Below, piece by piece: positions 1 to 64,000 of a stretch of DNA of 64,000 bases (positions are counted from its first letter, which is position 1; each line of letters opens with the position of its first letter). Origin of the DNA: an uncultured Lutibacter sp. (lineage in GTDB: Bacteria; Bacteroidota; Bacteroidia; Flavobacteriales; Flavobacteriaceae); NCBI RefSeq assembly GCF_947493565.1, contig NZ_CANLRG010000005.1, positions 248,001-312,000 of the forward strand, given 5' to 3'. The position numbers were made by a program, and so were the translations under genes. Under the pieces are notes generated by a model. That model saw only the letters and a program-made list of their open reading frames with translations. It was not told where the DNA came from and ran no database searches.

Positions 1-318
1 TTAAATCCAAATCACGAGATCTTAAACTATCCTAACAAAATTTATTCAAGTGATTTTGATGGTTGGACGCAAGAGCGAGGATTGTATTTTCCTAACGAAT
101 GGGATTCAAATTTTGAAGCCATTTTAAGTATGAATGATGCAAATGAAACTCCTAAAAATGGAAGTTTACTCATTGCTAAATATGGTGAAGGTAATTTTAT
201 CTATACAGGATTGAGTTTTTTTAGAGAATTACCAGCGGGTGTTTCTGGAGCATATAAACTGTTTGCTAATATGCTTTCAGTAGGTAAAAACAAAACAGAA
301 CAATCCTTGAAAAATTAA
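1..318 (+). CDS. PIG-L family deacetylase, C-terminal part only
   Basis: Open from the first base of the window in the frame that ends at the TAA at 316-318, so only the last 105 residues are present and no start codon is visible. The fragment reads as the end of the long (about 800-residue) flavobacterial PIG-L/LmbE-like proteins: FDGWTQERGLYFP followed by SLLIAKYGEGNFIYTGLSFF and a hydrophilic tail. That C-terminal part resembles a glutamine-amidotransferase-like fold rather than the deacetylase domain, which would lie to the left. The same small protein and sodium:solute symporter follow directly, an arrangement I recall from other flavobacteria. The family assignment rests on recalled similarity of this tail; the catalytic region cannot be checked here. 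Confidence 0.7.
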   Translation, partial: LNPNHEILNYPNKIYSSDFDGWTQERGLYFPNEWDSNFEAILSMNDANETPKNGSLLIAKYGEGNFIYTGLSFFRELPAGVSGAYKLFANMLSVGKNKTEQSLKN

Positions 319-320
319 TT

Positions 321-425
321 ATGGAAACTCCAAAATACAGTTGGAAAAAAGAATATACAGTTGTTTTAATTGCAAATGTAGTTTATATAGTGCTATTTTA
401 TATTTTAATGAAAATACTTACATAA
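321..425 (+). CDS. 34-residue single-span membrane peptide
   Basis: ATG at 321 begins two bases after the deacetylase stop, and the TAA at 423-425 lies three bases before the symporter ATG, so the three reading frames are packed as one operon. The peptide starts METPKYSWKKEY, then has one hydrophobic span of about 19 residues (VVLIANVVYIVLFYILM) and a short end. Its charge pattern suggests that the N-terminus is cytoplasmic. No family is recognised. The tight packing and clean membrane-peptide composition argue that it is translated, perhaps as a small partner of the symporter, but this is inference. Confidence 0.6.
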   Translation: METPKYSWKKEYTVVLIANVVYIVLFYILMKILT

Positions 426-428
426 ATT

Positions 429-2099
429 ATGCAGCAATTAGATTGGATTATACTTATTGGAACGCTTTTATTTATTGTTTCTTATGGAGCATATAAAACC
501 AAAGGAAGTAAAAATGTAACCGATTATATAAAGGGTGGAAGTGAGGCAAAATGGTGGACCATAGGTTTATCTGTAATGGCTACACAAGCTAGTGCTATCA
601 CATTTTTGTCAACTCCAGGACAAGCTTTTCATAGTGGAATGGGATTTGTTCAGTTTTATTTTGGATTGCCCATTGCTATGGTTATTATTTGTTTAGTCTT
701 TATCCCAATTTATCATAAATTAAAAGTATTTACAGCTTATGAATATTTAGAAACTAGGTTCGATTTAAAAACTCGTAGTTTGGCAGCCATTTTATTTTTA
801 ATTCAGCGTGGTTTGGCTGCTGGAATTACAATTTTTGCACCAGCAATTATTTTATCAGCTGTTCTAGGGTGGAATTTAACTACTTTAAATATTATTATTG
901 GCGTTTTGGTAATAATTTATACTGTAACAGGAGGAACTAAAGCTGTAAGTGTTACGCAAAAACAACAAATGGCTGTAATTTTTGGAGGTATGTTTGTTGC
1001 ATTTTATTTAATAGTAAGTTATTTACCTGCAGATATTTCATTTTCTAAAGCATTAAAAATAGCAGGAGCAAGTGGCAAAATGAATGTGTTAGATTTTTCA
1101 TTTAATTTTGAAAATAGATACACTTTTTGGAGTGGAATTATTGGAGGAACGTTTTTAGCATTGTCTTATTTTGGAACCGATCAAAGTCAAGTTCAAAGAT
1201 ATTTGTCGGGTAAATCTGTAAAAGAAATGCAAATGGGGCTTGTTTTCAATGGCTTATTAAAAGTACCTATGCAATTTTTTATTTTATTGGTAGGTGTTAT
1301 GGTTTTTGTTTTTTATCAGTTTAATGCATCTCCTTTAAATTTTAATCCAGCTGCAAACGAAGCGGTTCAAAACTCTGTTTATGCAGAAGAGTACAAACAG
1401 TTAGAAATTAAACACTTAGAAATTGAAGAGCTAAAATCCAAGACTAATTTAAATTATGGAAGTAATCTTGATAATGAAGAATTAGTAGCTGATATTCAAA
1501 AGTTAAATGTTTTAGAGAATGAAAATAGAACAAAAGCAAAAGAAATTATAAAAAAGGCGGATGATTCAGTTGAAACCAATGATAAAGACTATGTGTTTAT
1601 TCATTTTATACTAAATAATTTGCCAAGAGGTTTAATAGGTTTGTTATTGGCTGTGATTTTATCTGCAGCTATGTCAAGTACTGCTTCAGAACTAAATGCA
1701 TTGGCAAGCACTACAGCAATGGATTTATATAAAAGAAATATAACTGTTGACAAAACAGACCAGCATTTTGTGAAAGCCTCTAAATGGTTTACACTTGGAT
1801 GGGGACTAATTGCAATTTTAGTAGCTTGTTTTGCCAATTTATTTGATAATTTAATTCAATTAGTAAATATTATTGGATCTATATTTTATGGAAATGTGTT
1901 AGGAATTTTTCTAATAGCATTTTTCATAAAATTTGTTAAAAGTAATGCTGTATTTTTAGCAGCAGTAATAACACAAGCTATAGTAATTGTTGGGTGGTAT
2001 TTAGATTGGATGCCTTATTTGTGGCTAAATTTATTTGGTTGTGCATTAGTGATGGGAATAGCTATAGTATTACAAATGTTCTTTGTTTCTAAAAAATAA
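429..2099 (+). CDS. Sodium:solute symporter (SSS family)
   Basis: A 556-residue polytopic inner-membrane protein with about 13 hydrophobic spans in the SSS/LeuT-fold order. The N-terminus (DWIILIGTLLFIVSYGAYKTKG) and the next segment (WWTIGLSVMATQASAITFLSTPGQAF) match the first two spans of sodium/solute symporters, where the second carries a sodium-site region. A charged insertion of about 80 residues (roughly 305-385, rich in E, K and N) separates two membrane spans, and another conserved helix (LLLAVILSAAMSSTASELNALAS) carries the Ser/Thr-rich sodium-binding type motif. The substrate cannot be told from sequence. Coupling to a PIG-L deacetylase suggests import of a sugar or acyl-amino derivative, which is inference only. 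It ends just before a bidirectional terminator. Confidence 0.9.
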   Translation: MQQLDWIILIGTLLFIVSYGAYKTKGSKNVTDYIKGGSEAKWWTIGLSVMATQASAITFLSTPGQAFHSGMGFVQFYFGLPIAMVIICLVFIPIYHKLKVFTAYEYLETRFDLKTRSLAAILFLIQRGLAAGITIFAPAIILSAVLGWNLTTLNIIIGVLVIIYTVTGGTKAVSVTQKQQMAVIFGGMFVAFYLIVSYLPADISFSKALKIAGASGKMNVLDFSFNFENRYTFWSGIIGGTFLALSYFGTDQSQVQRYLSGKSVKEMQMGLVFNGLLKVPMQFFILLVGVMVFVFYQFNASPLNFNPAANEAVQNSVYAEEYKQLEIKHLEIEELKSKTNLNYGSNLDNEELVADIQKLNVLENENRTKAKEIIKKADDSVETNDKDYVFIHFILNNLPRGLIGLLLAVILSAAMSSTASELNALASTTAMDLYKRNITVDKTDQHFVKASKWFTLGWGLIAILVACFANLFDNLIQLVNIIGSIFYGNVLGIFLIAFFIKFVKSNAVFLAAVITQAIVIVGWYLDWMPYLWLNLFGCALVMGIAIVLQMFFVSKK

Positions 2100-2100
2100 A

Positions 2101-2131
2101 AAAGACTGTTAATTTTATTTTAACAGTCTTT
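2101..2131. terminator. Bidirectional rho-independent terminator
   Basis: A perfect 12-bp stem (AAAGACTGTTAA paired with its complement) around a 7-base loop, flanked by A-rich and T-rich runs on both sides. It lies between the convergent symporter and DUF2911 genes and can serve both. Confidence 0.8.
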
Positions 2132-2156
2132 TAAAAAATATAATTATTGAATGTAA

Positions 2157-2651
2157 CTATTCAATAGGAATTACAATTTTAACGTTAGCCCAAGAAACAA
2201 CTATTCCTCTATTATCAATACTATAATTCAATATTTCAGTGGAGTTATCTTCATATTTAGGAGAAATATTTAATCGAAGTATGTCTTTTTCTTTATTATA
2301 ACCATTGGCACCCCAAGCATCATTTTTTTTGTTTAAAATAATTACCCAATCTTCATTCTTTTTTGGAATAATAAAAAAGCCATATTTTCCTGCAGGAATT
2401 GTTTTAGCTCCAATTTTTACATTTTTATCAAATGAAATGGTGGTGTTTTCATTAGCTCCAGCTCTCCATACTTTGTCGTATTTTACAAGCTCTCCCCAAA
2501 TAGTTCTATCTCTAACACTTGGTGCTCCATAATCTATTGCTATTACTACATCACCAATGTTTCCATTGGCTTGTTTTCTTGGACTTTTTTGTGCAAAAGT
2601 TAGTGTAGTAATAAGTGCAAATAAAATTGTGATTTTTAATTTATTCATCAT
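2157..2651 (-). CDS. DUF2911 domain exported protein (short copy)
   Basis: About 164 residues with a cleavable signal peptide (NKLKITILFALITTLTFAQ) followed by one DUF2911 domain: DYGAPSVRDRTIWGELVKYDKVWRAGANENT is broken here only by family-typical variation. The domain family is widespread in Bacteroidota and of unknown function, predicted periplasmic. I chose the ATG whose A overlaps the TAA of the upstream copy (TAATG junction). An upstream in-frame ATG at 2663 would put a charged stretch before the signal peptide. It forms a translationally coupled pair with the longer DUF2911 gene and probably arose by duplication. Confidence 0.8.
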   Translation of the reverse strand: MMNKLKITILFALITTLTFAQKSPRKQANGNIGDVVIAIDYGAPSVRDRTIWGELVKYDKVWRAGANENTTISFDKNVKIGAKTIPAGKYGFFIIPKKNEDWVIILNKKNDAWGANGYNKEKDILRLNISPKYEDNSTEILNYSIDNRGIVVSWANVKIVIPIE

Positions 2652-3493
2652 TATTTCATCCATTTAGCAATTGATTCTTTATTCATTTTTACATAATCAG
2701 CATTATTGGCTTTTTGGGCTCCAGCTAAAGATTTTTTTGCAGTTTCTATAGCACCTTCAACATCTCCTAAATCAGCTTGAATTAAACTCATTCTGCGTAA
2801 ATACCAAAAAGGAGGGTTTTCACCTTGAGTAGCTTTTTGTATCCAAGCTAAAGCTTGCTTTAAATCTTTACCTTCTGTATGATAATAAGTGGCAGCCTGA
2901 AAATAATCGTTTCCTGATGGACCAGCCATAACGTTTTCAATACTTTTTGAAGCAATGGCATCGGTAGGAACATCAAATTTTACTCCAACGTATACATTTT
3001 CCCATAGTATTCCTAAAACTGCTGAGTTAGAAGTTAAATCGTCAAAAGTTATTGTAAAAGATTCTATTTTCACCGGCATTTCATATACTTCAACAGAAGT
3101 TTTAGCAGCTACCTTTGTGTCATCCCATTTTTGAGGTGTACCCCAATTGTTTGCATCGCTGTAAAAAATTACCTCCCAAGAAGTTTGATTTGGAATGGTG
3201 TAAATTGCATAAGTTCCTTTCTTCAATTCTTGACCATCGATAGTAACATTATCACTAAAAGTAATTTTTGTATTGGCATTGGCACCTGTTCTCCATACTT
3301 TTCCAAAAGGTACAAGGTCGCCAAAAATTGTTCTACCTCGCATTGCAGGTCGAGAATATTCTAAGGTAACATTTGTTAATCCAACAACTTGTTCAATTGT
3401 TGAAGCAGGACTAGGTTGAGGTGTTTTAATTTGGGCATTTGTTGTTGATATTACTCCAACAAAAAGCAGTAAAATTGATAATTTTTTTAGCAT
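2651..3493 (-). CDS. DUF2911 domain protein with C-terminal helical repeat
   Basis: About 280 residues from the ATG at 3493, which gives a standard signal peptide (LKKLSILLLFVGVISTTNAQ). An in-frame ATG 36 bases further upstream only adds a hydrophobic leader. The DUF2911 domain (SRPAMRGRTIFGDLVPFGKVWRTGANANT region) fills roughly residues 30-170. The rest is helical and TPR-like (ALAWIQKATQG..FWYLRRMSLIQADLGDVEGAIETAKKSLAGA). Likely periplasmic; the molecular role of DUF2911 is unknown to me. It is the first gene of a two-gene unit with the short DUF2911 protein. Confidence 0.8.
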   Translation of the reverse strand: MLKKLSILLLFVGVISTTNAQIKTPQPSPASTIEQVVGLTNVTLEYSRPAMRGRTIFGDLVPFGKVWRTGANANTKITFSDNVTIDGQELKKGTYAIYTIPNQTSWEVIFYSDANNWGTPQKWDDTKVAAKTSVEVYEMPVKIESFTITFDDLTSNSAVLGILWENVYVGVKFDVPTDAIASKSIENVMAGPSGNDYFQAATYYHTEGKDLKQALAWIQKATQGENPPFWYLRRMSLIQADLGDVEGAIETAKKSLAGAQKANNADYVKMNKESIAKWMK

Positions 3494-3593
3494 AATAGTA
3501 ATATTTAAGTTTAGTAACAAATATAACATTAAATAATGCTACAATTTTTCCTAATAGAATTTTAACAAATTTTTAAGAAGTTAAATGGTTGAT

Positions 3594-5234
3594 TTATTGG
3601 TATTTCCTTTTTCTAAAATAGTTAAAAATAAGTCCACCCAAACTCAATAAAAATAAGGGAAATAAAATGTTAATGAGCTGCCATTTTTCAGCTTCTTTGT
3701 AAGCTTTTTGTTTATTTAGAAAATCAATGGTAATTTTTTTAGATCGGATATTTAATAAACCGGTATCATCTAATAAATAATTCACGGTATTTAATAAAAA
3801 ATCTTTATTTCCGTACTGTTGATTCGTCCATTTGTCAACACCTAATTCTAAGGACTGGCCATTAGCAATATCATTAGCAATAATATCACCATCAGAAATA
3901 ACAACCATTTTGTTTAAATTACTTTTTTCTATTGAGTTGTTTAAATTAAATGGTTTCACTCTTTGGTAATAGGCTGAAATAAATTCACCTTCTAAAAGCA
4001 CTGCTAAAGTTTTATTTCCATAAGTAAATTTTGATGGATCTTCTTTTTGAGTGATAGATTTTAATGAAACTATTGAAGGTGTTCCAACTTTTGCCGAAAG
4101 TGCTGAACTTTGTAGTAGTACGGTTTTTTTTATATGATTTTTTAAGGTGTCTATTTCATTAGGGAATTTTAAATTTACAGCCTCAATATTGATATTAATA
4201 GGGTGATTGTTTGTTGAAATAACTAATGGGTAATATTTCCAAGGAAATGAATTGAATTGAGTTTTATTTCCAATTTTTCCTGTAGCCAGTGTAATTTGCG
4301 AGCTATATAAATCGGTAATAATAGTCGGATTTATTCTAATGCCATAATTAAAAAAGAAATCGGTTAACCCTAAATCTCTTGGGTAAGCTAAAGTTTCACC
4401 AGTTTGCATAAGACTGTCTAATTCAGCTTGAACATTATCAATCATCCAGAGTGTTTTACCACCATTCATTATAAATTGGTCTAGCGTATATTTTTCTTGT
4501 TCTGTAAATTTTTCAGTCGGTTTGGCAATAATTGCTATATCATAATTAGCAAGTTGATGTACTGTTTTTTGAGGTTGAGTAGCTACTGAATCTAATGTAA
4601 AAGGTGCTAAATAATAATATTCTCCAATTTTTTTTAAAAAGTCGGCAATGTAAATATCATCAAGTTCTCCATTGCCCTTTAATACAGCTATTTTTTTAGA
4701 TTTTTTTGTGGTTACTTTATGAATAGCATTTGTAAAAGCAAACTCTAAGTTTTGGATGGAACTTTCTAATTGTTCATTTTGGGTATTTGAAAAAATATCT
4801 TTAAGCAAAGAAACTTGTTCGGTTTTGTTTTTATAGCTAACTTCAGCAAAAGGGAACAATACAATTTCAGAAAGTTTACCATTTTCTTGTACTTGTAAAC
4901 TACTTGGTTGCATTCCTTTATCTATAAGCTCTTGACCAATTTCAGAAGGATTTATAAAACGAAATTGTATTTTTTTGTTGAGTGCTTTTAATTCTTCTAA
5001 ATGCAATCTAGTTTCAGTTTGAAGGCGTTTAAATTCAGCTGGAAAATCACCTTCTAAATAAACTTTTATACTAACTACCTCGTGTATATTTTCGATAATT
5101 TTTTTTGAAGTTTCTGAAATGGTATATCTGCCATCTTCAGTTAAATCAAAGCGTTGATAAACTTTTGAACTTAGAAAGTTGATTAATAATAACCCAACAA
5201 CTAAATAACTTATTTTAGAGTAGTTATTTTTCAT
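3594..5234 (-). CDS. gldG: Gliding motility ABC transporter component GldG
   Basis: A 546-residue protein anchored by an N-terminal membrane helix (SYLVVGLLLINFLSSKVYQ) and a C-terminal one (LINILFPLFLLSLGGLIFNYF). Between them is a large extracytoplasmic region of the ABC_transp_aux type (FDLTEDGRYTISETSKKII, then KIAVLKGNGELDD, GGKTLWMIDNV and VISDGDIIAND). In Flavobacterium johnsoniae, GldG works with GldF and the ATPase GldA in a transporter implicated in gliding. It overlaps gldF by 11 bp, so the two are translationally coupled. No gldA is present in this window; it is usually encoded elsewhere. Confidence 0.92.
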   Translation of the reverse strand: MKNNYSKISYLVVGLLLINFLSSKVYQRFDLTEDGRYTISETSKKIIENIHEVVSIKVYLEGDFPAEFKRLQTETRLHLEELKALNKKIQFRFINPSEIGQELIDKGMQPSSLQVQENGKLSEIVLFPFAEVSYKNKTEQVSLLKDIFSNTQNEQLESSIQNLEFAFTNAIHKVTTKKSKKIAVLKGNGELDDIYIADFLKKIGEYYYLAPFTLDSVATQPQKTVHQLANYDIAIIAKPTEKFTEQEKYTLDQFIMNGGKTLWMIDNVQAELDSLMQTGETLAYPRDLGLTDFFFNYGIRINPTIITDLYSSQITLATGKIGNKTQFNSFPWKYYPLVISTNNHPININIEAVNLKFPNEIDTLKNHIKKTVLLQSSALSAKVGTPSIVSLKSITQKEDPSKFTYGNKTLAVLLEGEFISAYYQRVKPFNLNNSIEKSNLNKMVVISDGDIIANDIANGQSLELGVDKWTNQQYGNKDFLLNTVNYLLDDTGLLNIRSKKITIDFLNKQKAYKEAEKWQLINILFPLFLLSLGGLIFNYFRKRKYQ

Positions 5235-5952
5235 GCTGAATCTTAAAATTAGTAATCACTAAAAATAGAAAAGTGATGCTTGCAAAATAGATTAAATCTC
5301 TAGTGTCAATCACTCCTTTACTGATGCTTTTAAAATGCTCGTTCATACCAAATTGTTGAAGTGTATAGTCTAAGTTTCCTAATAAGTTATAATTAGCAAA
5401 TGCTTCAAAACCATAATAAAAAAGAAAAGAAATACTTACTGCAATGATAAATGAAACGATTTGATTTTTTGAAATTGCAGAAGAAAAAACACCAATAGCA
5501 GTGTAGGCACTTGCTAAAAAGAGTAATCCTAAAAATGATCCAATAGTTGCTCCAAACTCAATGTTTCCAATCGGTTCGCCTAAGTTATAAATGCTATACA
5601 CATAAATTATAGTTGGTAAAATTGCTAAAAATACTAAAATTAATGAACCAAAGTATTTACCGAAAAGAATTTGCCAGTTTGTTAAGGGTTTGGTTTTTAA
5701 AATTTCAATTGTACCGCTGTTGATTTCATCAGAAAAACTACGCATAGTAATTGCTGGAATTAGAAAAATGAAAATCCAAGGAGCTAAAAAAAAGTAGGCA
5801 TTTAAATCTGCAAAACCCGCTTGTAAAATGTTAAAATCACCATCAAAAAACCATAAAAACAATCCATTTATAAGTAAATAAATTCCAATTACTAAGTAAC
5901 CAATTGGAGATGAAAAAAATGAAGTAAGTTCTTTTTTTATGATGGTTCTCAT
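5224..5952 (-). CDS. gldF: Gliding motility ABC transporter permease GldF
   Basis: A 242-residue ABC-2 type permease with six hydrophobic spans. It opens with RTIIKKELTSFFSSPIGYLVIGIYL and contains the SDEINSGTIEILKTKPLTNWQI loop typical of ABC-2 permeases of the GldF/NosY kind. It precedes and overlaps gldG. With GldA and GldG it is expected to form an inner-membrane ABC complex. GldF is known to be needed for gliding in F. johnsoniae, although several gliding flavobacteria lack these genes, so the complex is accessory to the core GldKLMN/Spr machinery. Confidence 0.92.
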   Translation of the reverse strand: MRTIIKKELTSFFSSPIGYLVIGIYLLINGLFLWFFDGDFNILQAGFADLNAYFFLAPWIFIFLIPAITMRSFSDEINSGTIEILKTKPLTNWQILFGKYFGSLILVFLAILPTIIYVYSIYNLGEPIGNIEFGATIGSFLGLLFLASAYTAIGVFSSAISKNQIVSFIIAVSISFLFYYGFEAFANYNLLGNLDYTLQQFGMNEHFKSISKGVIDTRDLIYFASITFLFLVITNFKIQHEK

Positions 5953-5971
5953 AAATAAACGACTTTTTTAA

Positions 5972-6268
5972 TTAAGTTAAACATTCAATACTATCAACGC
6001 TCCAAGCTTCAGGTTTGTTGTTGAACAATATTTTTGTTTTTGACCAAACGGTTTTAAATAGTTCAGAGTTTCTATACGTTTCTAAATGTGTTTCTGTTTC
6101 CCAATAGCTATAAGTGAAAAATATGGTTGGGTTATTTTTGTCTCTCAATAATTCTAATCTGTTACAACCCTTAAAATTTCTTATTTTTTCTTTATTTGCA
6201 TTAAAATTTTCAAGAAATGTATCAATTTCAGAAGTTTTAAAAGTCATTTTAACAATTCGTATTAACAT
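5972..6268 (-). CDS. Antibiotic biosynthesis monooxygenase (ABM) domain protein
   Basis: A 98-residue single-domain protein of the dimeric alpha/beta-barrel ABM fold. It has the opening strand (MLIRIVKMTFKTSEIDTFLENF), the central FKGCNRLELLRDKNNPTIFFTYSYWE block and the closing helix TVWSKTKILFNNKPEAWSVD. Members range from quinol monooxygenases to heme-degrading enzymes, and the exact substrate is not readable. Only six bases separate it from the SAM hydroxide adenosyltransferase upstream, and gldF follows, so it is likely cotranscribed with both. The later in-frame ATG (MTFKTS) would remove the first strand, so the first ATG is kept. Confidence 0.8.
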   Translation of the reverse strand: MLIRIVKMTFKTSEIDTFLENFNANKEKIRNFKGCNRLELLRDKNNPTIFFTYSYWETETHLETYRNSELFKTVWSKTKILFNNKPEAWSVDSIECLT

Positions 6269-6274
6269 AATTTA

Positions 6275-7105
6275 TCAACTAAATTTTATAGTAATTACGT
6301 CTCTATAATTTAAACCTAAAAGAGATGATGCACCTCCTACAGTATTTAAATTACTTCTAAACATAGCAATTTCTAAATAATTTGCAGTATTAAAAATGGC
6401 CAATCTTGTGCCGTCTTTTTGACGTTGTTCTTTGGAAACCGAAAAATCTATAATATCAGAATATTTAGTATTAATTTTTTTAAAGGAATATTTATTAGCA
6501 ATTACTTCAAAATCACGTCCTTTTCCAATTTCTTGAAATAGTTTTTTTGAAATATTACTAATTGAATTTCCATAATTATCTACATAAATGATATTTCCGG
6601 AAATAGTACTACTATCTGATGATACACTTGGTTGTAATTCTACCAATTGTTTAAAATTTAGGATTGTTTTACCAATAACCTCTAACGTTCCTCCTCGGGC
6701 AATATGGCAGGCCACTTTAACAAAAACATCTAAAACAGGAAAACTTGTTTCAATTCTATCATGAATATTTATTTCAACAATTTTTTCGGGCTTAATTTCA
6801 GAAGCTAACAGTGATATTACCCCATTATCTGGACAAATAAAATAATGATTGTCTAAAATTAGTGCAATATGTTTGTTCTCTTCATTTAATTCAGAATCTA
6901 CACCAATAATATGAATGCTGCCTTCAGGAAAACTCTTATAGGCATTTTTTAAAATATAAGCAGTTTCGGTAATATTAAAAGGAGAAATATGGTGCGAAAT
7001 ATCAACAATCCTTGCATTTGGTAACTCACTATAAATAGTTCCTTTCACCGCTCCAACAAAGTGGTCTTTAGTTCCAAAATCAGTAGTTAAAGTAATTATT
7101 GACAT
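6275..7105 (-). CDS. SAM hydroxide adenosyltransferase (DUF62 family)
   Basis: A 276-residue protein of the fluorinase/chlorinase superfamily. The N-terminal domain begins MSIITLTTDFGTKDHFVGAVKG, the family signature, with DISHHISPFNITETAYILK and FICPDNGVISLL following. The C-terminal barrel carries YVDNYGNSISNISK. Members lacking the halide-site loop hydrolyse S-adenosylmethionine to adenosine and methionine using activated water; this one has no visible 23-residue fluorinase insertion, so that reaction is expected. It is divergent from phoH across a 182-bp intergenic region and leads the ABM-gldF-gldG direction of transcription. Why a SAM hydrolase is kept in flavobacteria is not known to me. 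Confidence 0.88.
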   Translation of the reverse strand: MSIITLTTDFGTKDHFVGAVKGTIYSELPNARIVDISHHISPFNITETAYILKNAYKSFPEGSIHIIGVDSELNEENKHIALILDNHYFICPDNGVISLLASEIKPEKIVEINIHDRIETSFPVLDVFVKVACHIARGGTLEVIGKTILNFKQLVELQPSVSSDSSTISGNIIYVDNYGNSISNISKKLFQEIGKGRDFEVIANKYSFKKINTKYSDIIDFSVSKEQRQKDGTRLAIFNTANYLEIAMFRSNLNTVGGASSLLGLNYRDVITIKFS

Positions 7106-7287
7106 ATAAGATTTTCACGAATTTTTTAGGTGTGTAACTTTTGTAAATCCTTAATAACATGTTTAAAACTTATTTACAAAGAGTTAAAATTTGTTATTCT
7201 ATATTCCTTACATTTGTTATGCAAACTTAATCAAATATTCTTTTAATTTGCATACAAATTTTTAATTAAACTTAACATTTTAGCCAT

Positions 7288-8241
7288 TTGAACGAACGTA
7301 TAATTGAATTGACAGAGATAAACCCTAACGATCTATTTGGGACTCAGAATTCTAATGTAGAAATTTTACGTAAATATTATCCGAAACTTAAAATTGTTGC
7401 TCGTGGTACATATTTAAAAGCCTATGGAGAACCAGATATTTTAGACGACTTTGAGAAAAGATTAACAATGTTAATCAATTATTTTAATCGTTATAATAAA
7501 TTAGATGAAAATAGTATTGAACGAATATTAACATCTAACGGAAAAGAACAAAAAAGTTCAGCAAAAGCCGATGGAGTTTTAGTTCATGGAGTTAGTGGAA
7601 GGCTAATAAAAGCACAAACAGTGAACCAGCGAAAAATGGTTGAAAAAATGGAGAAAAACGACATGCTTTTTGCCATTGGTCCAGCTGGTACAGGAAAAAC
7701 ATATACAGCAGTAGCTTTAGCTGTTAAGGCTTTAAAAGAAAAAGAAGTTAGAAGAATTATATTAACGAGACCAGCTGTAGAATCTGGAGAAAATTTAGGA
7801 TTTTTACCAGGCGATTTAAAAGAAAAATTAGATCCATATATGCAACCATTATATGATGCTTTAAGAGATATGATTCCTTTTGAACGTTTAGATTCATATA
7901 TTGAAAAAGGAATCATACAAATAGCTCCTTTGGCATTTATGCGTGGAAGAACTTTAGATAATGCATTTGTAATTTTAGATGAAGCGCAAAATACCACCCA
8001 TAACCAAATGAAAATGTTTTTAACACGTATGGGTAAAAATGCTAAATTTATTATTACAGGTGATCCAGGCCAAATAGATTTACCTAAACGACAAGTGTCG
8101 GGGATAAAAGAAGCCATTTTAACCTTAAAAGAGGTAAAAGGTATTGCCTTTGTATATTTAGATGATAAAGATGTAATTAGACATAGATTAGTAAAAGAAA
8201 TAATTTCAGCATATAAAAGTATTGAAGTAGGAAATGAGTAA
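7288..8241 (+). CDS. phoH: PhoH family ATPase
   Basis: A 317-residue PhoH-like P-loop protein. Residues 1-90 form the N-terminal KH-like region found in PhoH proteins. Walker A is GPAGTGKT at 131-138, and Walker B lies in FVILDEAQN near residue 230. The start is TTG at 7288: it gives the conserved flavobacterial N-terminus [17 protein letters not shown], and no ATG is available nearby. PhoH proteins are ATP-binding and often RNA-related (RNA helicase or partner of RNases); the cellular role in Bacteroidota is unsettled. It overlaps purC by 8 bp, implying coupled translation. Confidence 0.92.
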
Positions 8242-9187
8242 TACAATAAACAACACAGCATTTAATTTCCCAAAGCAAAAATCATATTACAAAGGAAAAG
8301 TTAGGGAAGTGTATAATATTAATGATGAATTATTGGTAATGATAGCTTCTGATAGGTTATCTGCTTTCGATGTGGTTATGCCAAAACAAATACCATTTAA
8401 AGGTCAAATTTTAAATCAAATAGCTTCCAAAATGATGCAAGCTACGGAAGATATAGTTCCTAATTGGATTTTAGATATTCCAGATCCAAACGTGGCTGTA
8501 GGACTTTTATGTGAACCTTTTAAAGTAGAAATGGTGATTCGTGGTTATTTATCAGGTCATGCTGCACGTGAATATAAAGCAGGAAAAAGAATGTTATGTG
8601 GTGTTTCTATGCCAGAAGGTATGAAGGAAAATGACCAGTTTCCAACCCCAATTATAACACCAGCTACTAAAGCTGAAGATGGGGAACATGACGAAGATAT
8701 TTCTAAAGATGAAATCATAGCAAAAGGGATTGTTTCTAAAGATGATTATGAAGTTTTAGAAAAATATACAAGAGCTTTATTTAAAAGAGGAACCGAAATT
8801 GCAGCTAAACGTGGTTTAATTTTGGTAGATACTAAATATGAATTTGGAAAGACTAAAGATGGAAAAATTTTGTTAATTGACGAAATTCACACACCTGATT
8901 CTTCACGTTATTTTTATGCAGAAGGTTATAAAGAAAGACAGGCTAAAGGTGAAGCTCAAAAACAATTATCAAAAGAATTTGTTCGTCAGTGGTTAATAGC
9001 TAATGATTTTCAAGGATTAGAAGGGCAAACAGTTCCTGAAATGAGTGATGAAAAAATTAATGAAATTTCAGAGCGTTATATCGAATTGTATGAAAATATC
9101 ACGGGAGAAACCTTTATTAAATCTGATGTAAGTAATATAATTGAACGTATTGAGGCTAATGTTCTTAACTTTTTAGACAAACAGTAA
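8234..9187 (+). CDS. purC: SAICAR synthase (phosphoribosylaminoimidazolesuccinocarboxamide synthase)
   Basis: A 317-residue enzyme of de novo purine synthesis that joins CAIR and aspartate using ATP. It shows the family start [14 protein letters not shown], the [12 protein letters not shown] nucleotide/substrate loop, [13 protein letters not shown], and [19 protein letters not shown] near the C-terminal third. The length fits the longer SAICAR synthases found in Bacteroidota. Its start lies inside the end of phoH (8 bp overlap). It converges on the nucleotidase gene with only nine bases between the stops and no hairpin visible there. Confidence 0.95.
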
Positions 9188-9196
9188 CTATTATAA

Positions 9197-10630
9197 TTAT
9201 TGATATTTAAAATAGCTATTTATACTGGTATAGTTGATAGGAGTATTGTGATGCTCTAGATAGTTTATTAAAGTTTCAGCAGTAGTATAGGGTAATAAAG
9301 TGGGTGTTTGAGTGAAATAAGTGTCGTATACGGCTGGTATATAGTCGTTTACACCAACAGTTAGTATGGTGTTATCATCTATGGTTTGATTGTTCTGATC
9401 CTTAATAATTATGGTGTTATTTTCTTGTGTGATTGAAGAAACACCTGAATAATAGATAGATGCTTTACTACCTTTTAAAAAATTTTTAATTTCAGCAACA
9501 CTCATCGTGTAAGTTACGCTTCCATTATTAAATGGATCAATGCTGTAGATTTCACGCTTTAATATATTTCCTTCATCTAAATCGTTTCTAATACCTCCAG
9601 TATTTTGAAATGTAATATCTACGTTCATTTCATTTCTTAAAGCATCAGTATAAAAACTTCCCACACTAGCTCTATTATGATATACTTCTGAAAAACCTAT
9701 AATATCATCTAAATTTGCCGTATCATTATATGTTTCTATTAAAGTTTGAATTGAGTTGTCTTTGTTTTGATAAGTGTTTAAATTTATAAGTGTATAATCT
9801 AAACTTTCAACTTTTTTATTTTTCACTTTTAAGCTTATTTTTCCTAAATAATTTAAGTATGAGCCTGCTTGAAAAATAGGGATGTTATTTATAGAAGTAT
9901 TCACTTTTGAATGAGAGTGTCCTCCTATAATTAAGTCAAAATAAGGATAATTATTAGCGATATTTATATCTGAAGATTCTCCTAAATGCGTAAGTGCTAT
10001 ATATAGATCTGAATTTTCACTTTGTTTTACTTGGGCAAAGTTATTAATAACATTTTGATATTTTTCAAAAGTTAAATTTTTAACTCTCCATGGATGTGTA
10101 GAGGGAATAACATCATTTTCTTTTCCATTGGTTTCTACAAGTCCTAAAAAAGTAATTTTAAGATTATTAATTGTAATAGTTTTAAACTCATCAGGTTCAG
10201 GTATGTTTGTGTTATTCATAGCTACATTGGCACAAACCCAATTAAATTGAGATTGATTTAACCTATCTTTTAAAATATCTTCACCATAATCAAATTCATG
10301 ATTACCAATTACAGAGATGTCGAATCCAACTTTATTCATTAAATCTATCATTGGAAATCCTTTTTCAATGTGATTGTCTACTACAGGGTTTCCAGAAAAT
10401 ATATCGCCACTGCAAACTAGTATTACATTGGTTTTTTCTTTTTCTTGGTCAACAATATGTTTAATTTTAGAAAAATTAGCTATTTGACCGTGTGGGTCAT
10501 TAATGTGGAAAATAGTTAATTCTTTTAGTTCATTTTGAGGAATTGAATTGGTGGAAGTATCATCTTTAGAACAGGAAATTAGAATTAAAAAAACAATTGT
10601 TGTTAAAATATATTTATATAAATTTCTCAT
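9197..10630 (-). CDS. Lipoprotein 5'-nucleotidase / metallophosphatase (UshA-like)
   Basis: About 477 residues from the ATG at 10630. The in-frame ATG 12 bases earlier is less likely because the lipoprotein signal YILTTIVFLILISC fits best from the later one. After the lipobox cysteine, the calcineurin-like domain carries its metal motifs in order: FHINDPHG, SGDIFSGN, GNHEFDYG and GGHSHS. The C-terminal 5'-nucleotidase substrate domain has NTGGIRNDLDEG and SIDPFNN. It is probably surface- or periplasm-attached and releases phosphate from nucleotides or related sugar compounds. It stands alone, with a gap on each side, and converges on purC. Confidence 0.88.
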   Translation of the reverse strand: MRNLYKYILTTIVFLILISCSKDDTSTNSIPQNELKELTIFHINDPHGQIANFSKIKHIVDQEKEKTNVILVCSGDIFSGNPVVDNHIEKGFPMIDLMNKVGFDISVIGNHEFDYGEDILKDRLNQSQFNWVCANVAMNNTNIPEPDEFKTITINNLKITFLGLVETNGKENDVIPSTHPWRVKNLTFEKYQNVINNFAQVKQSENSDLYIALTHLGESSDINIANNYPYFDLIIGGHSHSKVNTSINNIPIFQAGSYLNYLGKISLKVKNKKVESLDYTLINLNTYQNKDNSIQTLIETYNDTANLDDIIGFSEVYHNRASVGSFYTDALRNEMNVDITFQNTGGIRNDLDEGNILKREIYSIDPFNNGSVTYTMSVAEIKNFLKGSKASIYYSGVSSITQENNTIIIKDQNNQTIDDNTILTVGVNDYIPAVYDTYFTQTPTLLPYTTAETLINYLEHHNTPINYTSINSYFKYQ

Positions 10631-10730
10631 CGTAAAGTTCATTTATAGATTTATAATCTATCGCTAATTTCAACTTAAAATAAAATTAAGGTTTTATAAC
10701 CAATCTATAAGTAATTTTATTTGAAAAAAA

Positions 10731-11168
10731 TTATATAAGGGATGGTTGATTTTTTAATTTTAAGAATAAAGAGTCTAATTCTTTAGCTGTCAAGCTACTA
10801 TTAAGCCATTGTAAAGCAACTTCATAAGTTGAAAAAACTTCAACAGATTGATTGATTCCTTGTTGTTTCATTTTATAGATAGTTACAGGTACAGTTTGAT
10901 CTGGTGTCTTAGTAATAATGGCTAGATTTTTGTTGCCAAAAATTTTAGGATTTTGTTTTAATGAGCTTACATATTCTTTAATTTCTTCAGGTTTAATTTT
11001 AAACTCAACATTTTTAAAATTTATGATATAATTATAATTAGTAGAGTATGATGCATCATTAAGCAATAGTGCTTTAAATTTTTTGTAGGATTCTATATCC
11101 AAAACACCAGTGTGATGTTCTATAATTAAATGGTAAGTAGGTAATACTTTGTAGTGGCTTTTTAACAT
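10731..11168 (-). CDS. SpoIIAA-like / STAS-type small protein
   Basis: About 145 residues from the ATG at 11168; an upstream in-frame ATG at 11198 would add a short Leu/Gln leader. The pattern of strands and helices (YHLIIEHHTGVLDIESYKKFKALLL, then YNYIINFKNVEF, LAIITKTPDQT and VEVFSTYEVALQWL) resembles the SpoIIAA-like/STAS fold used in several Bacteroidota proteins. There is no phosphorylatable-serine motif I can defend. It is monocistronic, lying below the yidC terminator. Function unknown. Confidence 0.6.
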   Translation of the reverse strand: MLKSHYKVLPTYHLIIEHHTGVLDIESYKKFKALLLNDASYSTNYNYIINFKNVEFKIKPEEIKEYVSSLKQNPKIFGNKNLAIITKTPDQTVPVTIYKMKQQGINQSVEVFSTYEVALQWLNSSLTAKELDSLFLKLKNQPSLI

Positions 11169-11212
11169 TGAAATTTTTAGTTGGAGTTGCAACAACAATG
11201 ATACAAAAAAAA

Positions 11213-11236
11213 GCCTTAATTTTTAAAAATTAAGGC
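11213..11236 (-). terminator. Rho-independent terminator of yidC
   Basis: A perfect 24-bp palindrome with arms GCCTTAATTTTT and AAAAATTAAGGC. It lies 30 bp beyond the yidC stop and is followed, on the minus strand, by a run of six or more U. Confidence 0.8.
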
Positions 11237-11265
11237 CTTGTGAAATGTTAAAAAATGTTAAAATT

Positions 11266-13170
11266 TTATTTTTTCTTTCTTTGTTGTGCTTGTTGTTCTT
11301 GGGCTTGTTTCATAGCTTCATTCAGTCTTTTTCTAAACTTGCCTTCTTTTTTAGGTTTCTTTTTGTTTTCCTGAATTTGAGCATGAATTTTTTCTTCATC
11401 AATTATGTAATGTTTAATTACTAACATAATTGCAATAGTTAATAAGTTAGAAACAAAATAATATAAACTTAAACTACTGGCATACATATTAAAGAATACC
11501 AACATCATAATAGGTGAAAAATACATCATCATTTTCATCATTTTCTGCATATCAGGCATTCCTTCTTGTGTAGGTTGTTGCATATTCATTTGTTGACTTT
11601 GACTCATTCTCATATAAAAGAATATAGCAACGGAAGCTAAAATTGGAAATAAACTAATGTGTGAACCATACATTGGAATATGAAAAGGTAATTTATAAAT
11701 AGAATCATAAGCAGATAAATCATCGGCCCATAAAAATCCTTTTTGACGTAAATCTATATTTGATGGGAAAAACCTAAATAACGCAAAGAAAACTGGCATT
11801 TGTAATAAGGCAGGAATACAACCCGCTAAAGGACTAACACCTGCTTTACTTTGAACCGCCATAGTTTCTTGTTGACGTTTCATAGCGTTTTCTTTTCCAG
11901 GTAAACGCTTATTAATTTCTTCCATTTCTGGTTTTAGTACTTTCATTTTTGCACTAGACAAGTATGATTTATATACCAAAGGAGACATTAAAATTCTAAC
12001 TACAATTGTTAGTAAAATAATAATTAACCCATAGTTTCCTATAAAACCTTGTAAAAAGTTAAATACTGGTATAAAAATTAAACGATTGATATAACCAAAA
12101 ATACCCCAACCTAGATTTACAACTTCTTTAATGTTTCTATCGTATTTTTTTAAAATTTGATAATCATTAGGACCAACATACCAATTCATGTTGTAGTTTA
12201 GTTCACCTCCTTGCAATGTTAAAGGGGCTTTTAAATAAAATGCTTTGGTAAATGTGGTATCTATTTCCTCGTCTTTTGTCAATGTTTTTGATGCTAAATT
12301 TGCTTTTTCAAAAGCTTGATCAGAAATTAATATTGTTGAGAAAAAATGTTGTTTAAAGGCTACCCAATTTACATTGTTTTCTTCTGCATCATCTTCGCCT
12401 CCTATGGATAAATAATCGATATCTTCATCTTCTTTCTCATAATACATCTCAGTTTGTTGATTTTCATAACGAATACTCTTTTCATGGCGGTAACCTTGTA
12501 AATTCCAATCTAAAACAATTTCTTGAGAGCTGTTTATGGCATTGCTTAATCCTTGTGAGCGTATGGTAAAATCAACCATATATTCACCTGGCTTCATTTC
12601 ATAACGATACTCTAAGTATTTATCTTCAGCAACTTTCAACTTCATTGAAAGTACATCTGCTTCACCATTTTTACTAATTGTTGGTTCAAAAAATAAATCT
12701 TGTGTATTAAGTGTTCTGTTGTCTGCAGTACCAAAATTTATATTAAAAGAAGCGTTTTTATCTTTAATCATATATAATGGTAAAGAATCGTAAGTAACAT
12801 ACTTCTTTATCAAAGCTTCTTTAATCTGACCTCCTTTGTTAGCGATAACTAATTTAAGCAGTTCATTTTCAATAACAGTTTCTCCATCTTTAGCCGATGG
12901 AAGTGCTGCTGAATAAGCAAAAGCACCTAATTGACTTTGAGCTTTAACTAGTGATAGTGAGTCGGTAGCTTGAACTGTAATTTCATTAACATTGTTTAGA
13001 GTTGCTTCGTTTTGTTGTGAAGCTTCTTCTTGGACTTGTTCTGTTTTTGCTTTTTGTTCCGCTTCTAATTCTTCAGCTGTAGGTTGATTGCTGTACATCC
13101 ACCATATCATAATTGCTCCTAATAAAACAAATCCTATAAGTGAATTGATATCAAATTTTTTTTCTTCCAT
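11266..13170 (-). CDS. yidC: Membrane protein insertase YidC
   Basis: A 634-residue YidC of the Gram-negative type. It has an N-terminal membrane span (LIGFVLLGAIMIWWMY), a large periplasmic beta domain (about 60-350), then the conserved membrane core starting at LQGFIGNYGLIIILLTIVVRI and ending with MYASSLSLYYFVSNLLTIAIMLVIKHYI, and a lysine-rich cytoplasmic tail. The core has the positively charged cytoplasmic loop between spans (KSYLSSAKMKVLKPEMEEINKRL) that contacts substrates and ribosomes. It inserts inner-membrane proteins with or without Sec. It lies 106 bp downstream of pyrG with its own -7 box, and a strong terminator follows. Confidence 0.95.
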   Translation of the reverse strand: MEEKKFDINSLIGFVLLGAIMIWWMYSNQPTAEELEAEQKAKTEQVQEEASQQNEATLNNVNEITVQATDSLSLVKAQSQLGAFAYSAALPSAKDGETVIENELLKLVIANKGGQIKEALIKKYVTYDSLPLYMIKDKNASFNINFGTADNRTLNTQDLFFEPTISKNGEADVLSMKLKVAEDKYLEYRYEMKPGEYMVDFTIRSQGLSNAINSSQEIVLDWNLQGYRHEKSIRYENQQTEMYYEKEDEDIDYLSIGGEDDAEENNVNWVAFKQHFFSTILISDQAFEKANLASKTLTKDEEIDTTFTKAFYLKAPLTLQGGELNYNMNWYVGPNDYQILKKYDRNIKEVVNLGWGIFGYINRLIFIPVFNFLQGFIGNYGLIIILLTIVVRILMSPLVYKSYLSSAKMKVLKPEMEEINKRLPGKENAMKRQQETMAVQSKAGVSPLAGCIPALLQMPVFFALFRFFPSNIDLRQKGFLWADDLSAYDSIYKLPFHIPMYGSHISLFPILASVAIFFYMRMSQSQQMNMQQPTQEGMPDMQKMMKMMMYFSPIMMLVFFNMYASSLSLYYFVSNLLTIAIMLVIKHYIIDEEKIHAQIQENKKKPKKEGKFRKRLNEAMKQAQEQQAQQRKKK

Positions 13171-13228
13171 GAGAGTTTTAAAATGTCATTTTGTCATACG
13201 CTAATTGAAAACAAATCAAAAAGCCCGA

Positions 13229-13236
13229 CAAATGTA
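13229..13236 (-). promoter_or_regulatory. -7 box upstream of yidC
   Basis: TACATTTG on the minus strand matches the Bacteroidota TAnnTTTG element and sits 58 bp before the yidC ATG. The -33 region is poor, so this is only probable. Confidence 0.45.
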
Positions 13237-13276
13237 CTAAAAGTAACGTTATTATATGTTATTTATTAATGATTCT

Positions 13277-14893
13277 CTAAGAGTTCAAAGAGTGTTCCAA
13301 AGTTGCTTTTACAAAATCTACAAATAATGGGTGTGGATTTAACACAGTACTTTTATATTCTGGATGGTATTGCACGCCTATAAACCAAGGATGTGTTGGA
13401 ATTTCAACAACTTCAACCAAGTTTGTTTTAGGGTTTTTACCGGTAGCAATCATACCTGCTTTTTCAATTTGTTCTAGATAATCATTATTAAACTCATATC
13501 TATGTCTATGACGTTCACTTATTAATGAGTTTTTATAAATGTTATAAACCTTGCTATCTTCTTTTAATTTACAATCCCAAGCTCCTAATCGCATAGTACC
13601 ACCATAATCTGTAATACTTTTTTGTTCTTCCATTAAATCGATTACAGGATACTTGGTTTCGTTGCTCATTTCAGTAGAATTAGCATTTTCAAAACCTAAT
13701 ACATTTCTTGAAAACTCAATAACTGCCATTTGCATTCCTAAGCAAATTCCTAAAAAAGGAATGTAGTGTTCTCGAGCATATTTAACAGCTTCAATTTTAC
13801 CTTCAATTCCACGTTCTCCAAACCCTGGGGCAACTAATATTCCGTTTAAGTTTTTTAATTTATTAGGAACATTTTCAACGGTTAATTCTTCAGAATGAAT
13901 CCAATTAATATTTACATTAACTTCATTAACTGCTCCTGCATGTATAAATGCTTCTGTTATTGATTTGTAGGCATCATGCAACTCTACATATTTACCTATT
14001 AAACCAACTTGAACAGTGTTTTTTGGGTTTTTAAATTTATTTAAAAAGTTGTTCCAAGCTTTTAAGTCGGGAAGCTTATCGTTTGCTAAATGAAGTTTTT
14101 TAAGTACTACACTATCCAACCCTTCTTTAAACATTAAATTAGGAACATCATAAATGGTTTCTGCATCAATAGATTCAATAACATCTTCTTCTTTTACATT
14201 ACAAAATAATGCTAATTTATTTTTTATAGGCTCGGCAATTTCATGTTCAGTTCTGCAAACTAAAATGTCTGGACTTACACCACTTTGCATTAACATTTTT
14301 ACTGAATGTTGTGTAGGCTTAGTTTTTAATTCGCCGGCAGCTGCTAAGTATGGAACCAAAGTTAAATGAATAACAATTGCATTTTCTTTTCCTAATTCCC
14401 AAAGAAGTTGACGAACAGATTCTACATAAGGTAAAGATTCAATATCACCAACGGTTCCACCTATTTCAGTAATAACAATGTCAAATTCTCCAGTATTTCC
14501 TAAAATTTGAATTCGGTTTTTAATTTCATCAGTAATATGAGGAATTACTTGTACTGTTTTTCCTAAAAATTCGCCTTTACGCTCTTTTTCAATAACGGAC
14601 TGATAAATTCTTCCAGTAGTAACATTATTGGCTTGAGAAGTAGGGATGTTTAAATAACGTTCATAATGTCCCAAGTCTAAATCTGTTTCAGCTCCATCAT
14701 CGGTTACATAGCATTCACCATGTTCATATGGGTTTAAAGTTCCTGGGTCAATATTAATGTATGGATCTAGTTTTTGGATGGTAACAGAGTAGCCTCTTTC
14801 CTGTAAAAGTTTTGCTAAAGAAGCTGCAATTATCCCTTTTCCAAGCGATGAAGTAACGCCTCCTGTTACAAAAACATATTTAGTTTTTTTCAT
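13277..14893 (-). CDS. pyrG: CTP synthase
   Basis: A 538-residue, full-length two-domain enzyme. The N-terminal synthetase domain starts KYVFVTGGVTSSLGKGI (the ATP loop) and carries DPYINIDPGTLNPYEHGE. The C-terminal class I glutamine amidotransferase has the nucleophile in FLGICLGMQMAVIEF and the His/Glu pair in QYHPEYKS. It makes CTP from UTP, ATP and glutamine in the cytosol. It is transcribed from a very well-formed promoter directly upstream, and yidC follows in the same direction. Confidence 0.97.
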   Translation of the reverse strand: MKKTKYVFVTGGVTSSLGKGIIAASLAKLLQERGYSVTIQKLDPYINIDPGTLNPYEHGECYVTDDGAETDLDLGHYERYLNIPTSQANNVTTGRIYQSVIEKERKGEFLGKTVQVIPHITDEIKNRIQILGNTGEFDIVITEIGGTVGDIESLPYVESVRQLLWELGKENAIVIHLTLVPYLAAAGELKTKPTQHSVKMLMQSGVSPDILVCRTEHEIAEPIKNKLALFCNVKEEDVIESIDAETIYDVPNLMFKEGLDSVVLKKLHLANDKLPDLKAWNNFLNKFKNPKNTVQVGLIGKYVELHDAYKSITEAFIHAGAVNEVNVNINWIHSEELTVENVPNKLKNLNGILVAPGFGERGIEGKIEAVKYAREHYIPFLGICLGMQMAVIEFSRNVLGFENANSTEMSNETKYPVIDLMEEQKSITDYGGTMRLGAWDCKLKEDSKVYNIYKNSLISERHRHRYEFNNDYLEQIEKAGMIATGKNPKTNLVEVVEIPTHPWFIGVQYHPEYKSTVLNPHPLFVDFVKATLEHSLNS

Positions 14894-14909
14894 TGTTATT
14901 AGGTTTGGG

Positions 14910-14940
14910 CAAAAGTACTAAAGCTATTTTAGTTTACAAA
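14910..14940 (-). promoter_or_regulatory. pyrG promoter (TTTG-N19-TACTTTTG)
   Basis: On the minus strand TTTG (14940-14937) is followed after exactly 19 bases by TACTTTTG (14917-14910), the consensus flavobacterial housekeeping promoter. The predicted start leaves a leader of roughly 12-15 bases before the pyrG ATG. The -33 box lies at the very edge of the aqpZ terminator. Confidence 0.8.
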
Positions 14941-14981
14941 AACAAAACCCTTTAAAAATATAATTTTTAAAGGGTTTTGTT
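14941..14981 (-). terminator. Terminator downstream of aqpZ
   Basis: A 19-bp perfect stem (AACAAAACCCTTTAAAAAT with its complement) and a 3-base loop, leading into TTTG on the minus strand. It separates aqpZ from pyrG. Confidence 0.85.
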
Positions 14982-15028
14982 AGAATAAGTACCAATTAGT
15001 TTTTAGTAACTCGGCTAAATGAGTAGTG

Positions 15029-15724
15029 TTATTTTTTAGTTGGAGTCTCTGGAGAAATAAATTTATAAACCAATCCGGCTAAAATGGCTCCTATAATAGG
15101 TGCTACCCAAAACAGCCATAATTGGCTTAAAGCCCAATCTCCTACAAAAAGAGCTTGACTTGTGCTTCGCGCTGGATTTACAGAGGTATTAGTGATAGGA
15201 ATACTAATTAAATGAATAAGTGTTAATCCTAAACCAATAGCCAAACCTGCTAAATATTTTGGTGCTTTAGAGTGTGTAGTTCCCAAAATAATGATTAAAA
15301 ACATAAATGTCATTACAATTTCTGTTACAAGAGCAGCTTTAAAGTCATAACCTCCAGGAGAATGCTCTCCATAACCATTTGCTGCAAACCCTCCAATATC
15401 AAAGCCTTCTTTTCCAGATAAAATTAAATAAATAATGGCTGCACCTAAAATTCCTCCCAATACTTGAGCAATAATGTAGGGTAATACTTCTTTTTTATTA
15501 AAACGACCACCAACCCATAAGCCAACTGAAACAGCAGGGTTTAAATGACAACCAGAAATATGGCCGATAGCGTATGCCATGGTAACAACCGTTAAACCAA
15601 AAGCTAGAGCCACTCCCATAAAACCAATTCCTAAATCAGGAAAGGCAGCTGCAAATACAGCGCTACCACATCCGCCCAATACTAACCAAGCGGTTCCAAT
15701 AAATTCTGCTACTAATTTTTTCAT
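15029..15724 (-). CDS. aqpZ: Aquaporin Z family water channel
   Basis: A 231-residue, six-span major intrinsic protein. Both pore NPA boxes are intact: [11 protein letters not shown] in the first half and [12 protein letters not shown] in the second, with the conserved Arg right after the second box. The length and the histidine in [19 protein letters not shown] agree with water-selective AqpZ rather than glycerol facilitators. The short tail ends [10 protein letters not shown]. Monocistronic: a -7-like box lies upstream and a strong terminator downstream. Confidence 0.93.
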
Positions 15725-15757
15725 ATAATAAAGTTTAAAGTTAAAGGGCTAGTGTAT

Positions 15758-15765
15758 CAAATATA
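15758..15765 (-). promoter_or_regulatory. -7 box upstream of aqpZ
   Basis: TATATTTG on the minus strand, 33 bp before the ATG, matches the TAnnTTTG consensus. I do not see a clear -33 partner at the expected distance. Confidence 0.45.
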
Positions 15766-15988
15766 AAATTTTTTATTTAAAATAATTATAAAGCTAATTA
15801 TTAAATGAATTTGTTTAATTTTAGTAATTAGCTATTTTTTGAATGATTTATTTTGATGATTTTATTTAAAAAAGAGGTTTTAAAATTATTTTTTATACTA
15901 ATTTTGTGGAGTTTTTAAAAGTAAACTAGGTTCTAAGAATTTCAATTTTTTTAGATTTTCGATTAAAATTAATTTTTTTAAAATTCTA

Positions 15989-16019
15989 TTTGTTAGAAAC
16001 AAAACTAATTGTATATTTG
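15989..16019 (+). promoter_or_regulatory. rpmH promoter (TTTG-N19-TATATTTG)
   Basis: TTTG at 15989-15992 and TATATTTG at 16012-16019, exactly 19 bases apart, is a textbook Bacteroidota promoter. The leader to the rpmH ATG is about 70 bases and contains an AGCGAGCGAATTTCGC stretch that could fold weakly. The rest of the 368-bp gap (15725-15988) is AT-rich, and I see no gene in it. Confidence 0.85.
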
Positions 16020-16092
16020 CCCACGCTTTTAGCGAGCGAATTTCGCAAGGCAATTAACAACAAAAGAAACACGATTTTTAAAGATATTTGTA

Positions 16093-16254
16093 ATGAGTAA
16101 AAGAACTTATCAGCCGTCAAAAAGAAAGAGAAGAAATAAACACGGATTTAGAGAGCGTATGGCTAGTGCAACAGGTAGAAAAGTGTTAGCTAGAAGAAGA
16201 GCTAAAGGTAGAAAAAGATTAAGTGTTTCTTCTGATCCGAGACCAAAGAAATAA
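16093..16254 (+). CDS. rpmH: 50S ribosomal protein L34
   Basis: A 53-residue, very basic protein read directly from the sequence. It begins [20 protein letters not shown], continues [20 protein letters not shown] and ends DPRPKK, the full L34 signature. It is part of the large ribosomal subunit near the exit-tunnel region. Unlike many bacteria, it is not next to dnaA or rnpA here; yidC is 3 kb away on the other strand. It has its own strong promoter and a terminator, so it is transcribed alone. Confidence 0.97.
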
Positions 16255-16275
16255 TGAAACAATAGTTTTATATAT

Positions 16276-16309
16276 AAGGTGTTACTTTTTATTAGTAACA
16301 CCTTTTTTT
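16276..16309 (+). terminator. rpmH terminator
   Basis: An 11-bp perfect stem (AAGGTGTTACT with its complement), a 7-base loop and then seven T. It is 21 bp beyond the rpmH stop. Confidence 0.9.
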
Positions 16310-16395
16310 ATATCCTTTTGATAAGTTTTTAAAACTATTTTATTATAAAAAACGAAATTTATAGATATTTACACATTCATATTTTATTTTAACAA

Positions 16396-19245
16396 ATGCC
16401 AAAAAATACTAACATAAAATCAATTTTAATTATAGGTTCTGGGCCTATTATTATTGGTCAGGCTTGTGAGTTTGATTATTCTGGTTCTCAAGCAATTAGA
16501 TCGTTAAAAGAAGAAGGAATTGAGGTGACTTTAATCAACTCTAATCCTGCAACTATTATGACAGACCCTTCTTTAGCCGATAATGTTTACTTAAAACCAT
16601 TAACTACAAAGTCGATTATTGAGATTTTACAAATGCATCCTAATATTGATGCTGTTTTACCTACCATGGGAGGACAAACAGCATTAAATTTATGTATTGA
16701 AGCTGATGATAAGGGAATTTGGGAAGATTTTAATGTAGAACTTATTGGAGTTGATATTGATGCAATTAACATTACTGAAGATAGAGAACAATTTAGAAAA
16801 TTAATGATTGAAATTGGTGTTGGACAAGCCCCATCAACAACAGCAACATCATTTTTAAAAGGTAAAGAAATAGCACAAGAATATGGTTTCCCATTAGTTA
16901 TTCGTCCTTCATTTACATTGGGAGGTTATGGAGCTTCAATTGTTTATGATAAAAATGATTTTGATGAATTATTAAGTAGAGGTTTAGAAGCTTCTCCAAT
17001 TCACGAAGTTATTATAGATAAAGCATTGTTAGGTTGGAAAGAATACGAATTAGAGTTGTTACGTGATAGTAACGACAATGTTGTAATTATTTGTACTATT
17101 GAAAATATGGATCCTATGGGAATCCATACAGGAGACTCTATTACCGTAGCTCCAGCGATGACTTTAAGTGATACAACTTTTCAGAAAATGCGTGATATGG
17201 CAATTCATATGATGCGTTCAATTGGAGATTTTGCGGGAGGTTGTAATGTTCAATTTGCTGTTAGTCCAGATGAAAAAGAAGATATTATTGCCATAGAAAT
17301 TAACCCACGTGTTTCTCGTTCTTCTGCATTAGCTTCAAAAGCCACAGGATATCCAATTGCAAAAATTGCAGCTAAATTAGCTATAGGTTATAACTTAGAT
17401 GAGTTAAACAATCAAATTACTAAAACAACTTCTGCATTATTTGAACCAACATTAGATTATGTAATAGTAAAAATACCTCGTTGGAATTTCGATAAATTTG
17501 AAGGTTCAAATAGAACTTTAGGGTTGCAAATGAAATCTGTTGGAGAGGTAATGGGTATTGGTCGTTCTTTCCAAGAAGCGCTTCATAAGGCAACGCAGTC
17601 GCTAGAAATTAAAAGAAATGGATTAGGAGCAGATGGTAAAGGTGAAAAAAATTACGATCTAATAATTGAAAAATTGAAGAACCCTAGTTGGGATAGAGTG
17701 TTTGTAATTTATGATGCTATTCAAATGGGAATACCTTTGAGTAGGATTCATGAAATTACAAAAATTGATATGTGGTTTTTAAAGCAATATGAAGAATTAC
17801 TTGCTTTGGAAAACGAAATTTCGAGTAAAACTTTAGAGTCTTTATCATATGAATTACTTCTTGAAGCAAAACAAAAAGGATTTGCAGACAGGCAAATAGC
17901 ACATATGTTGGGTTGTTTAGAGAGTGAAGTAAAAGCTAAACGTACCGAATTAGATATAAATAGGGTTTATAAATTAGTTGATACCTGTGCTGCAGAGTTC
18001 GGAGCTCAAACACCGTATTATTATTCTACTTTTGAAAATAAAATGATAACTTCTAATGGAAGCTATGCAGATAATGAAAGTGTTGTAACTACGAACAAAA
18101 AAATTATAGTTTTAGGTTCTGGTCCAAATAGAATAGGTCAAGGGATTGAGTTTGATTATTGTTGTGTTCATGGAGTATTGGCTGCAAAAGAGGCTGGTTA
18201 TGAAACAATTATGATTAATTGTAATCCAGAAACGGTTTCAACAGATTTCGATACCGCAGATAAATTATATTTCGAACCTGTTTTTTGGGAGCACATATAC
18301 GATATTATTGAACACGAAAAACCAGAAGGTGTAATTGTACAGCTAGGAGGACAAACAGCTTTAAAATTAGCAGAGAAATTAGCGAAATGGGGAGTTAAAA
18401 TTATTGGAACAAGTTTTGAAGCTTTAGACTTAGCAGAAGATAGAAAGCGATTTTCTGAATTATTAGTTGAGTTAGATATTCCTTTTCCAAAATATGGAAC
18501 TGCAACTACTGCAGATGAAGCATCAGCAATAGCCGATGATTTAGATTTTCCAATTTTAGTACGTCCATCATATGTTTTAGGTGGGCAAGGAATGAAAATT
18601 GTAATAAATAAAGAAGAATTAGAAAAACATGTAGTAGATTTACTACGTAAAATTCCTAATAACGTTTTATTATTAGACCATTACCTAGATGGAGCAATAG
18701 AAGCTGAAGCAGATGCTATTTGTGATGGTGAAGATGTTTATATTATTGGAATAATGGAACATATTGAGCCTTGTGGTGTGCACTCAGGAGATTCAAATGC
18801 AACGCTACCACCTTTTAATTTAGGTGAATTTGTAATGCAGCAAATTAAAGACCATACTAAAAAAATAGCACTTGCGCTTAAAACAAAAGGATTAATAAAT
18901 ATACAGTTTGCGGTAAAAGATGATACAGTATTTATTATCGAAGCAAATCCGAGAGCATCTCGTACTGTTCCATTTATTGCAAAAGCATATCAAGAACCTT
19001 ATGTAAATTATGCAACAAAGGTAATGTTAGGAGATAAAAAAGTGAAAGACTTTAATTTTAATCCGCAATTAGAAGGATTTGCAATTAAGCAACCAGTTTT
19101 CTCTTTCAACAAGTTCCCGAATGTAGATAAAAAATTAGGGCCAGAGATGAAATCAACAGGTGAAAGTATTTTATTTATTGATAGTTTAAAGGATGATCAG
19201 TTTTACGAGTTGTACTCCAGAAGAAAGATGTATTTAAGTAAGTAA
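16396..19245 (+). CDS. carB: Carbamoyl-phosphate synthase large subunit, lacking the allosteric domain
   Basis: A 949-residue protein with the two homologous ATP-grasp halves of CarB. The carboxyphosphate half starts IKSILIIGSGPIIIGQACEFDYSG. The oligomerisation segment follows near 400-550. The carbamoyl-phosphate half starts KIIVLGSGPNRIGQGIEFDYCC near residue 570. It makes carbamoyl phosphate for pyrimidine and arginine synthesis, using ammonia from CarA, which is not in this window. The protein stops soon after the GPEMKSTGES motif, so the MGS-like allosteric domain of about 120 residues present in the enteric enzyme is absent. The stop is clean and a terminator follows; I believe this short form is normal in the class. 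Confidence 0.95.
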   Translation: MPKNTNIKSILIIGSGPIIIGQACEFDYSGSQAIRSLKEEGIEVTLINSNPATIMTDPSLADNVYLKPLTTKSIIEILQMHPNIDAVLPTMGGQTALNLCIEADDKGIWEDFNVELIGVDIDAINITEDREQFRKLMIEIGVGQAPSTTATSFLKGKEIAQEYGFPLVIRPSFTLGGYGASIVYDKNDFDELLSRGLEASPIHEVIIDKALLGWKEYELELLRDSNDNVVIICTIENMDPMGIHTGDSITVAPAMTLSDTTFQKMRDMAIHMMRSIGDFAGGCNVQFAVSPDEKEDIIAIEINPRVSRSSALASKATGYPIAKIAAKLAIGYNLDELNNQITKTTSALFEPTLDYVIVKIPRWNFDKFEGSNRTLGLQMKSVGEVMGIGRSFQEALHKATQSLEIKRNGLGADGKGEKNYDLIIEKLKNPSWDRVFVIYDAIQMGIPLSRIHEITKIDMWFLKQYEELLALENEISSKTLESLSYELLLEAKQKGFADRQIAHMLGCLESEVKAKRTELDINRVYKLVDTCAAEFGAQTPYYYSTFENKMITSNGSYADNESVVTTNKKIIVLGSGPNRIGQGIEFDYCCVHGVLAAKEAGYETIMINCNPETVSTDFDTADKLYFEPVFWEHIYDIIEHEKPEGVIVQLGGQTALKLAEKLAKWGVKIIGTSFEALDLAEDRKRFSELLVELDIPFPKYGTATTADEASAIADDLDFPILVRPSYVLGGQGMKIVINKEELEKHVVDLLRKIPNNVLLLDHYLDGAIEAEADAICDGEDVYIIGIMEHIEPCGVHSGDSNATLPPFNLGEFVMQQIKDHTKKIALALKTKGLINIQFAVKDDTVFIIEANPRASRTVPFIAKAYQEPYVNYATKVMLGDKKVKDFNFNPQLEGFAIKQPVFSFNKFPNVDKKLGPEMKSTGESILFIDSLKDDQFYELYSRRKMYLSK

Positions 19246-19261
19246 ATTTTAGTAAATTATT

Positions 19262-19298
19262 AAACAAAAAGTGCTTCATTATGGAGCACTTTTTGTTT
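19262..19298 (+). terminator. carB terminator
   Basis: A 14-bp perfect stem (AAACAAAAAGTGCT with its complement) and a 9-base loop, 16 bp after the carB stop. Its 3' arm contains the TTTG that serves as the -33 box of the next gene. Confidence 0.85.
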
Positions 19299-19322
19299 AA
19301 TTAAAAAATTATAGTACTTTTG
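19292..19322 (+). promoter_or_regulatory. Promoter of the CarH-like regulator
   Basis: TTTG (19292-19295), 19 bases, then TACTTTTG (19315-19322): a perfect match to the consensus. Transcription would start near 19327, giving a leader of only about 15 bases before the TTG start. Confidence 0.75.
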
Positions 19323-19351
19323 TTCAATTAAAAATATTTAACATTGAACAA
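19320..19351. promoter_or_regulatory. Inverted-repeat operator over the regulator's own promoter
   Basis: TTGTTCAAT (19320-19328) and ATTGAACAA (19343-19351) form a perfect 9-bp inverted repeat 14 bases apart. It covers the end of the -7 box, the predicted start site and the TTG start codon. This is a likely autoregulatory site for the MerR/CarH-type protein. The same half-site recurs upstream of crtI. Confidence 0.6.
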
Positions 19352-20243
19352 CATAAAGACTGAATTTACGATTAAAGACTTGGAAAATTTTTCAGGGATT
19401 AAAGCACATACAATTAGAATTTGGGAAAAACGGTATAATATATTGCAGCCAAATAGAACAGAATCTAATATTCGCTATTATGATATTAGTAACTTACAAA
19501 AGTTATTAAACGTTTCCTTATTAAATGCTAATGGATTAAAAATTTCAAAAATAGCAGAATTACCCGAATCAAAATTAAATGCGTCGGTTAGAGAATTGGT
19601 AACAAAGAACGGAGTTGACAGCCAGGCTTCGAATTCTTTAAAGCTTTCTATGTTAAATTTTGATGAAAACTTATTTAATGTTACTTATAATAATTTAATA
19701 GCTCAATCATCTTTAAGAGATGTTTTTAAAAATATTTTTATTCCGTTTTTAAATGAAATTGGACTTTTGTGGCAAGTAAATTCTATTACGCCTGCCCACG
19801 AACATTTTATTACTAACCTTATTAAGCAAAAAATTAGTATTAATATTGAACGCTTGCAACTGTCATCTCCAACTAATTTCGATAAGGTTTTTGTGTTGTA
19901 TTTACCTTTAAATGAAATACATGAGTTAGGGTTGTTGTATTTACATTTTGAATTATTGCTACATGGTTACCAATCTATTTATTTAGGACAAAGTGTTCCC
20001 GTTGCCAATTTAAATGATGTACAAAAGGTTTACAACAATATTTGTTTCATTAGCTATTTAACTGTTGAGCCATCAAGATTATCTGTTTTGGAATATATAG
20101 ATGTAGTAAATAATTCTGTATTAAATAATAACGAAAATGAAATTTGGTTGTTAGGAAAAAAAGTTTCTGAGATGAATGAAAAATTAGACCTTCCAAACGT
20201 AAAAATGTTCGATTCTATCGAAAACTTGTTAAAAGAATTATAA
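19344..20243 (+). CDS. MerR-family CarH/LitR-type B12-binding light-responsive regulator
   Basis: A 299-residue protein. Residues 8-75 are a MerR winged helix-turn-helix (FTIKDLENFSGIKAHTIRIW, then KRYNILQPNRTESNIRYYD). Residues about 100-170 form the helical bundle that caps cobalamin, with the W-x9-EH signature intact (W143, E153, H154). Residues about 180-299 are the Rossmann-like B12-binding domain with ExHxxG at 191-196 (EIHELG, H193). In CarH of Thermus and Myxococcus these residues hold adenosylcobalamin, and light breaks the repressor tetramer, switching on carotenoid genes. Start is TTG at 19344; there is no nearby ATG. It sits immediately upstream of crtI and crtB. Photoreceptor function is inferred from the residues, not shown. 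Confidence 0.88.
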   Translation: MNNIKTEFTIKDLENFSGIKAHTIRIWEKRYNILQPNRTESNIRYYDISNLQKLLNVSLLNANGLKISKIAELPESKLNASVRELVTKNGVDSQASNSLKLSMLNFDENLFNVTYNNLIAQSSLRDVFKNIFIPFLNEIGLLWQVNSITPAHEHFITNLIKQKISINIERLQLSSPTNFDKVFVLYLPLNEIHELGLLYLHFELLLHGYQSIYLGQSVPVANLNDVQKVYNNICFISYLTVEPSRLSVLEYIDVVNNSVLNNNENEIWLLGKKVSEMNEKLDLPNVKMFDSIENLLKEL

Positions 20244-20248
20244 AAAAT

Positions 20249-20298
20249 ATTGAACAAAGTTGCATTTGTTTAATAAAATCGTATATTTGTTAAACAAA
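20249..20298 (+). promoter_or_regulatory. crtI promoter and operator-like repeats
   Basis: The -7 box TATATTTG is at 20282-20289, with GTTG ending at 20262 as the -33 box (19-base spacing). Three elements match the regulator's own operator half-site: ATTGAACAA (20249-20257), TTGTTTAAT (20266-20274) and the near-palindrome TTTGTTAAACAAA (20286-20298). The -7 box ends only eight bases before the ATG, so the mRNA should be leaderless or nearly so. Confidence 0.65.
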
Positions 20299-21758
20299 TG
20301 AAGAATATAGCAATAATAGGTTCAGGATTTTCATCACTTGCATCAGCTTGTCACTTAGCAAAAGCTGGTTATAATGTGACTATTTTAGAAAAGAACTCCA
20401 CGTTAGGAGGAAGAGCCAGAAAGTATGAGAAAGAAGGATTCAAGTTCGATATGGGACCAACGTGGTATTGGATGCCAGATGTATTTGAAAAGTTTTTTAA
20501 AGATTTTAATAAAAAGCCTTCAGATTATTATGAATTAGAGCGATTGTCTCCAGCATATCAAGTTTATTTTGGCAAGGAAGATTCCATTACAATTCCGGGC
20601 ACATTAAACGAAATTTACGAAGTATTTGAGAAAGAAGAGCCAGGAAGTTCAAAGCATTTAAAATCATTCTTAGATTCAGCTAAATTTAATTACGGGGTTG
20701 CAATTAATGATTTGGTGTATAAGCCGGGAGAATCAATTTCAGAATTAATCAATTTTACGACACTTTCAAAAGCGAATCAGTTTTTTACATCGATTAGTTC
20801 AACAGTTCGCAAAAGAATTAAGAATCATAAACTTCAACAGATTTTAGAATTTCCAGTGTTGTTTTTAGGTGCTAAACCATCAAACACTCCAAGTTTTTAT
20901 AATTTTATGAATTATGCAGATTTTGGTCTTGGTACGTGGCACCCAAAAGGAGGAATGTATGAAGTTGTTAATGGTTTTGTAAACTTGGCTAAAGAATTAG
21001 GTGTTGGGATTTTAACGAATCAAAATGTTGAAAAAATTGTAGTCGAGAATGGAGTTGTAAAAGGTGTTAATTCAAATTCAAAATTTATACAATCAGATAT
21101 AGTTATAAGCGGTGCAGATTACCACCATTCGGAAACTTTATTAGATAAAGAAAACAGAATGTACAAGGAAAAGTACTGGGAGAAAAAAACTTTTGCACCT
21201 TCAGCTTTACTATTTTATGTAGGATTCAATAAAAAAATAAAAAATGTAGAACATCATACCTTGTTTTTCGATACGAGTTTTGACGTTCATGCTAAAGATA
21301 TATACGATACGCCAAAATGGCCAAAGGAGCCGCTTTTTTATGCAAGTTTTTCAAGTATAACCGATAATAGTTTTGCCCCTATTTCAAAGGAAGCGGCGAC
21401 TTTTTTAATTCCTTTAGCGCCTGGATTAACAGATATTCCTGAAGTTCGAGAAGAATATTTCAAAAAAATTATGAATAGATTAGAAAAGTTAACTGGTCAA
21501 AGTTTAAAAGATGAAGTGGTATTTAAAGAGTCGTATTGTGTAAATGATTTTGTGAAAGATTACAATTCTTATAAAGGTAATGCTTATGGTTTGGCAAACA
21601 CATTATTTCAAACTGCTTTTTTAAGACCTAAAATTAGAAGTAACAAAGTAAAGAATCTATATTTTACTGGTCAATTAACAGTTCCGGGACCAGGTGTGCC
21701 TCCAGCAATCATTTCCGGAAAAATAGTTTCAGATCTAGTTATAAAAAACTCAAAATAA
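20298..21758 (+). CDS. crtI: Phytoene desaturase
   Basis: A 486-residue CrtI-type flavoprotein. The FAD/NAD dinucleotide fold is at the very N-terminus (IAIIGSGFSSLASACHLAKAG, with GxGxxS at 8-13), followed by GGRARKYEKEGFKFDMGPTW. The C-terminal FAD signature is NLYFTGQLTVPGPGVPPAI. It removes hydrogens from phytoene to give lycopene. It is the first gene of a carotenoid operon with crtB, an unknown, crtZ and the lycopene cyclase. The N-terminal motif leaves no room for another start, which makes the very short distance from the promoter believable. Confidence 0.95.
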   Translation: MKNIAIIGSGFSSLASACHLAKAGYNVTILEKNSTLGGRARKYEKEGFKFDMGPTWYWMPDVFEKFFKDFNKKPSDYYELERLSPAYQVYFGKEDSITIPGTLNEIYEVFEKEEPGSSKHLKSFLDSAKFNYGVAINDLVYKPGESISELINFTTLSKANQFFTSISSTVRKRIKNHKLQQILEFPVLFLGAKPSNTPSFYNFMNYADFGLGTWHPKGGMYEVVNGFVNLAKELGVGILTNQNVEKIVVENGVVKGVNSNSKFIQSDIVISGADYHHSETLLDKENRMYKEKYWEKKTFAPSALLFYVGFNKKIKNVEHHTLFFDTSFDVHAKDIYDTPKWPKEPLFYASFSSITDNSFAPISKEAATFLIPLAPGLTDIPEVREEYFKKIMNRLEKLTGQSLKDEVVFKESYCVNDFVKDYNSYKGNAYGLANTLFQTAFLRPKIRSNKVKNLYFTGQLTVPGPGVPPAIISGKIVSDLVIKNSK

Positions 21759-21783
21759 AAAATCAACTAAAAAAATCAATTTA

Positions 21784-22623
21784 ATGAAACAGCTATTCGA
21801 CGAAACCTCATTTAAATGTAGCAAAATTGTTACCAGAAAATACAGCACTTCATTCTCATTAGCGGTGTATATGTTGTCTCCTAAAATTAGAGAAGCCATT
21901 TACAGTATTTATGCTTTTGTTCGTTTTGCTGATGAAATTGTAGATTCTTTCCATAACCATGAAAAAGAAATACTATTAAACGAGTTTGAAGCTGATTATT
22001 ATAAAGCTCATAAGAACAATATTAGCTTAAATCCTGTTTTAAATGCTTTTCAACATACGGTTAAAAAATACAATATTACAGACGATTTAATTCAATCGTT
22101 TTTAAAAAGTATGAAAGCAGATTTAAACAAAGAAACCTACAATACTGTTGAAGAATATAACGAGTATATTTATGGCTCTGCCGATGTTGTTGGTTTAATG
22201 TGTTTAAAAGTTTTTGTAAAAGGTGATGATAAAAAATATGATGAATTAAAATATTCTGCAATGAAATTGGGTTCTGCTTTTCAGAAAGTTAATTTTTTAC
22301 GTGATTTAAAAGATGATTATGAATTGTTAAATCGTTCATATTTTCCAGGTGTTAATTTAAAAGAATTAAATGCCAATGAAAAAGCTCAGATTATTGCAGA
22401 TATTGAGGCTGATTTCAACGATGCTTTAATTGGAATAAAAAACCTTCCAATGGAAGCAAAATTTGGTGTGTATACAGCCTATGTATATTATAAAAGATTG
22501 TTGAATAAATTGAGTAAAACACCATCAACTGAAATTTTAAACACACGTATTAGAGTTTCTAATCCTTTAAAAATAAGTTTATTAGCAAAATCTTTTGTAG
22601 TTTATAAACTTAATTTATTATAA
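21784..22623 (+). CDS. crtB: Phytoene synthase
   Basis: A 279-residue squalene/phytoene synthase family enzyme. The first aspartate-rich motif is D50-EIV-D54 (FVRFADEIVDSF), and the second lies in KVNFLRDLKDDY around residue 170. Both bind the diphosphates of two geranylgeranyl diphosphates through magnesium. It condenses them head to head to phytoene, the substrate of CrtI encoded 25 bp upstream. Its stop TAA overlaps the ATG of the next gene by one base. The GGPP synthase (crtE) that would feed it is not in this window. Confidence 0.95.
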   Translation: MKQLFDETSFKCSKIVTRKYSTSFSLAVYMLSPKIREAIYSIYAFVRFADEIVDSFHNHEKEILLNEFEADYYKAHKNNISLNPVLNAFQHTVKKYNITDDLIQSFLKSMKADLNKETYNTVEEYNEYIYGSADVVGLMCLKVFVKGDDKKYDELKYSAMKLGSAFQKVNFLRDLKDDYELLNRSYFPGVNLKELNANEKAQIIADIEADFNDALIGIKNLPMEAKFGVYTAYVYYKRLLNKLSKTPSTEILNTRIRVSNPLKISLLAKSFVVYKLNLL

Positions 22624-23123
22624 TGAAAATTTTTACAATAATAGTAGTATCGTTTTTAACTTTAAATTTTCAAACACCGCTTGAGAGCGCAAGGCAAGAT
22701 TTTCCGAATATAATGTCTTTAGAGCAAGCAAAAGAACACATAAGTTTATTAGAGAGTGATGATTCTCCGGAAGCAATAGGCTATACTGCGGCAATGATTT
22801 TAATGAAGTCGCGCTATGTAAAAGGGCCTTTTGCTAAATTGAAGTATTTTAAACAAGGAAAAAAATTATTGGATCAAGATATTGTTGAAAACCCAACAAG
22901 TATCGAGATTAGGTATATACGCTTTTTAATGCAAAAGCAAATACCTGATTTTTTGGGTTATAATAAAAATATTGAAGAAGATTTTAATATAATTTTTAAT
23001 AAAATAGTAACTTCAAACTTAAACAACAATTTTAAAATTAAAATATTAAATACTATGTTGTTGGTAGACGATTTAAGTGAAGTTAGAAAAAATAAAATTC
23101 ATCAAATACTAGATAAATTATGA
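22623..23123 (+). CDS. Unknown exported protein inside the carotenoid operon
   Basis: 166 residues starting with a hydrophobic segment (MKIFTIIVVSFLTLNFQTP) that looks like a signal peptide or anchor. A helical, TPR-like body follows (SLEQAKEHISLLESDDSPEAIGYTAAMILMKSRYV). I do not recognise a named family. The ATG overlaps the crtB stop and the end overlaps crtZ by 4 bp, so it is translated as part of the carotenoid operon. It may be an accessory scaffold or periplasmic protein linked to carotenoid deposition, which is inference from position only. I recall similar proteins at the same place in other flavobacteria. Confidence 0.75.
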   Translation: MKIFTIIVVSFLTLNFQTPLESARQDFPNIMSLEQAKEHISLLESDDSPEAIGYTAAMILMKSRYVKGPFAKLKYFKQGKKLLDQDIVENPTSIEIRYIRFLMQKQIPDFLGYNKNIEEDFNIIFNKIVTSNLNNNFKIKILNTMLLVDDLSEVRKNKIHQILDKL

Positions 23124-23560
23124 TATTTGCCTTAATTACAATAGCTACTTTTTTACTGATGGAATGTGTTACTTGGCTAACACATAAGTACGTTATGCAC
23201 GGTTTTTTGTGGTATTTTCACGAAGATCACCACCAACCAAGATATCAAAACTGGTTTGAACGAAACGATGTTTTTTTCGTGATTTTTGCAATTCCAAGTA
23301 TAGCTTTATTTTACTTTGGTGTTGAAGGAGGTTTAAACTATTTATTTTTTATTGGTTTGGGAATTATGTTGTACGGAATGGCCTATTTTTTAGTACACGA
23401 TGTTTTAATTCACAAGCGTTTTAAATGGTTCAATAAAACAAATAATAAGTATTTAATTGGCTTGCGTAAAGCACATAAAGTACATCACAAACATTTAGGA
23501 AAAGAAGAAGGTGAATGTTTTGGTATGTTATTCGTTCCTTTTAAGTACTTTAAAATATGA
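23120..23560 (+). CDS. crtZ: Beta-carotene hydroxylase (CrtZ type)
   Basis: A 146-residue membrane di-iron hydroxylase of the fatty acid hydroxylase/sterol desaturase superfamily. The histidine clusters are complete: HKYVMH (22-27), HEDHH (34-38), HDVLIH (93-98) and HKVHH (119-123). It adds hydroxyls to the 3 and 3' positions of beta-ionone rings, giving zeaxanthin. It overlaps its neighbours by 4 bp on each side. The length is slightly below the 160-175 residues of proteobacterial CrtZ but typical of flavobacterial ones. Confidence 0.92.
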   Translation: MIFALITIATFLLMECVTWLTHKYVMHGFLWYFHEDHHQPRYQNWFERNDVFFVIFAIPSIALFYFGVEGGLNYLFFIGLGIMLYGMAYFLVHDVLIHKRFKWFNKTNNKYLIGLRKAHKVHHKHLGKEEGECFGMLFVPFKYFKI

Positions 23561-24249
23561 CCGCTTTATACTTTATTATAAATGTAGCTTCGCTGTCAAT
23601 CCCATTTTTGTATAGTTTTGAAAAAAAAATGCGATTCATACAGTATTGGAAATCAGTATTATTAGCTATTTCTATTGTTGCTATACCATTTTTAATTTGG
23701 GATGTCTGGTTTACAAATATGGGGGTTTGGGGATTTAATCCAGCATATTTATTGGGTCCAACTATTGTAAATTTACCTTTTGAAGAGGTACTTTTCTTTT
23801 TCTTTATTCCGTATGCAAGTATTTTTACGCATTACGCTTTGTTGTATTTCTTTATAAATTTAGCATTGCCAAAAAAGCTTACAAAATTAATTACCATTGG
23901 TTTGTTAATTGTGGCAATTGTAATTGTGTTTTTTAATTACGATAAGTGGTATACGCTTATAAATTTTTCCGTTTTTGCAGCGCTTTTAATCTATGCGTTG
24001 GTAACTAAAGACACTATTTTAAAATCGTTTTATCTAACTTTTCTTGTGGTTTTAATTCCGTTTTTTATAGTAAACGGACTGTTAACAGGAAGTTTTATTG
24101 AAGATCAAGTTGTTTGGTATAACAATGCTGAAAATTTAGGAATTAGAATGGGAACTGTTCCGGTTGAAGATGCTTTTTATGCCTTTAGTATGTTGTATGG
24201 CGCAACGGTATTGATTGAAAAATTTAAGCCAATTTTTAATAAAAACTAA
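23557..24249 (+). CDS. Lycopene cyclase, fused heterodimer (CrtYcd type)
   Basis: A 230-residue, all-helical membrane protein made of two similar halves, each with the lycopene cyclase domain motif. The first is LPFEEVLFFFFIPY (PFEE at 74-77) and the second VPVEDAFYAFSML (PVED at 202-205). This matches the fusion of the actinobacterial CrtYc and CrtYd subunits and the archaeal enzyme. It closes the ends of lycopene to beta-rings. Its position between crtZ and the photolyase completes a lycopene to beta-carotene to zeaxanthin path. The photolyase ATG follows the stop directly. Confidence 0.9.
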   Translation: MTALYFIINVASLSIPFLYSFEKKMRFIQYWKSVLLAISIVAIPFLIWDVWFTNMGVWGFNPAYLLGPTIVNLPFEEVLFFFFIPYASIFTHYALLYFFINLALPKKLTKLITIGLLIVAIVIVFFNYDKWYTLINFSVFAALLIYALVTKDTILKSFYLTFLVVLIPFFIVNGLLTGSFIEDQVVWYNNAENLGIRMGTVPVEDAFYAFSMLYGATVLIEKFKPIFNKN

Positions 24250-25536
24250 ATGACAAACAAACAAGAAATTGCTATTTTTTGGTTTCGAAGAGATTTAAGA
24301 TTACACGATAATACAGCCTTGTTCTATGCGTTAAACTCAAAATATCCAGTACTTCCAATTTTTATTTTTGATGAAGCCATTTTAAATGAATTGCCAAAAA
24401 ACGATGCTCGCGTAAATTTTATTCACGATACGTTGAGTAACATAAATACAGATTTAACTAAAAATAATTCTTCATTTTACATTCAAAAAGGTGAAGTAAT
24501 TACTGTTTGGAAAGAGCTTTTAAATAAGTTCAACATAAAAAAAGTATATTTTAATAAAGATTATGAGCCTTATGCAATTAAAAGAGATACTGAAATAACC
24601 AATTTATGTGCTGAAAACAATGTTGAAGTGCACCAATATAAAGATCAGGTTATTTTTGAAGCTGGTGAAGTTTTAAAAGCTGACGGAAAACCTTATACAG
24701 TGTACACGCCTTTTAAAAATAAATGGTGGAATTTATTCAATTCGCAAGAACTAAAATTACTTCCTTCAGAAAATTATAAAGAAAACTTTTTAAAATCTAG
24801 CTTTAATTTCCCTTCTTTAAGCGACATTGGTTTTACCAAAAGCACAATAAAAGTAAGGCCAATAAATAAAAATGCAATTTTAGATTATCAAAACTTTAGA
24901 GATCTTCCAACGGTTGCCACTTCTAATAATTCTGTGTATTTAAGGTTTGGATTAATAAGTACGCGTAAATTATTTAAATATGCGCAAACTAAAAACGAAA
25001 CCTATTGCAACGAGCTTATCTGGAGAGAATTTTTTATGCAAATTTTGTATCACTTTCCAAATGTGGTGAATGAAAATTTTAAACCGAAATATAATTTTAT
25101 TCCTTGGCGAAATAAAGAGGAAGAATTTAAATTGTGGTGCGAAGGAAAAACAGGTTATCCAATTGTTGATGCAGGAATGCGCGAATTAAACCAAACTGGT
25201 TATATGCACAACCGAGTTAGAATGATTGTTGCAAGTTTTTTAAACAAACATTTGTTAATAGATTGGCGTTGGGGAGAAGCTTATTTTGCTGAAAAGTTAA
25301 TGGATTACGATTTAGCGGTAAACAACGGAAACTGGCAATGGGTTGCTGGAACAGGTTGCGATTCGGCTCCTTATTTTAGAGTTTTTAATCCAACAACGCA
25401 GCAACAAAAATTTGATCCAGATTTAAAATACGTTAAAAAATGGAACCCAAATTATAAAAATATTCCTGAAATTGTTGAACATAAATTTGCGCGTTTACGT
25501 TATCTAGAGGTTGTTAAAAAATCTTTAGTACAATAA
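24250..25536 (+). CDS. phrB: Deoxyribodipyrimidine photolyase / cryptochrome family
   Basis: A 428-residue class I-like photolyase. The N-terminal antenna-binding domain starts IAIFWFRRDLRLHDNTALF. The C-terminal FAD domain carries ELIWREFFMQILYHFP, then TGYMHNRVRMIVASFL, WRWGEAYFAEKLMDYDLAVN and NGNWQWVAGTGCDSAPYFR, the latter being the strongly conserved FAD/DNA contact and electron-path region. It should use blue light to split cyclobutane pyrimidine dimers. The antenna chromophore is not decidable by eye. It is the last gene of the carotenoid operon and meets the SDR gene tail to tail with one base between the stops. Confidence 0.92.
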   Translation: MTNKQEIAIFWFRRDLRLHDNTALFYALNSKYPVLPIFIFDEAILNELPKNDARVNFIHDTLSNINTDLTKNNSSFYIQKGEVITVWKELLNKFNIKKVYFNKDYEPYAIKRDTEITNLCAENNVEVHQYKDQVIFEAGEVLKADGKPYTVYTPFKNKWWNLFNSQELKLLPSENYKENFLKSSFNFPSLSDIGFTKSTIKVRPINKNAILDYQNFRDLPTVATSNNSVYLRFGLISTRKLFKYAQTKNETYCNELIWREFFMQILYHFPNVVNENFKPKYNFIPWRNKEEEFKLWCEGKTGYPIVDAGMRELNQTGYMHNRVRMIVASFLNKHLLIDWRWGEAYFAEKLMDYDLAVNNGNWQWVAGTGCDSAPYFRVFNPTTQQQKFDPDLKYVKKWNPNYKNIPEIVEHKFARLRYLEVVKKSLVQ

Positions 25537-25537
25537 G

Positions 25538-26962
25538 TTAACGTGGATTTACTAATCTTGAAATCATTCCATTAAAAACAAACCAATGGAATGGAGTAAC
25601 TGCATACCAATACAAGCGACCTGCAATTCCTTGCGGTCTAAAAGTTGCAGTTTGGTAAAGTACATTATCTTCAATTTTAAATTCCAACCAAGCCTCTCCA
25701 GGCAGTTTCATTTCGGCATACAATAATAATTTTTTTGCTTCTTTATTGGCATAAATTACACGCCAAAAATCTAACGAATCGCCATTATTTAGTTCTGTTG
25801 GATGCGTACGTCCGCGTCTTAAACCAATGCCGCCAAAAAGCAAATCTAAATAACCGCGTAATTTCCATAGAAAAGTACCATAATACCAACCGTTTTTGCC
25901 TCCAATAGACCAAATTTTTTCTAATGTATATTTTTCATTTTTTATGGTACGTTTTTTCTTATCTGTAAAACAACCGTACGTTGGAACATTAATATGTTTG
26001 TGTAAATCGCTTTCTAAAGCACTACTTATAAAAGAATCTTTCCAACTAGAGACAATGCTATTTTGTTCAATTTTTACAAAAGCATTTTCTACAGCTTCTC
26101 GATATGAAATTGGTCTTACTTTTAATAATTGGTAGATGTTGCTGGGTTTTCCAATAATTTCTATACCCATACTGTTTACCAATGACGCTGCTAATTTATA
26201 TGAAGTTGAAGTAACAAAATATAACCAATACGAGGATAATTTTGGAGTCATTAACGGAACAGTAATAATGCGTCTTTTTAAACCTCTTATTTTGGCAAAT
26301 TGTAAAAGCATTTGCTTATACGTCAATATTTCAGGTCCAAAAATATCGAATGATTTATTGTACAATTCTTTTTTACCAATAGCTCTTTGCAAAAATGCCA
26401 AAACATCTCTAATAGCAATTGGTTGAGTTTTGGTATTCAACCATTTTGGAGTTACCATAAATGGTAATTTTTCAACCAAATCTCTAATAATTTCAAAAGA
26501 AGAACTACCAGATCCAACAATAATTCCTGCTTTAAAAGTGGTTAAAGCATAATTATTAGAAGCCAATCTGTTTTCAACATTTTTACGAGACAATAAATGT
26601 TTAGATAATTTAGTGTCGTTTGTAATTCCGCTTAAATAAATTACTTGTTTTGTGGTAGTTGTTTCAATGTAATTTTTAAAATTTTGAGCGCAATTTTCTT
26701 CCAAAGTATGAAACTCGGTTGAGGAATTTGACATAGAATGAATTAAGTAATAAGCAGCTTCAATATCTTTGGGAATATTATTAAAAGTATCTGATTTTAA
26801 AAAATCGACTTCTACAATTTGTATATTTTTATCATTTACAAAATGTTTAGGCGCTCTATTTTTATCACGCACAGTGCAAACAATAGTATGACCATCGTTT
26901 AATAACAAAGGAATTAAACGTTTTCCAATATAACCGGTTGCTCCTGTAACTAGAATTTTCAT
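25538..26962 (-). CDS. SDR-type NAD(P)-binding protein with C-terminal DUF2867
   Basis: 474 residues. The N-terminal atypical short-chain dehydrogenase domain begins ILVTGATGYIGKRLIPLLLNDG. The C-terminal third is DUF2867 (GWYYGTFLWKLRGYLDLLFGG, then RPQGIAGRLYWYAVTPFHWFVF). This fusion is known in light- and singlet-oxygen-induced gene sets of other bacteria next to photolyases, but its substrate is unknown to me. The gene is on the opposite strand from the carotenoid operon and shares its far end. The upstream 175 bases hold a REP-like palindrome. Confidence 0.85.
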   Translation of the reverse strand: MKILVTGATGYIGKRLIPLLLNDGHTIVCTVRDKNRAPKHFVNDKNIQIVEVDFLKSDTFNNIPKDIEAAYYLIHSMSNSSTEFHTLEENCAQNFKNYIETTTTKQVIYLSGITNDTKLSKHLLSRKNVENRLASNNYALTTFKAGIIVGSGSSSFEIIRDLVEKLPFMVTPKWLNTKTQPIAIRDVLAFLQRAIGKKELYNKSFDIFGPEILTYKQMLLQFAKIRGLKRRIITVPLMTPKLSSYWLYFVTSTSYKLAASLVNSMGIEIIGKPSNIYQLLKVRPISYREAVENAFVKIEQNSIVSSWKDSFISSALESDLHKHINVPTYGCFTDKKKRTIKNEKYTLEKIWSIGGKNGWYYGTFLWKLRGYLDLLFGGIGLRRGRTHPTELNNGDSLDFWRVIYANKEAKKLLLYAEMKLPGEAWLEFKIEDNVLYQTATFRPQGIAGRLYWYAVTPFHWFVFNGMISRLVNPR

Positions 26963-27009
26963 TTTTTATTAAGTTGAAGATTAAAATCTCATAATTATAT
27001 TATTTTTTT

Positions 27010-27070
27010 CATTCCTGCGAAAGCAGGAATACAAGTGTTACGAAAATAGATTCCTGACTTCGCAGGAATG
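27010..27070. repeat. REP-like paired palindromes
   Basis: ATTCCTGC-GAAA-GCAGGAAT (27011-27030) is an 8-bp stem with a GAAA loop. A second copy, ATTCCTG...CAGGAAT (27050-27069), lies 19 bases further on. The two also pair with each other as one long inverted repeat with two mismatches. Such ATTCCTGCG-type palindromes are commonly scattered in flavobacterial intergenic DNA. It lies between two minus-strand genes. Confidence 0.7.
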
Positions 27071-27137
27071 ACAGCTACTTTACATTATCCATTGTTGGTG
27101 TTTTTAATCAATAATTAATGTATATTCTAAAAGGTAA

Positions 27138-27281
27138 CTACTTTTTAGGTCTTTGGTATTCAAAGCGCTCTTTTAAAGTAGGAACTGCATAACCGTTTAA
27201 TCCGTTTATGGTTGCAATATTTCCTTCAGATAAATTTACAAAACCATCTTCTTTTAATAGTTTTTCTTCAATATACAACTC
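27138..27281 (-). pseudogene. Severed C-terminal coding tail of the flavin reductase
   Basis: In the same frame as the flavin reductase, directly after its TAA at 27282-27284, an open stretch of 47 codons continues to a TAG at 27138-27140. It reads ELYIEEKLLKEDGFVNLSEG then IATINGLNGYAVPTLKERF and YQRPKK. It is clearly protein-like (normal codon use, no internal stops) and resembles the normal end of this reductase family. A single C-to-T or G-to-T type change (CAA or GAA to TAA) would explain the break. It may be a recent mutation, a sequencing error, or readthrough. Confidence 0.75.
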
Positions 27282-27755
27282 TTAAATTTCTCCTACAACA
27301 AGTTTTGTGTTATTCGATTTTATATCATATTCTTCAATATATTTCATTCCAATTTGAATAGGACAATCTTTTACAAACGGCGCAATAAAATTATTTTTAT
27401 AATCGGTTTCTAAATTGGTAACATCGAACTCTGAAATTTCGCGTTTGTATTTTGCTGAAGTATGATGCGCATCTTCTAAAATTTCCTGATGAATGTGATT
27501 TATAGTATAAAAACCAGTTTCTATAATATTTTGGTAAGTATTTCTGGGTACAGTTGTAGGTCTTAAAATAAAGCCAAGTAGCGGCGGCGCAGAGCCTAAA
27601 TGTATTACCGAACTAAAAACAGCAACATTTGTAGTGTTATTTATAGATTTTGTTGCAATTAAGTTGGCCGATTTGTAACCAGTGCAACTGTTAATAAGGT
27701 TTATTTTATACAAATGCGCTAATTGATGTATTTCATCAATATTAAAATGCTTCAT
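27282..27755 (-). CDS. Flavin reductase family protein, truncated by an in-frame stop
   Basis: 157 residues before the stop; the uninterrupted frame would be 205. The FMN-binding split-barrel domain is recognisable: CTGYKSANLIATKSINNTTN, then VFSSVIHLGSAPPLLGFILR, TVPRNTYQNIIETGFYTINH and AHHTSAKYKREISEFD. Members bind FMN and reduce flavin or act as pyridoxamine-oxidase-like enzymes. The stop falls right after KLVVGEI, at the end of the last barrel strands, so the product could still fold but lacks the C-terminal segment. Its start overlaps the ABC1 kinase stop by one base, placing it in the TetR-ABC1-reductase operon. Confidence 0.8.
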   Translation of the reverse strand: MKHFNIDEIHQLAHLYKINLINSCTGYKSANLIATKSINNTTNVAVFSSVIHLGSAPPLLGFILRPTTVPRNTYQNIIETGFYTINHIHQEILEDAHHTSAKYKREISEFDVTNLETDYKNNFIAPFVKDCPIQIGMKYIEEYDIKSNNTKLVVGEI

Positions 27756-29068
27756 TATAAATTATTAAAATTGTTGATGTGAACTTCAGTTGCTTTTAAA
27801 TCGAACATTAAATTATACAATCCAAAAAATGTTCTGTTTATGTAAATAAAATGCTTTGAGCCTCTGTTACCATTCATTTTTTTAAGTTCAGTGCTTTTAG
27901 AATAACGCTCACCCAATTCAGCAATTTGTTTAAAGAAGTGTGGATCGGAAAAATCGAATACTTCTTGATGAAAAGGTTGCGTAAACAAACTTAACATATC
28001 GTGAAACATTGCAGTAAAAAAGGCTAATTCTTCAGGAGAATCATCAGCTCTTAAAATCTCTAATTCAAATAATTTTTGTTTAAAAATTTCAGGATTGTTT
28101 ATGTTCTCCTTTTTAGCCAATTCAAAATAGGGAACGTAAAAATCATTAGGAATGGTTTTTATACAGCCAAAATCTAAGGCAATTAAATCAGCGTTTTTTG
28201 ATATTAAAAAATTTCCAGGATGTGGATCTGCGTGTACTTTTTTTAATTTATGAATTTGATACATATAAAAATCCCACAAAGCTTGTCCTAGTTTATTTGC
28301 TTTTTCTTCATCGGTATTGTAAGCAGTAAATTCAGATAAATGTTCACCGTGCATCCAATCCATAGTAATAATTCTTTCCGAAGAATATTCTTCATAATAT
28401 TTTGGAAAATATAAGTTTGGAATGTGTTTGCACGCTTCTGAAATTTCTTTACTTTGCTGAATTTCAATTAAATAGTTGGTTTCTTCAATTAGTTTATCTT
28501 CAACTTCTTTAAAATATTTATCAGAATCTTTTCCTTTAATATTAAACATACTAATGGCAATAGGTTTTACCATAGTTAAATCGCTAGAAATACTGTTTGC
28601 AATACCAGGATATTGAATTTTAACAGCTAACTGTTTGCCATCTTTTTCAGCTTTGTGTACTTGCCCAATGCTTGCTGCATTTACTGAATTAGCATTAAAG
28701 GTGTCAAATATCTCGTTTGGAGCTTTTCCAAAATATTTTTTAAATGTTTTTACAACTAGTGGTGCAGATAATGGTGGTACAGAAAATTGCGACAGAGAAA
28801 ATTTCTCTACATAGGCTTGTGGTAAAACGCTTTTTTCCATACTCAACATTTGAGCAACTTTTAAAGCGCTACCTTTTAACTTTTTCAATCCGTCGTATAT
28901 ATCTTCAGCATTATTTTTGTTGAGTTTTGCTTTAGCTTCGTCTTCTGTACTAACTAATTTATCTCCATAATACTTTAAATAATTTACACCAACTTTTGCG
29001 CCAGTTTGCATTAGTTTGGTCGCTCTTTGTATTTTAGAAACTGGAATTGTATCTATAGTTTTTAGCAT
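27755..29068 (-). CDS. ABC1/UbiB family atypical kinase
   Basis: A 437-residue ABC1-domain protein. It shows the family's KxGQ-like segment (GLKKLKGSALKVAQMLSMEKSVLP), GQVHKAEKDGKQLAVKIQYPG (lysine for ATP), KVHADPHPGNFLI (catalytic loop) and LIALDFGCIK (metal-binding Asp). In proteobacteria UbiB supports ubiquinone synthesis. Flavobacteria use menaquinone, so a different lipid or quinone task is likely. Plastid ABC1 kinases act in photo-oxidative stress and prenyl-lipid metabolism, which fits this neighbourhood. It lies 6 bp after the TetR gene and overlaps the reductase start. Confidence 0.9.
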   Translation of the reverse strand: MLKTIDTIPVSKIQRATKLMQTGAKVGVNYLKYYGDKLVSTEDEAKAKLNKNNAEDIYDGLKKLKGSALKVAQMLSMEKSVLPQAYVEKFSLSQFSVPPLSAPLVVKTFKKYFGKAPNEIFDTFNANSVNAASIGQVHKAEKDGKQLAVKIQYPGIANSISSDLTMVKPIAISMFNIKGKDSDKYFKEVEDKLIEETNYLIEIQQSKEISEACKHIPNLYFPKYYEEYSSERIITMDWMHGEHLSEFTAYNTDEEKANKLGQALWDFYMYQIHKLKKVHADPHPGNFLISKNADLIALDFGCIKTIPNDFYVPYFELAKKENINNPEIFKQKLFELEILRADDSPEELAFFTAMFHDMLSLFTQPFHQEVFDFSDPHFFKQIAELGERYSKSTELKKMNGNRGSKHFIYINRTFFGLYNLMFDLKATEVHINNFNNL

Positions 29069-29074
29069 AATAAT

Positions 29075-29731
29075 TTAGTTAATGTTCATTTTTTCTTTGT
29101 ATAAAAACTTCCCAAAATCTATAATGCTTTTTAAAGGAGTTGAGTCAATTAAATCAAAGCTAGTGTTTACAGATTTTTCAATAAAAATGTCTGTTTTTTC
29201 AAAATTGGCAGAGCTATCATCTAACCAAAACTTTATGGTAATTAACAGTTGAAGCCAAGCAGTTTCTTTAATGCTTTTTTGTTGAATTTGAACAATGTTT
29301 TTTTGTTTTAAATCTATGGTTTCAATTCCAAGCGCATCTATATAATTTGTAAAGCTTGTTTTTAAGCTAGATAGTGCTTCTAATTTTTTTAAATCTAACT
29401 TTTTTGAATCTAAAGTTGCTACAACATAACTTCTGTTGGCAGTTAAGTTTTCAAAAAATGTATAATAGAAGCTTAAAAGTTTGTTGCGAGCATCAAATGT
29501 TTCGTAATCGTTACTTTTTGCTAATGCAGCAATGGTGTTTTCGAAAAAGGCATTGAAAATTGATTTCTCAACAGCTTCAAACGATCCAAAGAATTTGTAA
29601 AAAATAGCTTCTTCAAATTTGTTTTGTTTTGCAAATGCATAAACCGATGAGGGTTTCGAGTTGTTCTCTAAAACATAATCTATATAGAAACTTATAATGT
29701 CTGTTGAATTTAATTGTTTTGTGCGTCCCAT
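29075..29731 (-). CDS. TetR/AcrR family transcriptional regulator
   Basis: 218 residues with an N-terminal helix-turn-helix in TetR layout (TDIISFYIDYVLENNSKPSSVYAFAKQNKFEEAIFYKFFGSFEAVEKSIF is the region; YKFFGSFEAV takes the usual Y-x-H-F position) and an all-helical ligand/dimer domain. The start codon follows a 166-bp divergent region shared with the pterin genes. It probably controls its own operon (TetR, ABC1 kinase, flavin reductase) and perhaps the divergent one. The ligand is unknown. Confidence 0.82.
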   Translation of the reverse strand: MGRTKQLNSTDIISFYIDYVLENNSKPSSVYAFAKQNKFEEAIFYKFFGSFEAVEKSIFNAFFENTIAALAKSNDYETFDARNKLLSFYYTFFENLTANRSYVVATLDSKKLDLKKLEALSSLKTSFTNYIDALGIETIDLKQKNIVQIQQKSIKETAWLQLLITIKFWLDDSSANFEKTDIFIEKSVNTSFDLIDSTPLKSIIDFGKFLYKEKMNIN

Positions 29732-29766
29732 AATTTTATATATTGTCTAATAAATATTTATACAAA

Positions 29767-29877
29767 TTAAACAAAAATAATCAATTAAAAAAAATGGTTA
29801 CTATGTTAAAAGTTTATTAATGTATAGAGAAAATAAATAATCAATAGTTAAATGTTAAAATAAAATGTTTAACTTTG
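29767..29877. promoter_or_regulatory. Divergent promoter region, TetR operon / pterin operon
   Basis: For the plus strand the -7 box is TAACTTTG (29870-29877), 20 bp before the ATG. TGTTAAA (29853) and TGTTTAA (29866) lie just upstream of and within it. On the other side TTAAACA (29767-29773) is the inverse of the same element. These resemble the half-sites at the carH and crtI promoters. The -33 box is weak, which fits an activated or regulated promoter. Confidence 0.5.
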
Positions 29878-29897
29878 TGTAAAATAAAATAAACATA

Positions 29898-30311
29898 ATG
29901 AATTTTAAGGTAGCAATATCAAGAAGAGAACATTTTAATTCGGCTCACAGGTTGCACAATGCTAATTGGACAGATGAAATGAATTTAAAAGTATTTGGTA
30001 AATGTAACAATCCAAATTATCACGGGCATAATTACGAATTAGAAGTAAAAGTAATTGGCACAGTTAATGAAGATACAGGTTATGTTATAGATACCAAACA
30101 GTTGTCGGATTTAATAAAGGAGCACGTATTAAATAAATTCGACCATAAAAACTTGAATTTAGATGTTGCTGAATTTAAAGATTTAAATCCTACTGCAGAA
30201 AATATTGCAATTGTTACCTATAACATATTAAGACCTTTAATAGAGGAAAACTACGAACTAAAAATTAAGCTTTATGAAACACCAAGAAACTTTGTTGAAT
30301 ATCCCTACTAA
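29898..30311 (+). CDS. 6-pyruvoyl-tetrahydropterin synthase / QueD family
   Basis: A 137-residue T-fold enzyme. The zinc histidines are visible: EHFNSAHRLH (H17) and the YHGHNYELEV pair (H42, H44), with the conserved cysteine in FGKCNN (C36). The catalytic Asp/His (FDHKNLNLD) and Glu (KLYETPRNF) follow. It converts 7,8-dihydroneopterin triphosphate to 6-pyruvoyl- or 6-carboxy-tetrahydropterin, leading to biopterin-type cofactors or queuosine. The next gene, folE, makes exactly its substrate, and the two reading frames overlap, so a pterin pathway is favoured over queuosine. Member-level specificity cannot be settled by eye. Confidence 0.88.
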   Translation: MNFKVAISRREHFNSAHRLHNANWTDEMNLKVFGKCNNPNYHGHNYELEVKVIGTVNEDTGYVIDTKQLSDLIKEHVLNKFDHKNLNLDVAEFKDLNPTAENIAIVTYNILRPLIEENYELKIKLYETPRNFVEYPY

Positions 30312-30975
30312 CGGATCAAGATTAAACGGTTTTACTTTTGATGAAATTGGAGACGATCATTTATATACAGGAATTGAAACACCTTTAAAAGAAACTGCTT
30401 TTGATATTTCTGACGAAGAAAAAAAAGAAAAGATAGCCGATTTATTTTCGCAAATAATGGATGTTATGGGGTTAGACTTAACCGACGATTCTTTAAAAGG
30501 AACACCTAAAAGAGTGGCGAAAATGTATATTGAAGAAATATTTTCAGGATTAAACCCTGAAAATAAACCCAAAATTGCATTGTTTGATAATAAATACAAG
30601 TACAACCAAATGTTGGTTGAAAAAAACATTCAATTTTATTCTAATTGTGAGCATCACTTTGTACCCATTTTTGGAAAAGTACACGTAGCTTATGTTTCTT
30701 CAGGAAAAGTAATTGGATTGTCGAAAATTAATAGAATTGTGCAATATTTTGCTAACAGACCACAAGTGCAAGAGCGTTTAACAAACCAAATTGCTTTAGA
30801 ACTTTCTGAAATTTTAGACACCAAAGATATTGCAGTTATAGTTGATGCAAAGCATTTATGTGTAGCTTCAAGAGGAATTAAAGACGATTCTTCAGCTACG
30901 GTTACTAGCTATTATGGAGGCGTATTTAATACACCAGAAAAAATTGTTGAACTTCAAAATTATTTAAAATTATAA
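30274..30975 (+). CDS. folE: GTP cyclohydrolase I
   Basis: 233 residues from the ATG at 30274, which overlaps the upstream gene by 38 bp. The TTG codons about 20 bases later are alternatives, because the conserved part begins at FTFDEIGDDHLYTGIETPL. The core matches type I enzymes: LTDDSLKGTPKRVAKMYIEEIFSGL is the N-terminal region, then FYSNCEHHFVPIFGKVHVAYV (zinc Cys/His), KINRIVQYFANRPQVQERLT and HLCVASRGI (second zinc Cys). It opens GTP to dihydroneopterin triphosphate, the entry to folate and pterins. It shares an operon with the 6-PTPS homologue and stress genes. Confidence 0.93.
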   Translation: MKHQETLLNIPTNGSRLNGFTFDEIGDDHLYTGIETPLKETAFDISDEEKKEKIADLFSQIMDVMGLDLTDDSLKGTPKRVAKMYIEEIFSGLNPENKPKIALFDNKYKYNQMLVEKNIQFYSNCEHHFVPIFGKVHVAYVSSGKVIGLSKINRIVQYFANRPQVQERLTNQIALELSEILDTKDIAVIVDAKHLCVASRGIKDDSSATVTSYYGGVFNTPEKIVELQNYLKL

Positions 30976-30978
30976 ATT

Positions 30979-31200
30979 ATGGAATTGGTAGAGAAAGCGT
31001 TAGAATTTGAACAGCGTAAAATTTCATTAAAATCTACAAACGATAGAATTATAGCTTCAAAAGAAGTAAAAGCATTAATATTAGGTATTAATGAGATTTA
31101 TAAAAAAACGAAAAACCCTGAATTAATGGATATTATGAAGCGCTTAACAGTAATTAAACAAAAAATTGAAAAACGCTTAAAATTACGCATTACAATTTAA
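30979..31200 (+). CDS. Small helical protein of unknown function
   Basis: A 73-residue protein, entirely helical and rich in Lys, Glu, Ile and Arg (VEKALEFEQRKISLKSTNDR, then LMDIMKRLTVIKQKIEKRLK). It starts three bases after folE and ends nine bases before the SDR gene, so it is part of the same operon. The basic C-terminal helix could bind RNA, DNA or membrane, but no family is recognised. The coding case rests on operon spacing and amphipathic composition. Confidence 0.7.
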   Translation: MELVEKALEFEQRKISLKSTNDRIIASKEVKALILGINEIYKKTKNPELMDIMKRLTVIKQKIEKRLKLRITI

Positions 31201-31209
31201 AAATAAAGT

Positions 31210-31893
31210 ATGAAAACAGTTGTTATAATTGGAGGAAGTAAAGGAATAGGAGCGGCCATTTCAAATTCGTTGCTTGAAACTCATAAAATAATAAATGTAA
31301 GTAGATCGCAACCAGAATTAATGCATCAAAATTTAACGCATTATGCGTGTGATGTTTTAGCTGATGAATTGCCCGAAATTGAAAAAGTAGATTCGTTAAT
31401 TTATTGCCCTGGAAGTATAAATTTAAAACCATTTGAACGTTTAAAAATAGAAGATTTTAAAAACGATTTTGACATTAATTTTATTGGTGCAGTAAAAGCG
31501 ATTCAAAAATATATTCCAAAATTAAAAGAAGCCGATAAAGCAAGTATTTTAATGTTTAGTACAGTTGCCTCAAAATTAGGTATGCCATTTCATACAAGTG
31601 TTGCAAGTGTAAAATCTGCTATCGAAGGTTTGGTAATATCATTAGCTGCAGAATATGCTCCAAAAATTAGAATAAATGCAATTGCGCCAACGGTTACGGA
31701 TACAACATTAGCTTCTAAATTATTACGAAACGACCGACAAAAAGAACAAATGATAGAAAGGCATCCGTTAAAAAAATATTTAAGTCCTGAAGAAGTTGCT
31801 GAAATGGCTTCATTTTTAATTTCAGAAAAATCAGCATCAATGTCTGGTCAAATATTTGAAATGGATTGCGGAATCACTACATTTAAAAATTAA
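31210..31893 (+). CDS. Short-chain dehydrogenase/reductase
   Basis: A 227-residue classical SDR. The cofactor motif is GGSKGIGAAIS at the N-terminus. The central NAD motif position reads YCPGSI in place of NNAG. The catalytic Ser is in MFSTVAS. The usual YxxxK reads HTSVASVKSAIEG, where a Val/Ala stretch replaces the normal Tyr but the Lys is kept. That missing tyrosine makes ordinary oxidoreductase chemistry uncertain. In light-induced sets of other bacteria a similar SDR often sits near folE and photolyase. It lies between the small helical protein and glutathione peroxidase. Confidence 0.88.
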   Translation: MKTVVIIGGSKGIGAAISNSLLETHKIINVSRSQPELMHQNLTHYACDVLADELPEIEKVDSLIYCPGSINLKPFERLKIEDFKNDFDINFIGAVKAIQKYIPKLKEADKASILMFSTVASKLGMPFHTSVASVKSAIEGLVISLAAEYAPKIRINAIAPTVTDTTLASKLLRNDRQKEQMIERHPLKKYLSPEEVAEMASFLISEKSASMSGQIFEMDCGITTFKN

Positions 31894-31912
31894 TCATAAA
31901 TAAAATAGATAA

Positions 31913-32470
31913 ATGAAAATAGTAGGTTTAATAACAAGTATCATACTTTCAGTATTTTTTATAAACGAAACAAATTTAAACAACACAGCAATGAGCACAC
32001 AACCTTCATTATATGATATTTCAATAAATAGCATTACAGGTGAACCAATTAATTTAAGCGATTTTAAAGGCAAAAAAATATTGTTTGTAAACACTGCATC
32101 GGAATGTGGGTTTACAGGGCAGTATGAAGGTTTAGAAAAAATACACCAAACGTATAAAGATAAATTGGTGGTAATCGGGCTTCCTTGCAATCAGTTTGGT
32201 GGGCAAGAACCAGGAACGCTTACAGAAATTCAAACATTTTGCAAACAAAATTATGGAGTTACATTTTTAATGACCGAAAAAATTGATGTTAAAGGAAAGA
32301 ATCAACATCCTTTATATGCTTGGTTAACAAAAAAAGAATTAAATGGTGTAAAAAGTTCTTCGGTAAAATGGAATTTTCAAAAGTATTTAATTGATGAAAA
32401 TGGAAAATATATCGATTTCTATTATTCACTTACAAAACCAATGAGCAGTAAAATCACAAAGCAACTATAA
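31913..32470 (+). CDS. Glutathione peroxidase family thiol peroxidase
   Basis: 185 residues with a short hydrophobic N-terminus (IVGLITSIILSVFFINET) that may export it, then the thioredoxin-fold peroxidase domain. The catalytic residues are present: Cys65 in VNTASECGFTG (Cys, not selenocysteine), Gln in LPCNQFGGQEPG and Trp in SSVKWNFQKYL. Non-seleno bacterial members usually take electrons from thioredoxin rather than glutathione and reduce lipid and other hydroperoxides. That suits a membrane- and carotenoid-protecting gene set. Its stop overlaps the TspO ATG by one base. Confidence 0.93.
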   Translation: MKIVGLITSIILSVFFINETNLNNTAMSTQPSLYDISINSITGEPINLSDFKGKKILFVNTASECGFTGQYEGLEKIHQTYKDKLVVIGLPCNQFGGQEPGTLTEIQTFCKQNYGVTFLMTEKIDVKGKNQHPLYAWLTKKELNGVKSSSVKWNFQKYLIDENGKYIDFYYSLTKPMSSKITKQL

Positions 32471-32931
32471 TGAAACAATTAATGTGGTTAGTATTATTTT
32501 TAATCATAAATTTTGCAGCACTAGGTATTGGTAGTTGGTTAATGAATAATGGTCCATCTTCTGGTTGGTATTTAACCTTAAATAAAGCTCCTTGGACACC
32601 ACCAGGATGGGTTTTTGGTGCGGCTTGGACAACCATAATGATCTGTTTTTCAATATACTTATCGTATTTGGCGAATATTAAACAAACAAACTTATTTTGG
32701 ACACTTTTTATAATACAATTTGTACTAAACGTATCTTGGAACTTTATATTTTTTAACCAGCACGCTATAGGTATTGCCTTAATAGTAATTATTTTATTAA
32801 CCGTATTAGTGGGTTATTATCTATTCAGTTTTTTAGCCGATATGAAGTTAAAATCCTTGTTAATAGCACCTTATTTTATATGGTTGCTAATTGCAACTAG
32901 TTTAAATGCTTATACATATATAAAGAATTAA
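32470..32931 (+). CDS. tspO: TspO/MBR family tryptophan-rich sensory protein
   Basis: A 153-residue, five-span membrane protein with the family's Trp/Pro-rich signatures: KAPWTPPGWVFGAAWT and LNVSWNFIFFNQHAIG. TspO binds porphyrins and in Rhodobacter tunes pigment gene expression to oxygen and light. Other bacterial members degrade porphyrins in light or serve in stress. The location inside an operon with glutathione peroxidase and carotenoid-linked genes points to photo-oxidative stress here as well. The ATG overlaps the upstream stop, and the next gene follows after four bases. Confidence 0.95.
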   Translation: MKQLMWLVLFLIINFAALGIGSWLMNNGPSSGWYLTLNKAPWTPPGWVFGAAWTTIMICFSIYLSYLANIKQTNLFWTLFIIQFVLNVSWNFIFFNQHAIGIALIVIILLTVLVGYYLFSFLADMKLKSLLIAPYFIWLLIATSLNAYTYIKN

Positions 32932-32935
32932 TTCA

Positions 32936-33421
32936 ATGAAATTTTCATCAAAAGGAATTGTTTATCGGTTATCATCAAAGCAAAAGTTACCAATTACGGT
33001 AGATGAAGCTTGGGATTTTTTATCGAGTCCTAAAAACTTAAAAACCATAACACCAGATTATATGAGTTTTGATATACTTTCTGGTGCAGACAAACCAATG
33101 TTTGCTGGACAAATAATACAATATATTGTAACTCCTGTTTTAGGAATTAAAACAAATTGGGTAACGGAAATAACACACGTAATAGATAAACAGTATTTTG
33201 TAGATGAACAGCGATTTGGACCTTACGCACTTTGGCATCATAAACACTTTATAAAAGAAATTGATGGAGGAGTTGAAATGGAAGATATTATAGATTATAA
33301 AGTTCCGTTTGGGTTTTTAGGAAGATTGGTTCATTCAATTTTAGTAAAACCAAAACTAACCGAAATATTTAATTACAGAACCAAAAAGTTAATTGATCTA
33401 TTCGGAGAATACAAAAATTAA
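32936..33421 (+). CDS. SRPBCC (START-like) domain protein
   Basis: 161 residues, one SRPBCC ligand-binding domain. It reads KLPITVDEAWDFLSSPKNLKTITPDYM, then the ITHVIDKQYFVDEQRFGPY strand region and a HKHFIKEIDGGVEMEDIIDY hairpin. It resembles the COG4276-type cell-division/cyclase-like proteins found beside photolyase and SDR-DUF2867 genes in other light-responsive clusters. The ligand, probably hydrophobic, is unknown. It sits four bases after tspO and four before the CIA30 gene, in the same operon. Confidence 0.85.
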   Translation: MKFSSKGIVYRLSSKQKLPITVDEAWDFLSSPKNLKTITPDYMSFDILSGADKPMFAGQIIQYIVTPVLGIKTNWVTEITHVIDKQYFVDEQRFGPYALWHHKHFIKEIDGGVEMEDIIDYKVPFGFLGRLVHSILVKPKLTEIFNYRTKKLIDLFGEYKN

Positions 33422-33424
33422 ACA

Positions 33425-33958
33425 ATGCTAATTTTAAAATACATAGTACTAATGTCAATAACACTTCAAACTAACTATACCATTGTAAAATTTTCAAAAA
33501 ACACCAGTCTTACAAGTTGGACAATTGTTAATGATGTGGTAATGGGTGGAAAATCTACAAGTACAATTAGTAAAAATTCTGAAGGAAATGCTGTTTTTAA
33601 AGGCGAAGTTTCTTTAGAAAACAATGGTGGGTTTTCATTATTAAGGCATCGTTTTGATAAAATAGATATTTCCCAATTTAATAAAATTAAAATCCGTTTA
33701 AAAGGCGATGGGAAAAAATATCAATTCAGAATAAAACCATCCAGATTTAATCAATACTCGTATGTTAATTATATTCAAACCAATGGAGATTGGCAGACAA
33801 TTGAAATTAATTTATCAGATTTTTCTCCTGTTTTTAGAGGTAGAAAATTAGACTTACCAAATTTTTCAGGAAATGAATTAGAAGAAATTGGTTTTTTAAT
33901 AGGAAATAAAAAAAATGAATCATTTAAATTAATCATCGATTCTATTACTTTAGAATGA
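33425..33958 (+). CDS. CIA30 family (NADH:ubiquinone oxidoreductase intermediate-associated) protein
   Basis: A 177-residue, beta-rich domain with the CIA30 signature WTIVNDVVMGGKSTST, the strand DISQFNKIKIRLKGDGKKYQ and the end ELEEIGFLIGNKKNESFKL. The family name comes from a mitochondrial complex I assembly factor; bacterial members are probably carbohydrate-binding-like jelly rolls of unknown role and are recurrent in light/singlet-oxygen gene sets. A hydrophobic start (LILKYIVLMSITLQT) may be a signal peptide. Its end overlaps the next start by 4 bp (ATGA). Confidence 0.85.
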   Translation: MLILKYIVLMSITLQTNYTIVKFSKNTSLTSWTIVNDVVMGGKSTSTISKNSEGNAVFKGEVSLENNGGFSLLRHRFDKIDISQFNKIKIRLKGDGKKYQFRIKPSRFNQYSYVNYIQTNGDWQTIEINLSDFSPVFRGRKLDLPNFSGNELEEIGFLIGNKKNESFKLIIDSITLE

Positions 33959-34311
33959 AAACAAGACCAGTAATACCTAATGCTTTAATACTTGATAAAA
34001 CAAAGGATATTGAAAAGTTTCAGAATGAATCTCTGCGTCCAATCATTAAGTCTTTAAATGATTTAATAGTTGTTTATTTTCAGAATTATGCCAAATCAAA
34101 AAAAATAGAATTCATAAACCTAACAGAAGACCAAAAAAATAAGTTTATTGCAACCGCTTTTTTAAAAGACCAAAATTTAAAGAGCGAGGTTAAAGGGTTT
34201 GTAATTGGTCAGTTTTCTGTAGCAGAATTCAATTTTTATAAAATTTTTTCTAAAGAAATAAATAAAAGAATCTTAGGCATCGTAAAACAACGTATTTTAA
34301 AAGCATTTTAA
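33955..34311 (+). CDS. Unknown helical protein, last gene of the stress operon
   Basis: A 118-residue, mostly helical, basic protein (ALILDKTKDIEKFQNESLRP, then FIATAFLKDQNLKSEVKG and GIVKQRILKAF). Similar flavobacterial proteins are sometimes labelled glyoxalase, but I see no metal-binding motif or beta-alpha-beta pattern to support that. The ATG overlaps the CIA30 stop in an ATGA junction, so it is translationally coupled and ends the pterin/stress operon. Function unknown. Confidence 0.75.
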   Translation: MKTRPVIPNALILDKTKDIEKFQNESLRPIIKSLNDLIVVYFQNYAKSKKIEFINLTEDQKNKFIATAFLKDQNLKSEVKGFVIGQFSVAEFNFYKIFSKEINKRILGIVKQRILKAF

Positions 34312-34727
34312 TTCCCATTTTCAGAAGTAGATTTATCACTTTATCTTTAGGAATTTAGCTGCAAAATTCTTTTTATTTAATTTAAACGTTTAAATATAAA
34401 AGTATGTTTAAATTTTAGTTAATTATTTGAAAAACAATTTAAAATACGATTAAAAACTATTGCTGTCCTTTTGTCATTTTTGTTACAAAATGTTTCTACT
34501 ACTAGATTTAAAAAAAGATAAGTAATTGAAAATAAATAAATTAAAAATTTTATTTTGAATTGCTCTAATTAGCAAATCACCTTTTTTAGCTGATATATAT
34601 CATTATAACTCTTACATTATTACTATAATTTTACTATATCAAAAAAAGAATAGTAGAATTATTTAGTTTGTTAAGCAATCCCATTACCAACTGCTTTTCA
34701 AATTATTATGTGTAAATATAAAGTAAA
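34312..34727. other. 416-bp gene-free region upstream of the PFOR gene
   Basis: Very AT-rich, with no credible reading frame, no strong hairpin and no clear TAnnTTTG box. It must hold the promoter of the pyruvate:ferredoxin oxidoreductase gene and the end of the stress operon transcript. Short A/T tracts recur (34380-34450 and 34500-34640), but I cannot assign a function. Confidence 0.4.
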
Positions 34728-37700
34728 ATGAGACGAGAAAATTCAAAATTAATTTGTGATGCGAATGAGGCAGTTGCTAGAATTGCTCACAAAACAAACG
34801 AAGTTTGTGCAATTTATCCAATTACTCCAGCATCACCTATGGGTGAGCATGTGGATGTATATAGTGCTAAAAATCAAAAAAATATTTGGGGCGATGTCCC
34901 TAGAATTGTAGAGATGCAAAGTGAAGGTGGTGCAGCAGGTGCTGTTCATGGTTCATTACAAGGAGGCGCTTTAACAACAACATTTACCGCTTCACAAGGA
35001 TTGTTGTTGATGTTACCTAATATGTATAAAATGGCTGGAGAATTGTTACCTACAGTTATTCATGTAGCAGCAAGAACAATAGCAACACATGCATTATCAA
35101 TTTTTGGAGACCATTCTGATGTTATGGCGGCAAGAGCAACAGGTTTTTCAATGTTGTTTGCAGGTTCTGTGCAAGAAGCTCATGATTTTGCATTAATTTC
35201 TCAGGTAGCTACCTTAAAAAGTAGAGTTCCATTTTTAAATATATTTGATGGATTTAGAACTTCACATGAAATATCTAAAATTGACGCTATTCCTGATGAA
35301 GTTATTAAAGCGATGATGCCAGAAGATGAGGTGATGAAACTTAAAAAACGTTCTTTAGATTCTGACAACCCAGTAATAAGAGGTACTTCACAAAACCCAG
35401 ACGTGTTTTTCCAAGCTCGTGAGGCTGCCAATAATTATTATCAAAATGTACCTGAAATTGTACAAAACACAATGGATGAATTCTATAAACAAACAGGTAG
35501 AAAATATAGTTTGTTTTATTATATAGGTCATCCTGAAGCTGAAAAAGTAATTGTAATTATGGGATCAGGTGAAGGAGCTGTTAGAGAAACTATAGAAACT
35601 TTAGCTGAGCAAGGAGAAAAAGTAGGTGCTTTATTTGTGCGTTTATTCCGTCCATTCTCCATTCATCATTTCTTAGAGCAACTACCAAAAACTGTTAAAA
35701 AAGTAGCGGTTTTAGACAGAACTAAAGAGCCAGGAAGTATAGGTGAACCTTTATATTTAGATGTGGTAAGTGCGTATGTTGAGATGGGAGACTATATGCC
35801 AACCATAATTGGAGGACGTTACGGACTTTCATCAAAAGAGTTTACACCTGCTATGGTTAAAGGTATTTTAGATGAGTTGGATAATAATTCTCCAAAAAAT
35901 CACTTTACTATCGGTATCAATGATGATGTTAGTAATACTAGTTTAGCTTATAATTCTGAATTTAAAACAAAAAAATCAACATTTAACTGTATGTTTTATG
36001 GTTTAGGTTCTGATGGTACTGTTGGAGCTAATAAAAATTCAATTAAAATTATTGGAGAAACCACCGATAATTATGTACAAGGATATTTTGTATATGACTC
36101 TAAAAAAGCAGGTGCACAAACGGTTTCTCATTTACGTTTTGGACCTGAACCAATTTATTCTTCTTACTTAATTAACAAAGCTAATTTTATAGCTTGTCAT
36201 CAATTTAACTTTATTTTTAAATACGATGTTTTAGAACATATTAAAGAAGGAGGTACATTTTTATTAAATACCCCATTTTCAAAATATAAAGTTTGGACAG
36301 AGCTTCCAAGCATAGTTCAAAAAAGAATTATTGAAAATAATATTGATTTTTATGTAGTTGACGCAACTAAAGTAGCTCAAGAAGTAAATTTAGGAAAACG
36401 TACAAATACCATATTACAAACGTGTTTCTTTGCAATTTCAGGAGTATTACCAAAAGACGAAGCAATTAAAAAAATTAAAGATGCTATAGTAAAATCCTAC
36501 TCTCACAAAGGCGACAATATTGTTGAAATGAACTTTAATGCAGTTGATAAATCTTTAGAAAATCTTCAAAAAGTTGAATATCCAAGACATACCACTAATC
36601 ATGATGGCTTAAAACCAATGATGACAGAAAATGCAGATGACTTTGTAAAAGAAATTTTAGGAACTATTTTAGCAGGTAAAGGAGATTCATTACCAGTAAG
36701 TGCTTTTTCAATTGATGGTACGTTCCCAACTGGAACTACACAATACGAGAAACGTGGCATTGCAGATTTTGTTCCTGTTTGGGATGATGCTGATTTATGT
36801 ACACAATGTAACAAATGTGTTAGTATTTGTCCTCATGCAGCTATTAGAGCAAAAGTTGTTTCTAACGATTTATTAATTGATGCCCCAGAAACATTAAAAA
36901 GTGTACCAGCTAAAGGAAGACCATTTACTAGCGAAACAGAAAGTTATATCTTACAAGTTTCACCTCAAGACTGTACAGGTTGTGATTTATGTGTTGCTGT
37001 TTGTCCAGCTGAAAGTAAAGAAGTACCTAATACTTTTGCAATTAACCTAACTGATGTGCGTAAAGTAGAAGAGGTGGAAAATGCAAATTGGAATTACTTT
37101 ATTAATTTACCAGATTATGACAGAACAGAGCTAAAAACTTCTACTTTAAAAGGTTCTCAATTCTTAGAACCATTATTCGAATTTTCTGGTGCTTGTTCTG
37201 GATGTGGTGAAACACCTTACATTAAACTAGTTACACAATTATATGGCGATAGTATAACTATTGCAAATGCAACTGGTTGTTCTTCTATTTATGGTGGTAA
37301 TTTACCAACAACACCTTATAAAACAAATAAAGATGGTAGAGGACCAGCTTGGGCAAACTCTTTATTTGAAGACAATGCAGAATTTGGTTTAGGTATTCGT
37401 TTAGCTTTGACTAAAAAACAAGAAATAGTTGTTGATTTATTAAAATCTTTAGAAAGTAAAATTGGTAGCACTTTGGTGAATGATATTATTACAAACCCAG
37501 AAGATACTGAAGCTCTAAAAGCTAAAAAAATAAATCAAATAGATGAACTAAATGAAATACTAGACACTATTGATAGTTATGAAGCTAAAAAACTAAGAAA
37601 CCTCTCTGAATACTTGCGTAAAAAAGGTGTTTGGATATTTGGTGGAGATGGTTGGGCTTATGACATCGGTTTCGGTGGATTAGATCACGTTCTAGCTTCT

Positions 37701-38258
37701 GGTGAAGATGTTAATATTTTAGTGATGGATACCGAGGTATATTCTAATACTGGAGGACAAGCTTCTAAAGCTACTCCATTAGGTGCAAGTGCTAAGTTTG
37801 CAATGAATGGAAAACTAAGCAATAAGAAAAGTTTAGCATTACAAGCAGTATCTTATGGAAATGTGTATGTAGCTCAAATAGCAATTGGTGCTAAAGACAA
37901 TCAAACTTTAAAGGCAATTGAAGAAGCAGCAGCTTATCCAGGACCGTCTATTATTATTGCTTATTCTCATTGTGGGGAACACGGATATGATTTAAAAGAC
38001 GGTGCAAAACATCAGGAAAAAGCAGTTGAAACAGGTTATTGGCCATTATTTAGATTCAATCCTTTAGCAGAAAAAGGAAAGAAATTTAAATTAGACTCCA
38101 AAGCTCCTTCAGCTCCATTAGAAGAGTTTATGTATGAAGAAGCTAGATTTACCAGAGTTGTAAAAGACAATGCAGATTTAGCAAAAGAGTTACTTAATCA
38201 AGCTCAAGAGCAAGTTGATGTTCAATGGGAAAGATTAGAGCTTTACAAAAATTTATAA
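34728..38258 (+). CDS. nifJ: Pyruvate:ferredoxin (flavodoxin) oxidoreductase
   Basis: A 1176-residue, single-chain 2-oxoacid oxidoreductase. The N-terminal pyrimidine-binding domain begins AVARIAHKTNEVCAIYPITPASPMGE. The gamma domain is in the middle. A ferredoxin-like domain has two 4Fe-4S motifs (CTQCNKCVSICPHA and CTGCDLCVAVCPAES). The proximal cluster and TPP domain starts at CSGCGETPY and carries DGWAYDIGFGGLDH and NTGGQ. It oxidises pyruvate to acetyl-CoA and CO2, giving low-potential electrons, or runs in reverse. In an apparently aerobic flavobacterium this suggests use at low oxygen. It is a single-gene unit closed by a terminator. Confidence 0.95.
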   Translation: MRRENSKLICDANEAVARIAHKTNEVCAIYPITPASPMGEHVDVYSAKNQKNIWGDVPRIVEMQSEGGAAGAVHGSLQGGALTTTFTASQGLLLMLPNMYKMAGELLPTVIHVAARTIATHALSIFGDHSDVMAARATGFSMLFAGSVQEAHDFALISQVATLKSRVPFLNIFDGFRTSHEISKIDAIPDEVIKAMMPEDEVMKLKKRSLDSDNPVIRGTSQNPDVFFQAREAANNYYQNVPEIVQNTMDEFYKQTGRKYSLFYYIGHPEAEKVIVIMGSGEGAVRETIETLAEQGEKVGALFVRLFRPFSIHHFLEQLPKTVKKVAVLDRTKEPGSIGEPLYLDVVSAYVEMGDYMPTIIGGRYGLSSKEFTPAMVKGILDELDNNSPKNHFTIGINDDVSNTSLAYNSEFKTKKSTFNCMFYGLGSDGTVGANKNSIKIIGETTDNYVQGYFVYDSKKAGAQTVSHLRFGPEPIYSSYLINKANFIACHQFNFIFKYDVLEHIKEGGTFLLNTPFSKYKVWTELPSIVQKRIIENNIDFYVVDATKVAQEVNLGKRTNTILQTCFFAISGVLPKDEAIKKIKDAIVKSYSHKGDNIVEMNFNAVDKSLENLQKVEYPRHTTNHDGLKPMMTENADDFVKEILGTILAGKGDSLPVSAFSIDGTFPTGTTQYEKRGIADFVPVWDDADLCTQCNKCVSICPHAAIRAKVVSNDLLIDAPETLKSVPAKGRPFTSETESYILQVSPQDCTGCDLCVAVCPAESKEVPNTFAINLTDVRKVEEVENANWNYFINLPDYDRTELKTSTLKGSQFLEPLFEFSGACSGCGETPYIKLVTQLYGDSITIANATGCSSIYGGNLPTTPYKTNKDGRGPAWANSLFEDNAEFGLGIRLALTKKQEIVVDLLKSLESKIGSTLVNDIITNPEDTEALKAKKINQIDELNEILDTIDSYEAKKLRNLSEYLRKKGVWIFGGDGWAYDIGFGGLDHVLASGEDVNILVMDTEVYSNTGGQASKATPLGASAKFAMNGKLSNKKSLALQAVSYGNVYVAQIAIGAKDNQTLKAIEEAAAYPGPSIIIAYSHCGEHGYDLKDGAKHQEKAVETGYWPLFRFNPLAEKGKKFKLDSKAPSAPLEEFMYEEARFTRVVKDNADLAKELLNQAQEQVDVQWERLELYKNL

Positions 38259-38270
38259 TAACTATTTTAA

Positions 38271-38305
38271 AAAGTGCTGGGTTAAAAACACCTAGCACTT
38301 TTTTT
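38271..38305 (+). terminator. Terminator after the PFOR gene
   Basis: A 12-bp stem (AAAGTGCTGGGT with its complement, one G-U pair) and a 7-base loop, followed by a T run. It begins 13 bp after the stop. Confidence 0.85.
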
Positions 38306-38328
38306 ATCACTCTTTAAAAACTATTGAT

Positions 38329-38703
38329 ATGAAATCACGATCAGAAGCTTTTTTTAAAGAAGCATCAAAAAAATTAGAACTAGCAAAAGAAGAATTGTTT
38401 AAACCGTCTGAAGATATTGTTAGTTACTCCATTTGCAAAAACTCTCAATTCGCAATTGAAAACTATTTAAAAGGTTTTTTGACAATGAATGATGTAAAAA
38501 TTGAGAAAAATGAAACTATTGCTACATTATATGGCAAATGTATTGCGGTAGATAAAAATTTTAAATCAATAGAAATGAGTGCTATTGGTTGTAAAAACCA
38601 TCAAATAGACTCTCGTTATTGTTCTGAAATTAATTCAGTAAGTGCTTGTTACGATACTGCAGATATTATTGATACCTATTTAAAAAAGAATAAAATACTG
38701 TAA
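38329..38703 (+). CDS. HEPN-like domain protein
   Basis: 124 residues forming a helical HEPN-type domain: EAFFKEASKKLELAKEELF, CKNSQFAIENYLKGFLT and ACYDTADIIDTYLKK. HEPN proteins are often RNases or toxins with an Rx4-6H motif and a nucleotidyltransferase partner. Here I see neither the motif nor a partner gene, so this is more likely a non-catalytic, binding-type HEPN. It stands between the PFOR terminator and the GlmU-like gene. Nothing links it to either neighbour beyond proximity. Confidence 0.7.
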   Translation: MKSRSEAFFKEASKKLELAKEELFKPSEDIVSYSICKNSQFAIENYLKGFLTMNDVKIEKNETIATLYGKCIAVDKNFKSIEMSAIGCKNHQIDSRYCSEINSVSACYDTADIIDTYLKKNKIL

Positions 38704-38738
38704 ATACAAATTTTAATTTCAAAAATAAAAACTTACTG

Positions 38739-38746
38739 TACATTTG
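38739..38746 (+). promoter_or_regulatory. -7 box upstream of the GlmU-like gene
   Basis: TACATTTG, 17 bp before the ATG, is a consensus -7 element. The -33 position reads ATTTC, which is degenerate. Confidence 0.5.
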
Positions 38747-38762
38747 TAAAAAATAGTTTAAA

Positions 38763-39941
38763 ATGAATTATATTTTATTTGATGGTACAGTTCATAAATC
38801 TTTATTGCCTTTAACCTACACAAGACCGGTAGCGGAACTAAGAATAGGAATTCTTACCATTCGTGAAAAATGGGAAAAGTATTTAGGGTTTACAACTACA
38901 ACAATTACAGAAGAGTATTTGGAAGAAAAATTTCCTATGGTAGAAATGGAGCATAATATAATGATAAATGCTTCTTTTTTACCCAATAAAACTTTGGTTG
39001 AATTAATTAAAAATTTAAAGGAAAACGAGGCTATTTTTAAAAATGATGAAGTAATAGCCTTTTTTACTTCAGATACACAAGAAGAAGTTAATTTTGATAC
39101 TTACAAGCAAATTGAATTTGACTTCGAAATCATTCAAATTAAAAATACTTGTGATTTATTTACCTACAATAGCATTGCGTTAAAAAATGATTTTGAACTA
39201 ATCACTGAAGGAAGAGTATCTCAACCAATACCTGAAGGTGTTCAATACCTTAATAAAGAAAATATTTTTATAGAAGAAGGAGCAGAAGTTTTATTGTCTA
39301 CTGTTTTAAATGCTAGTAAAGGACCAATTTATATTGGTAAAAATACACTGGTAATGGAGGGTAGTTTAATAAGAGGACCTTTTGCTATGGGAGAGCATTC
39401 TGTTTTAAAAATGGGGACTAAAGTTTATGGAGCAACTACACTTGGACCAAAATGTAAAATAGGAGGGGAAGTTAATAATTCAATATTATTTGGATATTCA
39501 AGTAAAGGTCATGAAGGATATTTAGGAAATTCTGTAATTGGTGAATGGTGTAATTTAGGAGCAGATACCAATAATTCAAATTTAAAAAATAACTATTCTG
39601 AAGTTAGGTTATGGAATTATAAAACTGAAAATTTTGCTAAAACAGGATTGCAATTTTGTGGTTTAATTATGGGAGATCATTCAAAATGCGCTATAAATAC
39701 CATGTTTAATACAGGTACAGTAATTGGAGTTAGTACTAATATTTATGGAAGTAATTTTCCAAGAAATTTTATTCCATCTTTTAGTTGGGGAGGAGCGGCA
39801 GGATTTACGGTGTACCATATAAACAAAGCAAAAGAAACGGCCAATCTTGTAATGCAACGTAAAAATGAAGAATTTGATACTGTTGAACAGCGTATTTTAG
39901 AACAGGTGTTTGAACTCTCAAAAAAATACAGAAACTTTTAA
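38763..39941 (+). CDS. GlmU-family sugar nucleotidyltransferase/acyltransferase-like protein
   Basis: 392 residues. The N-terminal part begins NYILFDGTVHKSLLPLTYTRPVAELRIGILTIREKWEKY, typical of the Bacteroidota GlmU-like family but without the classic GxGTRMxPxTxxxPK loop, so nucleotidyl transfer is uncertain. The C-terminal half is a left-handed beta helix with hexapeptide repeats (IYIGKNTLVMEGSLIRGPFA, then LGPKCKIGGEVNNSILFGYS and GNSVIGEWCNLGAD). It is probably involved in envelope sugar-nucleotide or acetyl-hexosamine metabolism. Monocistronic, ending at a bidirectional terminator. Confidence 0.85.
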   Translation: MNYILFDGTVHKSLLPLTYTRPVAELRIGILTIREKWEKYLGFTTTTITEEYLEEKFPMVEMEHNIMINASFLPNKTLVELIKNLKENEAIFKNDEVIAFFTSDTQEEVNFDTYKQIEFDFEIIQIKNTCDLFTYNSIALKNDFELITEGRVSQPIPEGVQYLNKENIFIEEGAEVLLSTVLNASKGPIYIGKNTLVMEGSLIRGPFAMGEHSVLKMGTKVYGATTLGPKCKIGGEVNNSILFGYSSKGHEGYLGNSVIGEWCNLGADTNNSNLKNNYSEVRLWNYKTENFAKTGLQFCGLIMGDHSKCAINTMFNTGTVIGVSTNIYGSNFPRNFIPSFSWGGAAGFTVYHINKAKETANLVMQRKNEEFDTVEQRILEQVFELSKKYRNF

Positions 39942-39944
39942 ATA

Positions 39945-39976
39945 AAAAAAGCTCATTGATTTCAATGAGCTTTTTT
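39945..39976. terminator. Bidirectional terminator
   Basis: A 15-bp perfect stem (A6-GCTCATTGA with its complement) and a 2-base loop, flanked by A and T runs. It lies between the convergent GlmU-like gene and an M1 peptidase. Confidence 0.9.
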
Positions 39977-39977
39977 C

Positions 39978-42236
39978 TTAGCTTTTAAGTTTTTCTTTTT
40001 TAAACTTATCAAATTTAGATTCTGTATTTTTAGGCCAATTGTTATTACTTGTATCTACATCAGCAGTTTGTTCATCAGGGTCAATAGTAATTTTGGTAAT
40101 GGCTTTACTAGATGGAAATACTTTGGTAACTTCCTTATCATTTAGTCTCCAAATTTGAGCAGGATATTGTTTGCGTTCTTTGGTTCCATCTTCATATTCA
40201 AACTCTACAATAATTGGCATTACTAAATCACCTGGTTTTTCAAATTTTAATTCGTAAAAGTATTTAGGAGCCTTTAATGTGGCTTTTTCTTCAGTAGAAA
40301 AATTGTTTTCAATATAGTCGTTAAGTACACTATAATCTTCCGCTTTTTTTCCTTTTAATTCTTCTGAAAATTCTTCACTATCTTCAGAAACTAAATACAA
40401 AGCAGGTGGCAATTGGTCAACAGTTATACCGTATCTTTTTGCAAGGTTTTCAGCTTGTTTGGTAGGTTTATCAGTGATATGATATTTTTTAACTTCTTTA
40501 ATTCCTATATCATTAGCACCAGTAGTATAAAACCAGCCTCTCCAGAACCAATCTAAATCCATAGCAGAAGCATCTTCCATAGATCTAAAGAAATCTGCAG
40601 GAGTTGGGTGTTTAAACTTCCATCTGTTGGCATAGGTTTTAAAAGCATGGTCAAATAATTCTGGTCCCATAATAGTATTTCTTAAAATCCATAAGCCTGT
40701 TGCAGGTTTAGCATAAGCATTGGCTCCAAAATTATGTACATGATCTCCTTGTGTCATTATTGGGGCTAATTTAGACTGGTCGCCTTTCATATATGGGACA
40801 ATATTTTTAGGTAAGCCCCTACTAAGCGGATATTCTTTTTCATAATCAATTTGAGCCAACATTTGAACAAAAGAGTTTAAACCTTCATCCATCCAAGTCC
40901 ATTGACGTTCGTCGGAATTTACTATCATTGGAAAAAAATTATGTCCAACTTCATGAATTGTAACACTAATCATTCTGTATTTGGTTCTGTCGCTATAAGT
41001 CCCATCGGGATTAGGTCTTCCTGGGTTAAAGCAAATTTGAGGATATTCCATTCCCATTTGTCCGTCAACAGAAATGGCTTTGTGATAAGGATAATCAAAA
41101 GTATGTCTAGAATAGGTTATTAGTGTCTGCGCAACGGCTCTTGTTGAATGATCTCCGTATAATGGATTGGCTTCTTTTGAATAATAAGAATATGCCATAA
41201 CAGTTCTACCATTGATATCAACAGCCATAGCATCCCAAATAAATTTTCTTGAAGAAGCAAAAGCATAATCTCTTACATTTTTAGCAACAAACTTCCAAGT
41301 TTTTGTTTTGTTAGATTTGTTTTGTTCTGCTTCAATAGCTTCTTCTTGAGATACGATAAGAACTGGATTATCAAATGTTTTTCTAGCTTTAGCTAACCTT
41401 TTTTGTTGCGTGTTAGTGAGTACTTCTTTTTCGTTTTGAAGTACACCAGTAGCGCCTAAAATATGATCTGCAGGAGTAGTAATATTAACTTCAAAATCTC
41501 CAAATTCTAAAGCGAATTCACTTCTTCCCCAAAATTGAAGATTTTGCCAACCAGAGACATTATTATAAACGGCTAATCTTGGATAAAATTGAGCAATTAC
41601 ATAGCTGTTATTTCCATCTTTAGGAAAGTGTTCAAACCCTGAACGTCCACCTTGTTCAATGTGATTATTGATGTTGTACCACCATTTTATTTTAAAAGAA
41701 TGTTTTTTTCCAGGGGCTAATGGAGTATCTAAGTTAAGACGCATCATTGTAAAATTAATAAGATATGAGGCATCACTGTTATCCATATTTTTGACATATT
41801 CAATTTTAAAACCTCCATCAAAGGGAGCTTCTAAATATTTCTTTGAAAATTGAGATGGAGTATATAAAACACTGCTTCGCTCTTGTTGGATATCTGGTGT
41901 TTGAGAGTCTGATGCTCTCATATTTTGATCCAATTGAATCCATAAATATTCTAAAGCATCTTTTGAATTGTTATGATAGGTTATGATTTCTTCACCATAT
42001 ATTCTTTGGTTTTCATCATCTAAAATGATGTCCATTTTATAATCAACTTGCTGTTGTGTATACTCGTATCCTGGAGCTCCAGATGCTGTATGTTCATTAT
42101 TTGGTGTGGGTAACTCTTGGTGTAGTTGCCTAAATTTACTTGTATTATAGTGCCCTTGTTGTTTTTTGGTTTCTTGTGAAATTGTTGAAGTTATAGTAAA
42201 TATTAGTATTAAAAGTGAGGTTAGTAGTTTTTTCAT
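39978..42236 (-). CDS. M1 family metallopeptidase (downstream tandem copy)
   Basis: 752 residues with a signal peptide (KKLLTSLLILIFTITSTISQ). The gluzincin signature is complete: HEVGH, 18 residues, then E (IHEVGHNFFP ... MDEGLNSF) near residue 427. The N-terminal beta domain starts GYEYTQQQVDYKMDI. It is an exported zinc aminopeptidase. The last 225 residues or so are almost identical to those of the neighbouring copy, while the first two thirds differ at many positions. The gene follows the upstream copy after a terminator, so it probably has its own promoter. Confidence 0.92.
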   Translation of the reverse strand: MKKLLTSLLILIFTITSTISQETKKQQGHYNTSKFRQLHQELPTPNNEHTASGAPGYEYTQQQVDYKMDIILDDENQRIYGEEIITYHNNSKDALEYLWIQLDQNMRASDSQTPDIQQERSSVLYTPSQFSKKYLEAPFDGGFKIEYVKNMDNSDASYLINFTMMRLNLDTPLAPGKKHSFKIKWWYNINNHIEQGGRSGFEHFPKDGNNSYVIAQFYPRLAVYNNVSGWQNLQFWGRSEFALEFGDFEVNITTPADHILGATGVLQNEKEVLTNTQQKRLAKARKTFDNPVLIVSQEEAIEAEQNKSNKTKTWKFVAKNVRDYAFASSRKFIWDAMAVDINGRTVMAYSYYSKEANPLYGDHSTRAVAQTLITYSRHTFDYPYHKAISVDGQMGMEYPQICFNPGRPNPDGTYSDRTKYRMISVTIHEVGHNFFPMIVNSDERQWTWMDEGLNSFVQMLAQIDYEKEYPLSRGLPKNIVPYMKGDQSKLAPIMTQGDHVHNFGANAYAKPATGLWILRNTIMGPELFDHAFKTYANRWKFKHPTPADFFRSMEDASAMDLDWFWRGWFYTTGANDIGIKEVKKYHITDKPTKQAENLAKRYGITVDQLPPALYLVSEDSEEFSEELKGKKAEDYSVLNDYIENNFSTEEKATLKAPKYFYELKFEKPGDLVMPIIVEFEYEDGTKERKQYPAQIWRLNDKEVTKVFPSSKAITKITIDPDEQTADVDTSNNNWPKNTESKFDKFKKEKLKS
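40009..40688. repeat. Gene-conversion tract, copy 1 (partner at 42351-43030)
   Basis: By eye I count six mismatches over about 680 aligned bases at a constant offset of 2342 bases. Outside the tract the two genes fall to roughly three quarters identity within a few bases. The sharp edges suggest recent gene conversion of the 3' third. Confidence 0.85.
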
Positions 42237-42279
42237 TTTTGATTAGTTTTATAGAAGTAGTGATATTTACTTACAAAGT

Positions 42280-42315
42280 AAAGGCTGTATTAAAGTTAAT
42301 TCTAATACAGCCTTT
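42280..42315 (-). terminator. Terminator between the two M1 peptidase genes
   Basis: A 13-bp perfect stem (AAAGGCTGTATTA with its complement) around a 10-base loop, just below the stop of the upstream copy. Confidence 0.75.
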
Positions 42316-42319
42316 ATGG

Positions 42320-44590
42320 TTAACTTTTAATTTGACTTTTTTTGAACTGTTCAAATTTAGATTCTGTATTTTTAGGCCAACTGTTATTACTTGTATCTAT
42401 ATCAGCAGTTTGTTCATCAGGATCAATAGTAATTTTGGTAATGGCTTTACTAGATGGAAATACTTTGGTAACCTCCTTATCATTTAGTCTCCAAATTTGA
42501 GCAGGATATTGTTTGCGTTCTTTGGTTCCATCTTCATATTCAAACTCTACAATAATTGGCATTACTAAATCACCTGGTTTTTCAAATTTTAATTCGTAAA
42601 AGTATTTAGGAGCCTTTAATGTGGCTTTTTCTTCAGTAGAAAAATTGTTTTCAATATAGTCGTTAAGTACACTATAATCTTCCGCTTTTTTTCCTTTTAA
42701 TTCTTCTGAAAATTCTTCACTATCTTCAGAAATTAAATACAAAGCAGGTGGCAATTGGTCAACAGTTATACCGTATCTTTTTGCAAGGTTTTCAGCTTGT
42801 TTGGTAGGTTTATCAGTGATATGATATTTTTTAACTTCTTTAATTCCTATATCATTAGCACCAGTAGTATAAAACCAGCCTCTCCAGAACCAATCTAAAT
42901 CCATAGCAGAAGCATCTTCCATAGATCTAAAGAAATCTGCAGGAGTAGGGTGTTTAAACTTCCATCTGTTGGCATAGGTTTTAAAAGCATGGTCAAATAA
43001 TTCTGGTCCCATAATAGTATTTCTTAAAATAAATAAACCAGCCGCGGGTTTGGCATAGGCATTAGCTCCAAAATTGAACACATTATCTCCTTGTGACATA
43101 ATAGGCGATAGTCTACTTTGATCTCCAGACATATAACGTGTAATATCTTTTGCCTTTTTATCCATTGGGAATAATTCTGGATCGTAGTTGTATTCAGCCA
43201 AAATTTCTACAAATGAATTAATTCCTTCATCCATCCAAGTCCATTGACGTTCATCGGAGTTTACAATCATAGGGAAATAATTATGTCCAACTTCATGAGT
43301 AATTACACCAATCATTCCTTTTTTAGTTCTGTCAGAATATTTACCATCTTCATTAGGTCTTCCTCCATTCCAACAAATCATAGGGTATTCCATTCCTTGA
43401 CGTTGTGCATTAATTGAAGTAGCATGTGGGTATGGATAATCAAAAGTGTGTTTCGAATATACTTCTAAAGTATTTGCAACTGCTCTAGTTGAATGTTCTT
43501 CCCATAGGGGATTTCCTTCATTTGGATATAAAGAATATGCCATAACCTTTTGATTTCCTAATTGAACAGCCATAGCATCCCAAATAAATTTACGCGATGA
43601 AGCAAAAGCAAAATCACGCACATTTTCAGCATAAATTTTCCAAGTTTTTGTTTGTTTAGATTTTCCTTTTTCGGCTTTTTTGGCTTCCTCAGGTGTTACA
43701 ATAAATATTGGGTTATTATAGGTATTTTGTGCTGTTTGGTATCTTTTATATTGCTCTTTGGTAAATACTTCTTTAGGGTTTTGAATTACTCCAGTAGCGT
43801 TTAAAATATGATCTTTTGGAGTTGTAATAGTAACGTCATAATTTCCAAACTCTAATGCAAATTCACTTCTTCCCCAAAACTGTAAATTTTGCCATCCTTC
43901 CACATTATTATAAACGGCTAAACGTGGAAAGAATTGAGCAATCACATATAAATTATTTCCATCAGGAAAAGCTTCATAACCAGAACGCCCTCTGTCAACC
44001 ATATAATTGTTAATATTGTACCACCATTTTATATTAAAAACAAATGTTTCACCTGAAGCTAAAGGTTGAGGTAAATCCACTCGCATCATGGTTTTGTTAA
44101 TCATATAATTAATATCATTCCCATTGGTATCTTTAATAAATTCAATATTAAACCCTCCTTGAAATGGTTTTCCCATAAACATTTTGGTAAATTTTGCAGG
44201 ATTGTATAATACATCGGGACCACCACCACTTATATCTGGTGTTTCAGAATCTGGAGCTCTCATATTTTGATCTAGTTGAACCCATAAATAATCTAAAATA
44301 TCTTTTGAATTATTATGATAAGTAATGGTTTCGTTCCCCAAAAGTTTATTATTTTCTTCATCTAAAACAATATTCATTTTATAATCAACCTGCTGTTGTG
44401 TATACTCGTAACCTGGTGCACCAGATGCTGTATGCTGCTTATTTGGAGTTGGTAATTCTTCATGAAGCTGTTTAAATTTACTAATGTTGTAGTGAGCTTG
44501 TTGTTTTTCTAACTCTTGTTCTGTTTCTTGACCAAAAAATGGGGTACAAACAAACATTGCAATACATGCAATTAGTCCTATTTTTTTCAT
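42320..44590 (-). CDS. M1 family metallopeptidase (upstream tandem copy)
   Basis: 756 residues with a signal peptide (KKIGLIACIAMFVCTPFFGQ). HEVGH-x18-E is intact (THEVGHNYFP ... MDEGINSF), with the zinc site near residue 432. The architecture is the same as its tandem neighbour, with a conserved WKFKHPTPADFFRSMEDAS segment and a C-terminal beta sandwich ending in Lys/Ser-rich residues. Predicted periplasmic or secreted aminopeptidase. Together the copies look like a duplication kept similar at the 3' end by conversion while the N-terminal, substrate-facing parts diverge. Confidence 0.92.
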   Translation of the reverse strand: MKKIGLIACIAMFVCTPFFGQETEQELEKQQAHYNISKFKQLHEELPTPNKQHTASGAPGYEYTQQQVDYKMNIVLDEENNKLLGNETITYHNNSKDILDYLWVQLDQNMRAPDSETPDISGGGPDVLYNPAKFTKMFMGKPFQGGFNIEFIKDTNGNDINYMINKTMMRVDLPQPLASGETFVFNIKWWYNINNYMVDRGRSGYEAFPDGNNLYVIAQFFPRLAVYNNVEGWQNLQFWGRSEFALEFGNYDVTITTPKDHILNATGVIQNPKEVFTKEQYKRYQTAQNTYNNPIFIVTPEEAKKAEKGKSKQTKTWKIYAENVRDFAFASSRKFIWDAMAVQLGNQKVMAYSLYPNEGNPLWEEHSTRAVANTLEVYSKHTFDYPYPHATSINAQRQGMEYPMICWNGGRPNEDGKYSDRTKKGMIGVITHEVGHNYFPMIVNSDERQWTWMDEGINSFVEILAEYNYDPELFPMDKKAKDITRYMSGDQSRLSPIMSQGDNVFNFGANAYAKPAAGLFILRNTIMGPELFDHAFKTYANRWKFKHPTPADFFRSMEDASAMDLDWFWRGWFYTTGANDIGIKEVKKYHITDKPTKQAENLAKRYGITVDQLPPALYLISEDSEEFSEELKGKKAEDYSVLNDYIENNFSTEEKATLKAPKYFYELKFEKPGDLVMPIIVEFEYEDGTKERKQYPAQIWRLNDKEVTKVFPSSKAITKITIDPDEQTADIDTSNNSWPKNTESKFEQFKKSQIKS
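42351..43030. repeat. Gene-conversion tract, copy 2 (partner at 40009-40688)
   Basis: Matches the 3' third of the downstream M1 gene with about 99% identity by eye. The tract ends abruptly where CTTAAAATCC in one copy becomes CTTAAAATAA in the other. Confidence 0.85.
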
Positions 44591-44640
44591 TTAATTTGAA
44601 TTAGTTATTAAATATCTAAAATAATTATTTTTAATAAGAA

Positions 44641-44678
44641 TGATAATTGTTTGTTAAAACTTTAACAAACAATTATCA
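44641..44678. terminator. 18-bp palindrome overlapping the end of the DUF6702 gene
   Basis: TGATAATTGTTTGTTAAA and its exact complement, two bases apart. The stop codon and the last codons (DNCLLKF) of the DUF6702 gene are inside the hairpin. T-rich flanks are better on the plus strand than on the minus strand, so termination efficiency for the gene is uncertain. Confidence 0.6.
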
Positions 44679-45151
44679 TTTTTTTTATCTAAATAAAATG
44701 TTTTATGCTTTTTATATGCATATATTTTGATAATATTCTGTTGATCTTTAAAATCTTTTAATAAACAAGTATTGGTAACTTCAATAGTTTGTAATTTTTC
44801 GATGTTTGAAATTTCTAAATAAAACCGAACAACATCGTCATCATATTCTTTGCCAATAAAAGTGTACTTTTCTAGTTTATTATTAATGTTAATATTTAAA
44901 TGATTGTTTAAATATTCTTCAAAGTATTTATCCAGGTTTGGTAATTCATCTTTAGTAGCTATCTTAAAATTGGTATTGTGAGTTTTATTTAATGTGGTTT
45001 CTATGTCATCTATAAATAACCCAAGGGTAATTTGTACAGCTTTTTGATCTTCAACATAATCTATTTCGCATAAACTAACATAATATTTATGTAGAGTAAA
45101 TGAAAAAAGCGGAATAATAAGAAAAAAAAGTAAATATTTTGAAAATTTCAT
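44654..45151 (-). CDS. DUF6702 family protein
   Basis: 165 residues with an N-terminal signal or anchor (KYLLFFLIIPLFSFTLHKYY). The family pattern follows: HKYYVSLCEIDYVEDQKAVQ, LFIDDIETTLNK, LEKYTFIGKEYDDDVVRFYL. Bacteroidota proteins of this family usually precede M1 peptidase genes, as here, but their role is unknown. The final codons are formed from one arm of an 18-bp palindrome, so the protein end and RNA end are intertwined. Confidence 0.82.
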   Translation of the reverse strand: MKFSKYLLFFLIIPLFSFTLHKYYVSLCEIDYVEDQKAVQITLGLFIDDIETTLNKTHNTNFKIATKDELPNLDKYFEEYLNNHLNININNKLEKYTFIGKEYDDDVVRFYLEISNIEKLQTIEVTNTCLLKDFKDQQNIIKIYAYKKHKTFYLDKKNDNCLLKF

Positions 45152-45220
45152 TTTGAGTATTTTAATTGCGAATAAACAAAAACCTTTGCATAAAACAATA
45201 AGTTGGTTTTAAAATTTATG

Positions 45221-46006
45221 CTATTTTTTAAGCTGATGAAATAGTATACTTTGTTTTACCAGAAAGTTTTTGACAATAAATTCATCACTATCATATAATT
45301 CATTTAAACCCTTTCCTACACAAAAATCTAAGAATAAATGGATTTGATCTTTAGGGATTTTTAACCATTCTGTAAAAAAATCTGCACCATAAGAATTTTT
45401 AATAGTTTGTTGGAAATTACTTTTTAAAAATTCAATTTGTGCTAATTTTTGTTTTTCTTTTTTTCTTTTAATTCTACTTTTTTGGGTGAGATTTTTAAAT
45501 ATTGCTACAAAATTTATACCTGTTTTGATACTAATTGGATTGGTAAAATTTTCAGCATTTGGGGGTTTGGCAGCCGTGTTGTTATCGTTATTATAAATTG
45601 TGCCTAGAACTACAGAAGCCTTGCTCCAATCAATTTGAGGTATTTTTCTTAGCTCTATTTCATCCAATTCATTTAAATCAGATTCTAAATGCACAATTAT
45701 TTTTTTTGAAGTTATATGTGTTGCTGTAATTTTTACAATTCTATTTTTATATACTATAGAAGAAAAAAGCAAAGAGTCACCAATTTTTACAGGTATTTTA
45801 AATACTCCTTTTGAATCACTGGAGGTACCAAGGTTTGTAGTTTTGTTGATGATATTTATATCTTGTAGAGGAATAGCGTCATATTTTACAACTCCTTTAA
45901 TTTCAATACGGTTATTTTGTGAATAAACAGTTCTTAAAAATAAGAATGAAATACATATAAAAAAATATAGTCTAATGTTCAATTTTATGATAGGTTTTAC
46001 TTTCAT
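45221..46006 (-). CDS. Carboxypeptidase-regulatory-like domain protein (second tandem copy)
   Basis: 261 residues. A signal peptide (LNIRLYFFICISFLFLRTVYS) is followed by the CarboxypepD_reg-like beta sandwich: IEIKGVVKYDAIPLQDINII, then LGTSSDSKGVFKIPVKIGDSLLFS. The rest is basic and helical and includes NAENFTNPISIKTGINF. It is predicted exported, of unknown role. The ATG at 46006 overlaps the upstream paralog by 35 bp. A TTG at 45982 would cut the overlap to 11 bp and start exactly at the hydrophobic part, so it is a serious alternative. Confidence 0.8.
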   Translation of the reverse strand: MKVKPIIKLNIRLYFFICISFLFLRTVYSQNNRIEIKGVVKYDAIPLQDINIINKTTNLGTSSDSKGVFKIPVKIGDSLLFSSIVYKNRIVKITATHITSKKIIVHLESDLNELDEIELRKIPQIDWSKASVVLGTIYNNDNNTAAKPPNAENFTNPISIKTGINFVAIFKNLTQKSRIKRKKEKQKLAQIEFLKSNFQQTIKNSYGADFFTEWLKIPKDQIHLFLDFCVGKGLNELYDSDEFIVKNFLVKQSILFHQLKK

Positions 46007-46757
46007 CTGTTAAAATTTTTATAACCTCCATTATTTTTTTGTCATAATATTTTTTTATAATATCTCTAGATTCACAGTAGCTTATAAAATGGTAAATTTT
46101 ATCTTTAGGTATTTGTAAATCATTGGTAAAAAAATCAATTCCAAATTCTTTAATTATTTTATTGGGAAAACTTTTTTTTCGGGCTAAGCTTTTCTTTAAT
46201 TTTTGTTCTGTTATATATTGAAAATCTGGGATGGAAGCTGATGCGCCAACACCTCCTAAATATAGTGGATTAGTAAAAGCTTCTGCGTTGGGAGGTTTTG
46301 AAAAATTAATGGAGTAATCTTCTTTTATTTTAAAAATATCACTTTTGTTAAAAATAAAATTATGTTTAGGAATGGTATCTTTTGGAGTGTTTTTAATATC
46401 TATATCTAAATTTCCAGATAAACCATGTAAAAAAACTTCGTCTAAAATATTTACAATGGGTTTTAGTTCTATTTTTAAAAAGTTTGATGCAATATGTTTT
46501 TTAGTAATCTTAATTTTAACAGTTTCGTATTGAATAGATGAAATTAATAAAATATTCCCAATGGTTACCTTAATTTTAAAACTTCCATTTAAGTCGCTAA
46601 CAGCACCATATTTATTACTTAAATTTATGATATGAACATCGCTAATGGGTTTGTGAGAACTCGCAATTACTCCAGTAATGGTAGTTGATTTTTCTTGAGC
46701 ACTCAATTTCATAGCAAGAAAAACGAAAACAAGTAAGTTAGTTGGTTTAAGTTTCAT
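45972..46757 (-). CDS. Carboxypeptidase-regulatory-like domain protein (first tandem copy)
   Basis: 261 residues, a paralog of the next gene with the same order of elements: signal peptide (LLVFVFLAMKLSAQ), regulatory-like domain (STTITGVIASSHKPISDVHI, then YGAVSDLNGSFKIKVTIGNI), a central linker and NAEAFTNPLYLGG, then a basic helical end. Such stand-alone domains are related to the plug-preceding domain of TonB-dependent receptors, but no barrel is present. Function unknown. It leads a two-gene unit. Confidence 0.8.
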   Translation of the reverse strand: MKLKPTNLLVFVFLAMKLSAQEKSTTITGVIASSHKPISDVHIINLSNKYGAVSDLNGSFKIKVTIGNILLISSIQYETVKIKITKKHIASNFLKIELKPIVNILDEVFLHGLSGNLDIDIKNTPKDTIPKHNFIFNKSDIFKIKEDYSINFSKPPNAEAFTNPLYLGGVGASASIPDFQYITEQKLKKSLARKKSFPNKIIKEFGIDFFTNDLQIPKDKIYHFISYCESRDIIKKYYDKKIMEVIKILTDESKTYHKIEH

Positions 46758-46834
46758 TAAAACAAAGTACGCTAATGAAATCTTAAATTAGTATTAATAC
46801 TTTTGTAAACTTATGTTAAAACAATGAAATTTAG

Positions 46835-46842
46835 TACATTTG
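46835..46842 (+). promoter_or_regulatory. -7 box upstream of pepE
   Basis: TACATTTG, 17 bp before the pepE ATG. The -33 position reads TTATG, a weak match. Confidence 0.5.
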
Positions 46843-46858
46843 AAAAAGCTTATTTTTT

Positions 46859-47566
46859 ATGAAAAAATTACTGATAGCAAGCACTTCAACAGTTCACGGA
46901 AAAGCATATTTGGAATACATGTTACCTGAATTATCGGAACATTTTAAAGGGATTAACGAAATTTTGTTTATTCCTTATGCAAGACCAAGCGGTATTACTT
47001 ATGATGAATATACAGAAAAAGCTAAAATAGGCTTTGGAAAAATAAATATTCGAATTAAAGGAATTCATGTGTTCAAAAATAATTTTGAAGCAGTTAATAA
47101 TGCTAAAGGAATTTTTGTTGGAGGTGGAAACACTTTTTTATTGGTAAAACAGTTGTATGAGCATAAATTAATTTCTGTAATAAAAAATGTGGTAGAAAAC
47201 GGGGTACCTTATTTTGGAACTAGTGCAGGGAGCAATATTACGGGTTTAACAATGCAAAACACTAATGATATGCCTATTGTTTATCCACCAAGTTTTAACA
47301 CCTTTGGATTTATTAATTTTAACATTAACCCACATTATTTGGATCCTGATACGAATTCAACGCATATGGGTGAAACCAGAGAAACTAGAATTAATGAATA
47401 TCATACCTTAAATACAACCCCAGTTTTAGGATTAAGAGAGGGAAGTTGGTTACAAGTTAATGGTTCTAAAGTTGTTTTAAAAGGGAAATTACATGCGAGA
47501 TTGTTTGAGCAAAATAAACCTGCTAAAGAATTACCACCTGAAACTGATTTAAGTTATTTAAAATAA
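46859..47566 (+). CDS. pepE: Dipeptidase E (peptidase family S51)
   Basis: A 235-residue alpha-aspartyl dipeptidase. The nucleophile serine is in PYFGTSAGSNITG, the GGGNTFLLVKQLY loop precedes it, and the histidine is in FNINPHYLDPDT. It hydrolyses Asp-X dipeptides in the cytosol. The ATG is the first codon of MKKLLIASTSTVHGKAYLEY, the family start. It converges on the DUF4369 lipoprotein gene with an eight-base gap and no hairpin. Confidence 0.93.
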   Translation: MKKLLIASTSTVHGKAYLEYMLPELSEHFKGINEILFIPYARPSGITYDEYTEKAKIGFGKINIRIKGIHVFKNNFEAVNNAKGIFVGGGNTFLLVKQLYEHKLISVIKNVVENGVPYFGTSAGSNITGLTMQNTNDMPIVYPPSFNTFGFINFNINPHYLDPDTNSTHMGETRETRINEYHTLNTTPVLGLREGSWLQVNGSKVVLKGKLHARLFEQNKPAKELPPETDLSYLK

Positions 47567-47574
47567 TTGTCTTT

Positions 47575-48282
47575 CTATTGTTGTAAAAAATCTTTAACGA
47601 GTAAACCATCAGGTGAATTTTTTACTTCATCAGAAAGAATTTGAAAACTTTCTTTTACTCTTAAAGTATCAATATCACTTGCTTTTATTTGATCTCGTAA
47701 TACCATTGCAGCTATAAATGAGTTTTTATTATTTTCAATAAATTTGAAACTATAATTGGTAAATTCATTTTCAATTTTTTTCATATCATTTCCTATTGCT
47801 GTTAATTTTTCAGCATCATTTTCAAGTCGAGCTTTTTGAAAGTGTGGAAATAAGTAACTGATTTTTTTAAAAATATTTTTAGAAGCTTGTTTGTATTCGT
47901 TCAATTTTAGATTAAGTTCTGAGCCCGTTATTATCGGATCTTGAATTTCATTAGCATTTATAACAATTTTAAATGTCGAATTTTCAATAACTAAAACAAC
48001 TACAGCTGCATTTTTGTTAAATGTTAATGCAAAACGTTCAGGGACATTAACTACGCCTTTAAATGTAAAATTATTTTTAAAAACTGCTGATGAGTCAATT
48101 TTATAAATTGAATTTTCAATTATTTTATTTAAATATATAGTGTCTGCATCAAAATTTTGAATTTCTCCTTGTAAAACAAAACCATTATTTTTAGAAGTAA
48201 TGTTTTCTTTTGATTTAGAATTGTTTGAATTGCAGCTAAAAAATAAAAAACTGGCTAAGTATATCAGTAAATACTTTTTCAT
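47575..48282 (-). CDS. DUF4369 domain lipoprotein without thioredoxin domain
   Basis: 235 residues. A lipoprotein signal (YLLIYLASFLFFSC) is followed by the DUF4369 domain (FVLQGEIQNFDADTIYLNKI, then FTFKGVVNVPERFALTF) and a helical part. In most Bacteroidota proteins this domain precedes an AhpC/TSA-thioredoxin domain. Here the protein ends at VKDFLQQ, before any CxxC motif, so only the sensor or assembly half is present. It lies 20 bp below ribB, possibly in the ftsK-lolA-lptF-ribB unit. Confidence 0.8.
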   Translation of the reverse strand: MKKYLLIYLASFLFFSCNSNNSKSKENITSKNNGFVLQGEIQNFDADTIYLNKIIENSIYKIDSSAVFKNNFTFKGVVNVPERFALTFNKNAAVVVLVIENSTFKIVINANEIQDPIITGSELNLKLNEYKQASKNIFKKISYLFPHFQKARLENDAEKLTAIGNDMKKIENEFTNYSFKFIENNKNSFIAAMVLRDQIKASDIDTLRVKESFQILSDEVKNSPDGLLVKDFLQQ

Positions 48283-48302
48283 TGCAATATTATATTTGTT
48301 AA

Positions 48303-49445
48303 TTAATAATTTACATAGTTAACAATCTCAAGTCCGTAACCTGTCATTCCTATACGCTTAGTAATAGAAGTAGCATTAGATAATACACGTAGTTTTGAAA
48401 TTTCTAAATCATGTAAAATTTGAGCTCCAATACCAAAATCTTTATCATCTGGTTTAATTTGAGGGACTTTATTTTCAACTTCTTTTTGCGCTTCTCTTAA
48501 TAATGATAGACGGTTTATCAAGTTAAAAGATTGATTTTCTTGACTAATAAATACCGCAGCACCTTTTCCTTCATCTTTCATCATTTTAAATATTTTAGAG
48601 AACTTATGGTCAGGTTTTGCAGTAAGAACTCTAAGAATATCATTATTAATTAAAGAAGAATTTACACGAACTAGAACAGGTTCATCTTCTTCCCATGAAC
48701 CAGTTGTTAATGCAATATGTACTTGGTTGTTGGTAGTTTGTTTATAAGCTCTTAAACGGAATTCTCCAAATCTAGTTTGCATATTGAAATCTTCAATTTT
48801 ATCAATTAAAGAATCATATTTCATCCTATAGGCAACTAAATCTTCAATAGAAATTATTTTTAAATCAAATTTCTTTGCAACTTTCATTAATTGAGGCAAA
48901 CGAGCCATAGTACCATCTTCATTTAAGATTTCAACTAGTATTCCAGCCGGTTTAAAGCCTGCTAGCCTAGCTAAATCTATAGATGCTTCAGTATGTCCTG
49001 TTCTTCTTAAAACCCCTCCTTCTTTGGCTCTTAGTGGAAAAATGTGCCCAGGTCTTCCAAAGTCTTCAGGTGTTGTTTTTTTAGAAGTAAGAGCTTTGAT
49101 GGTTTTAGCTCTGTCATGTACTGAAATTCCAGTTGTACAACCATCTCCTATTAGATCAATAGAGACTGTAAATTGAGTGTTATGTAAAACGGTATTTTTA
49201 TTAACCATTAAAGGTAAATCCAATTCATCACAACGTTTTTCTGTTAAAGGAGCACAAATTAAACCTCTTCCATGTTGCGCCATAAAATTAATCATTTCAG
49301 GTGTTACACATTCTGCTGCTGCAATAAAATCGCCTTCATTTTCTCTATCTTCATCATCTACAACAATAATCATTTTGCCGTTTTTGATGTCCTCAATTGC
49401 TTCTTGAATTGAATTTAACTTTATTTTGTTGGTTGAAGTTTCCAT
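48303..49445 (-). CDS. ribB: 3,4-dihydroxy-2-butanone-4-phosphate synthase with degenerate GTP cyclohydrolase II-like domain
   Basis: 380 residues. Residues 1-210 are the DHBP synthase: [20 protein letters not shown] (acidic metal site), [20 protein letters not shown] and [14 protein letters not shown]. The C-terminal 170 residues are GTP-cyclohydrolase-II-like but lack the zinc cysteine cluster (CxCG-type) and the expected active residues, so only the butanone-phosphate step of riboflavin synthesis is expected. A separate RibA should exist elsewhere. It follows lptF by three bases. Confidence 0.92.
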
Positions 49446-49448
49446 GTA

Positions 49449-50894
49449 TTAATCGGTTGTTTTTTTTGTAAATTTTTTAAAGAATTTAAGAATATTTTCA
49501 AATACAGCATCTATGTTAAAAATTCCCATACCTTTTGCTGCTCTTTTGGTAAGTAATATACCAAAAGGCAATAATATTAATGTTGAAAGCCAGCTACCTA
49601 ATGTTGCAGAAATAGCACTTTCTTCTGCTAAATTTTTTCCTAATTGTGATATGAAAAAGTAAATCACAAAAATAGTGATAGCCATAATCATTGGTAATCC
49701 AAAGCCTCCTTTTCTAATGATTGAACCTAAAGGAGCGCCTATAAAAAATAAGACCAAACATGCTAAAGCAAACGATATTCTATAGCTAAATTCATAATCG
49801 TATAAATTGAGGATTTTTCTTCGGTCTTTAAAGTTTTTTTTCTGAGATGTGTTTCTATCCAAAGAACGTTTCAATGTTTGAAGTGAAGTTTCTAAAACAA
49901 TGCTTTTATTTTTTAAATCAAAATTATCTAAAATGATTGGTTTTAAGTTTTTATTAATCAAAGAATCAGGGTGTTGGTATAACTCATCAGCATTAATGAT
50001 GGAAAAAAAGTTTTTTGCTTGTGTATTAATGTATTCATCATATGCTATTTTTTTTTCTTTGGAAATAGAATCTAGCTGTTTAACACTAAGCATTCCGTGA
50101 TGTTCTTTAACTTTTTCGTCATCCAAATTATCATCATCATTAAAAGAAGAAATATCAATGTTTATAGTGTAGGTTTTAAATGAAGCATTTGAAGCGGGCA
50201 TTTTAGCTCTTTCCTTAGTGCGCATTACTTTTTTAATATGATCTTCATAATAATACCCATTTTCTAGGGTAAGTGTCATGTATTTACTACCTTCTTCAGT
50301 TGATATAGTTCCTTTTTCAGCTGTAATGGTTTTTATTTTACCTTTTCCAGCACTTAAATCAGCTATTTGAACATTTTTCAATAAGTTTTCTTCTTCGCCA
50401 TATTTTTCATCAAACTTGATACTAAAATTAGGAATTTCGGTATTAAAAGCTCCAGGAACCAACGCTAAAGCTGGCTTTTTCTTCTTCATGTTTAAGTATA
50501 AATTCTTTTGCTTTAAGGTAGCCCAAGGGTAAATATTATTTAGAAAAACAAAGTTTAAAGCACTTAAAAATAATGTTAAAAATATTAGGGGTCTAATAAC
50601 TCTACTTAATGAAATACCTGCTGATTTCATAGCAGCAAATTCATAATTTTCAGATAAATTACCCAAAGCCATGATTGACGATAATAAAATACCTATAGGT
50701 AGAGCAGTTGGAGTTAAAATAAGTGCTAAATATCCCAAAAATTTGAGTATAAAAAAGATATCAATTCCTTTACCAGCAATTTCATCAAATGCTAACCACA
50801 AGGCTTGCATAACCAAAACAAAAAGAACCACCAAAAATGTGGCTAAAAAAGGTTCTAAAAAACTTTTTAAAATATATTTATCAAATAATTTCAA
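49449..50894 (-). CDS. LptF/LptG family permease
   Basis: A 481-residue inner-membrane protein of the YjgP/YjgQ family. It has three N-terminal membrane helices (YILKSFLEPFLATFLVVLFVLV ... ), a large periplasmic beta-jellyroll domain with a charged, lysine-rich insertion, and three C-terminal helices (ISFALACLVLFFIGAPLGSIIRKGG). With LptB it extracts lipopolysaccharide. The single gene could be either LptF or LptG. It lies between lolA and ribB in one operon, a logical pairing of lipoprotein and LPS export functions. Confidence 0.9.
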   Translation of the reverse strand: MKLFDKYILKSFLEPFLATFLVVLFVLVMQALWLAFDEIAGKGIDIFFILKFLGYLALILTPTALPIGILLSSIMALGNLSENYEFAAMKSAGISLSRVIRPLIFLTLFLSALNFVFLNNIYPWATLKQKNLYLNMKKKKPALALVPGAFNTEIPNFSIKFDEKYGEEENLLKNVQIADLSAGKGKIKTITAEKGTISTEEGSKYMTLTLENGYYYEDHIKKVMRTKERAKMPASNASFKTYTINIDISSFNDDDNLDDEKVKEHHGMLSVKQLDSISKEKKIAYDEYINTQAKNFFSIINADELYQHPDSLINKNLKPIILDNFDLKNKSIVLETSLQTLKRSLDRNTSQKKNFKDRRKILNLYDYEFSYRISFALACLVLFFIGAPLGSIIRKGGFGLPMIMAITIFVIYFFISQLGKNLAEESAISATLGSWLSTLILLPFGILLTKRAAKGMGIFNIDAVFENILKFFKKFTKKTTD

Positions 50895-50899
50895 CTCAA

Positions 50900-51553
50900 T
50901 TAATTTGGTTCAGAGATGGTATAATGTTTTTGATCTCTGTATTTCGCTTTGTCAAAGATAAAAAGCTTTTCTGAAATAGTTTGATTTGTTTTAAAAGTTC
51001 TTACTTCAAGTGTAGTGATTGTGTTATTTTCTCCAGTTTCGATAATATTGTAAATATGTTTGGTTTTAATGTCTATACCAACCATAACATTCTTAATTTC
51101 AGAGTTAGTATCAATTGGAGTTAATTTTACATATTGAATTTTTACACCTTTTAGGGTCTTTAAATCACTCATTTCATAAGTATATCCATTTTTATAAAAT
51201 GAAAACATTTTTGAAGGTGTTAAGGTTTTTTCTCCGTTTTTTAAAGGCTTTTGTATGATAACTTCTTCATCTTCATGGATGATTAAATATACTTTTTGTC
51301 CATCAAAAATTTGTTCAGTTCCCATGTAATTTAAATTGTATAAATCGCCTTTTAAAGTAACATTTCCTCTGGTTTCTTGATGTACATCAGCATCAGAATT
51401 ATCAAATTTGTGATCAAATTCTATATAAATACTTTTGTAAGCTTCTACTTTTTGAGCAACTTCATCTAATAATTTTTTTGCTTTTTCAGAATTTTGACTC
51501 ACTGCTGTAAAACTAATTACAAAACTTACTATTATTAAAACTATTTTTTTCAT
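50900..51553 (-). CDS. lolA: Outer-membrane lipoprotein carrier LolA-like
   Basis: 217 residues with a signal peptide (KKIVLIIVSFVISFTAVSQ) and a LolA-like open beta barrel: KAKKLLDEVAQKVEAYKSIYIEF, GNVTLKGDLYNLNYMGTEQIFDG, and MFSFYKNGYTYEMSDL. It should carry lipoproteins through the periplasm. The flavobacterial family is divergent from enterobacterial LolA, so the assignment is by pattern. It lies 24 bp below ftsK. Confidence 0.85.
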   Translation of the reverse strand: MKKIVLIIVSFVISFTAVSQNSEKAKKLLDEVAQKVEAYKSIYIEFDHKFDNSDADVHQETRGNVTLKGDLYNLNYMGTEQIFDGQKVYLIIHEDEEVIIQKPLKNGEKTLTPSKMFSFYKNGYTYEMSDLKTLKGVKIQYVKLTPIDTNSEIKNVMVGIDIKTKHIYNIIETGENNTITTLEVRTFKTNQTISEKLFIFDKAKYRDQKHYTISEPN

Positions 51554-51577
51554 TCTATCCTATAATTCTTTAAACTG

Positions 51578-53953
51578 TTATTTAGGTTCATTATCTAATA
51601 ATTGGTTTAATGCCATTTCATCTGGTATTAAAACCTGTCTTGCTTTACTTCCTTCAAAAGGACCAACAATTCCGGCAGCTTCTAACTGGTCAATTAACCT
51701 GCCTGCTCTGTTGTATCCTAATTTTAGTTTTCGTTGTAATAATGAAGCAGATCCTTGTTGTGCATGCACTATTACCAAAGCTGCATCTCTAAATAATGCA
51801 TCTCTTTCGCTGATATCTATATCAAGACTTGTGCCAATTTCTTCACCACTATATTCTGGTAACATATAGGCATCTGGATAGGCTCTTTGTGAACCAATAA
51901 AATCGGTTATTTTTTCAACTTCAGGAGTATCAACAAATGCGCATTGCAATCTAATTAAATCGTTACCAGCCGAAAATAACATATCTCCTTTACCAATAAG
52001 TTGATCAGCCCCTGGACCATCTAAAATGGTTCTAGAATCTATTTTGGAAGTTACTCTAAAAGCTGCTCTAGCTGGGAAATTTGCTTTAATAATACCAGTT
52101 ATCACATTTACCGAAGGTCTTTGTGTAGCAACTATTAAATGAATTCCAATAGCACGAGCTAATTGTGCTAAACGTGCAATTGGTGTTTCAACTTCTTTAC
52201 CAGCTGTCATTATTAAATCAGCAAATTCATCAATAACTAAAACAATATATGGTAAAAACTTATGACCATTTTCTGGATTTAATTTACGAGCTTTAAATTT
52301 TGCATTGTATTCTTTAATGTTACGCACCATAGCAGATTTTAACAAATCGTAACGTGCATCCATTTCAATACATAATGAATTTAAAGTGTTAATAACCTTT
52401 GTAGTGTCTGTAATAATGGCTTCATCTGTATCAGGTAATTTGGCCAAATAATGTCGCTCAATATGATTGAATAATGTTAACTCAACCTTTTTAGGATCTA
52501 CCAATACAAATTTTACTTCGGCAGGATGCTTTTTGTATAAAAGTGAGGTTAATACAGCGTTTAATCCAACCGATTTTCCTTGACCTGTAGCACCAGCCAT
52601 AAGTAGGTGAGGCATTTTGGCTAAGTCAATTACAAAAGTTTCATTAGAAATTGTTTTTCCCAAGGCAATAGGTAATTCCATTTCAGAGTTTTGAAATTTT
52701 GTAGAGGAAATTACTGATTTCATAGAAACCATAGTTGGTTTTTTATTGGGAACCTCAATTCCAATAGTTCCTTTACCAGGTATTGGAGCAATAATTCTAA
52801 TTCCCATAGCTGAAAGTGATAGGGCTATGTCATCTTCTAAATTTTTAATTTTAGATATTCGTATACCAGCTTCTGGAACAATTTCGTATAAAGTTACGGT
52901 TGGTCCTACAGTAGCTTTTATTCTATCAATACCTATATTGTAATTATTTAAGGTTTCAACAATTCTATTTTTATTAGCCTCTAACTCTTCTTGATCTACA
53001 GAGATACTTTCATTATAGTCTCTCAATAAATTTAAAGTTGGGTATTTATAATTTCCAAGTTCTAGTGTTGGGTCAAATTCACCATAATCTTTTACTAATT
53101 TATCAGATAAATTTTCAGTAACATGATTTTCTTCTAAAATAGTGTCAACATCAATTTCAATAGCTTCTTTTGTTTCTTCTGTTTTGTTTTTTTGCTGAAT
53201 ATCTAATTCATTTTTAAGTGAATCATTATTTTTTGTTAATCTTATTTCTGGTTTATCTAAAGAAAGCTCTAAGGAAGAAGTAACGTCATTTTTATCTATT
53301 GAATTTAAAGTTGTTTCTTCTTTGATTTCAAAATTTTCAATGTCAAAATTTTTGATTTCTTTTTTCGAAGGAAAACTACTTTTTACCTTTTCAGGAGTTA
53401 ATTTAAAACGGATAACTAAATATGAAATCAGTAGAAATAAAAGAACTAGTATTAATCCGGTTTTTCCTAAAAATTGTTGTAAATAAATATTTAATTCATA
53501 CCCAATAACTCCTGGAAATAAGGAGTTTTTATGTGCTAAAAACCCAAAAGAAATTGAAAACCAAAGTATTCCTAAAATACCCCAACCCCAAGCATTTTTT
53601 ATTTTTTTGAAAGTTCCTTTTAAGAAAAAATGAAGTCCAGATAAAAATAATAATATTGGTAAGTAAGTGGCTGCCACTCCAAAACCTTTATAAATAAAGA
53701 AGTGACTTAAAGTTGCACCAATTTTACCTAATAAATTTTTTACAGTTATCTGTTTATCAGCAAAATTTGAGAGTTGACTTTGATCTTGTTGCCAATTAAA
53801 AAAATAGGAGATAAATGAGAAAAATAAAAAAATAGAAAATACCATTACAAACAAACCCAAAATGGTTTGAGTTTGCCTATTTCCAAAAAAAGATTTTAAT
53901 TTTTGGAAACGTGGCTTTTTTGAAGTTTTTGTACTAGTTTTCTTTTTTGCCAT
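51578..53953 (-). CDS. ftsK: DNA translocase FtsK
   Basis: A 791-residue FtsK/SpoIIIE protein. The N-terminal region has about four to five membrane helices (TQTILGLFVMVFSIFLFFSF ...) and an acidic linker around 210-300. The motor follows with Walker A in LMAGATGQGKSVGLN near residue 455 and Walker B in YIVLVIDEFADLI. The C-terminal winged-helix gamma domain is QGSASLLQRKLKLGYNRAGRL. It pumps chromosome ends to the septum and activates XerCD at dif. It is the first gene of a unit with lolA, lptF and ribB. A TATTTTTG box lies upstream. Confidence 0.95.
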   Translation of the reverse strand: MAKKKTSTKTSKKPRFQKLKSFFGNRQTQTILGLFVMVFSIFLFFSFISYFFNWQQDQSQLSNFADKQITVKNLLGKIGATLSHFFIYKGFGVAATYLPILLFLSGLHFFLKGTFKKIKNAWGWGILGILWFSISFGFLAHKNSLFPGVIGYELNIYLQQFLGKTGLILVLLFLLISYLVIRFKLTPEKVKSSFPSKKEIKNFDIENFEIKEETTLNSIDKNDVTSSLELSLDKPEIRLTKNNDSLKNELDIQQKNKTEETKEAIEIDVDTILEENHVTENLSDKLVKDYGEFDPTLELGNYKYPTLNLLRDYNESISVDQEELEANKNRIVETLNNYNIGIDRIKATVGPTVTLYEIVPEAGIRISKIKNLEDDIALSLSAMGIRIIAPIPGKGTIGIEVPNKKPTMVSMKSVISSTKFQNSEMELPIALGKTISNETFVIDLAKMPHLLMAGATGQGKSVGLNAVLTSLLYKKHPAEVKFVLVDPKKVELTLFNHIERHYLAKLPDTDEAIITDTTKVINTLNSLCIEMDARYDLLKSAMVRNIKEYNAKFKARKLNPENGHKFLPYIVLVIDEFADLIMTAGKEVETPIARLAQLARAIGIHLIVATQRPSVNVITGIIKANFPARAAFRVTSKIDSRTILDGPGADQLIGKGDMLFSAGNDLIRLQCAFVDTPEVEKITDFIGSQRAYPDAYMLPEYSGEEIGTSLDIDISERDALFRDAALVIVHAQQGSASLLQRKLKLGYNRAGRLIDQLEAAGIVGPFEGSKARQVLIPDEMALNQLLDNEPK

Positions 53954-54005
53954 TTAATTAATTATGTCACAAAAATATAAAATTAAAGTGATTGCAGTTA
54001 AAATC

Positions 54006-54374
54006 CTAAATAAATTTGGGAATGTAAATGATTAAACCAATTATTACGGCAAATATTGCAGCAAAAAAAGCAGCACCAGCAGAAATGTCTTTAATATGTC
54101 CGATTTTTTTATGATATTCAGGATGAATAAAATCTGAAATTTTTTCAATGGCTGTGTTTAAAGATTCTGCTACCAAAATAAGTCCAATTGCAAATATTTG
54201 GAACATCCATTCGGTAGCAGAAATATTCATTATAAAGCCAACAATGGTAATTAAAATACCAATTATAACTTGTGCTATTATACTTTTTTCAGAAGTAATT
54301 AAAATCCAAAATCCTTTGGCTGCGTATTTTACAGCTTTGATTCTATTTAAAAAAAAATTACTTTCTGAGTCCAT
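54006..54374 (-). CDS. dgkA: Diacylglycerol kinase (prokaryotic DgkA family)
   Basis: A 122-residue, three-helix membrane protein. It begins with the short cytoplasmic helix FLNRIKAVKYAAKGFWILI, then EKSIIAQVIIGILITIVGF, and has the conserved active region VAESLNTAIEKISDFIHPEYHKKIGHIKDISAGAAF (in pieces: LNTAIEKISDF and HIKDISAGA). It phosphorylates diacylglycerol, or undecaprenol in Gram-positives. It lies four bases after tpx, probably as an operon. Confidence 0.9.
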   Translation of the reverse strand: MDSESNFFLNRIKAVKYAAKGFWILITSEKSIIAQVIIGILITIVGFIMNISATEWMFQIFAIGLILVAESLNTAIEKISDFIHPEYHKKIGHIKDISAGAAFFAAIFAVIIGLIIYIPKFI

Positions 54375-54378
54375 GCTA

Positions 54379-54876
54379 TTAAAGTGCTTTTAAAGCAGCT
54401 TCATAGTTAGGTTCATCAACAATTTCAGGAACTTGCTCTGTATAAGTAACAATACCTTCTTCGTCTAAAATTACTACAGCTCTAGAATGTAAATTAGCAA
54501 GCGGACCATCTTCAATAGTTAATCCATAAGATTTTCCAAATTTTCCTTTAGCAAAATCTGATAGTGTAATTACATTTTCTAGCCCTTCAGCACCACAAAA
54601 GCGAGCTTGAGCAAATGGTAAATCTCTTGAAATACAAAGTACTTTGGTATTTTCAAGTTTACTAGCTTCTTCATTAAATTTTCTAACGGAAGCTGCGCAA
54701 GTACCTGTATCTAAACTAGGGAAAATGTTTAAAATTACTTTAGAACCTTTAAAATCTTTCAATTTTGTTTTAGATAAATCAGATTTGATTAGCGAGAATT
54801 TTGGAGCTTTTTTACCAATTTTAGGTAACTTTCCAATGGTTTTAATAGGATTTCCTTTTAATGTTATTTTAGCCAT
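54379..54876 (-). CDS. tpx: Thiol peroxidase (Tpx)
   Basis: A 165-residue peroxiredoxin of the Tpx class. The peroxidatic cysteine is in FPSLDTGTCAASVRKFNEEA and the resolving cysteine in ARFCGAEGLENV, as in E. coli Tpx. It reduces hydrogen and alkyl peroxides using thioredoxin. It is next to a 2-Cys peroxiredoxin gene, giving a compact peroxide-defence pair, but a terminator lies between them, so each has its own transcription. Confidence 0.95.
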   Translation of the reverse strand: MAKITLKGNPIKTIGKLPKIGKKAPKFSLIKSDLSKTKLKDFKGSKVILNIFPSLDTGTCAASVRKFNEEASKLENTKVLCISRDLPFAQARFCGAEGLENVITLSDFAKGKFGKSYGLTIEDGPLANLHSRAVVILDEEGIVTYTEQVPEIVDEPNYEAALKAL

Positions 54877-54901
54877 AAGTATGTTTTTTAATTTTAAATA
54901 T

Positions 54902-54909
54902 CAAAGTTA
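54902..54909 (-). promoter_or_regulatory. -7 box upstream of tpx
   Basis: TAACTTTG on the minus strand, 26 bp before the tpx ATG. It lies immediately after the peroxiredoxin terminator; no good -33 box is seen. Confidence 0.45.
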
Positions 54910-54920
54910 GTTTAAAAACC

Positions 54921-54950
54921 AAAAACTCCCGAATAAAATCGAGAGTTTTT
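54921..54950 (-). terminator. Terminator of the peroxiredoxin gene
   Basis: A 12-bp stem (AAAAACTC...GAGTTTTT) whose single mismatch on the plus strand becomes a G-U pair on the minus-strand transcript, which supports use in that direction. Confidence 0.75.
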
Positions 54951-54968
54951 AAATTTTATTTGAGATAA

Positions 54969-55601
54969 TTAGTTTTTAGACAAATAATCAGCAATACCTT
55001 CATGGGTAGCTTTAAGTCCTTCTTTTTCTGAATTCCAGTTTGCTGGACAGGCTTCTCCATGTTCTTCAGTAAATTGTAACGCATCAACCATTCTAATGGC
55101 TTCGTCTACATTTCTTCCTAATGGTAAATCGTTTACAATTTGGTGACGAACAATTCCAGTTTTATCAATTAAAAATAAACCTCGGTAAGCAATTAATTCT
55201 CCATCAGCTTGTAATTGATCATTATCATCATAGTAATAATCACCAGCTAAAACGTCGTAGTTTTTGGAAATAGTTTTATTAGTGTCAGCAACTAATGGAT
55301 AAGTAACTCCTTGAATTCCTCCTTGGTCTTTAGGCATTTGTAACCATCCCCAATGAGATTGTTCAGTATCAGTTGATACAGCTACAACTTGTACATTTCT
55401 TTTTTCAAATTCTGCTAATTTTGCTTGAAAAGCGAATAATTCAGTTGGACATACGAAAGTAAAATCTTTTGGGTAAAAGAATAGTATAACATATTTTTTA
55501 CCTTCAAATTGTTTTAATGAATAATTTTCAACAAATTCTCCGCCGTTTACTACAGCTTGAGCATTAAATTTAGGAGCCTTTTTTCCTACTAATACAGCCA
55601 T
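54969..55601 (-). CDS. Typical 2-Cys peroxiredoxin (Prx1/AhpC type)
   Basis: 210 residues. The peroxidatic cysteine is in PKDFTFVCPTELFAF and the resolving cysteine in HGEACPANWN near the C-terminus. The arrangement (KLAEFEKRNVQVVAVSTDTEQSHWGW) is that of Prx1 rather than the AhpC that pairs with AhpF. It removes hydrogen peroxide and peroxynitrite with electrons from thioredoxin. A -7 box stands upstream and a terminator downstream. Confidence 0.94.
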   Translation of the reverse strand: MAVLVGKKAPKFNAQAVVNGGEFVENYSLKQFEGKKYVILFFYPKDFTFVCPTELFAFQAKLAEFEKRNVQVVAVSTDTEQSHWGWLQMPKDQGGIQGVTYPLVADTNKTISKNYDVLAGDYYYDDNDQLQADGELIAYRGLFLIDKTGIVRHQIVNDLPLGRNVDEAIRMVDALQFTEEHGEACPANWNSEKEGLKATHEGIADYLSKN

Positions 55602-55638
55602 TTTTTATCGTTTTTATATGGTTATTTATTTTCTTTTG

Positions 55639-55646
55639 CAAAGGTA
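55639..55646 (-). promoter_or_regulatory. -7 box upstream of the 2-Cys peroxiredoxin
   Basis: TACCTTTG on the minus strand, 37 bp before the ATG, fits the TAnnTTTG consensus. The -33 region is not convincing. Confidence 0.5.
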
Positions 55647-55752
55647 CAAATTTTAATAGTGTTATAAAATGAGTTTTCATTTATTGTAGTATCGATTTTG
55701 TAAGATTAGGTAATTTAAATCTTGTATCTTCGCATCTTGAAAAACAATCAAA

Positions 55753-57111
55753 TTGAATCTTAAAAATTACACTTCAGAGTTTAAAAACAACATTAAATTA
55801 GCTACTCCAATTATGATGGGCTCTTTAGGGCATTTATTAGTTGGTTTAATTGATGATATAATGGTTGGTAGGCTAGGAGCAGTAGAGTTGGCGGCAACTT
55901 CATTAGGAAATAGTATATTTTTTATTACTCTTTCAATAGGGTTGGGTTTTTCATTTGCAATAACACCATTAATAGCTGAATCGGATGGTGAAGGAAACAA
56001 AGAAAAAGGACGAAGTATTTTTCAACATGGTATTATTTTAACATCAATAATTGGATTAGTAATGTTTGTTGGATTGTTATTTCTAAAACCAATCTTGTAT
56101 CATTTAGATCAGCCAGAAGAAGTGGTTGTTTTGGCAATTCCGTATTATGAAATTGTTGCCTTTTCGATGATTCCTTTAATGGTTTTTCAAGGGTTTAAGC
56201 AGTTTGCTGATGGTTTGTCTCAAACTAAATATGCCATGTGGGCTACTATTTTAACAAATATTGTGAATGTTGTTTTGAACTTTACTTTAATTTATGGTTT
56301 TTGGATTTTTCCTCGTTTAGAGCTGGTTGGAGCAGCTTTAGGAACTTTAATTTCAAGAACTGTAATGGTATTTTTCATTTATATAGTATTAGCTAAGAAA
56401 GATAAATTTGCCATTTATTTAAAAAGGTTAAAATTTGAAGAATTAAAAAAAGAACGTTTTTTAAGAATTATAAAATTAGGTTTTCCAACGGCTTTACAAA
56501 TGCTTTTTGAAGTGGGTTTGTTTACAGCATCAGTATTATTAGCAGGAACATTAGGAGCTTTTCCACAGGCAGCAAATCAAATAGCCTTAAAGCTATCATC
56601 TTCAACATTTATGGTGGCAGTTGGAGTAGGTGTTGCGGCAACTATTAGAGTTGGAAACCAAAAAGGACTAAAAAATTATTTAGAGTTAAGGCGTATCGCT
56701 TTTTCAAACTTTTTAATGATATTTATCATCATGTTTACTTTTTCAATTGGATTTATAATTTTTAAAGATTTTTTACCTTTTATATTTACTGAAAATGTAG
56801 AAGTAATTGAAATAGCTTCAAGTTTATTAATTATAGCAGGGTTGTTTCAATTATCGGATGGTTTACAAGCTGTTATTTTAGGAGGCTTAAGAGGCTTACA
56901 AGATGTTAATGTACCTTCAGGAATTACATTTATAGCTTACTGGATTATAGGTTTTCCAATATGCTATTATTTGGGAACAATTGCTGGTTTTGGTACTTTT
57001 GGAATATGGATTGGACTTTTAGTAGCGCTAACTTCATCAGCTTTAATGCTTTTTTTCAGATTCAATTATTTAACTAATAAATTAATACAAGACAAAAATG
57101 AACTTACCTAA
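55753..57111 (+). CDS. MATE family multidrug exporter
   Basis: A 452-residue, twelve-span NorM-like MATE protein. Two similar halves are visible, each opening with an amphipathic helix and a glycine-rich first span (LATPIMMGSLGHLLVGLIDDIMVGRLG and LGFPTALQMLFEVGLFTASVLLAGTLG in pieces). It exports drugs or metabolites in exchange for sodium or protons. The start is TTG at 55753; a TATCTTCG box about 20 bp upstream supports it. Its stop overlaps the next small gene by 14 bp. Confidence 0.92.
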   Translation: MNLKNYTSEFKNNIKLATPIMMGSLGHLLVGLIDDIMVGRLGAVELAATSLGNSIFFITLSIGLGFSFAITPLIAESDGEGNKEKGRSIFQHGIILTSIIGLVMFVGLLFLKPILYHLDQPEEVVVLAIPYYEIVAFSMIPLMVFQGFKQFADGLSQTKYAMWATILTNIVNVVLNFTLIYGFWIFPRLELVGAALGTLISRTVMVFFIYIVLAKKDKFAIYLKRLKFEELKKERFLRIIKLGFPTALQMLFEVGLFTASVLLAGTLGAFPQAANQIALKLSSSTFMVAVGVGVAATIRVGNQKGLKNYLELRRIAFSNFLMIFIIMFTFSIGFIIFKDFLPFIFTENVEVIEIASSLLIIAGLFQLSDGLQAVILGGLRGLQDVNVPSGITFIAYWIIGFPICYYLGTIAGFGTFGIWIGLLVALTSSALMLFFRFNYLTNKLIQDKNELT

Positions 57112-57328
57112 ATTTTTAATGGGAGATAATACCGATTTTAATGAAGATATTTTTGTTATTCATACTGAATTTCCAAGGTTTATCATCAATTTAGTTGATG
57201 ATGAAATTGAATGGTTTGAAGACTTTCAAGGAGCTGATCAAGAAGAATTAGAAAATGAGGTTGCTTCTTTAATTGAGCAAGCGAGTGCTTTTTATGATAG
57301 AGAAATGGAGCGTTACCAAAACGATTAA
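57098..57328 (+). CDS. Small acidic protein of unknown function
   Basis: A 76-residue, very acidic protein: NLPKFLMGDNTDFNEDIFVI, then FPRFIINLVDDEIEWFEDF and ELENEVASLIEQASAFYDREME. It is probably an alpha/beta fold with a C-terminal helix. It overlaps the MATE gene by 14 bp, so it is translationally coupled. I recall such proteins in many flavobacteria but no function is known to me. Confidence 0.75.
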   Translation: MNLPKFLMGDNTDFNEDIFVIHTEFPRFIINLVDDEIEWFEDFQGADQEELENEVASLIEQASAFYDREMERYQND

Positions 57329-57336
57329 TAAAGTTC

Positions 57337-59541
57337 TTATTTTTTAGCAGCTTCTACTAATTCTAATTTATTTAGTGTAGTTTTTGTTGTAAAAACTCCA
57401 TAATTTATAAAAGCACTATTTTTTTCAATTTTATCAATAATACCACATGCATTGCTGTCTATAATGCGTACTTTGTCATTAATTTTAAAGATATAATTTG
57501 CTTTTTGTTTCGCAATTTTTTTGGTTTCTTTTTCTTTTATTTCACGTACCTTTTTTACTTCTACAAAAACTTCTTTCTCAATAGTTTTTAATTTTTCTTC
57601 AACTTTTTTCTTCTCAACCTTAACTTGTTTCTTTTGAGCTTTTGTTTTAGGTTTTGGCGGATTCTTTTTTAAATACTTTGTTTTTTCAATAGCAATCCAT
57701 TTATTAAACTCAGTAGTTAAGGCTTTTTTATTGTTGGTTTGAAAATAGGTATTTACTAATTCGTTAATTTTTCTTCCATAGTATAACATTTTTTGGTTGC
57801 TGTCATAAAGTTCTTGAAAACTCTCTAATTTTTCTTGAATTTTTTGCTGCTTTTCAGTTAAATGATCTGTTTGTTCTATGGCTTTAGATTTTTCTTTTTC
57901 TAAAGTTTCAGAAGTTTTTTGAAGCTTATTTCTTTCTTTTTGAAGTTTAGATATGGTTTTATCTAATCTAATTTTCTCAACTTCAACACGTTTTTTAGCT
58001 TTGTTAATTAAACTAAATGGAATGCCATTTTTTTGAGCAACTTCAAAAGTAAATGAACTTCCAGCCTGACCTATAAATAGCTTAAAAAGTGGTTGTAGTG
58101 TTTTTTCATCGAATTGCATATTGGCATTTACCACATTATCTAATTCGTTTGCCAAAACTTTTAGGTTTGCATAATGTGTAGTAATAATACCATAAGCGCC
58201 TTTAGCATAAAATTCTTCTAAAAATATTTCAGCTAAAGCTCCGCCAAGTTCTGGATCGCTTCCTGTACCAAACTCATCAATTAAAAATAAAGTACTATTA
58301 TTGCAACTTCTTAAAAAGTTACGCATATTTTTTAAACGGTAACTGTAGGTACTTAATTGATTTTCAATAGATTGATTGTCTCCAATATCTGTTAGTACTT
58401 TGTCAAAAAAGTAAGTTGATGAGCGCTCATGTACTGGAATTAATAAGCCGCTTTGGAGCATTACTTGCAGTAAACCAATGGTTTTTAAAGTAATACTTTT
58501 ACCACCAGCATTTGGTCCTGATATTACAATTATTTGTTGTTTTTGATTTAATTCAAGTGTTTGCGGAACAGTTTTAAGCTTTTGCTCGTTGTTTTTTAAT
58601 AATAAAATTGGGTGATAAGCATCTCTTAAAAAAATCTTCTTTTCTGAAGTAATTTTGGGTAAACAAGCGCTTATTTTTTTTGCATACTTTGCTTTTGCTC
58701 CAATAACATCAAGGTTTGCTAAATAGGTTTGATAATCTACTAAATTAGTTGCATAAACTCTTATTTTATTAGTGAGTGCTTTTAAAATTCTTACAACTTC
58801 TTCGTGTTCATCAAATAATAAATTTTGTAATTCTCGTCTAAATTGTAAGGTTGCTTCTGGAGCAATAAATACAATACTACCCGTTTTAGAACTTCCTAAC
58901 AAGCTTCCTTTAACTTTTCTTCTATGCATTGCTTGTACGGCCAATACTCGTTGATTTTCGATGACTGACTCTCTAATTTCATCTAGATAACCAGCATTGT
59001 TGTAGTAACTAAGAGCTTTGTTAAAACTAGCACCAATTTTAGACCTTACAGAATTAATATCGTTTCTAATTTGTTTTAAAAGTGGAGAGGCATTCTCATT
59101 TACTTCAGCAAATGGAGTGATTGTTTCTGTAATGTTTTCTGAAATGGATTTTTCAAGTAAAATTTCTTCTGTAAAATGAAAAAGATGAGGGTAAATATCT
59201 TTAAATTTTTTGAAAAACTTTTTTAATTCAAAAATGGTGTTAGCGGTATTTAATATTTTTAAAAACGAAGCGGGTTCGAGATAGCTGTTTTCAATATTTA
59301 GTAAATGAATTTCTTTTTGAATATCATCAAAATAATGACTAGGGATTCTATTGTCATTTTCAAAAGATGATAAATACTCATTTACTTTTTGTAATTCTGA
59401 AAGTAGTTTTTCTTTACTTTTAAAAGGTTTTATTTGTAATACGGCATTTTTCCCTAAATCAGAAATACAAAGTTCACTTACTGTTTTTAAGATGGTAAAA
59501 AATTCTAAATCAATTAAAGTTTTTTCCGAAATATTACTCAT
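57337..59541 (-). CDS. MutS2-type ATPase lacking the Smr domain
   Basis: 734 residues. The MutS core and clamp region is followed by the ATPase: Walker A in SGPNAGGKSITLKTIG near residue 345, Walker B in TLFLIDEFGTGSDPELGGAL, and the ABC signature region. A long coiled coil (VEVEKIRLDKTISKLQKERN ... ) and a Lys-rich stretch follow. The C-terminus ends in a small KOW-like barrel (KINDKVRIIDSNACGIIDKI). The Smr nuclease domain of Bacillus MutS2 is absent. Likely binds branched DNA or collided ribosomes; the nuclease function would be missing. Confidence 0.88.
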   Translation of the reverse strand: MSNISEKTLIDLEFFTILKTVSELCISDLGKNAVLQIKPFKSKEKLLSELQKVNEYLSSFENDNRIPSHYFDDIQKEIHLLNIENSYLEPASFLKILNTANTIFELKKFFKKFKDIYPHLFHFTEEILLEKSISENITETITPFAEVNENASPLLKQIRNDINSVRSKIGASFNKALSYYNNAGYLDEIRESVIENQRVLAVQAMHRRKVKGSLLGSSKTGSIVFIAPEATLQFRRELQNLLFDEHEEVVRILKALTNKIRVYATNLVDYQTYLANLDVIGAKAKYAKKISACLPKITSEKKIFLRDAYHPILLLKNNEQKLKTVPQTLELNQKQQIIVISGPNAGGKSITLKTIGLLQVMLQSGLLIPVHERSSTYFFDKVLTDIGDNQSIENQLSTYSYRLKNMRNFLRSCNNSTLFLIDEFGTGSDPELGGALAEIFLEEFYAKGAYGIITTHYANLKVLANELDNVVNANMQFDEKTLQPLFKLFIGQAGSSFTFEVAQKNGIPFSLINKAKKRVEVEKIRLDKTISKLQKERNKLQKTSETLEKEKSKAIEQTDHLTEKQQKIQEKLESFQELYDSNQKMLYYGRKINELVNTYFQTNNKKALTTEFNKWIAIEKTKYLKKNPPKPKTKAQKKQVKVEKKKVEEKLKTIEKEVFVEVKKVREIKEKETKKIAKQKANYIFKINDKVRIIDSNACGIIDKIEKNSAFINYGVFTTKTTLNKLELVEAAKK

Positions 59542-59568
59542 ACAAATTACTACTTTTTAAAACTGCCA

Positions 59569-59576
59569 CAAAAATA
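59569..59576 (-). promoter_or_regulatory. -7 box upstream of the MutS2 gene
   Basis: TATTTTTG on the minus strand, 28 bp before the ATG. The divergent ung gene has TAGTTTTG at 59648-59655, 25 bp before its own ATG, so the 138-bp gap holds two promoters. Confidence 0.45.
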
Positions 59577-59679
59577 GGAATATAATTTACATAAAATATA
59601 GTATTAGCACGAATATAGAATGTTATGCAATTTGTAAAAAAATCTATTAGTTTTGTGAAAAATAAAAAGAAATATTGTA

Positions 59680-60345
59680 ATGAATGTGAAAATTGAAGAA
59701 AGTTGGAAAGAAGTTATTCAACCTGAATTTGAGAAACCATATTTTAAAGAACTTACAAATTTTGTAAAAGAAGAATATGCTATAACTAGCTGTTACCCTA
59801 AAGGAAATAAAATTTTTGAAGCCTTTAATTTATGTGCTTTTAAAGATTTAAAGGTTGTAATTATTGGACAAGATCCATATCACGGAATAAATCAGGCACA
59901 TGGTTTGTGTTTTTCAGTTAATGATGGAGTAGCTCATCCACCTTCTTTAATTAATATTTTTAAAGAAATTGAAACCGATTTACTAATTCCATATCCCAAA
60001 AGTGGTAATTTAGAACGCTGGGCTAAGCAAGGGGTTCTTTTATTAAATGCTACTTTAACAGTTAGAGCGCACCAAGCTGGTTCGCATCAAAAAAAAGGCT
60101 GGGAACAATTTACAGATGCTGTAATTTCATTAATTTCAGAAAAAAAAGAAAATGTTGTGTTTTTACTTTGGGGAAGTTTTGCTAAAAAGAAAGGTTTAAA
60201 AATTGATGCTACCAAGCATTGTATTTTAACAAGTGGTCATCCTTCACCTTTAAGTGCTAATAGAGGGTATTGGTTTGGGAATAAACATTTTAGCAAAAGT
60301 AATAATTATTTGAAAAACAAAGGGTTAAGTGAAATTAATTGGTGA
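59680..60345 (+). CDS. ung: Uracil-DNA glycosylase (family 1)
   Basis: A 221-residue enzyme with all family 1 motifs: VVIIGQDPYHGINQAHGLCFSV (catalytic Asp and the water-activating loop), LLLNATLTV (uracil-binding), VFLLWGSFAKKKG and TSGHPSPLSANRG (catalytic His and DNA-intercalating Leu region). It excises uracil from DNA at the start of base-excision repair. It is monocistronic and divergent from the MutS2 gene. Confidence 0.97.
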   Translation: MNVKIEESWKEVIQPEFEKPYFKELTNFVKEEYAITSCYPKGNKIFEAFNLCAFKDLKVVIIGQDPYHGINQAHGLCFSVNDGVAHPPSLINIFKEIETDLLIPYPKSGNLERWAKQGVLLLNATLTVRAHQAGSHQKKGWEQFTDAVISLISEKKENVVFLLWGSFAKKKGLKIDATKHCILTSGHPSPLSANRGYWFGNKHFSKSNNYLKNKGLSEINW

Positions 60346-60421
60346 TGAATATCATACATTATTAATAAAAATAACTGTAGCTTTATTGAATAAAATTTAA
60401 ATTAAAAACAACAGGCAAATA

Positions 60422-61144
60422 ATGAAAAATCGAATCAAATTTTTAGCAGTAATATTTAGTGTATTATTATTTTTTAGTTGTAAAGAAAAGAGTGATTATT
60501 CTAAAATTAATACAAATACCAGTCTATCAAAAGCTACAACACATAAAATTACAATTACTGAATATAAAGATGCTGGAACTTATGCTTATGTATATGTTGA
60601 TGAATCAGGTAAAAAGTATTGGATGGCAATACCAAATGTTAAAGTAACAATTGGTGAAACCTATTATTATGATGGCGGTATGATGATGAAAGATTTTGAG
60701 AGCAAACAATTGAATAAAACCTTTGAAGAAATTCTTTTTGTTGAAGGAATTAGAACAACTGAAGGTCCTGTTATTAAAGAACAAATGACACCTCATAATC
60801 ATGCTACTACCGAAGAAAAAACAATTACTGATGTTAAAATTGAAAAAGCTAAAAATGGAGTTTCAATAGAAGAGCTGTTTTCTAAAAAAGAAACATTTTC
60901 AGGAAAAGAAATTATTGTAAAAGGAAAAGTTGTTAAAGTTAATAATGGTATTTTAAATAAAAATTGGGTACATATTATTGATGGCACTCAATTTGAAAAT
61001 AAAAAAGATTTGACCATAACGACTACTGAATTAGTTAATGTTGGTGATGTTGTAACCTTTAAAGGAACTATTATTTTAGATAAAGATTTTGGACAAGGTT
61101 ATGTTTATGATATTTTACTTGAAGAAGGAAACCTAATAAAATAA
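60422..61144 (+). CDS. Lipoprotein with two OB-fold-like domains
   Basis: 240 residues. A lipoprotein signal (KFLAVIFSVLLFFSC) is followed by a beta-rich part (HKITITEYKDAGTYAYVYVD) and a C-terminal OB-fold of the tRNA_anti/helicase type (FSGKEIIVKGKVVKVNNGIL, then WVHIIDGTQF and GDVVTFKGTIILDKDFG). A His-rich linker (TPHNHATTEEK) sits between them. Similar lipoproteins occur near respiratory or copper-linked genes, but nothing here fixes a role. It is alone between ung and a strong terminator. Confidence 0.75.
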   Translation: MKNRIKFLAVIFSVLLFFSCKEKSDYSKINTNTSLSKATTHKITITEYKDAGTYAYVYVDESGKKYWMAIPNVKVTIGETYYYDGGMMMKDFESKQLNKTFEEILFVEGIRTTEGPVIKEQMTPHNHATTEEKTITDVKIEKAKNGVSIEELFSKKETFSGKEIIVKGKVVKVNNGILNKNWVHIIDGTQFENKKDLTITTTELVNVGDVVTFKGTIILDKDFGQGYVYDILLEEGNLIK

Positions 61145-61171
61145 AAAAAAGCGCTTTAAGCGCTTTTTTTT
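61143..61171. terminator. Bidirectional terminator
   Basis: A 13-bp stem (A8-GCGCT with its complement) and a 3-base loop, beginning at the end of the lipoprotein gene. The following 136 bases to lipA hold no gene that I can see. Confidence 0.9.
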
Positions 61172-61307
61172 ATTAACTAACTCAAATTTTTATAAAATGA
61201 AAACAAAGCTTACCACTTCTTTGTTTCAAATTATATTAACCAATACTTGTGCCAAAAATAAAGTAGTATTGTTAATTAAAAGTTAAAGTAAGTTGTATAA
61301 ATTATCA

Positions 61308-62180
61308 TTATACTAAATGCCTTTGAGCTTTATATGAAGAACGGACTAAAGCTCCACTTTCAACGTATTTAAATCCCATTTTCTCACCAATTTCTTTGTA
61401 TTTGGCAAATTGTTCTGGAGTAATAAACTCTTTTACTGGCAAGTGTTTTTTACTAGGTTGTAAGTATTGACCAATGGTTAAAATATCAACTTTTGCGTTG
61501 GCTAAATCTTGAATTGTTTCAATTACTTCAGCTTCAGTTTCACCTAAACCAAGCATAATACCAGATTTTGTTCTACGTTGCCCTCGATCTTTCATATATT
61601 TTAAAACTTCTAAACTTCTATCATATTTTGCTTGTATACGTACTTCTCGAGTTAAACGTCTAACAGTTTCTAAATTATGAGAGATTACTTCTGGTGCTAC
61701 TGCTAAAATTCTATCAATATTAGTTTTATTTCCTTGAAAATCTGGAATTAAAGTTTCTAAAGTTGTAGTTGGATTTGCCCTTCTAATAGCATTAATAGTT
61801 TCTGCCCAAATTATTGAACCACCATCTTTAATATCGTCTCTGTCTACAGAAGTTATTACTGCATGTTTAATGTTCATTAATTTAATAGAACGAGCTACTT
61901 TTTCAGGTTCTTCCCAATCTACTGTTTCGGGTCTTCCAGTTTTTACACCACAAAAACCACAAGAGCGTGTGCAAATATTCCCTAAAATCATAAAGGTAGC
62001 AGTTCCTTCTGTCCAGCATTCTCCCATATTTGGACAGCTACCACTTGTGCAAATTGTGTTTAGCTTGTATTTGTCAACAACGTTTCTTAACTCAGTATAT
62101 TTTTTACCTACAGGCAATTTAACGCGTAGCCATTTTGGCTTTTGTATTTTGGATTCAGGTGTGATGGTATCTTCAGTCAT
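61308..62180 (-). CDS. lipA: Lipoyl synthase
   Basis: A 290-residue radical-SAM enzyme with both iron-sulfur sites: the auxiliary cluster cysteines C44, C49 and C55 (CTSGSCPNMGEC) and the radical-SAM motif C70-x3-C74-x2-C77 (CTRSCGFC). The C-terminal arginine/serine end SGALVRSSYKAQRHL contains the conserved Ser that ligates the auxiliary cluster. It inserts two sulfurs into octanoyl groups on lipoyl domains. A TATTTTTG box (62201-62208) lies 21 bp upstream. Confidence 0.97.
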   Translation of the reverse strand: MTEDTITPESKIQKPKWLRVKLPVGKKYTELRNVVDKYKLNTICTSGSCPNMGECWTEGTATFMILGNICTRSCGFCGVKTGRPETVDWEEPEKVARSIKLMNIKHAVITSVDRDDIKDGGSIIWAETINAIRRANPTTTLETLIPDFQGNKTNIDRILAVAPEVISHNLETVRRLTREVRIQAKYDRSLEVLKYMKDRGQRRTKSGIMLGLGETEAEVIETIQDLANAKVDILTIGQYLQPSKKHLPVKEFITPEQFAKYKEIGEKMGFKYVESGALVRSSYKAQRHLV

Positions 62181-62216
62181 TTTATTCTAATAATTGACTG
62201 CAAAAATACAAAGAAT

Positions 62217-63446
62217 TTATAAACTAAATAAATACCAAATGCTAAACCCTATTAAAAATATAATTCCAAACCAGCTTAAAACTTTTAATGGAGTAGAGGG
62301 TCTCCATTCTTTTGGAGTGTATTTTCCAGATATTAAAAGATAATTGATGATGGCAAAAAATGGAGCGGTTAAAAAGGATAGGATTGTTGCTATTTTGATT
62401 AAAGTTGCCATTTCAGACATAAAAAATAAAAGAATTATAATAGTACCAATTGCTAAAAATGAAATCCAAAACCAATACATATTTTTATAAGATTTATTAG
62501 TGAGTAAATCAAACGTTTTGGTCATTGCTCTTGGAGAAGCGTCAAGTGTGGTTATGGTTGTGCTAAACATAGTGGTAAAAGCTGCAGCAGCTATAAATAT
62601 ATACATTTCAGCTCCTAAGTTATTCGTATAAAGTGTGATTAATTGTTCTGAAAATTGTACTGCACTACCGCTAAAAGTTTCACCAGAATTAAACATTACT
62701 AAGGCACCTAATGAAACAAAACATGTCCCTAAAATTAAGGTGCCACTGAAACCAATGTTAAAATCAAATATTGCTTGCTTGGTATTAAAATTATAACTTT
62801 TGTCTTTTTGTTTTTCTATTGCCCAAAGAGATTGCCATATTGAAACATCTAATGGGGCAGGCATCCAACCTAAAAAAGCAATTAAAAAGCTTACTTCAAC
62901 CGTTCCATTAGGAATTATTTGCGAAAAGTTTTGGATAGTTTCTGAATTTAAAAAAGCCATTAAAAGTGCTATAATAGTACTTAAGGTTAAAGTAATAATA
63001 ATAAGCTTCATCAATTTATCAAGCAATTGATATTTTCCTACTATTAATAATATAAAACATATTGAAGTAATAATAATACTCCATAGTACAGGGTTTGAGG
63101 TGATTCCAAATAAATTTGCGGCTAAGCCAGCTGTTACAATGGTTACAGCTGCTTGTATGGTAAACATAGTTGCTAAATTTAAAATGAAATAGGTTAATAA
63201 AACTCCTTTCCCTAATTTTTTGTAGCCATCTAATAAACTTTCACCAGTTGCTGTTGCATAGCGAGGTCCAAATTGAAAAAATGGATATTTTACTAAATGA
63301 ATTAAAACCAAAGCCCAGATTAATCCAAAACCAAAGTCGGCTCCAGCTCTAGTTGATTGTACTAAATGAGAAACTCCGATAGCTGCACCTGCAAATAATA
63401 AACCAGGACCTAATTTTTTAATTCCATGTAATAAAGATGATTTCAA
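62217..63446 (-). CDS. Nramp-like divalent-metal transporter with non-canonical site
   Basis: A 409-residue, eleven-span protein of the Nramp fold (KKLGPGLLFAGAAIGVSHLV, then GFGLIWALVLIHLVKYPFFQ). The metal-binding motif of the first helix, DPGN in Mn/Fe transporters, is replaced by GVSHLVQSTRAG. The sixth helix has GWMPAPLDVSIWQS instead of MPHNxxLHS. The transported ion is therefore unlikely to be predictable as Mn or Fe. The start is TTG at 63446 and overlaps the sigma factor stop in a TTGA junction, so the two are translationally coupled. Confidence 0.85.
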   Translation of the reverse strand: MKSSLLHGIKKLGPGLLFAGAAIGVSHLVQSTRAGADFGFGLIWALVLIHLVKYPFFQFGPRYATATGESLLDGYKKLGKGVLLTYFILNLATMFTIQAAVTIVTAGLAANLFGITSNPVLWSIIITSICFILLIVGKYQLLDKLMKLIIITLTLSTIIALLMAFLNSETIQNFSQIIPNGTVEVSFLIAFLGWMPAPLDVSIWQSLWAIEKQKDKSYNFNTKQAIFDFNIGFSGTLILGTCFVSLGALVMFNSGETFSGSAVQFSEQLITLYTNNLGAEMYIFIAAAAFTTMFSTTITTLDASPRAMTKTFDLLTNKSYKNMYWFWISFLAIGTIIILLFFMSEMATLIKIATILSFLTAPFFAIINYLLISGKYTPKEWRPSTPLKVLSWFGIIFLIGFSIWYLFSL

Positions 63447-64000
63447 TTTTTTGAAGCGTTAGTGATAATTTCTGCAAGTAATTTTTTTGCCCTAAGTAAT
63501 TTTACTTTAATATTACTCATAGGTTCATTTAATTTATCAGCCATTTCTTTATAACTCATTTCTCTAAAATATCTTAAGTTAATAATTTCTTGATAATGTG
63601 GTTTAAGTTGTTTTAAATAATGAAGAAGTTGAGCTAAATTTTGTTCAATTATTAATTGATCTTCTGCTGAAGGAGACTCATCAAAAATTTTGTATGCTTC
63701 AGATTCTTTTTTGTTTATTGATATAGTATCTGTGCGTTGTTTTCGTAAATGGTCTAAGAAAATATTTTTTGAAATAGAAATTAGCCAAGTTTTAAAATTA
63801 TAACGTTCGTTATAAAGGTGAATTTTATCAAAGGCTTTTGAAAAAGTTTTGATAGTAATATCTTCTGCTTCATCTTCATTATCGGTTTTAGATAATTGAA
63901 ACCTAAAAATATCACTCCAATAAGTATTAAGCAATGTGTTAAAAGCTTTTTGATCTTTTTTTCTAGCTTTTTCAATTAAATCGGCAATATCCTGATTTTT
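63443..64000 (-). CDS. ECF-type sigma-70 factor, N-terminus beyond the window
   Basis: The reading frame stays open to the right edge (KNQDIADLIEKARKKDQKAF precedes NTLLNTYW), so at least 185 residues are present and the true start lies outside. The Met-like TTG at 63934 is internal. Region 2 covers TYWSDIFRFQLSKTDNEDEAEDITIKTFSKAFD, read in parts, and region 4 is LKPHYQEIINLRYFREMSYKEMADKLNEP followed by the helix-turn-helix end. It directs RNA polymerase to specific promoters. No anti-sigma gene follows; an Nramp-like transporter does. Confidence 0.88.
   Translation of the reverse strand, partial: KNQDIADLIEKARKKDQKAFNTLLNTYWSDIFRFQLSKTDNEDEAEDITIKTFSKAFDKIHLYNERYNFKTWLISISKNIFLDHLRKQRTDTISINKKESEAYKIFDESPSAEDQLIIEQNLAQLLHYLKQLKPHYQEIINLRYFREMSYKEMADKLNEPMSNIKVKLLRAKKLLAEIITNASKN

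Follow-up and report, generated by a model that had tools for sequence, protein, structure and literature searches.

A CarH-like MerR regulator and a predicted inverted operator at a carotenoid and photolyase locus of Lutibacter

The window, that is, the whole stretch of 64,000 nucleotides analysed here, comes from a Lutibacter genome (G000) of 3.10 Mb that is 100% complete. It contains a carH-like gene, an open reading frame of 299 amino acids with a TTG start, followed on the same strand by a run of genes that extends from crtI to a photolyase:

19344-20243, plus strand: carH-like gene, TTG start; MerR winged helix at aa 8-73, four-helix cap at aa 98-166, Rossmann-like cobalamin domain at about aa 178-299
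20298-21758, plus strand: crtI-type phytoene desaturase (NCBIfam CrtID, 740.5 bits, cut-off 640)
21784-22623, plus strand: crtB, phytoene synthase family (SQS_PSY)
22623-23123, plus strand: 166-aa protein of unknown function in the crt operon (no family in Pfam and NCBIfam searches)
23120-23560, plus strand: probable CrtZ-type hydroxylase, which we take it to be from its histidine motifs (no family above a cut-off)
23557-24249, plus strand: lycopene cyclase (family profile searches)
24250-25536, plus strand: DNA photolyase, end of the run (family profile searches)

The TTG start is supported by the homologues, which initiate at the same place with ATG, TTG or GTG. The first-pass annotation had described a MerR winged helix with a cobalamin domain at 19344-20243, directly upstream of crtI and crtB. 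The domains are borne out by PF13411, PF02607 and the predicted fold, and the position by the starts of crtI at 20298 and crtB at 21784 on the same strand. The 166-aa gene that separates crtB from the probable crtZ has homologues in 8 matches. A hypothetical gene beside crtB has been proposed as a light regulator in Chryseobacterium lacus (PMC7064467, in the part consulted), and that the two genes are related is a guess from position alone. Beyond the photolyase, genes for a DUF2867 SDR, a flavin reductase, an ABC1 kinase and a TetR_C_23 protein lie on the other strand, and then PTPS, folE and further genes follow on the plus strand.

Two domains place the protein in the broad LitR/CarH family of MerR regulators: the N-terminal winged helix matches the MerR_1 profile (PF13411; 1.4e-12, 47.9 bits, cut-off 21.6), and the four-helix cap is recognised by B12-binding_2 (PF02607; 1.4e-10, 41.6 bits, cut-off 23). 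The profile of the Rossmann B12-binding domain (PF02310) gave no match to the protein even at E 1. The best NCBIfam family is CarH (equivalog NF052513, 1.3e-19), with a score of 70.5 bits that falls short of the equivalog cut-off of 400. A sequence search of the PDB retrieved LitR/CarH of Thermus thermophilus at E 4e-12, with the alignment confined to residues 8-228, and identity with CarH of T. thermophilus HB8 (TtCarH) is about 22% over 80%. Comparison of a predicted structure with CarH, which had been proposed as a check when the gene was first annotated, gave a clear match. In the AlphaFold2 model (pLDDT 87.5, pTM 0.81, 59 sequences), every domain is formed through to the C-terminus, and the first twelve rows of a Foldseek search were full-length TtCarH (5c8f, 8.4e-14). 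By VIA, residues 91-299 of the model fit on residues 79-274 of TtCarH with a Z of 20.6 and an rmsd of 2.4 over 194 residues, which cover the cobalamin domain. Lower Z values were obtained for a photocobilin (8j2w, 18.8), CtMerR (8jbt, 18.7) and methionine synthase (16.7). The model thus predicts the Rossmann-like cobalamin domain behind the cap that is expected of class I of the LitR/CarH family.

At the level of single residues, with the TtCarH numbering verified on the CarH sequence from pTT27 of T. thermophilus HB8, W131, E141, H142, E175, H177 and G180 of TtCarH correspond to W143, E153, H154, E191, H193 and G196. The equivalents of W131/E141/H142/H177 and the ExHxxG motif, which define class I, are all present. 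The first-pass annotation had credited the protein with the complete set of CarH residues: W143-x9-E153-H154 and E191-x-H193-x-x-G196 are indeed in place, and completeness does not stand. His132, the cobalt ligand of the light state in TtCarH, is replaced by Gln144 (Q in 127 of 150 aligned proteins); G174 of GxxH is replaced by N190, in a column with N in 126 and G in 11 of the proteins; and the second glycine of the GG pair is K272, next to a retained G271 (142/150). Likewise, the SignatureFinder pattern for light-responsive cobalamin domains is represented by GxxW (GLLW, 140-143), EH (153-154) and GxxxP (GQSVP, 215-219), and NEIH stands at 190-193 in place of GxxH. Because Q144 replaces H132, NxxH replaces GxxH and the second glycine of GG is lost, the protein is, by its residues, a CarH-like variant that is neither the NCBIfam CarH equivalog nor of the bis-His type.

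Conservation was assessed in an alignment of 150 proteins, the window's own and 149 others, which joins a set of 70 (the earlier alignment of homologues, with the window's protein included) and a set of 80; some of these proteins are paralogues, and others repeat a species that two collections have in common. W143, E153 and E191 are each found in 150/150, H193 in 148, H154 in 147 and G196 in 144. The exceptions are N at H193 in L062 and L063, and R at H154 in L049, L146 and L148. Only 7 of 209 columns in the cobalamin domain are invariant (F111, G140, W143, E153, L187, E191 and G215). Judged from this alignment, the cobalamin-site motif of the carH-like proteins is beyond chance. In L062 and L063 (G085 and G096), W143, E153 and H154 are kept and both genomes retain an adenosyltransferase; this regulator is perhaps a B12-independent offshoot.

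A survey of cobalamin genes, also suggested with the original annotation, found uptake, adenosylation and AdoCbl-using enzymes in the genome. One locus holds several of the cobalamin genes:

L175:6867-12146, own genome: cobalamin locus with riboswitch, BtuB-like receptor, DUF5074 beta-propeller-like protein, periplasmic binding protein and second adenosyltransferase

A single cobalamin riboswitch (91.9 bits) immediately precedes the BtuB-like receptor (TIGR01779, 89.6 bits, below the cut-off), and the periplasmic binding protein and the second, weaker adenosyltransferase are divergent from it. The main adenosyltransferase scores above its cut-off, as do the cobalamin enzymes methylmalonyl-CoA mutase, IcmF and MetH. 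Because riboswitch, receptor, adenosyltransferases and cobalamin enzymes are all encoded, AdoCbl should be present. Across relatives, an adenosyltransferase occurs in 72 of 73 genomes with a homologue of the regulator vs 35 of 47 without, a comparison that is confounded by genome reduction and ignores kinship and genome size. One genome (G045, 99% complete) has the carH-like gene and operator sites and no PF01923 adenosyltransferase.

These observations bear on a different reading, in which the protein represses independently of B12, as CarA of Myxococcus and class II LitR do, the light signal comes from a partner (an antirepressor or another photoreceptor) and the cobalamin domain is a relic or a part used for dimerisation. 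CarA and class II LitR are relatives described as working without B12 (PMC9304148 and PMC9758184, in the parts consulted), and the undetected PF02310, the loss of H132 and of one GG glycine and the N at H193 in one lineage would be in line with such a protein. However, a relic would be expected to lose its ligand residues, and W143, E153, E191, H193 and H154 persist in 147-150 of 150 proteins; class II LitR retains the four-helix part only, whereas the Rossmann-like half is modelled here with good confidence; and the adenosyltransferase accompanies the homologue, with the limits just given. B12-independent repression is, on balance, unlikely.

The candidate operator first emerged from the upstream sequences of 80 loci, in which TTTGTTTAA coincides with the -7 box and TGAACAA, always the same distance away, overlies the start codon. 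The flavobacterial promoter consensus is TTG / TAnnTTTG, and the predicted operator is an inverted repeat, TTGTTYA-N18-TRAACAA, which is placed as follows around the regulator gene and crtI:

19293-19322, plus strand: flavobacterial-type promoter of the carH-like gene (TTG 19293-19295, N19, TACTTTTG 19315-19322)
19320-19351, unstranded: predicted operator of the carH-like gene, TTGTTCA-N18-TGAACAA, perfect; covers the end of the -7 box and the start codon, with the same geometry in relatives
20226-20257, unstranded: degenerate copy adjoining the crtI operator, 1 mismatch, left half within the end of the carH-like gene; weak, as one-mismatch sites are at background genome-wide
20260-20289, plus strand: crtI promoter (TTG 20260-20262, N19, TATATTTG 20282-20289)
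20266-20297, unstranded: predicted crtI operator, TTGTTTA-N18-TAAACAA, perfect; starts right after the -33 TTG, includes the -7 box, and its last base precedes the crtI ATG

The 2 perfect copies listed are the only ones in the 3.1 Mb genome, in which the reversed-pattern control has 0. Each of the two stretches proposed earlier for gel shifts (19290-19360 and 20240-20310) contains one of them. The half-site TRAACA fits the CarH half-site TnnACA. The mapped CarH operators in the literature consulted are tandem direct repeats of TnnACA, three tandem 11-bp repeats in TtCarH (PMC9304148, in the part consulted). Such an arrangement was not found: direct pairs reach at most 21 of 137 loci at any spacer of 0-40, vs 119 of 137 for the inverted pair at spacer 18. 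The crtI ATG (20298) starts 9 nt past the end of the -7 box (20289), which makes a leaderless or almost leaderless transcript probable; the close relatives L008-L012 share this layout.

The geometry of the operator recurs in relatives. The exact pair is found with spacer 18 in 100 of 150 upstream stretches, and no other spacer of 4-40 turns up in more than 4 of them; the gap before crtI holds a spacer-18 pair in 48 of 121. With the looser core TGTnnA/TnnACA, spacer 18 is seen in 119 of the 137 loci of the main clade, and the pair precedes codon 1 by exactly 23 nt in 110. In an even sample drawn later from the phylum, 15 of 17 loci of the same family, one of which (G038) had been used before, have the site. 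Of 66 readable starts, 65 have AAC as the second codon, even though the gene bodies favour AAT over AAC by about two to one (1083 vs 530; these counts ignore kinship), which argues that the DNA word itself is preserved. For the other orders of the class, this sample has the spacer-18 pair at 2 of 12 loci, and one of the two is the distant-type locus of G069, of the same family; no conservation of the operator was thus seen outside Flavobacteriales.

Degenerate sites carry little information. With one mismatch allowed, the genome has 30 sites vs 26 for the reversed pattern, near background, and the analysis therefore used only sites that are perfect or stand at a conserved place; allowing up to 3 mismatches gave 65 sites in the window, where 66.2 are expected. 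The core TGTYYA-N18-TRRACA, a pattern picked after the sites were seen, has 4 matches in the window against 0.11 expected and was found in 0 of 100 shuffles. The looser TGTnnA-N18-TnnACA has 8 against 2.0 expected, and 3 of the 8 (26064, 36089 and 46426) are off the four promoters discussed here. In the genus, 41 perfect sites were found in 39 of 40 stretches fetched, and 10 of them fall within an open reading frame, so that some perfect sites must be due to chance.

The four core sites of the window are on the promoters of the carH-like gene, crtI, TetR and PTPS, the last two of which belong to further probable targets:

27282-29731, minus strand: probable second target unit (TetR_C_23 29075-29731, ABC1 kinase 27755-29068, flavin reductase 27282-27755)
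29743-29774, unstranded: predicted operator copy on the promoter of the TetR-ABC1 kinase-flavin reductase unit, 1 mismatch to TTGTTYA-N18-TRAACAA; -7 box TATTTTTG on the minus strand at 29779-29772
29865-29896, unstranded: predicted operator copy on the PTPS-folE promoter, core TGTTTA-N18-TAAACA exact, 2 outer mismatches; -7 box TAACTTTG at 29870-29877 inside
29898-30975, plus strand: probable third target unit (PTPS 29898-30311, GTP cyclohydrolase I folE 30274-30975)

The TetR site aligns ungapped in every one of 8 genomes, and so does the PTPS site in every one of the 6 that extend to it. In G032 both sites are perfect and 122 bp apart, the same distance as in the window. Among the 39 genus stretches, further sites target PTPS in 11 and TetR in 9. 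At loci of other families (L055, L058, L062, L063), the regulator, crtI and crtB are followed in a single run by genes for PTPS, folE, SDR, flavin reductase and photolyase; in L062 and L063 the regulator gene heads an uninterrupted crtI-crtB-PTPS-folE-SDR-flavin reductase-photolyase run. Judged from the sites, the regulated set probably takes in, besides the crt operon, the promoters of the TetR-ABC1-flavin reductase and PTPS-folE units. Perfect sites also precede related lipoprotein-like genes that look by eye as if they carried fasciclin domains (L221, L230, L232, L233 and L234, from five genus genomes).

The presence of the operator tracks the presence of the regulator, as judged by comparing 120 related genomes. 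A perfect site occurs somewhere in the genome in 55 of 57 with a close homologue vs 6 of 63 others. The two close homologues without a perfect site are in G047 and G084. Of the six genomes with a site and no close homologue (G027, G028, G031, G044, G062 and G092), three (G044, G062 and G092) have the distant type; the site of G027 is inside a gene (L245); in G031 the crtI match begins at base 3 of a contig, so that the upstream gene may have been lost to an assembly gap; and no explanation was found for G028. In the genus, among the matches listed, 26 genomes with the gene or a pseudogene have 70 perfect sites (control 22) and 12 without it have 11 (control 4). The carH-like gene is accompanied by a full-length crtI in 22 of 25 genomes and by fragments in 3; in 12 genomes without the gene, the crtI orthologue is absent from 11 and cut by a contig end in one (G031), and G002 has a carH-like pseudogene and no crtI orthologue. 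Two stretches titled as MAGs of Bifidobacterium breve and Rhizobium sp. (L124, L139) carry a clearly flavobacterial gene and operator and are probably mislabelled or contaminated bins.

The inverted repeat could in principle be owned by another regulator, above all by the TetR_C_23 protein encoded at 29075-29731, since the site occurs in 43 of 47 genomes with this TetR family and a copy is on the tetR promoter itself. We consider this very improbable and set it aside. TetR_C_23 is absent from 15 genomes that have both a close carH homologue and a perfect site; the site is fixed on the carH promoter over the start codon; and its half-site is the TnnACA of CarH. Furthermore, a clade of distant paralogues shows the same geometry with other middle bases in the half-site (TTAGACA), at spacer 18 in 6 and spacer 19 in 7 of 13 loci, some of which are counted twice. 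Four genus genomes (G013, G020, G033 and G035; L065, L068, L069 and L070) encode a second CarH-like protein that is 36-39% identical; in L068 and L070 its gene is beside folE, SDR and GPx genes, and candidate sites have TTAGACA half-sites with spacer 18-19.

Taken as a whole, we consider it probable that the carH-like protein represses carotenoid, photolyase and pterin genes in the dark in dependence on AdoCbl and is released by light, and it likely works like CarH. The analysis establishes the domains, the predicted fold, the conserved residues, the sequence and geometry of the predicted operator, its association with the regulator and the cobalamin genes; AdoCbl binding, repression and light release are inferred, as is the sensing of green/blue light put forward in the first-pass annotation. 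In the dark, AdoCbl would be sandwiched between W143, E153 and H154 of the cap and H193 of the Rossmann-like domain, and the protein would sit on inverted TRAACAA half-sites 18 bp apart, over the -7 element and transcription start. Because the sites cover the -7 box and the transcription start, repression, with autoregulation, is the simplest reading; its own gene, the crtI-to-photolyase run, the TetR-ABC1-flavin reductase unit and the PTPS-folE unit would be kept off. In the light, the cobalt-carbon bond would break, the assembly would loosen and the genes would be turned on. Against the dark-repressor reading can be set the changes at H132, G174 and the second GG glycine, the missing PF02310 match, the NCBIfam CarH score of 70.5 of 400, the N at H193 in L062/L063, the missing adenosyltransferase in G045, the near-background numbers of degenerate sites, the missing perfect site in G047 and G084, and the TetR family that also accompanies the operator (43/47).

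The residues fall short of the full TtCarH set, and for this reason the bis-His light switch cannot be transferred to this protein. In TtCarH, the H132A variant is described as still mostly tetrameric after light (PMC10442372, in the part consulted). With no histidine at this position, release would need another route, which might resemble that of light-responsive cobalamin domains with Gln (SasPcob), Arg (CtMerR) or Tyr (AbDPcob) there (PMC11796333, in the part consulted). Alternatively, the AdoCbl-bound form could repress in response to cobalamin supply, with light playing a minor part since the His132 route is missing. Q144, a glutamine found in 127 of the 150 aligned proteins, together with the salvage-type genes of the genome (riboswitch and BtuB-like receptor), would suit such a cofactor sensor. 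Nevertheless, the three proteins just mentioned respond to light without this histidine, the genes that have a site, or belong to the same run, serve photoprotection (carotenoid, photolyase, pterin), and the light genes of LitR in Pseudomonas putida include PhrB and FolE (PMC9758184, in the part consulted); a sensor of supply alone is quite unlikely.

The closest known systems are TtCarH, the cobalamin domains of SasPcob and CtMerR, CarA and class II LitR. Like TtCarH, the protein has a MerR domain, a four-helix cap and a Rossmann-like domain, keeps six key residues, adjoins carotenoid and photolyase genes and has the half-site TnnACA; unlike TtCarH, it has Q144, N190 and GK for GG, and its predicted operator consists of two inverted half-sites with 18 bp between them, where TtCarH has three 11-bp direct repeats in tandem. 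It shares the lack of His132 with SasPcob and CtMerR (VIA Z 18.8 and 18.7), of which SasPcob is a photocobilin that binds cobalamin and biliverdin and is no MerR regulator. CarA of Myxococcus xanthus is also a MerR relative on a crt promoter, with a site described as inverted repeats (PMC9304148, in the part consulted), but it acts without B12 and is relieved by CarS. Class II LitR (Pseudomonas PplR1 and PmlR2) likewise controls photolyase and folE, and the probable target set here resembles its light genes; its site, T(G/A)TACA-N12-TGTA(C/T)A, has TRTACA half-sites (PMC9758184, in the part consulted). It differs in having no Rossmann half, another half-site, a spacer of 12 and not 18, and a LOV protein as partner. 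Inverted sites thus have parallels in the wider family, in CarA and, with spacer 12, in class II LitR.

Flavobacterial carotenoid clusters have been described with 'a MerR regulator' whose signal is given as unknown in the parts consulted (PMC11855829, PMC5887021, PMC8683446), and a light-induced Chryseobacterium was reported without any known light regulator (PMC7064467, likewise in part). In the open PMC literature, a search scope outside which subscription papers and preprints lie, neither CarH function in flavobacteria nor the TTGTTYA-N18-TRAACAA operator was found. What is new here is the predicted operator: a named site with fixed geometry allows a short bench test and makes regulons readable from sequence. 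Homologues are common, with 83 of 120 relatives at E 0.001 and 73 of 120 at E < 1e-30, and 47 of 198 genomes in an even draw of the phylum; the species collection has at least 592 stretches with one. With Q144, the family offers a natural test of B12 photoreceptor function without the second histidine. More broadly, it is possible, though we regard it as doubtful, that flavobacteria have a widespread branch of their own of B12 photoreceptor repressors, with an inverted operator and the bis-His switch abandoned. As flavobacteria probably must salvage cobalamin, light and vitamin supply together would then set the synthesis of carotenoids, photolyase and pterins, and B12 starvation would turn on photoprotection in the dark.
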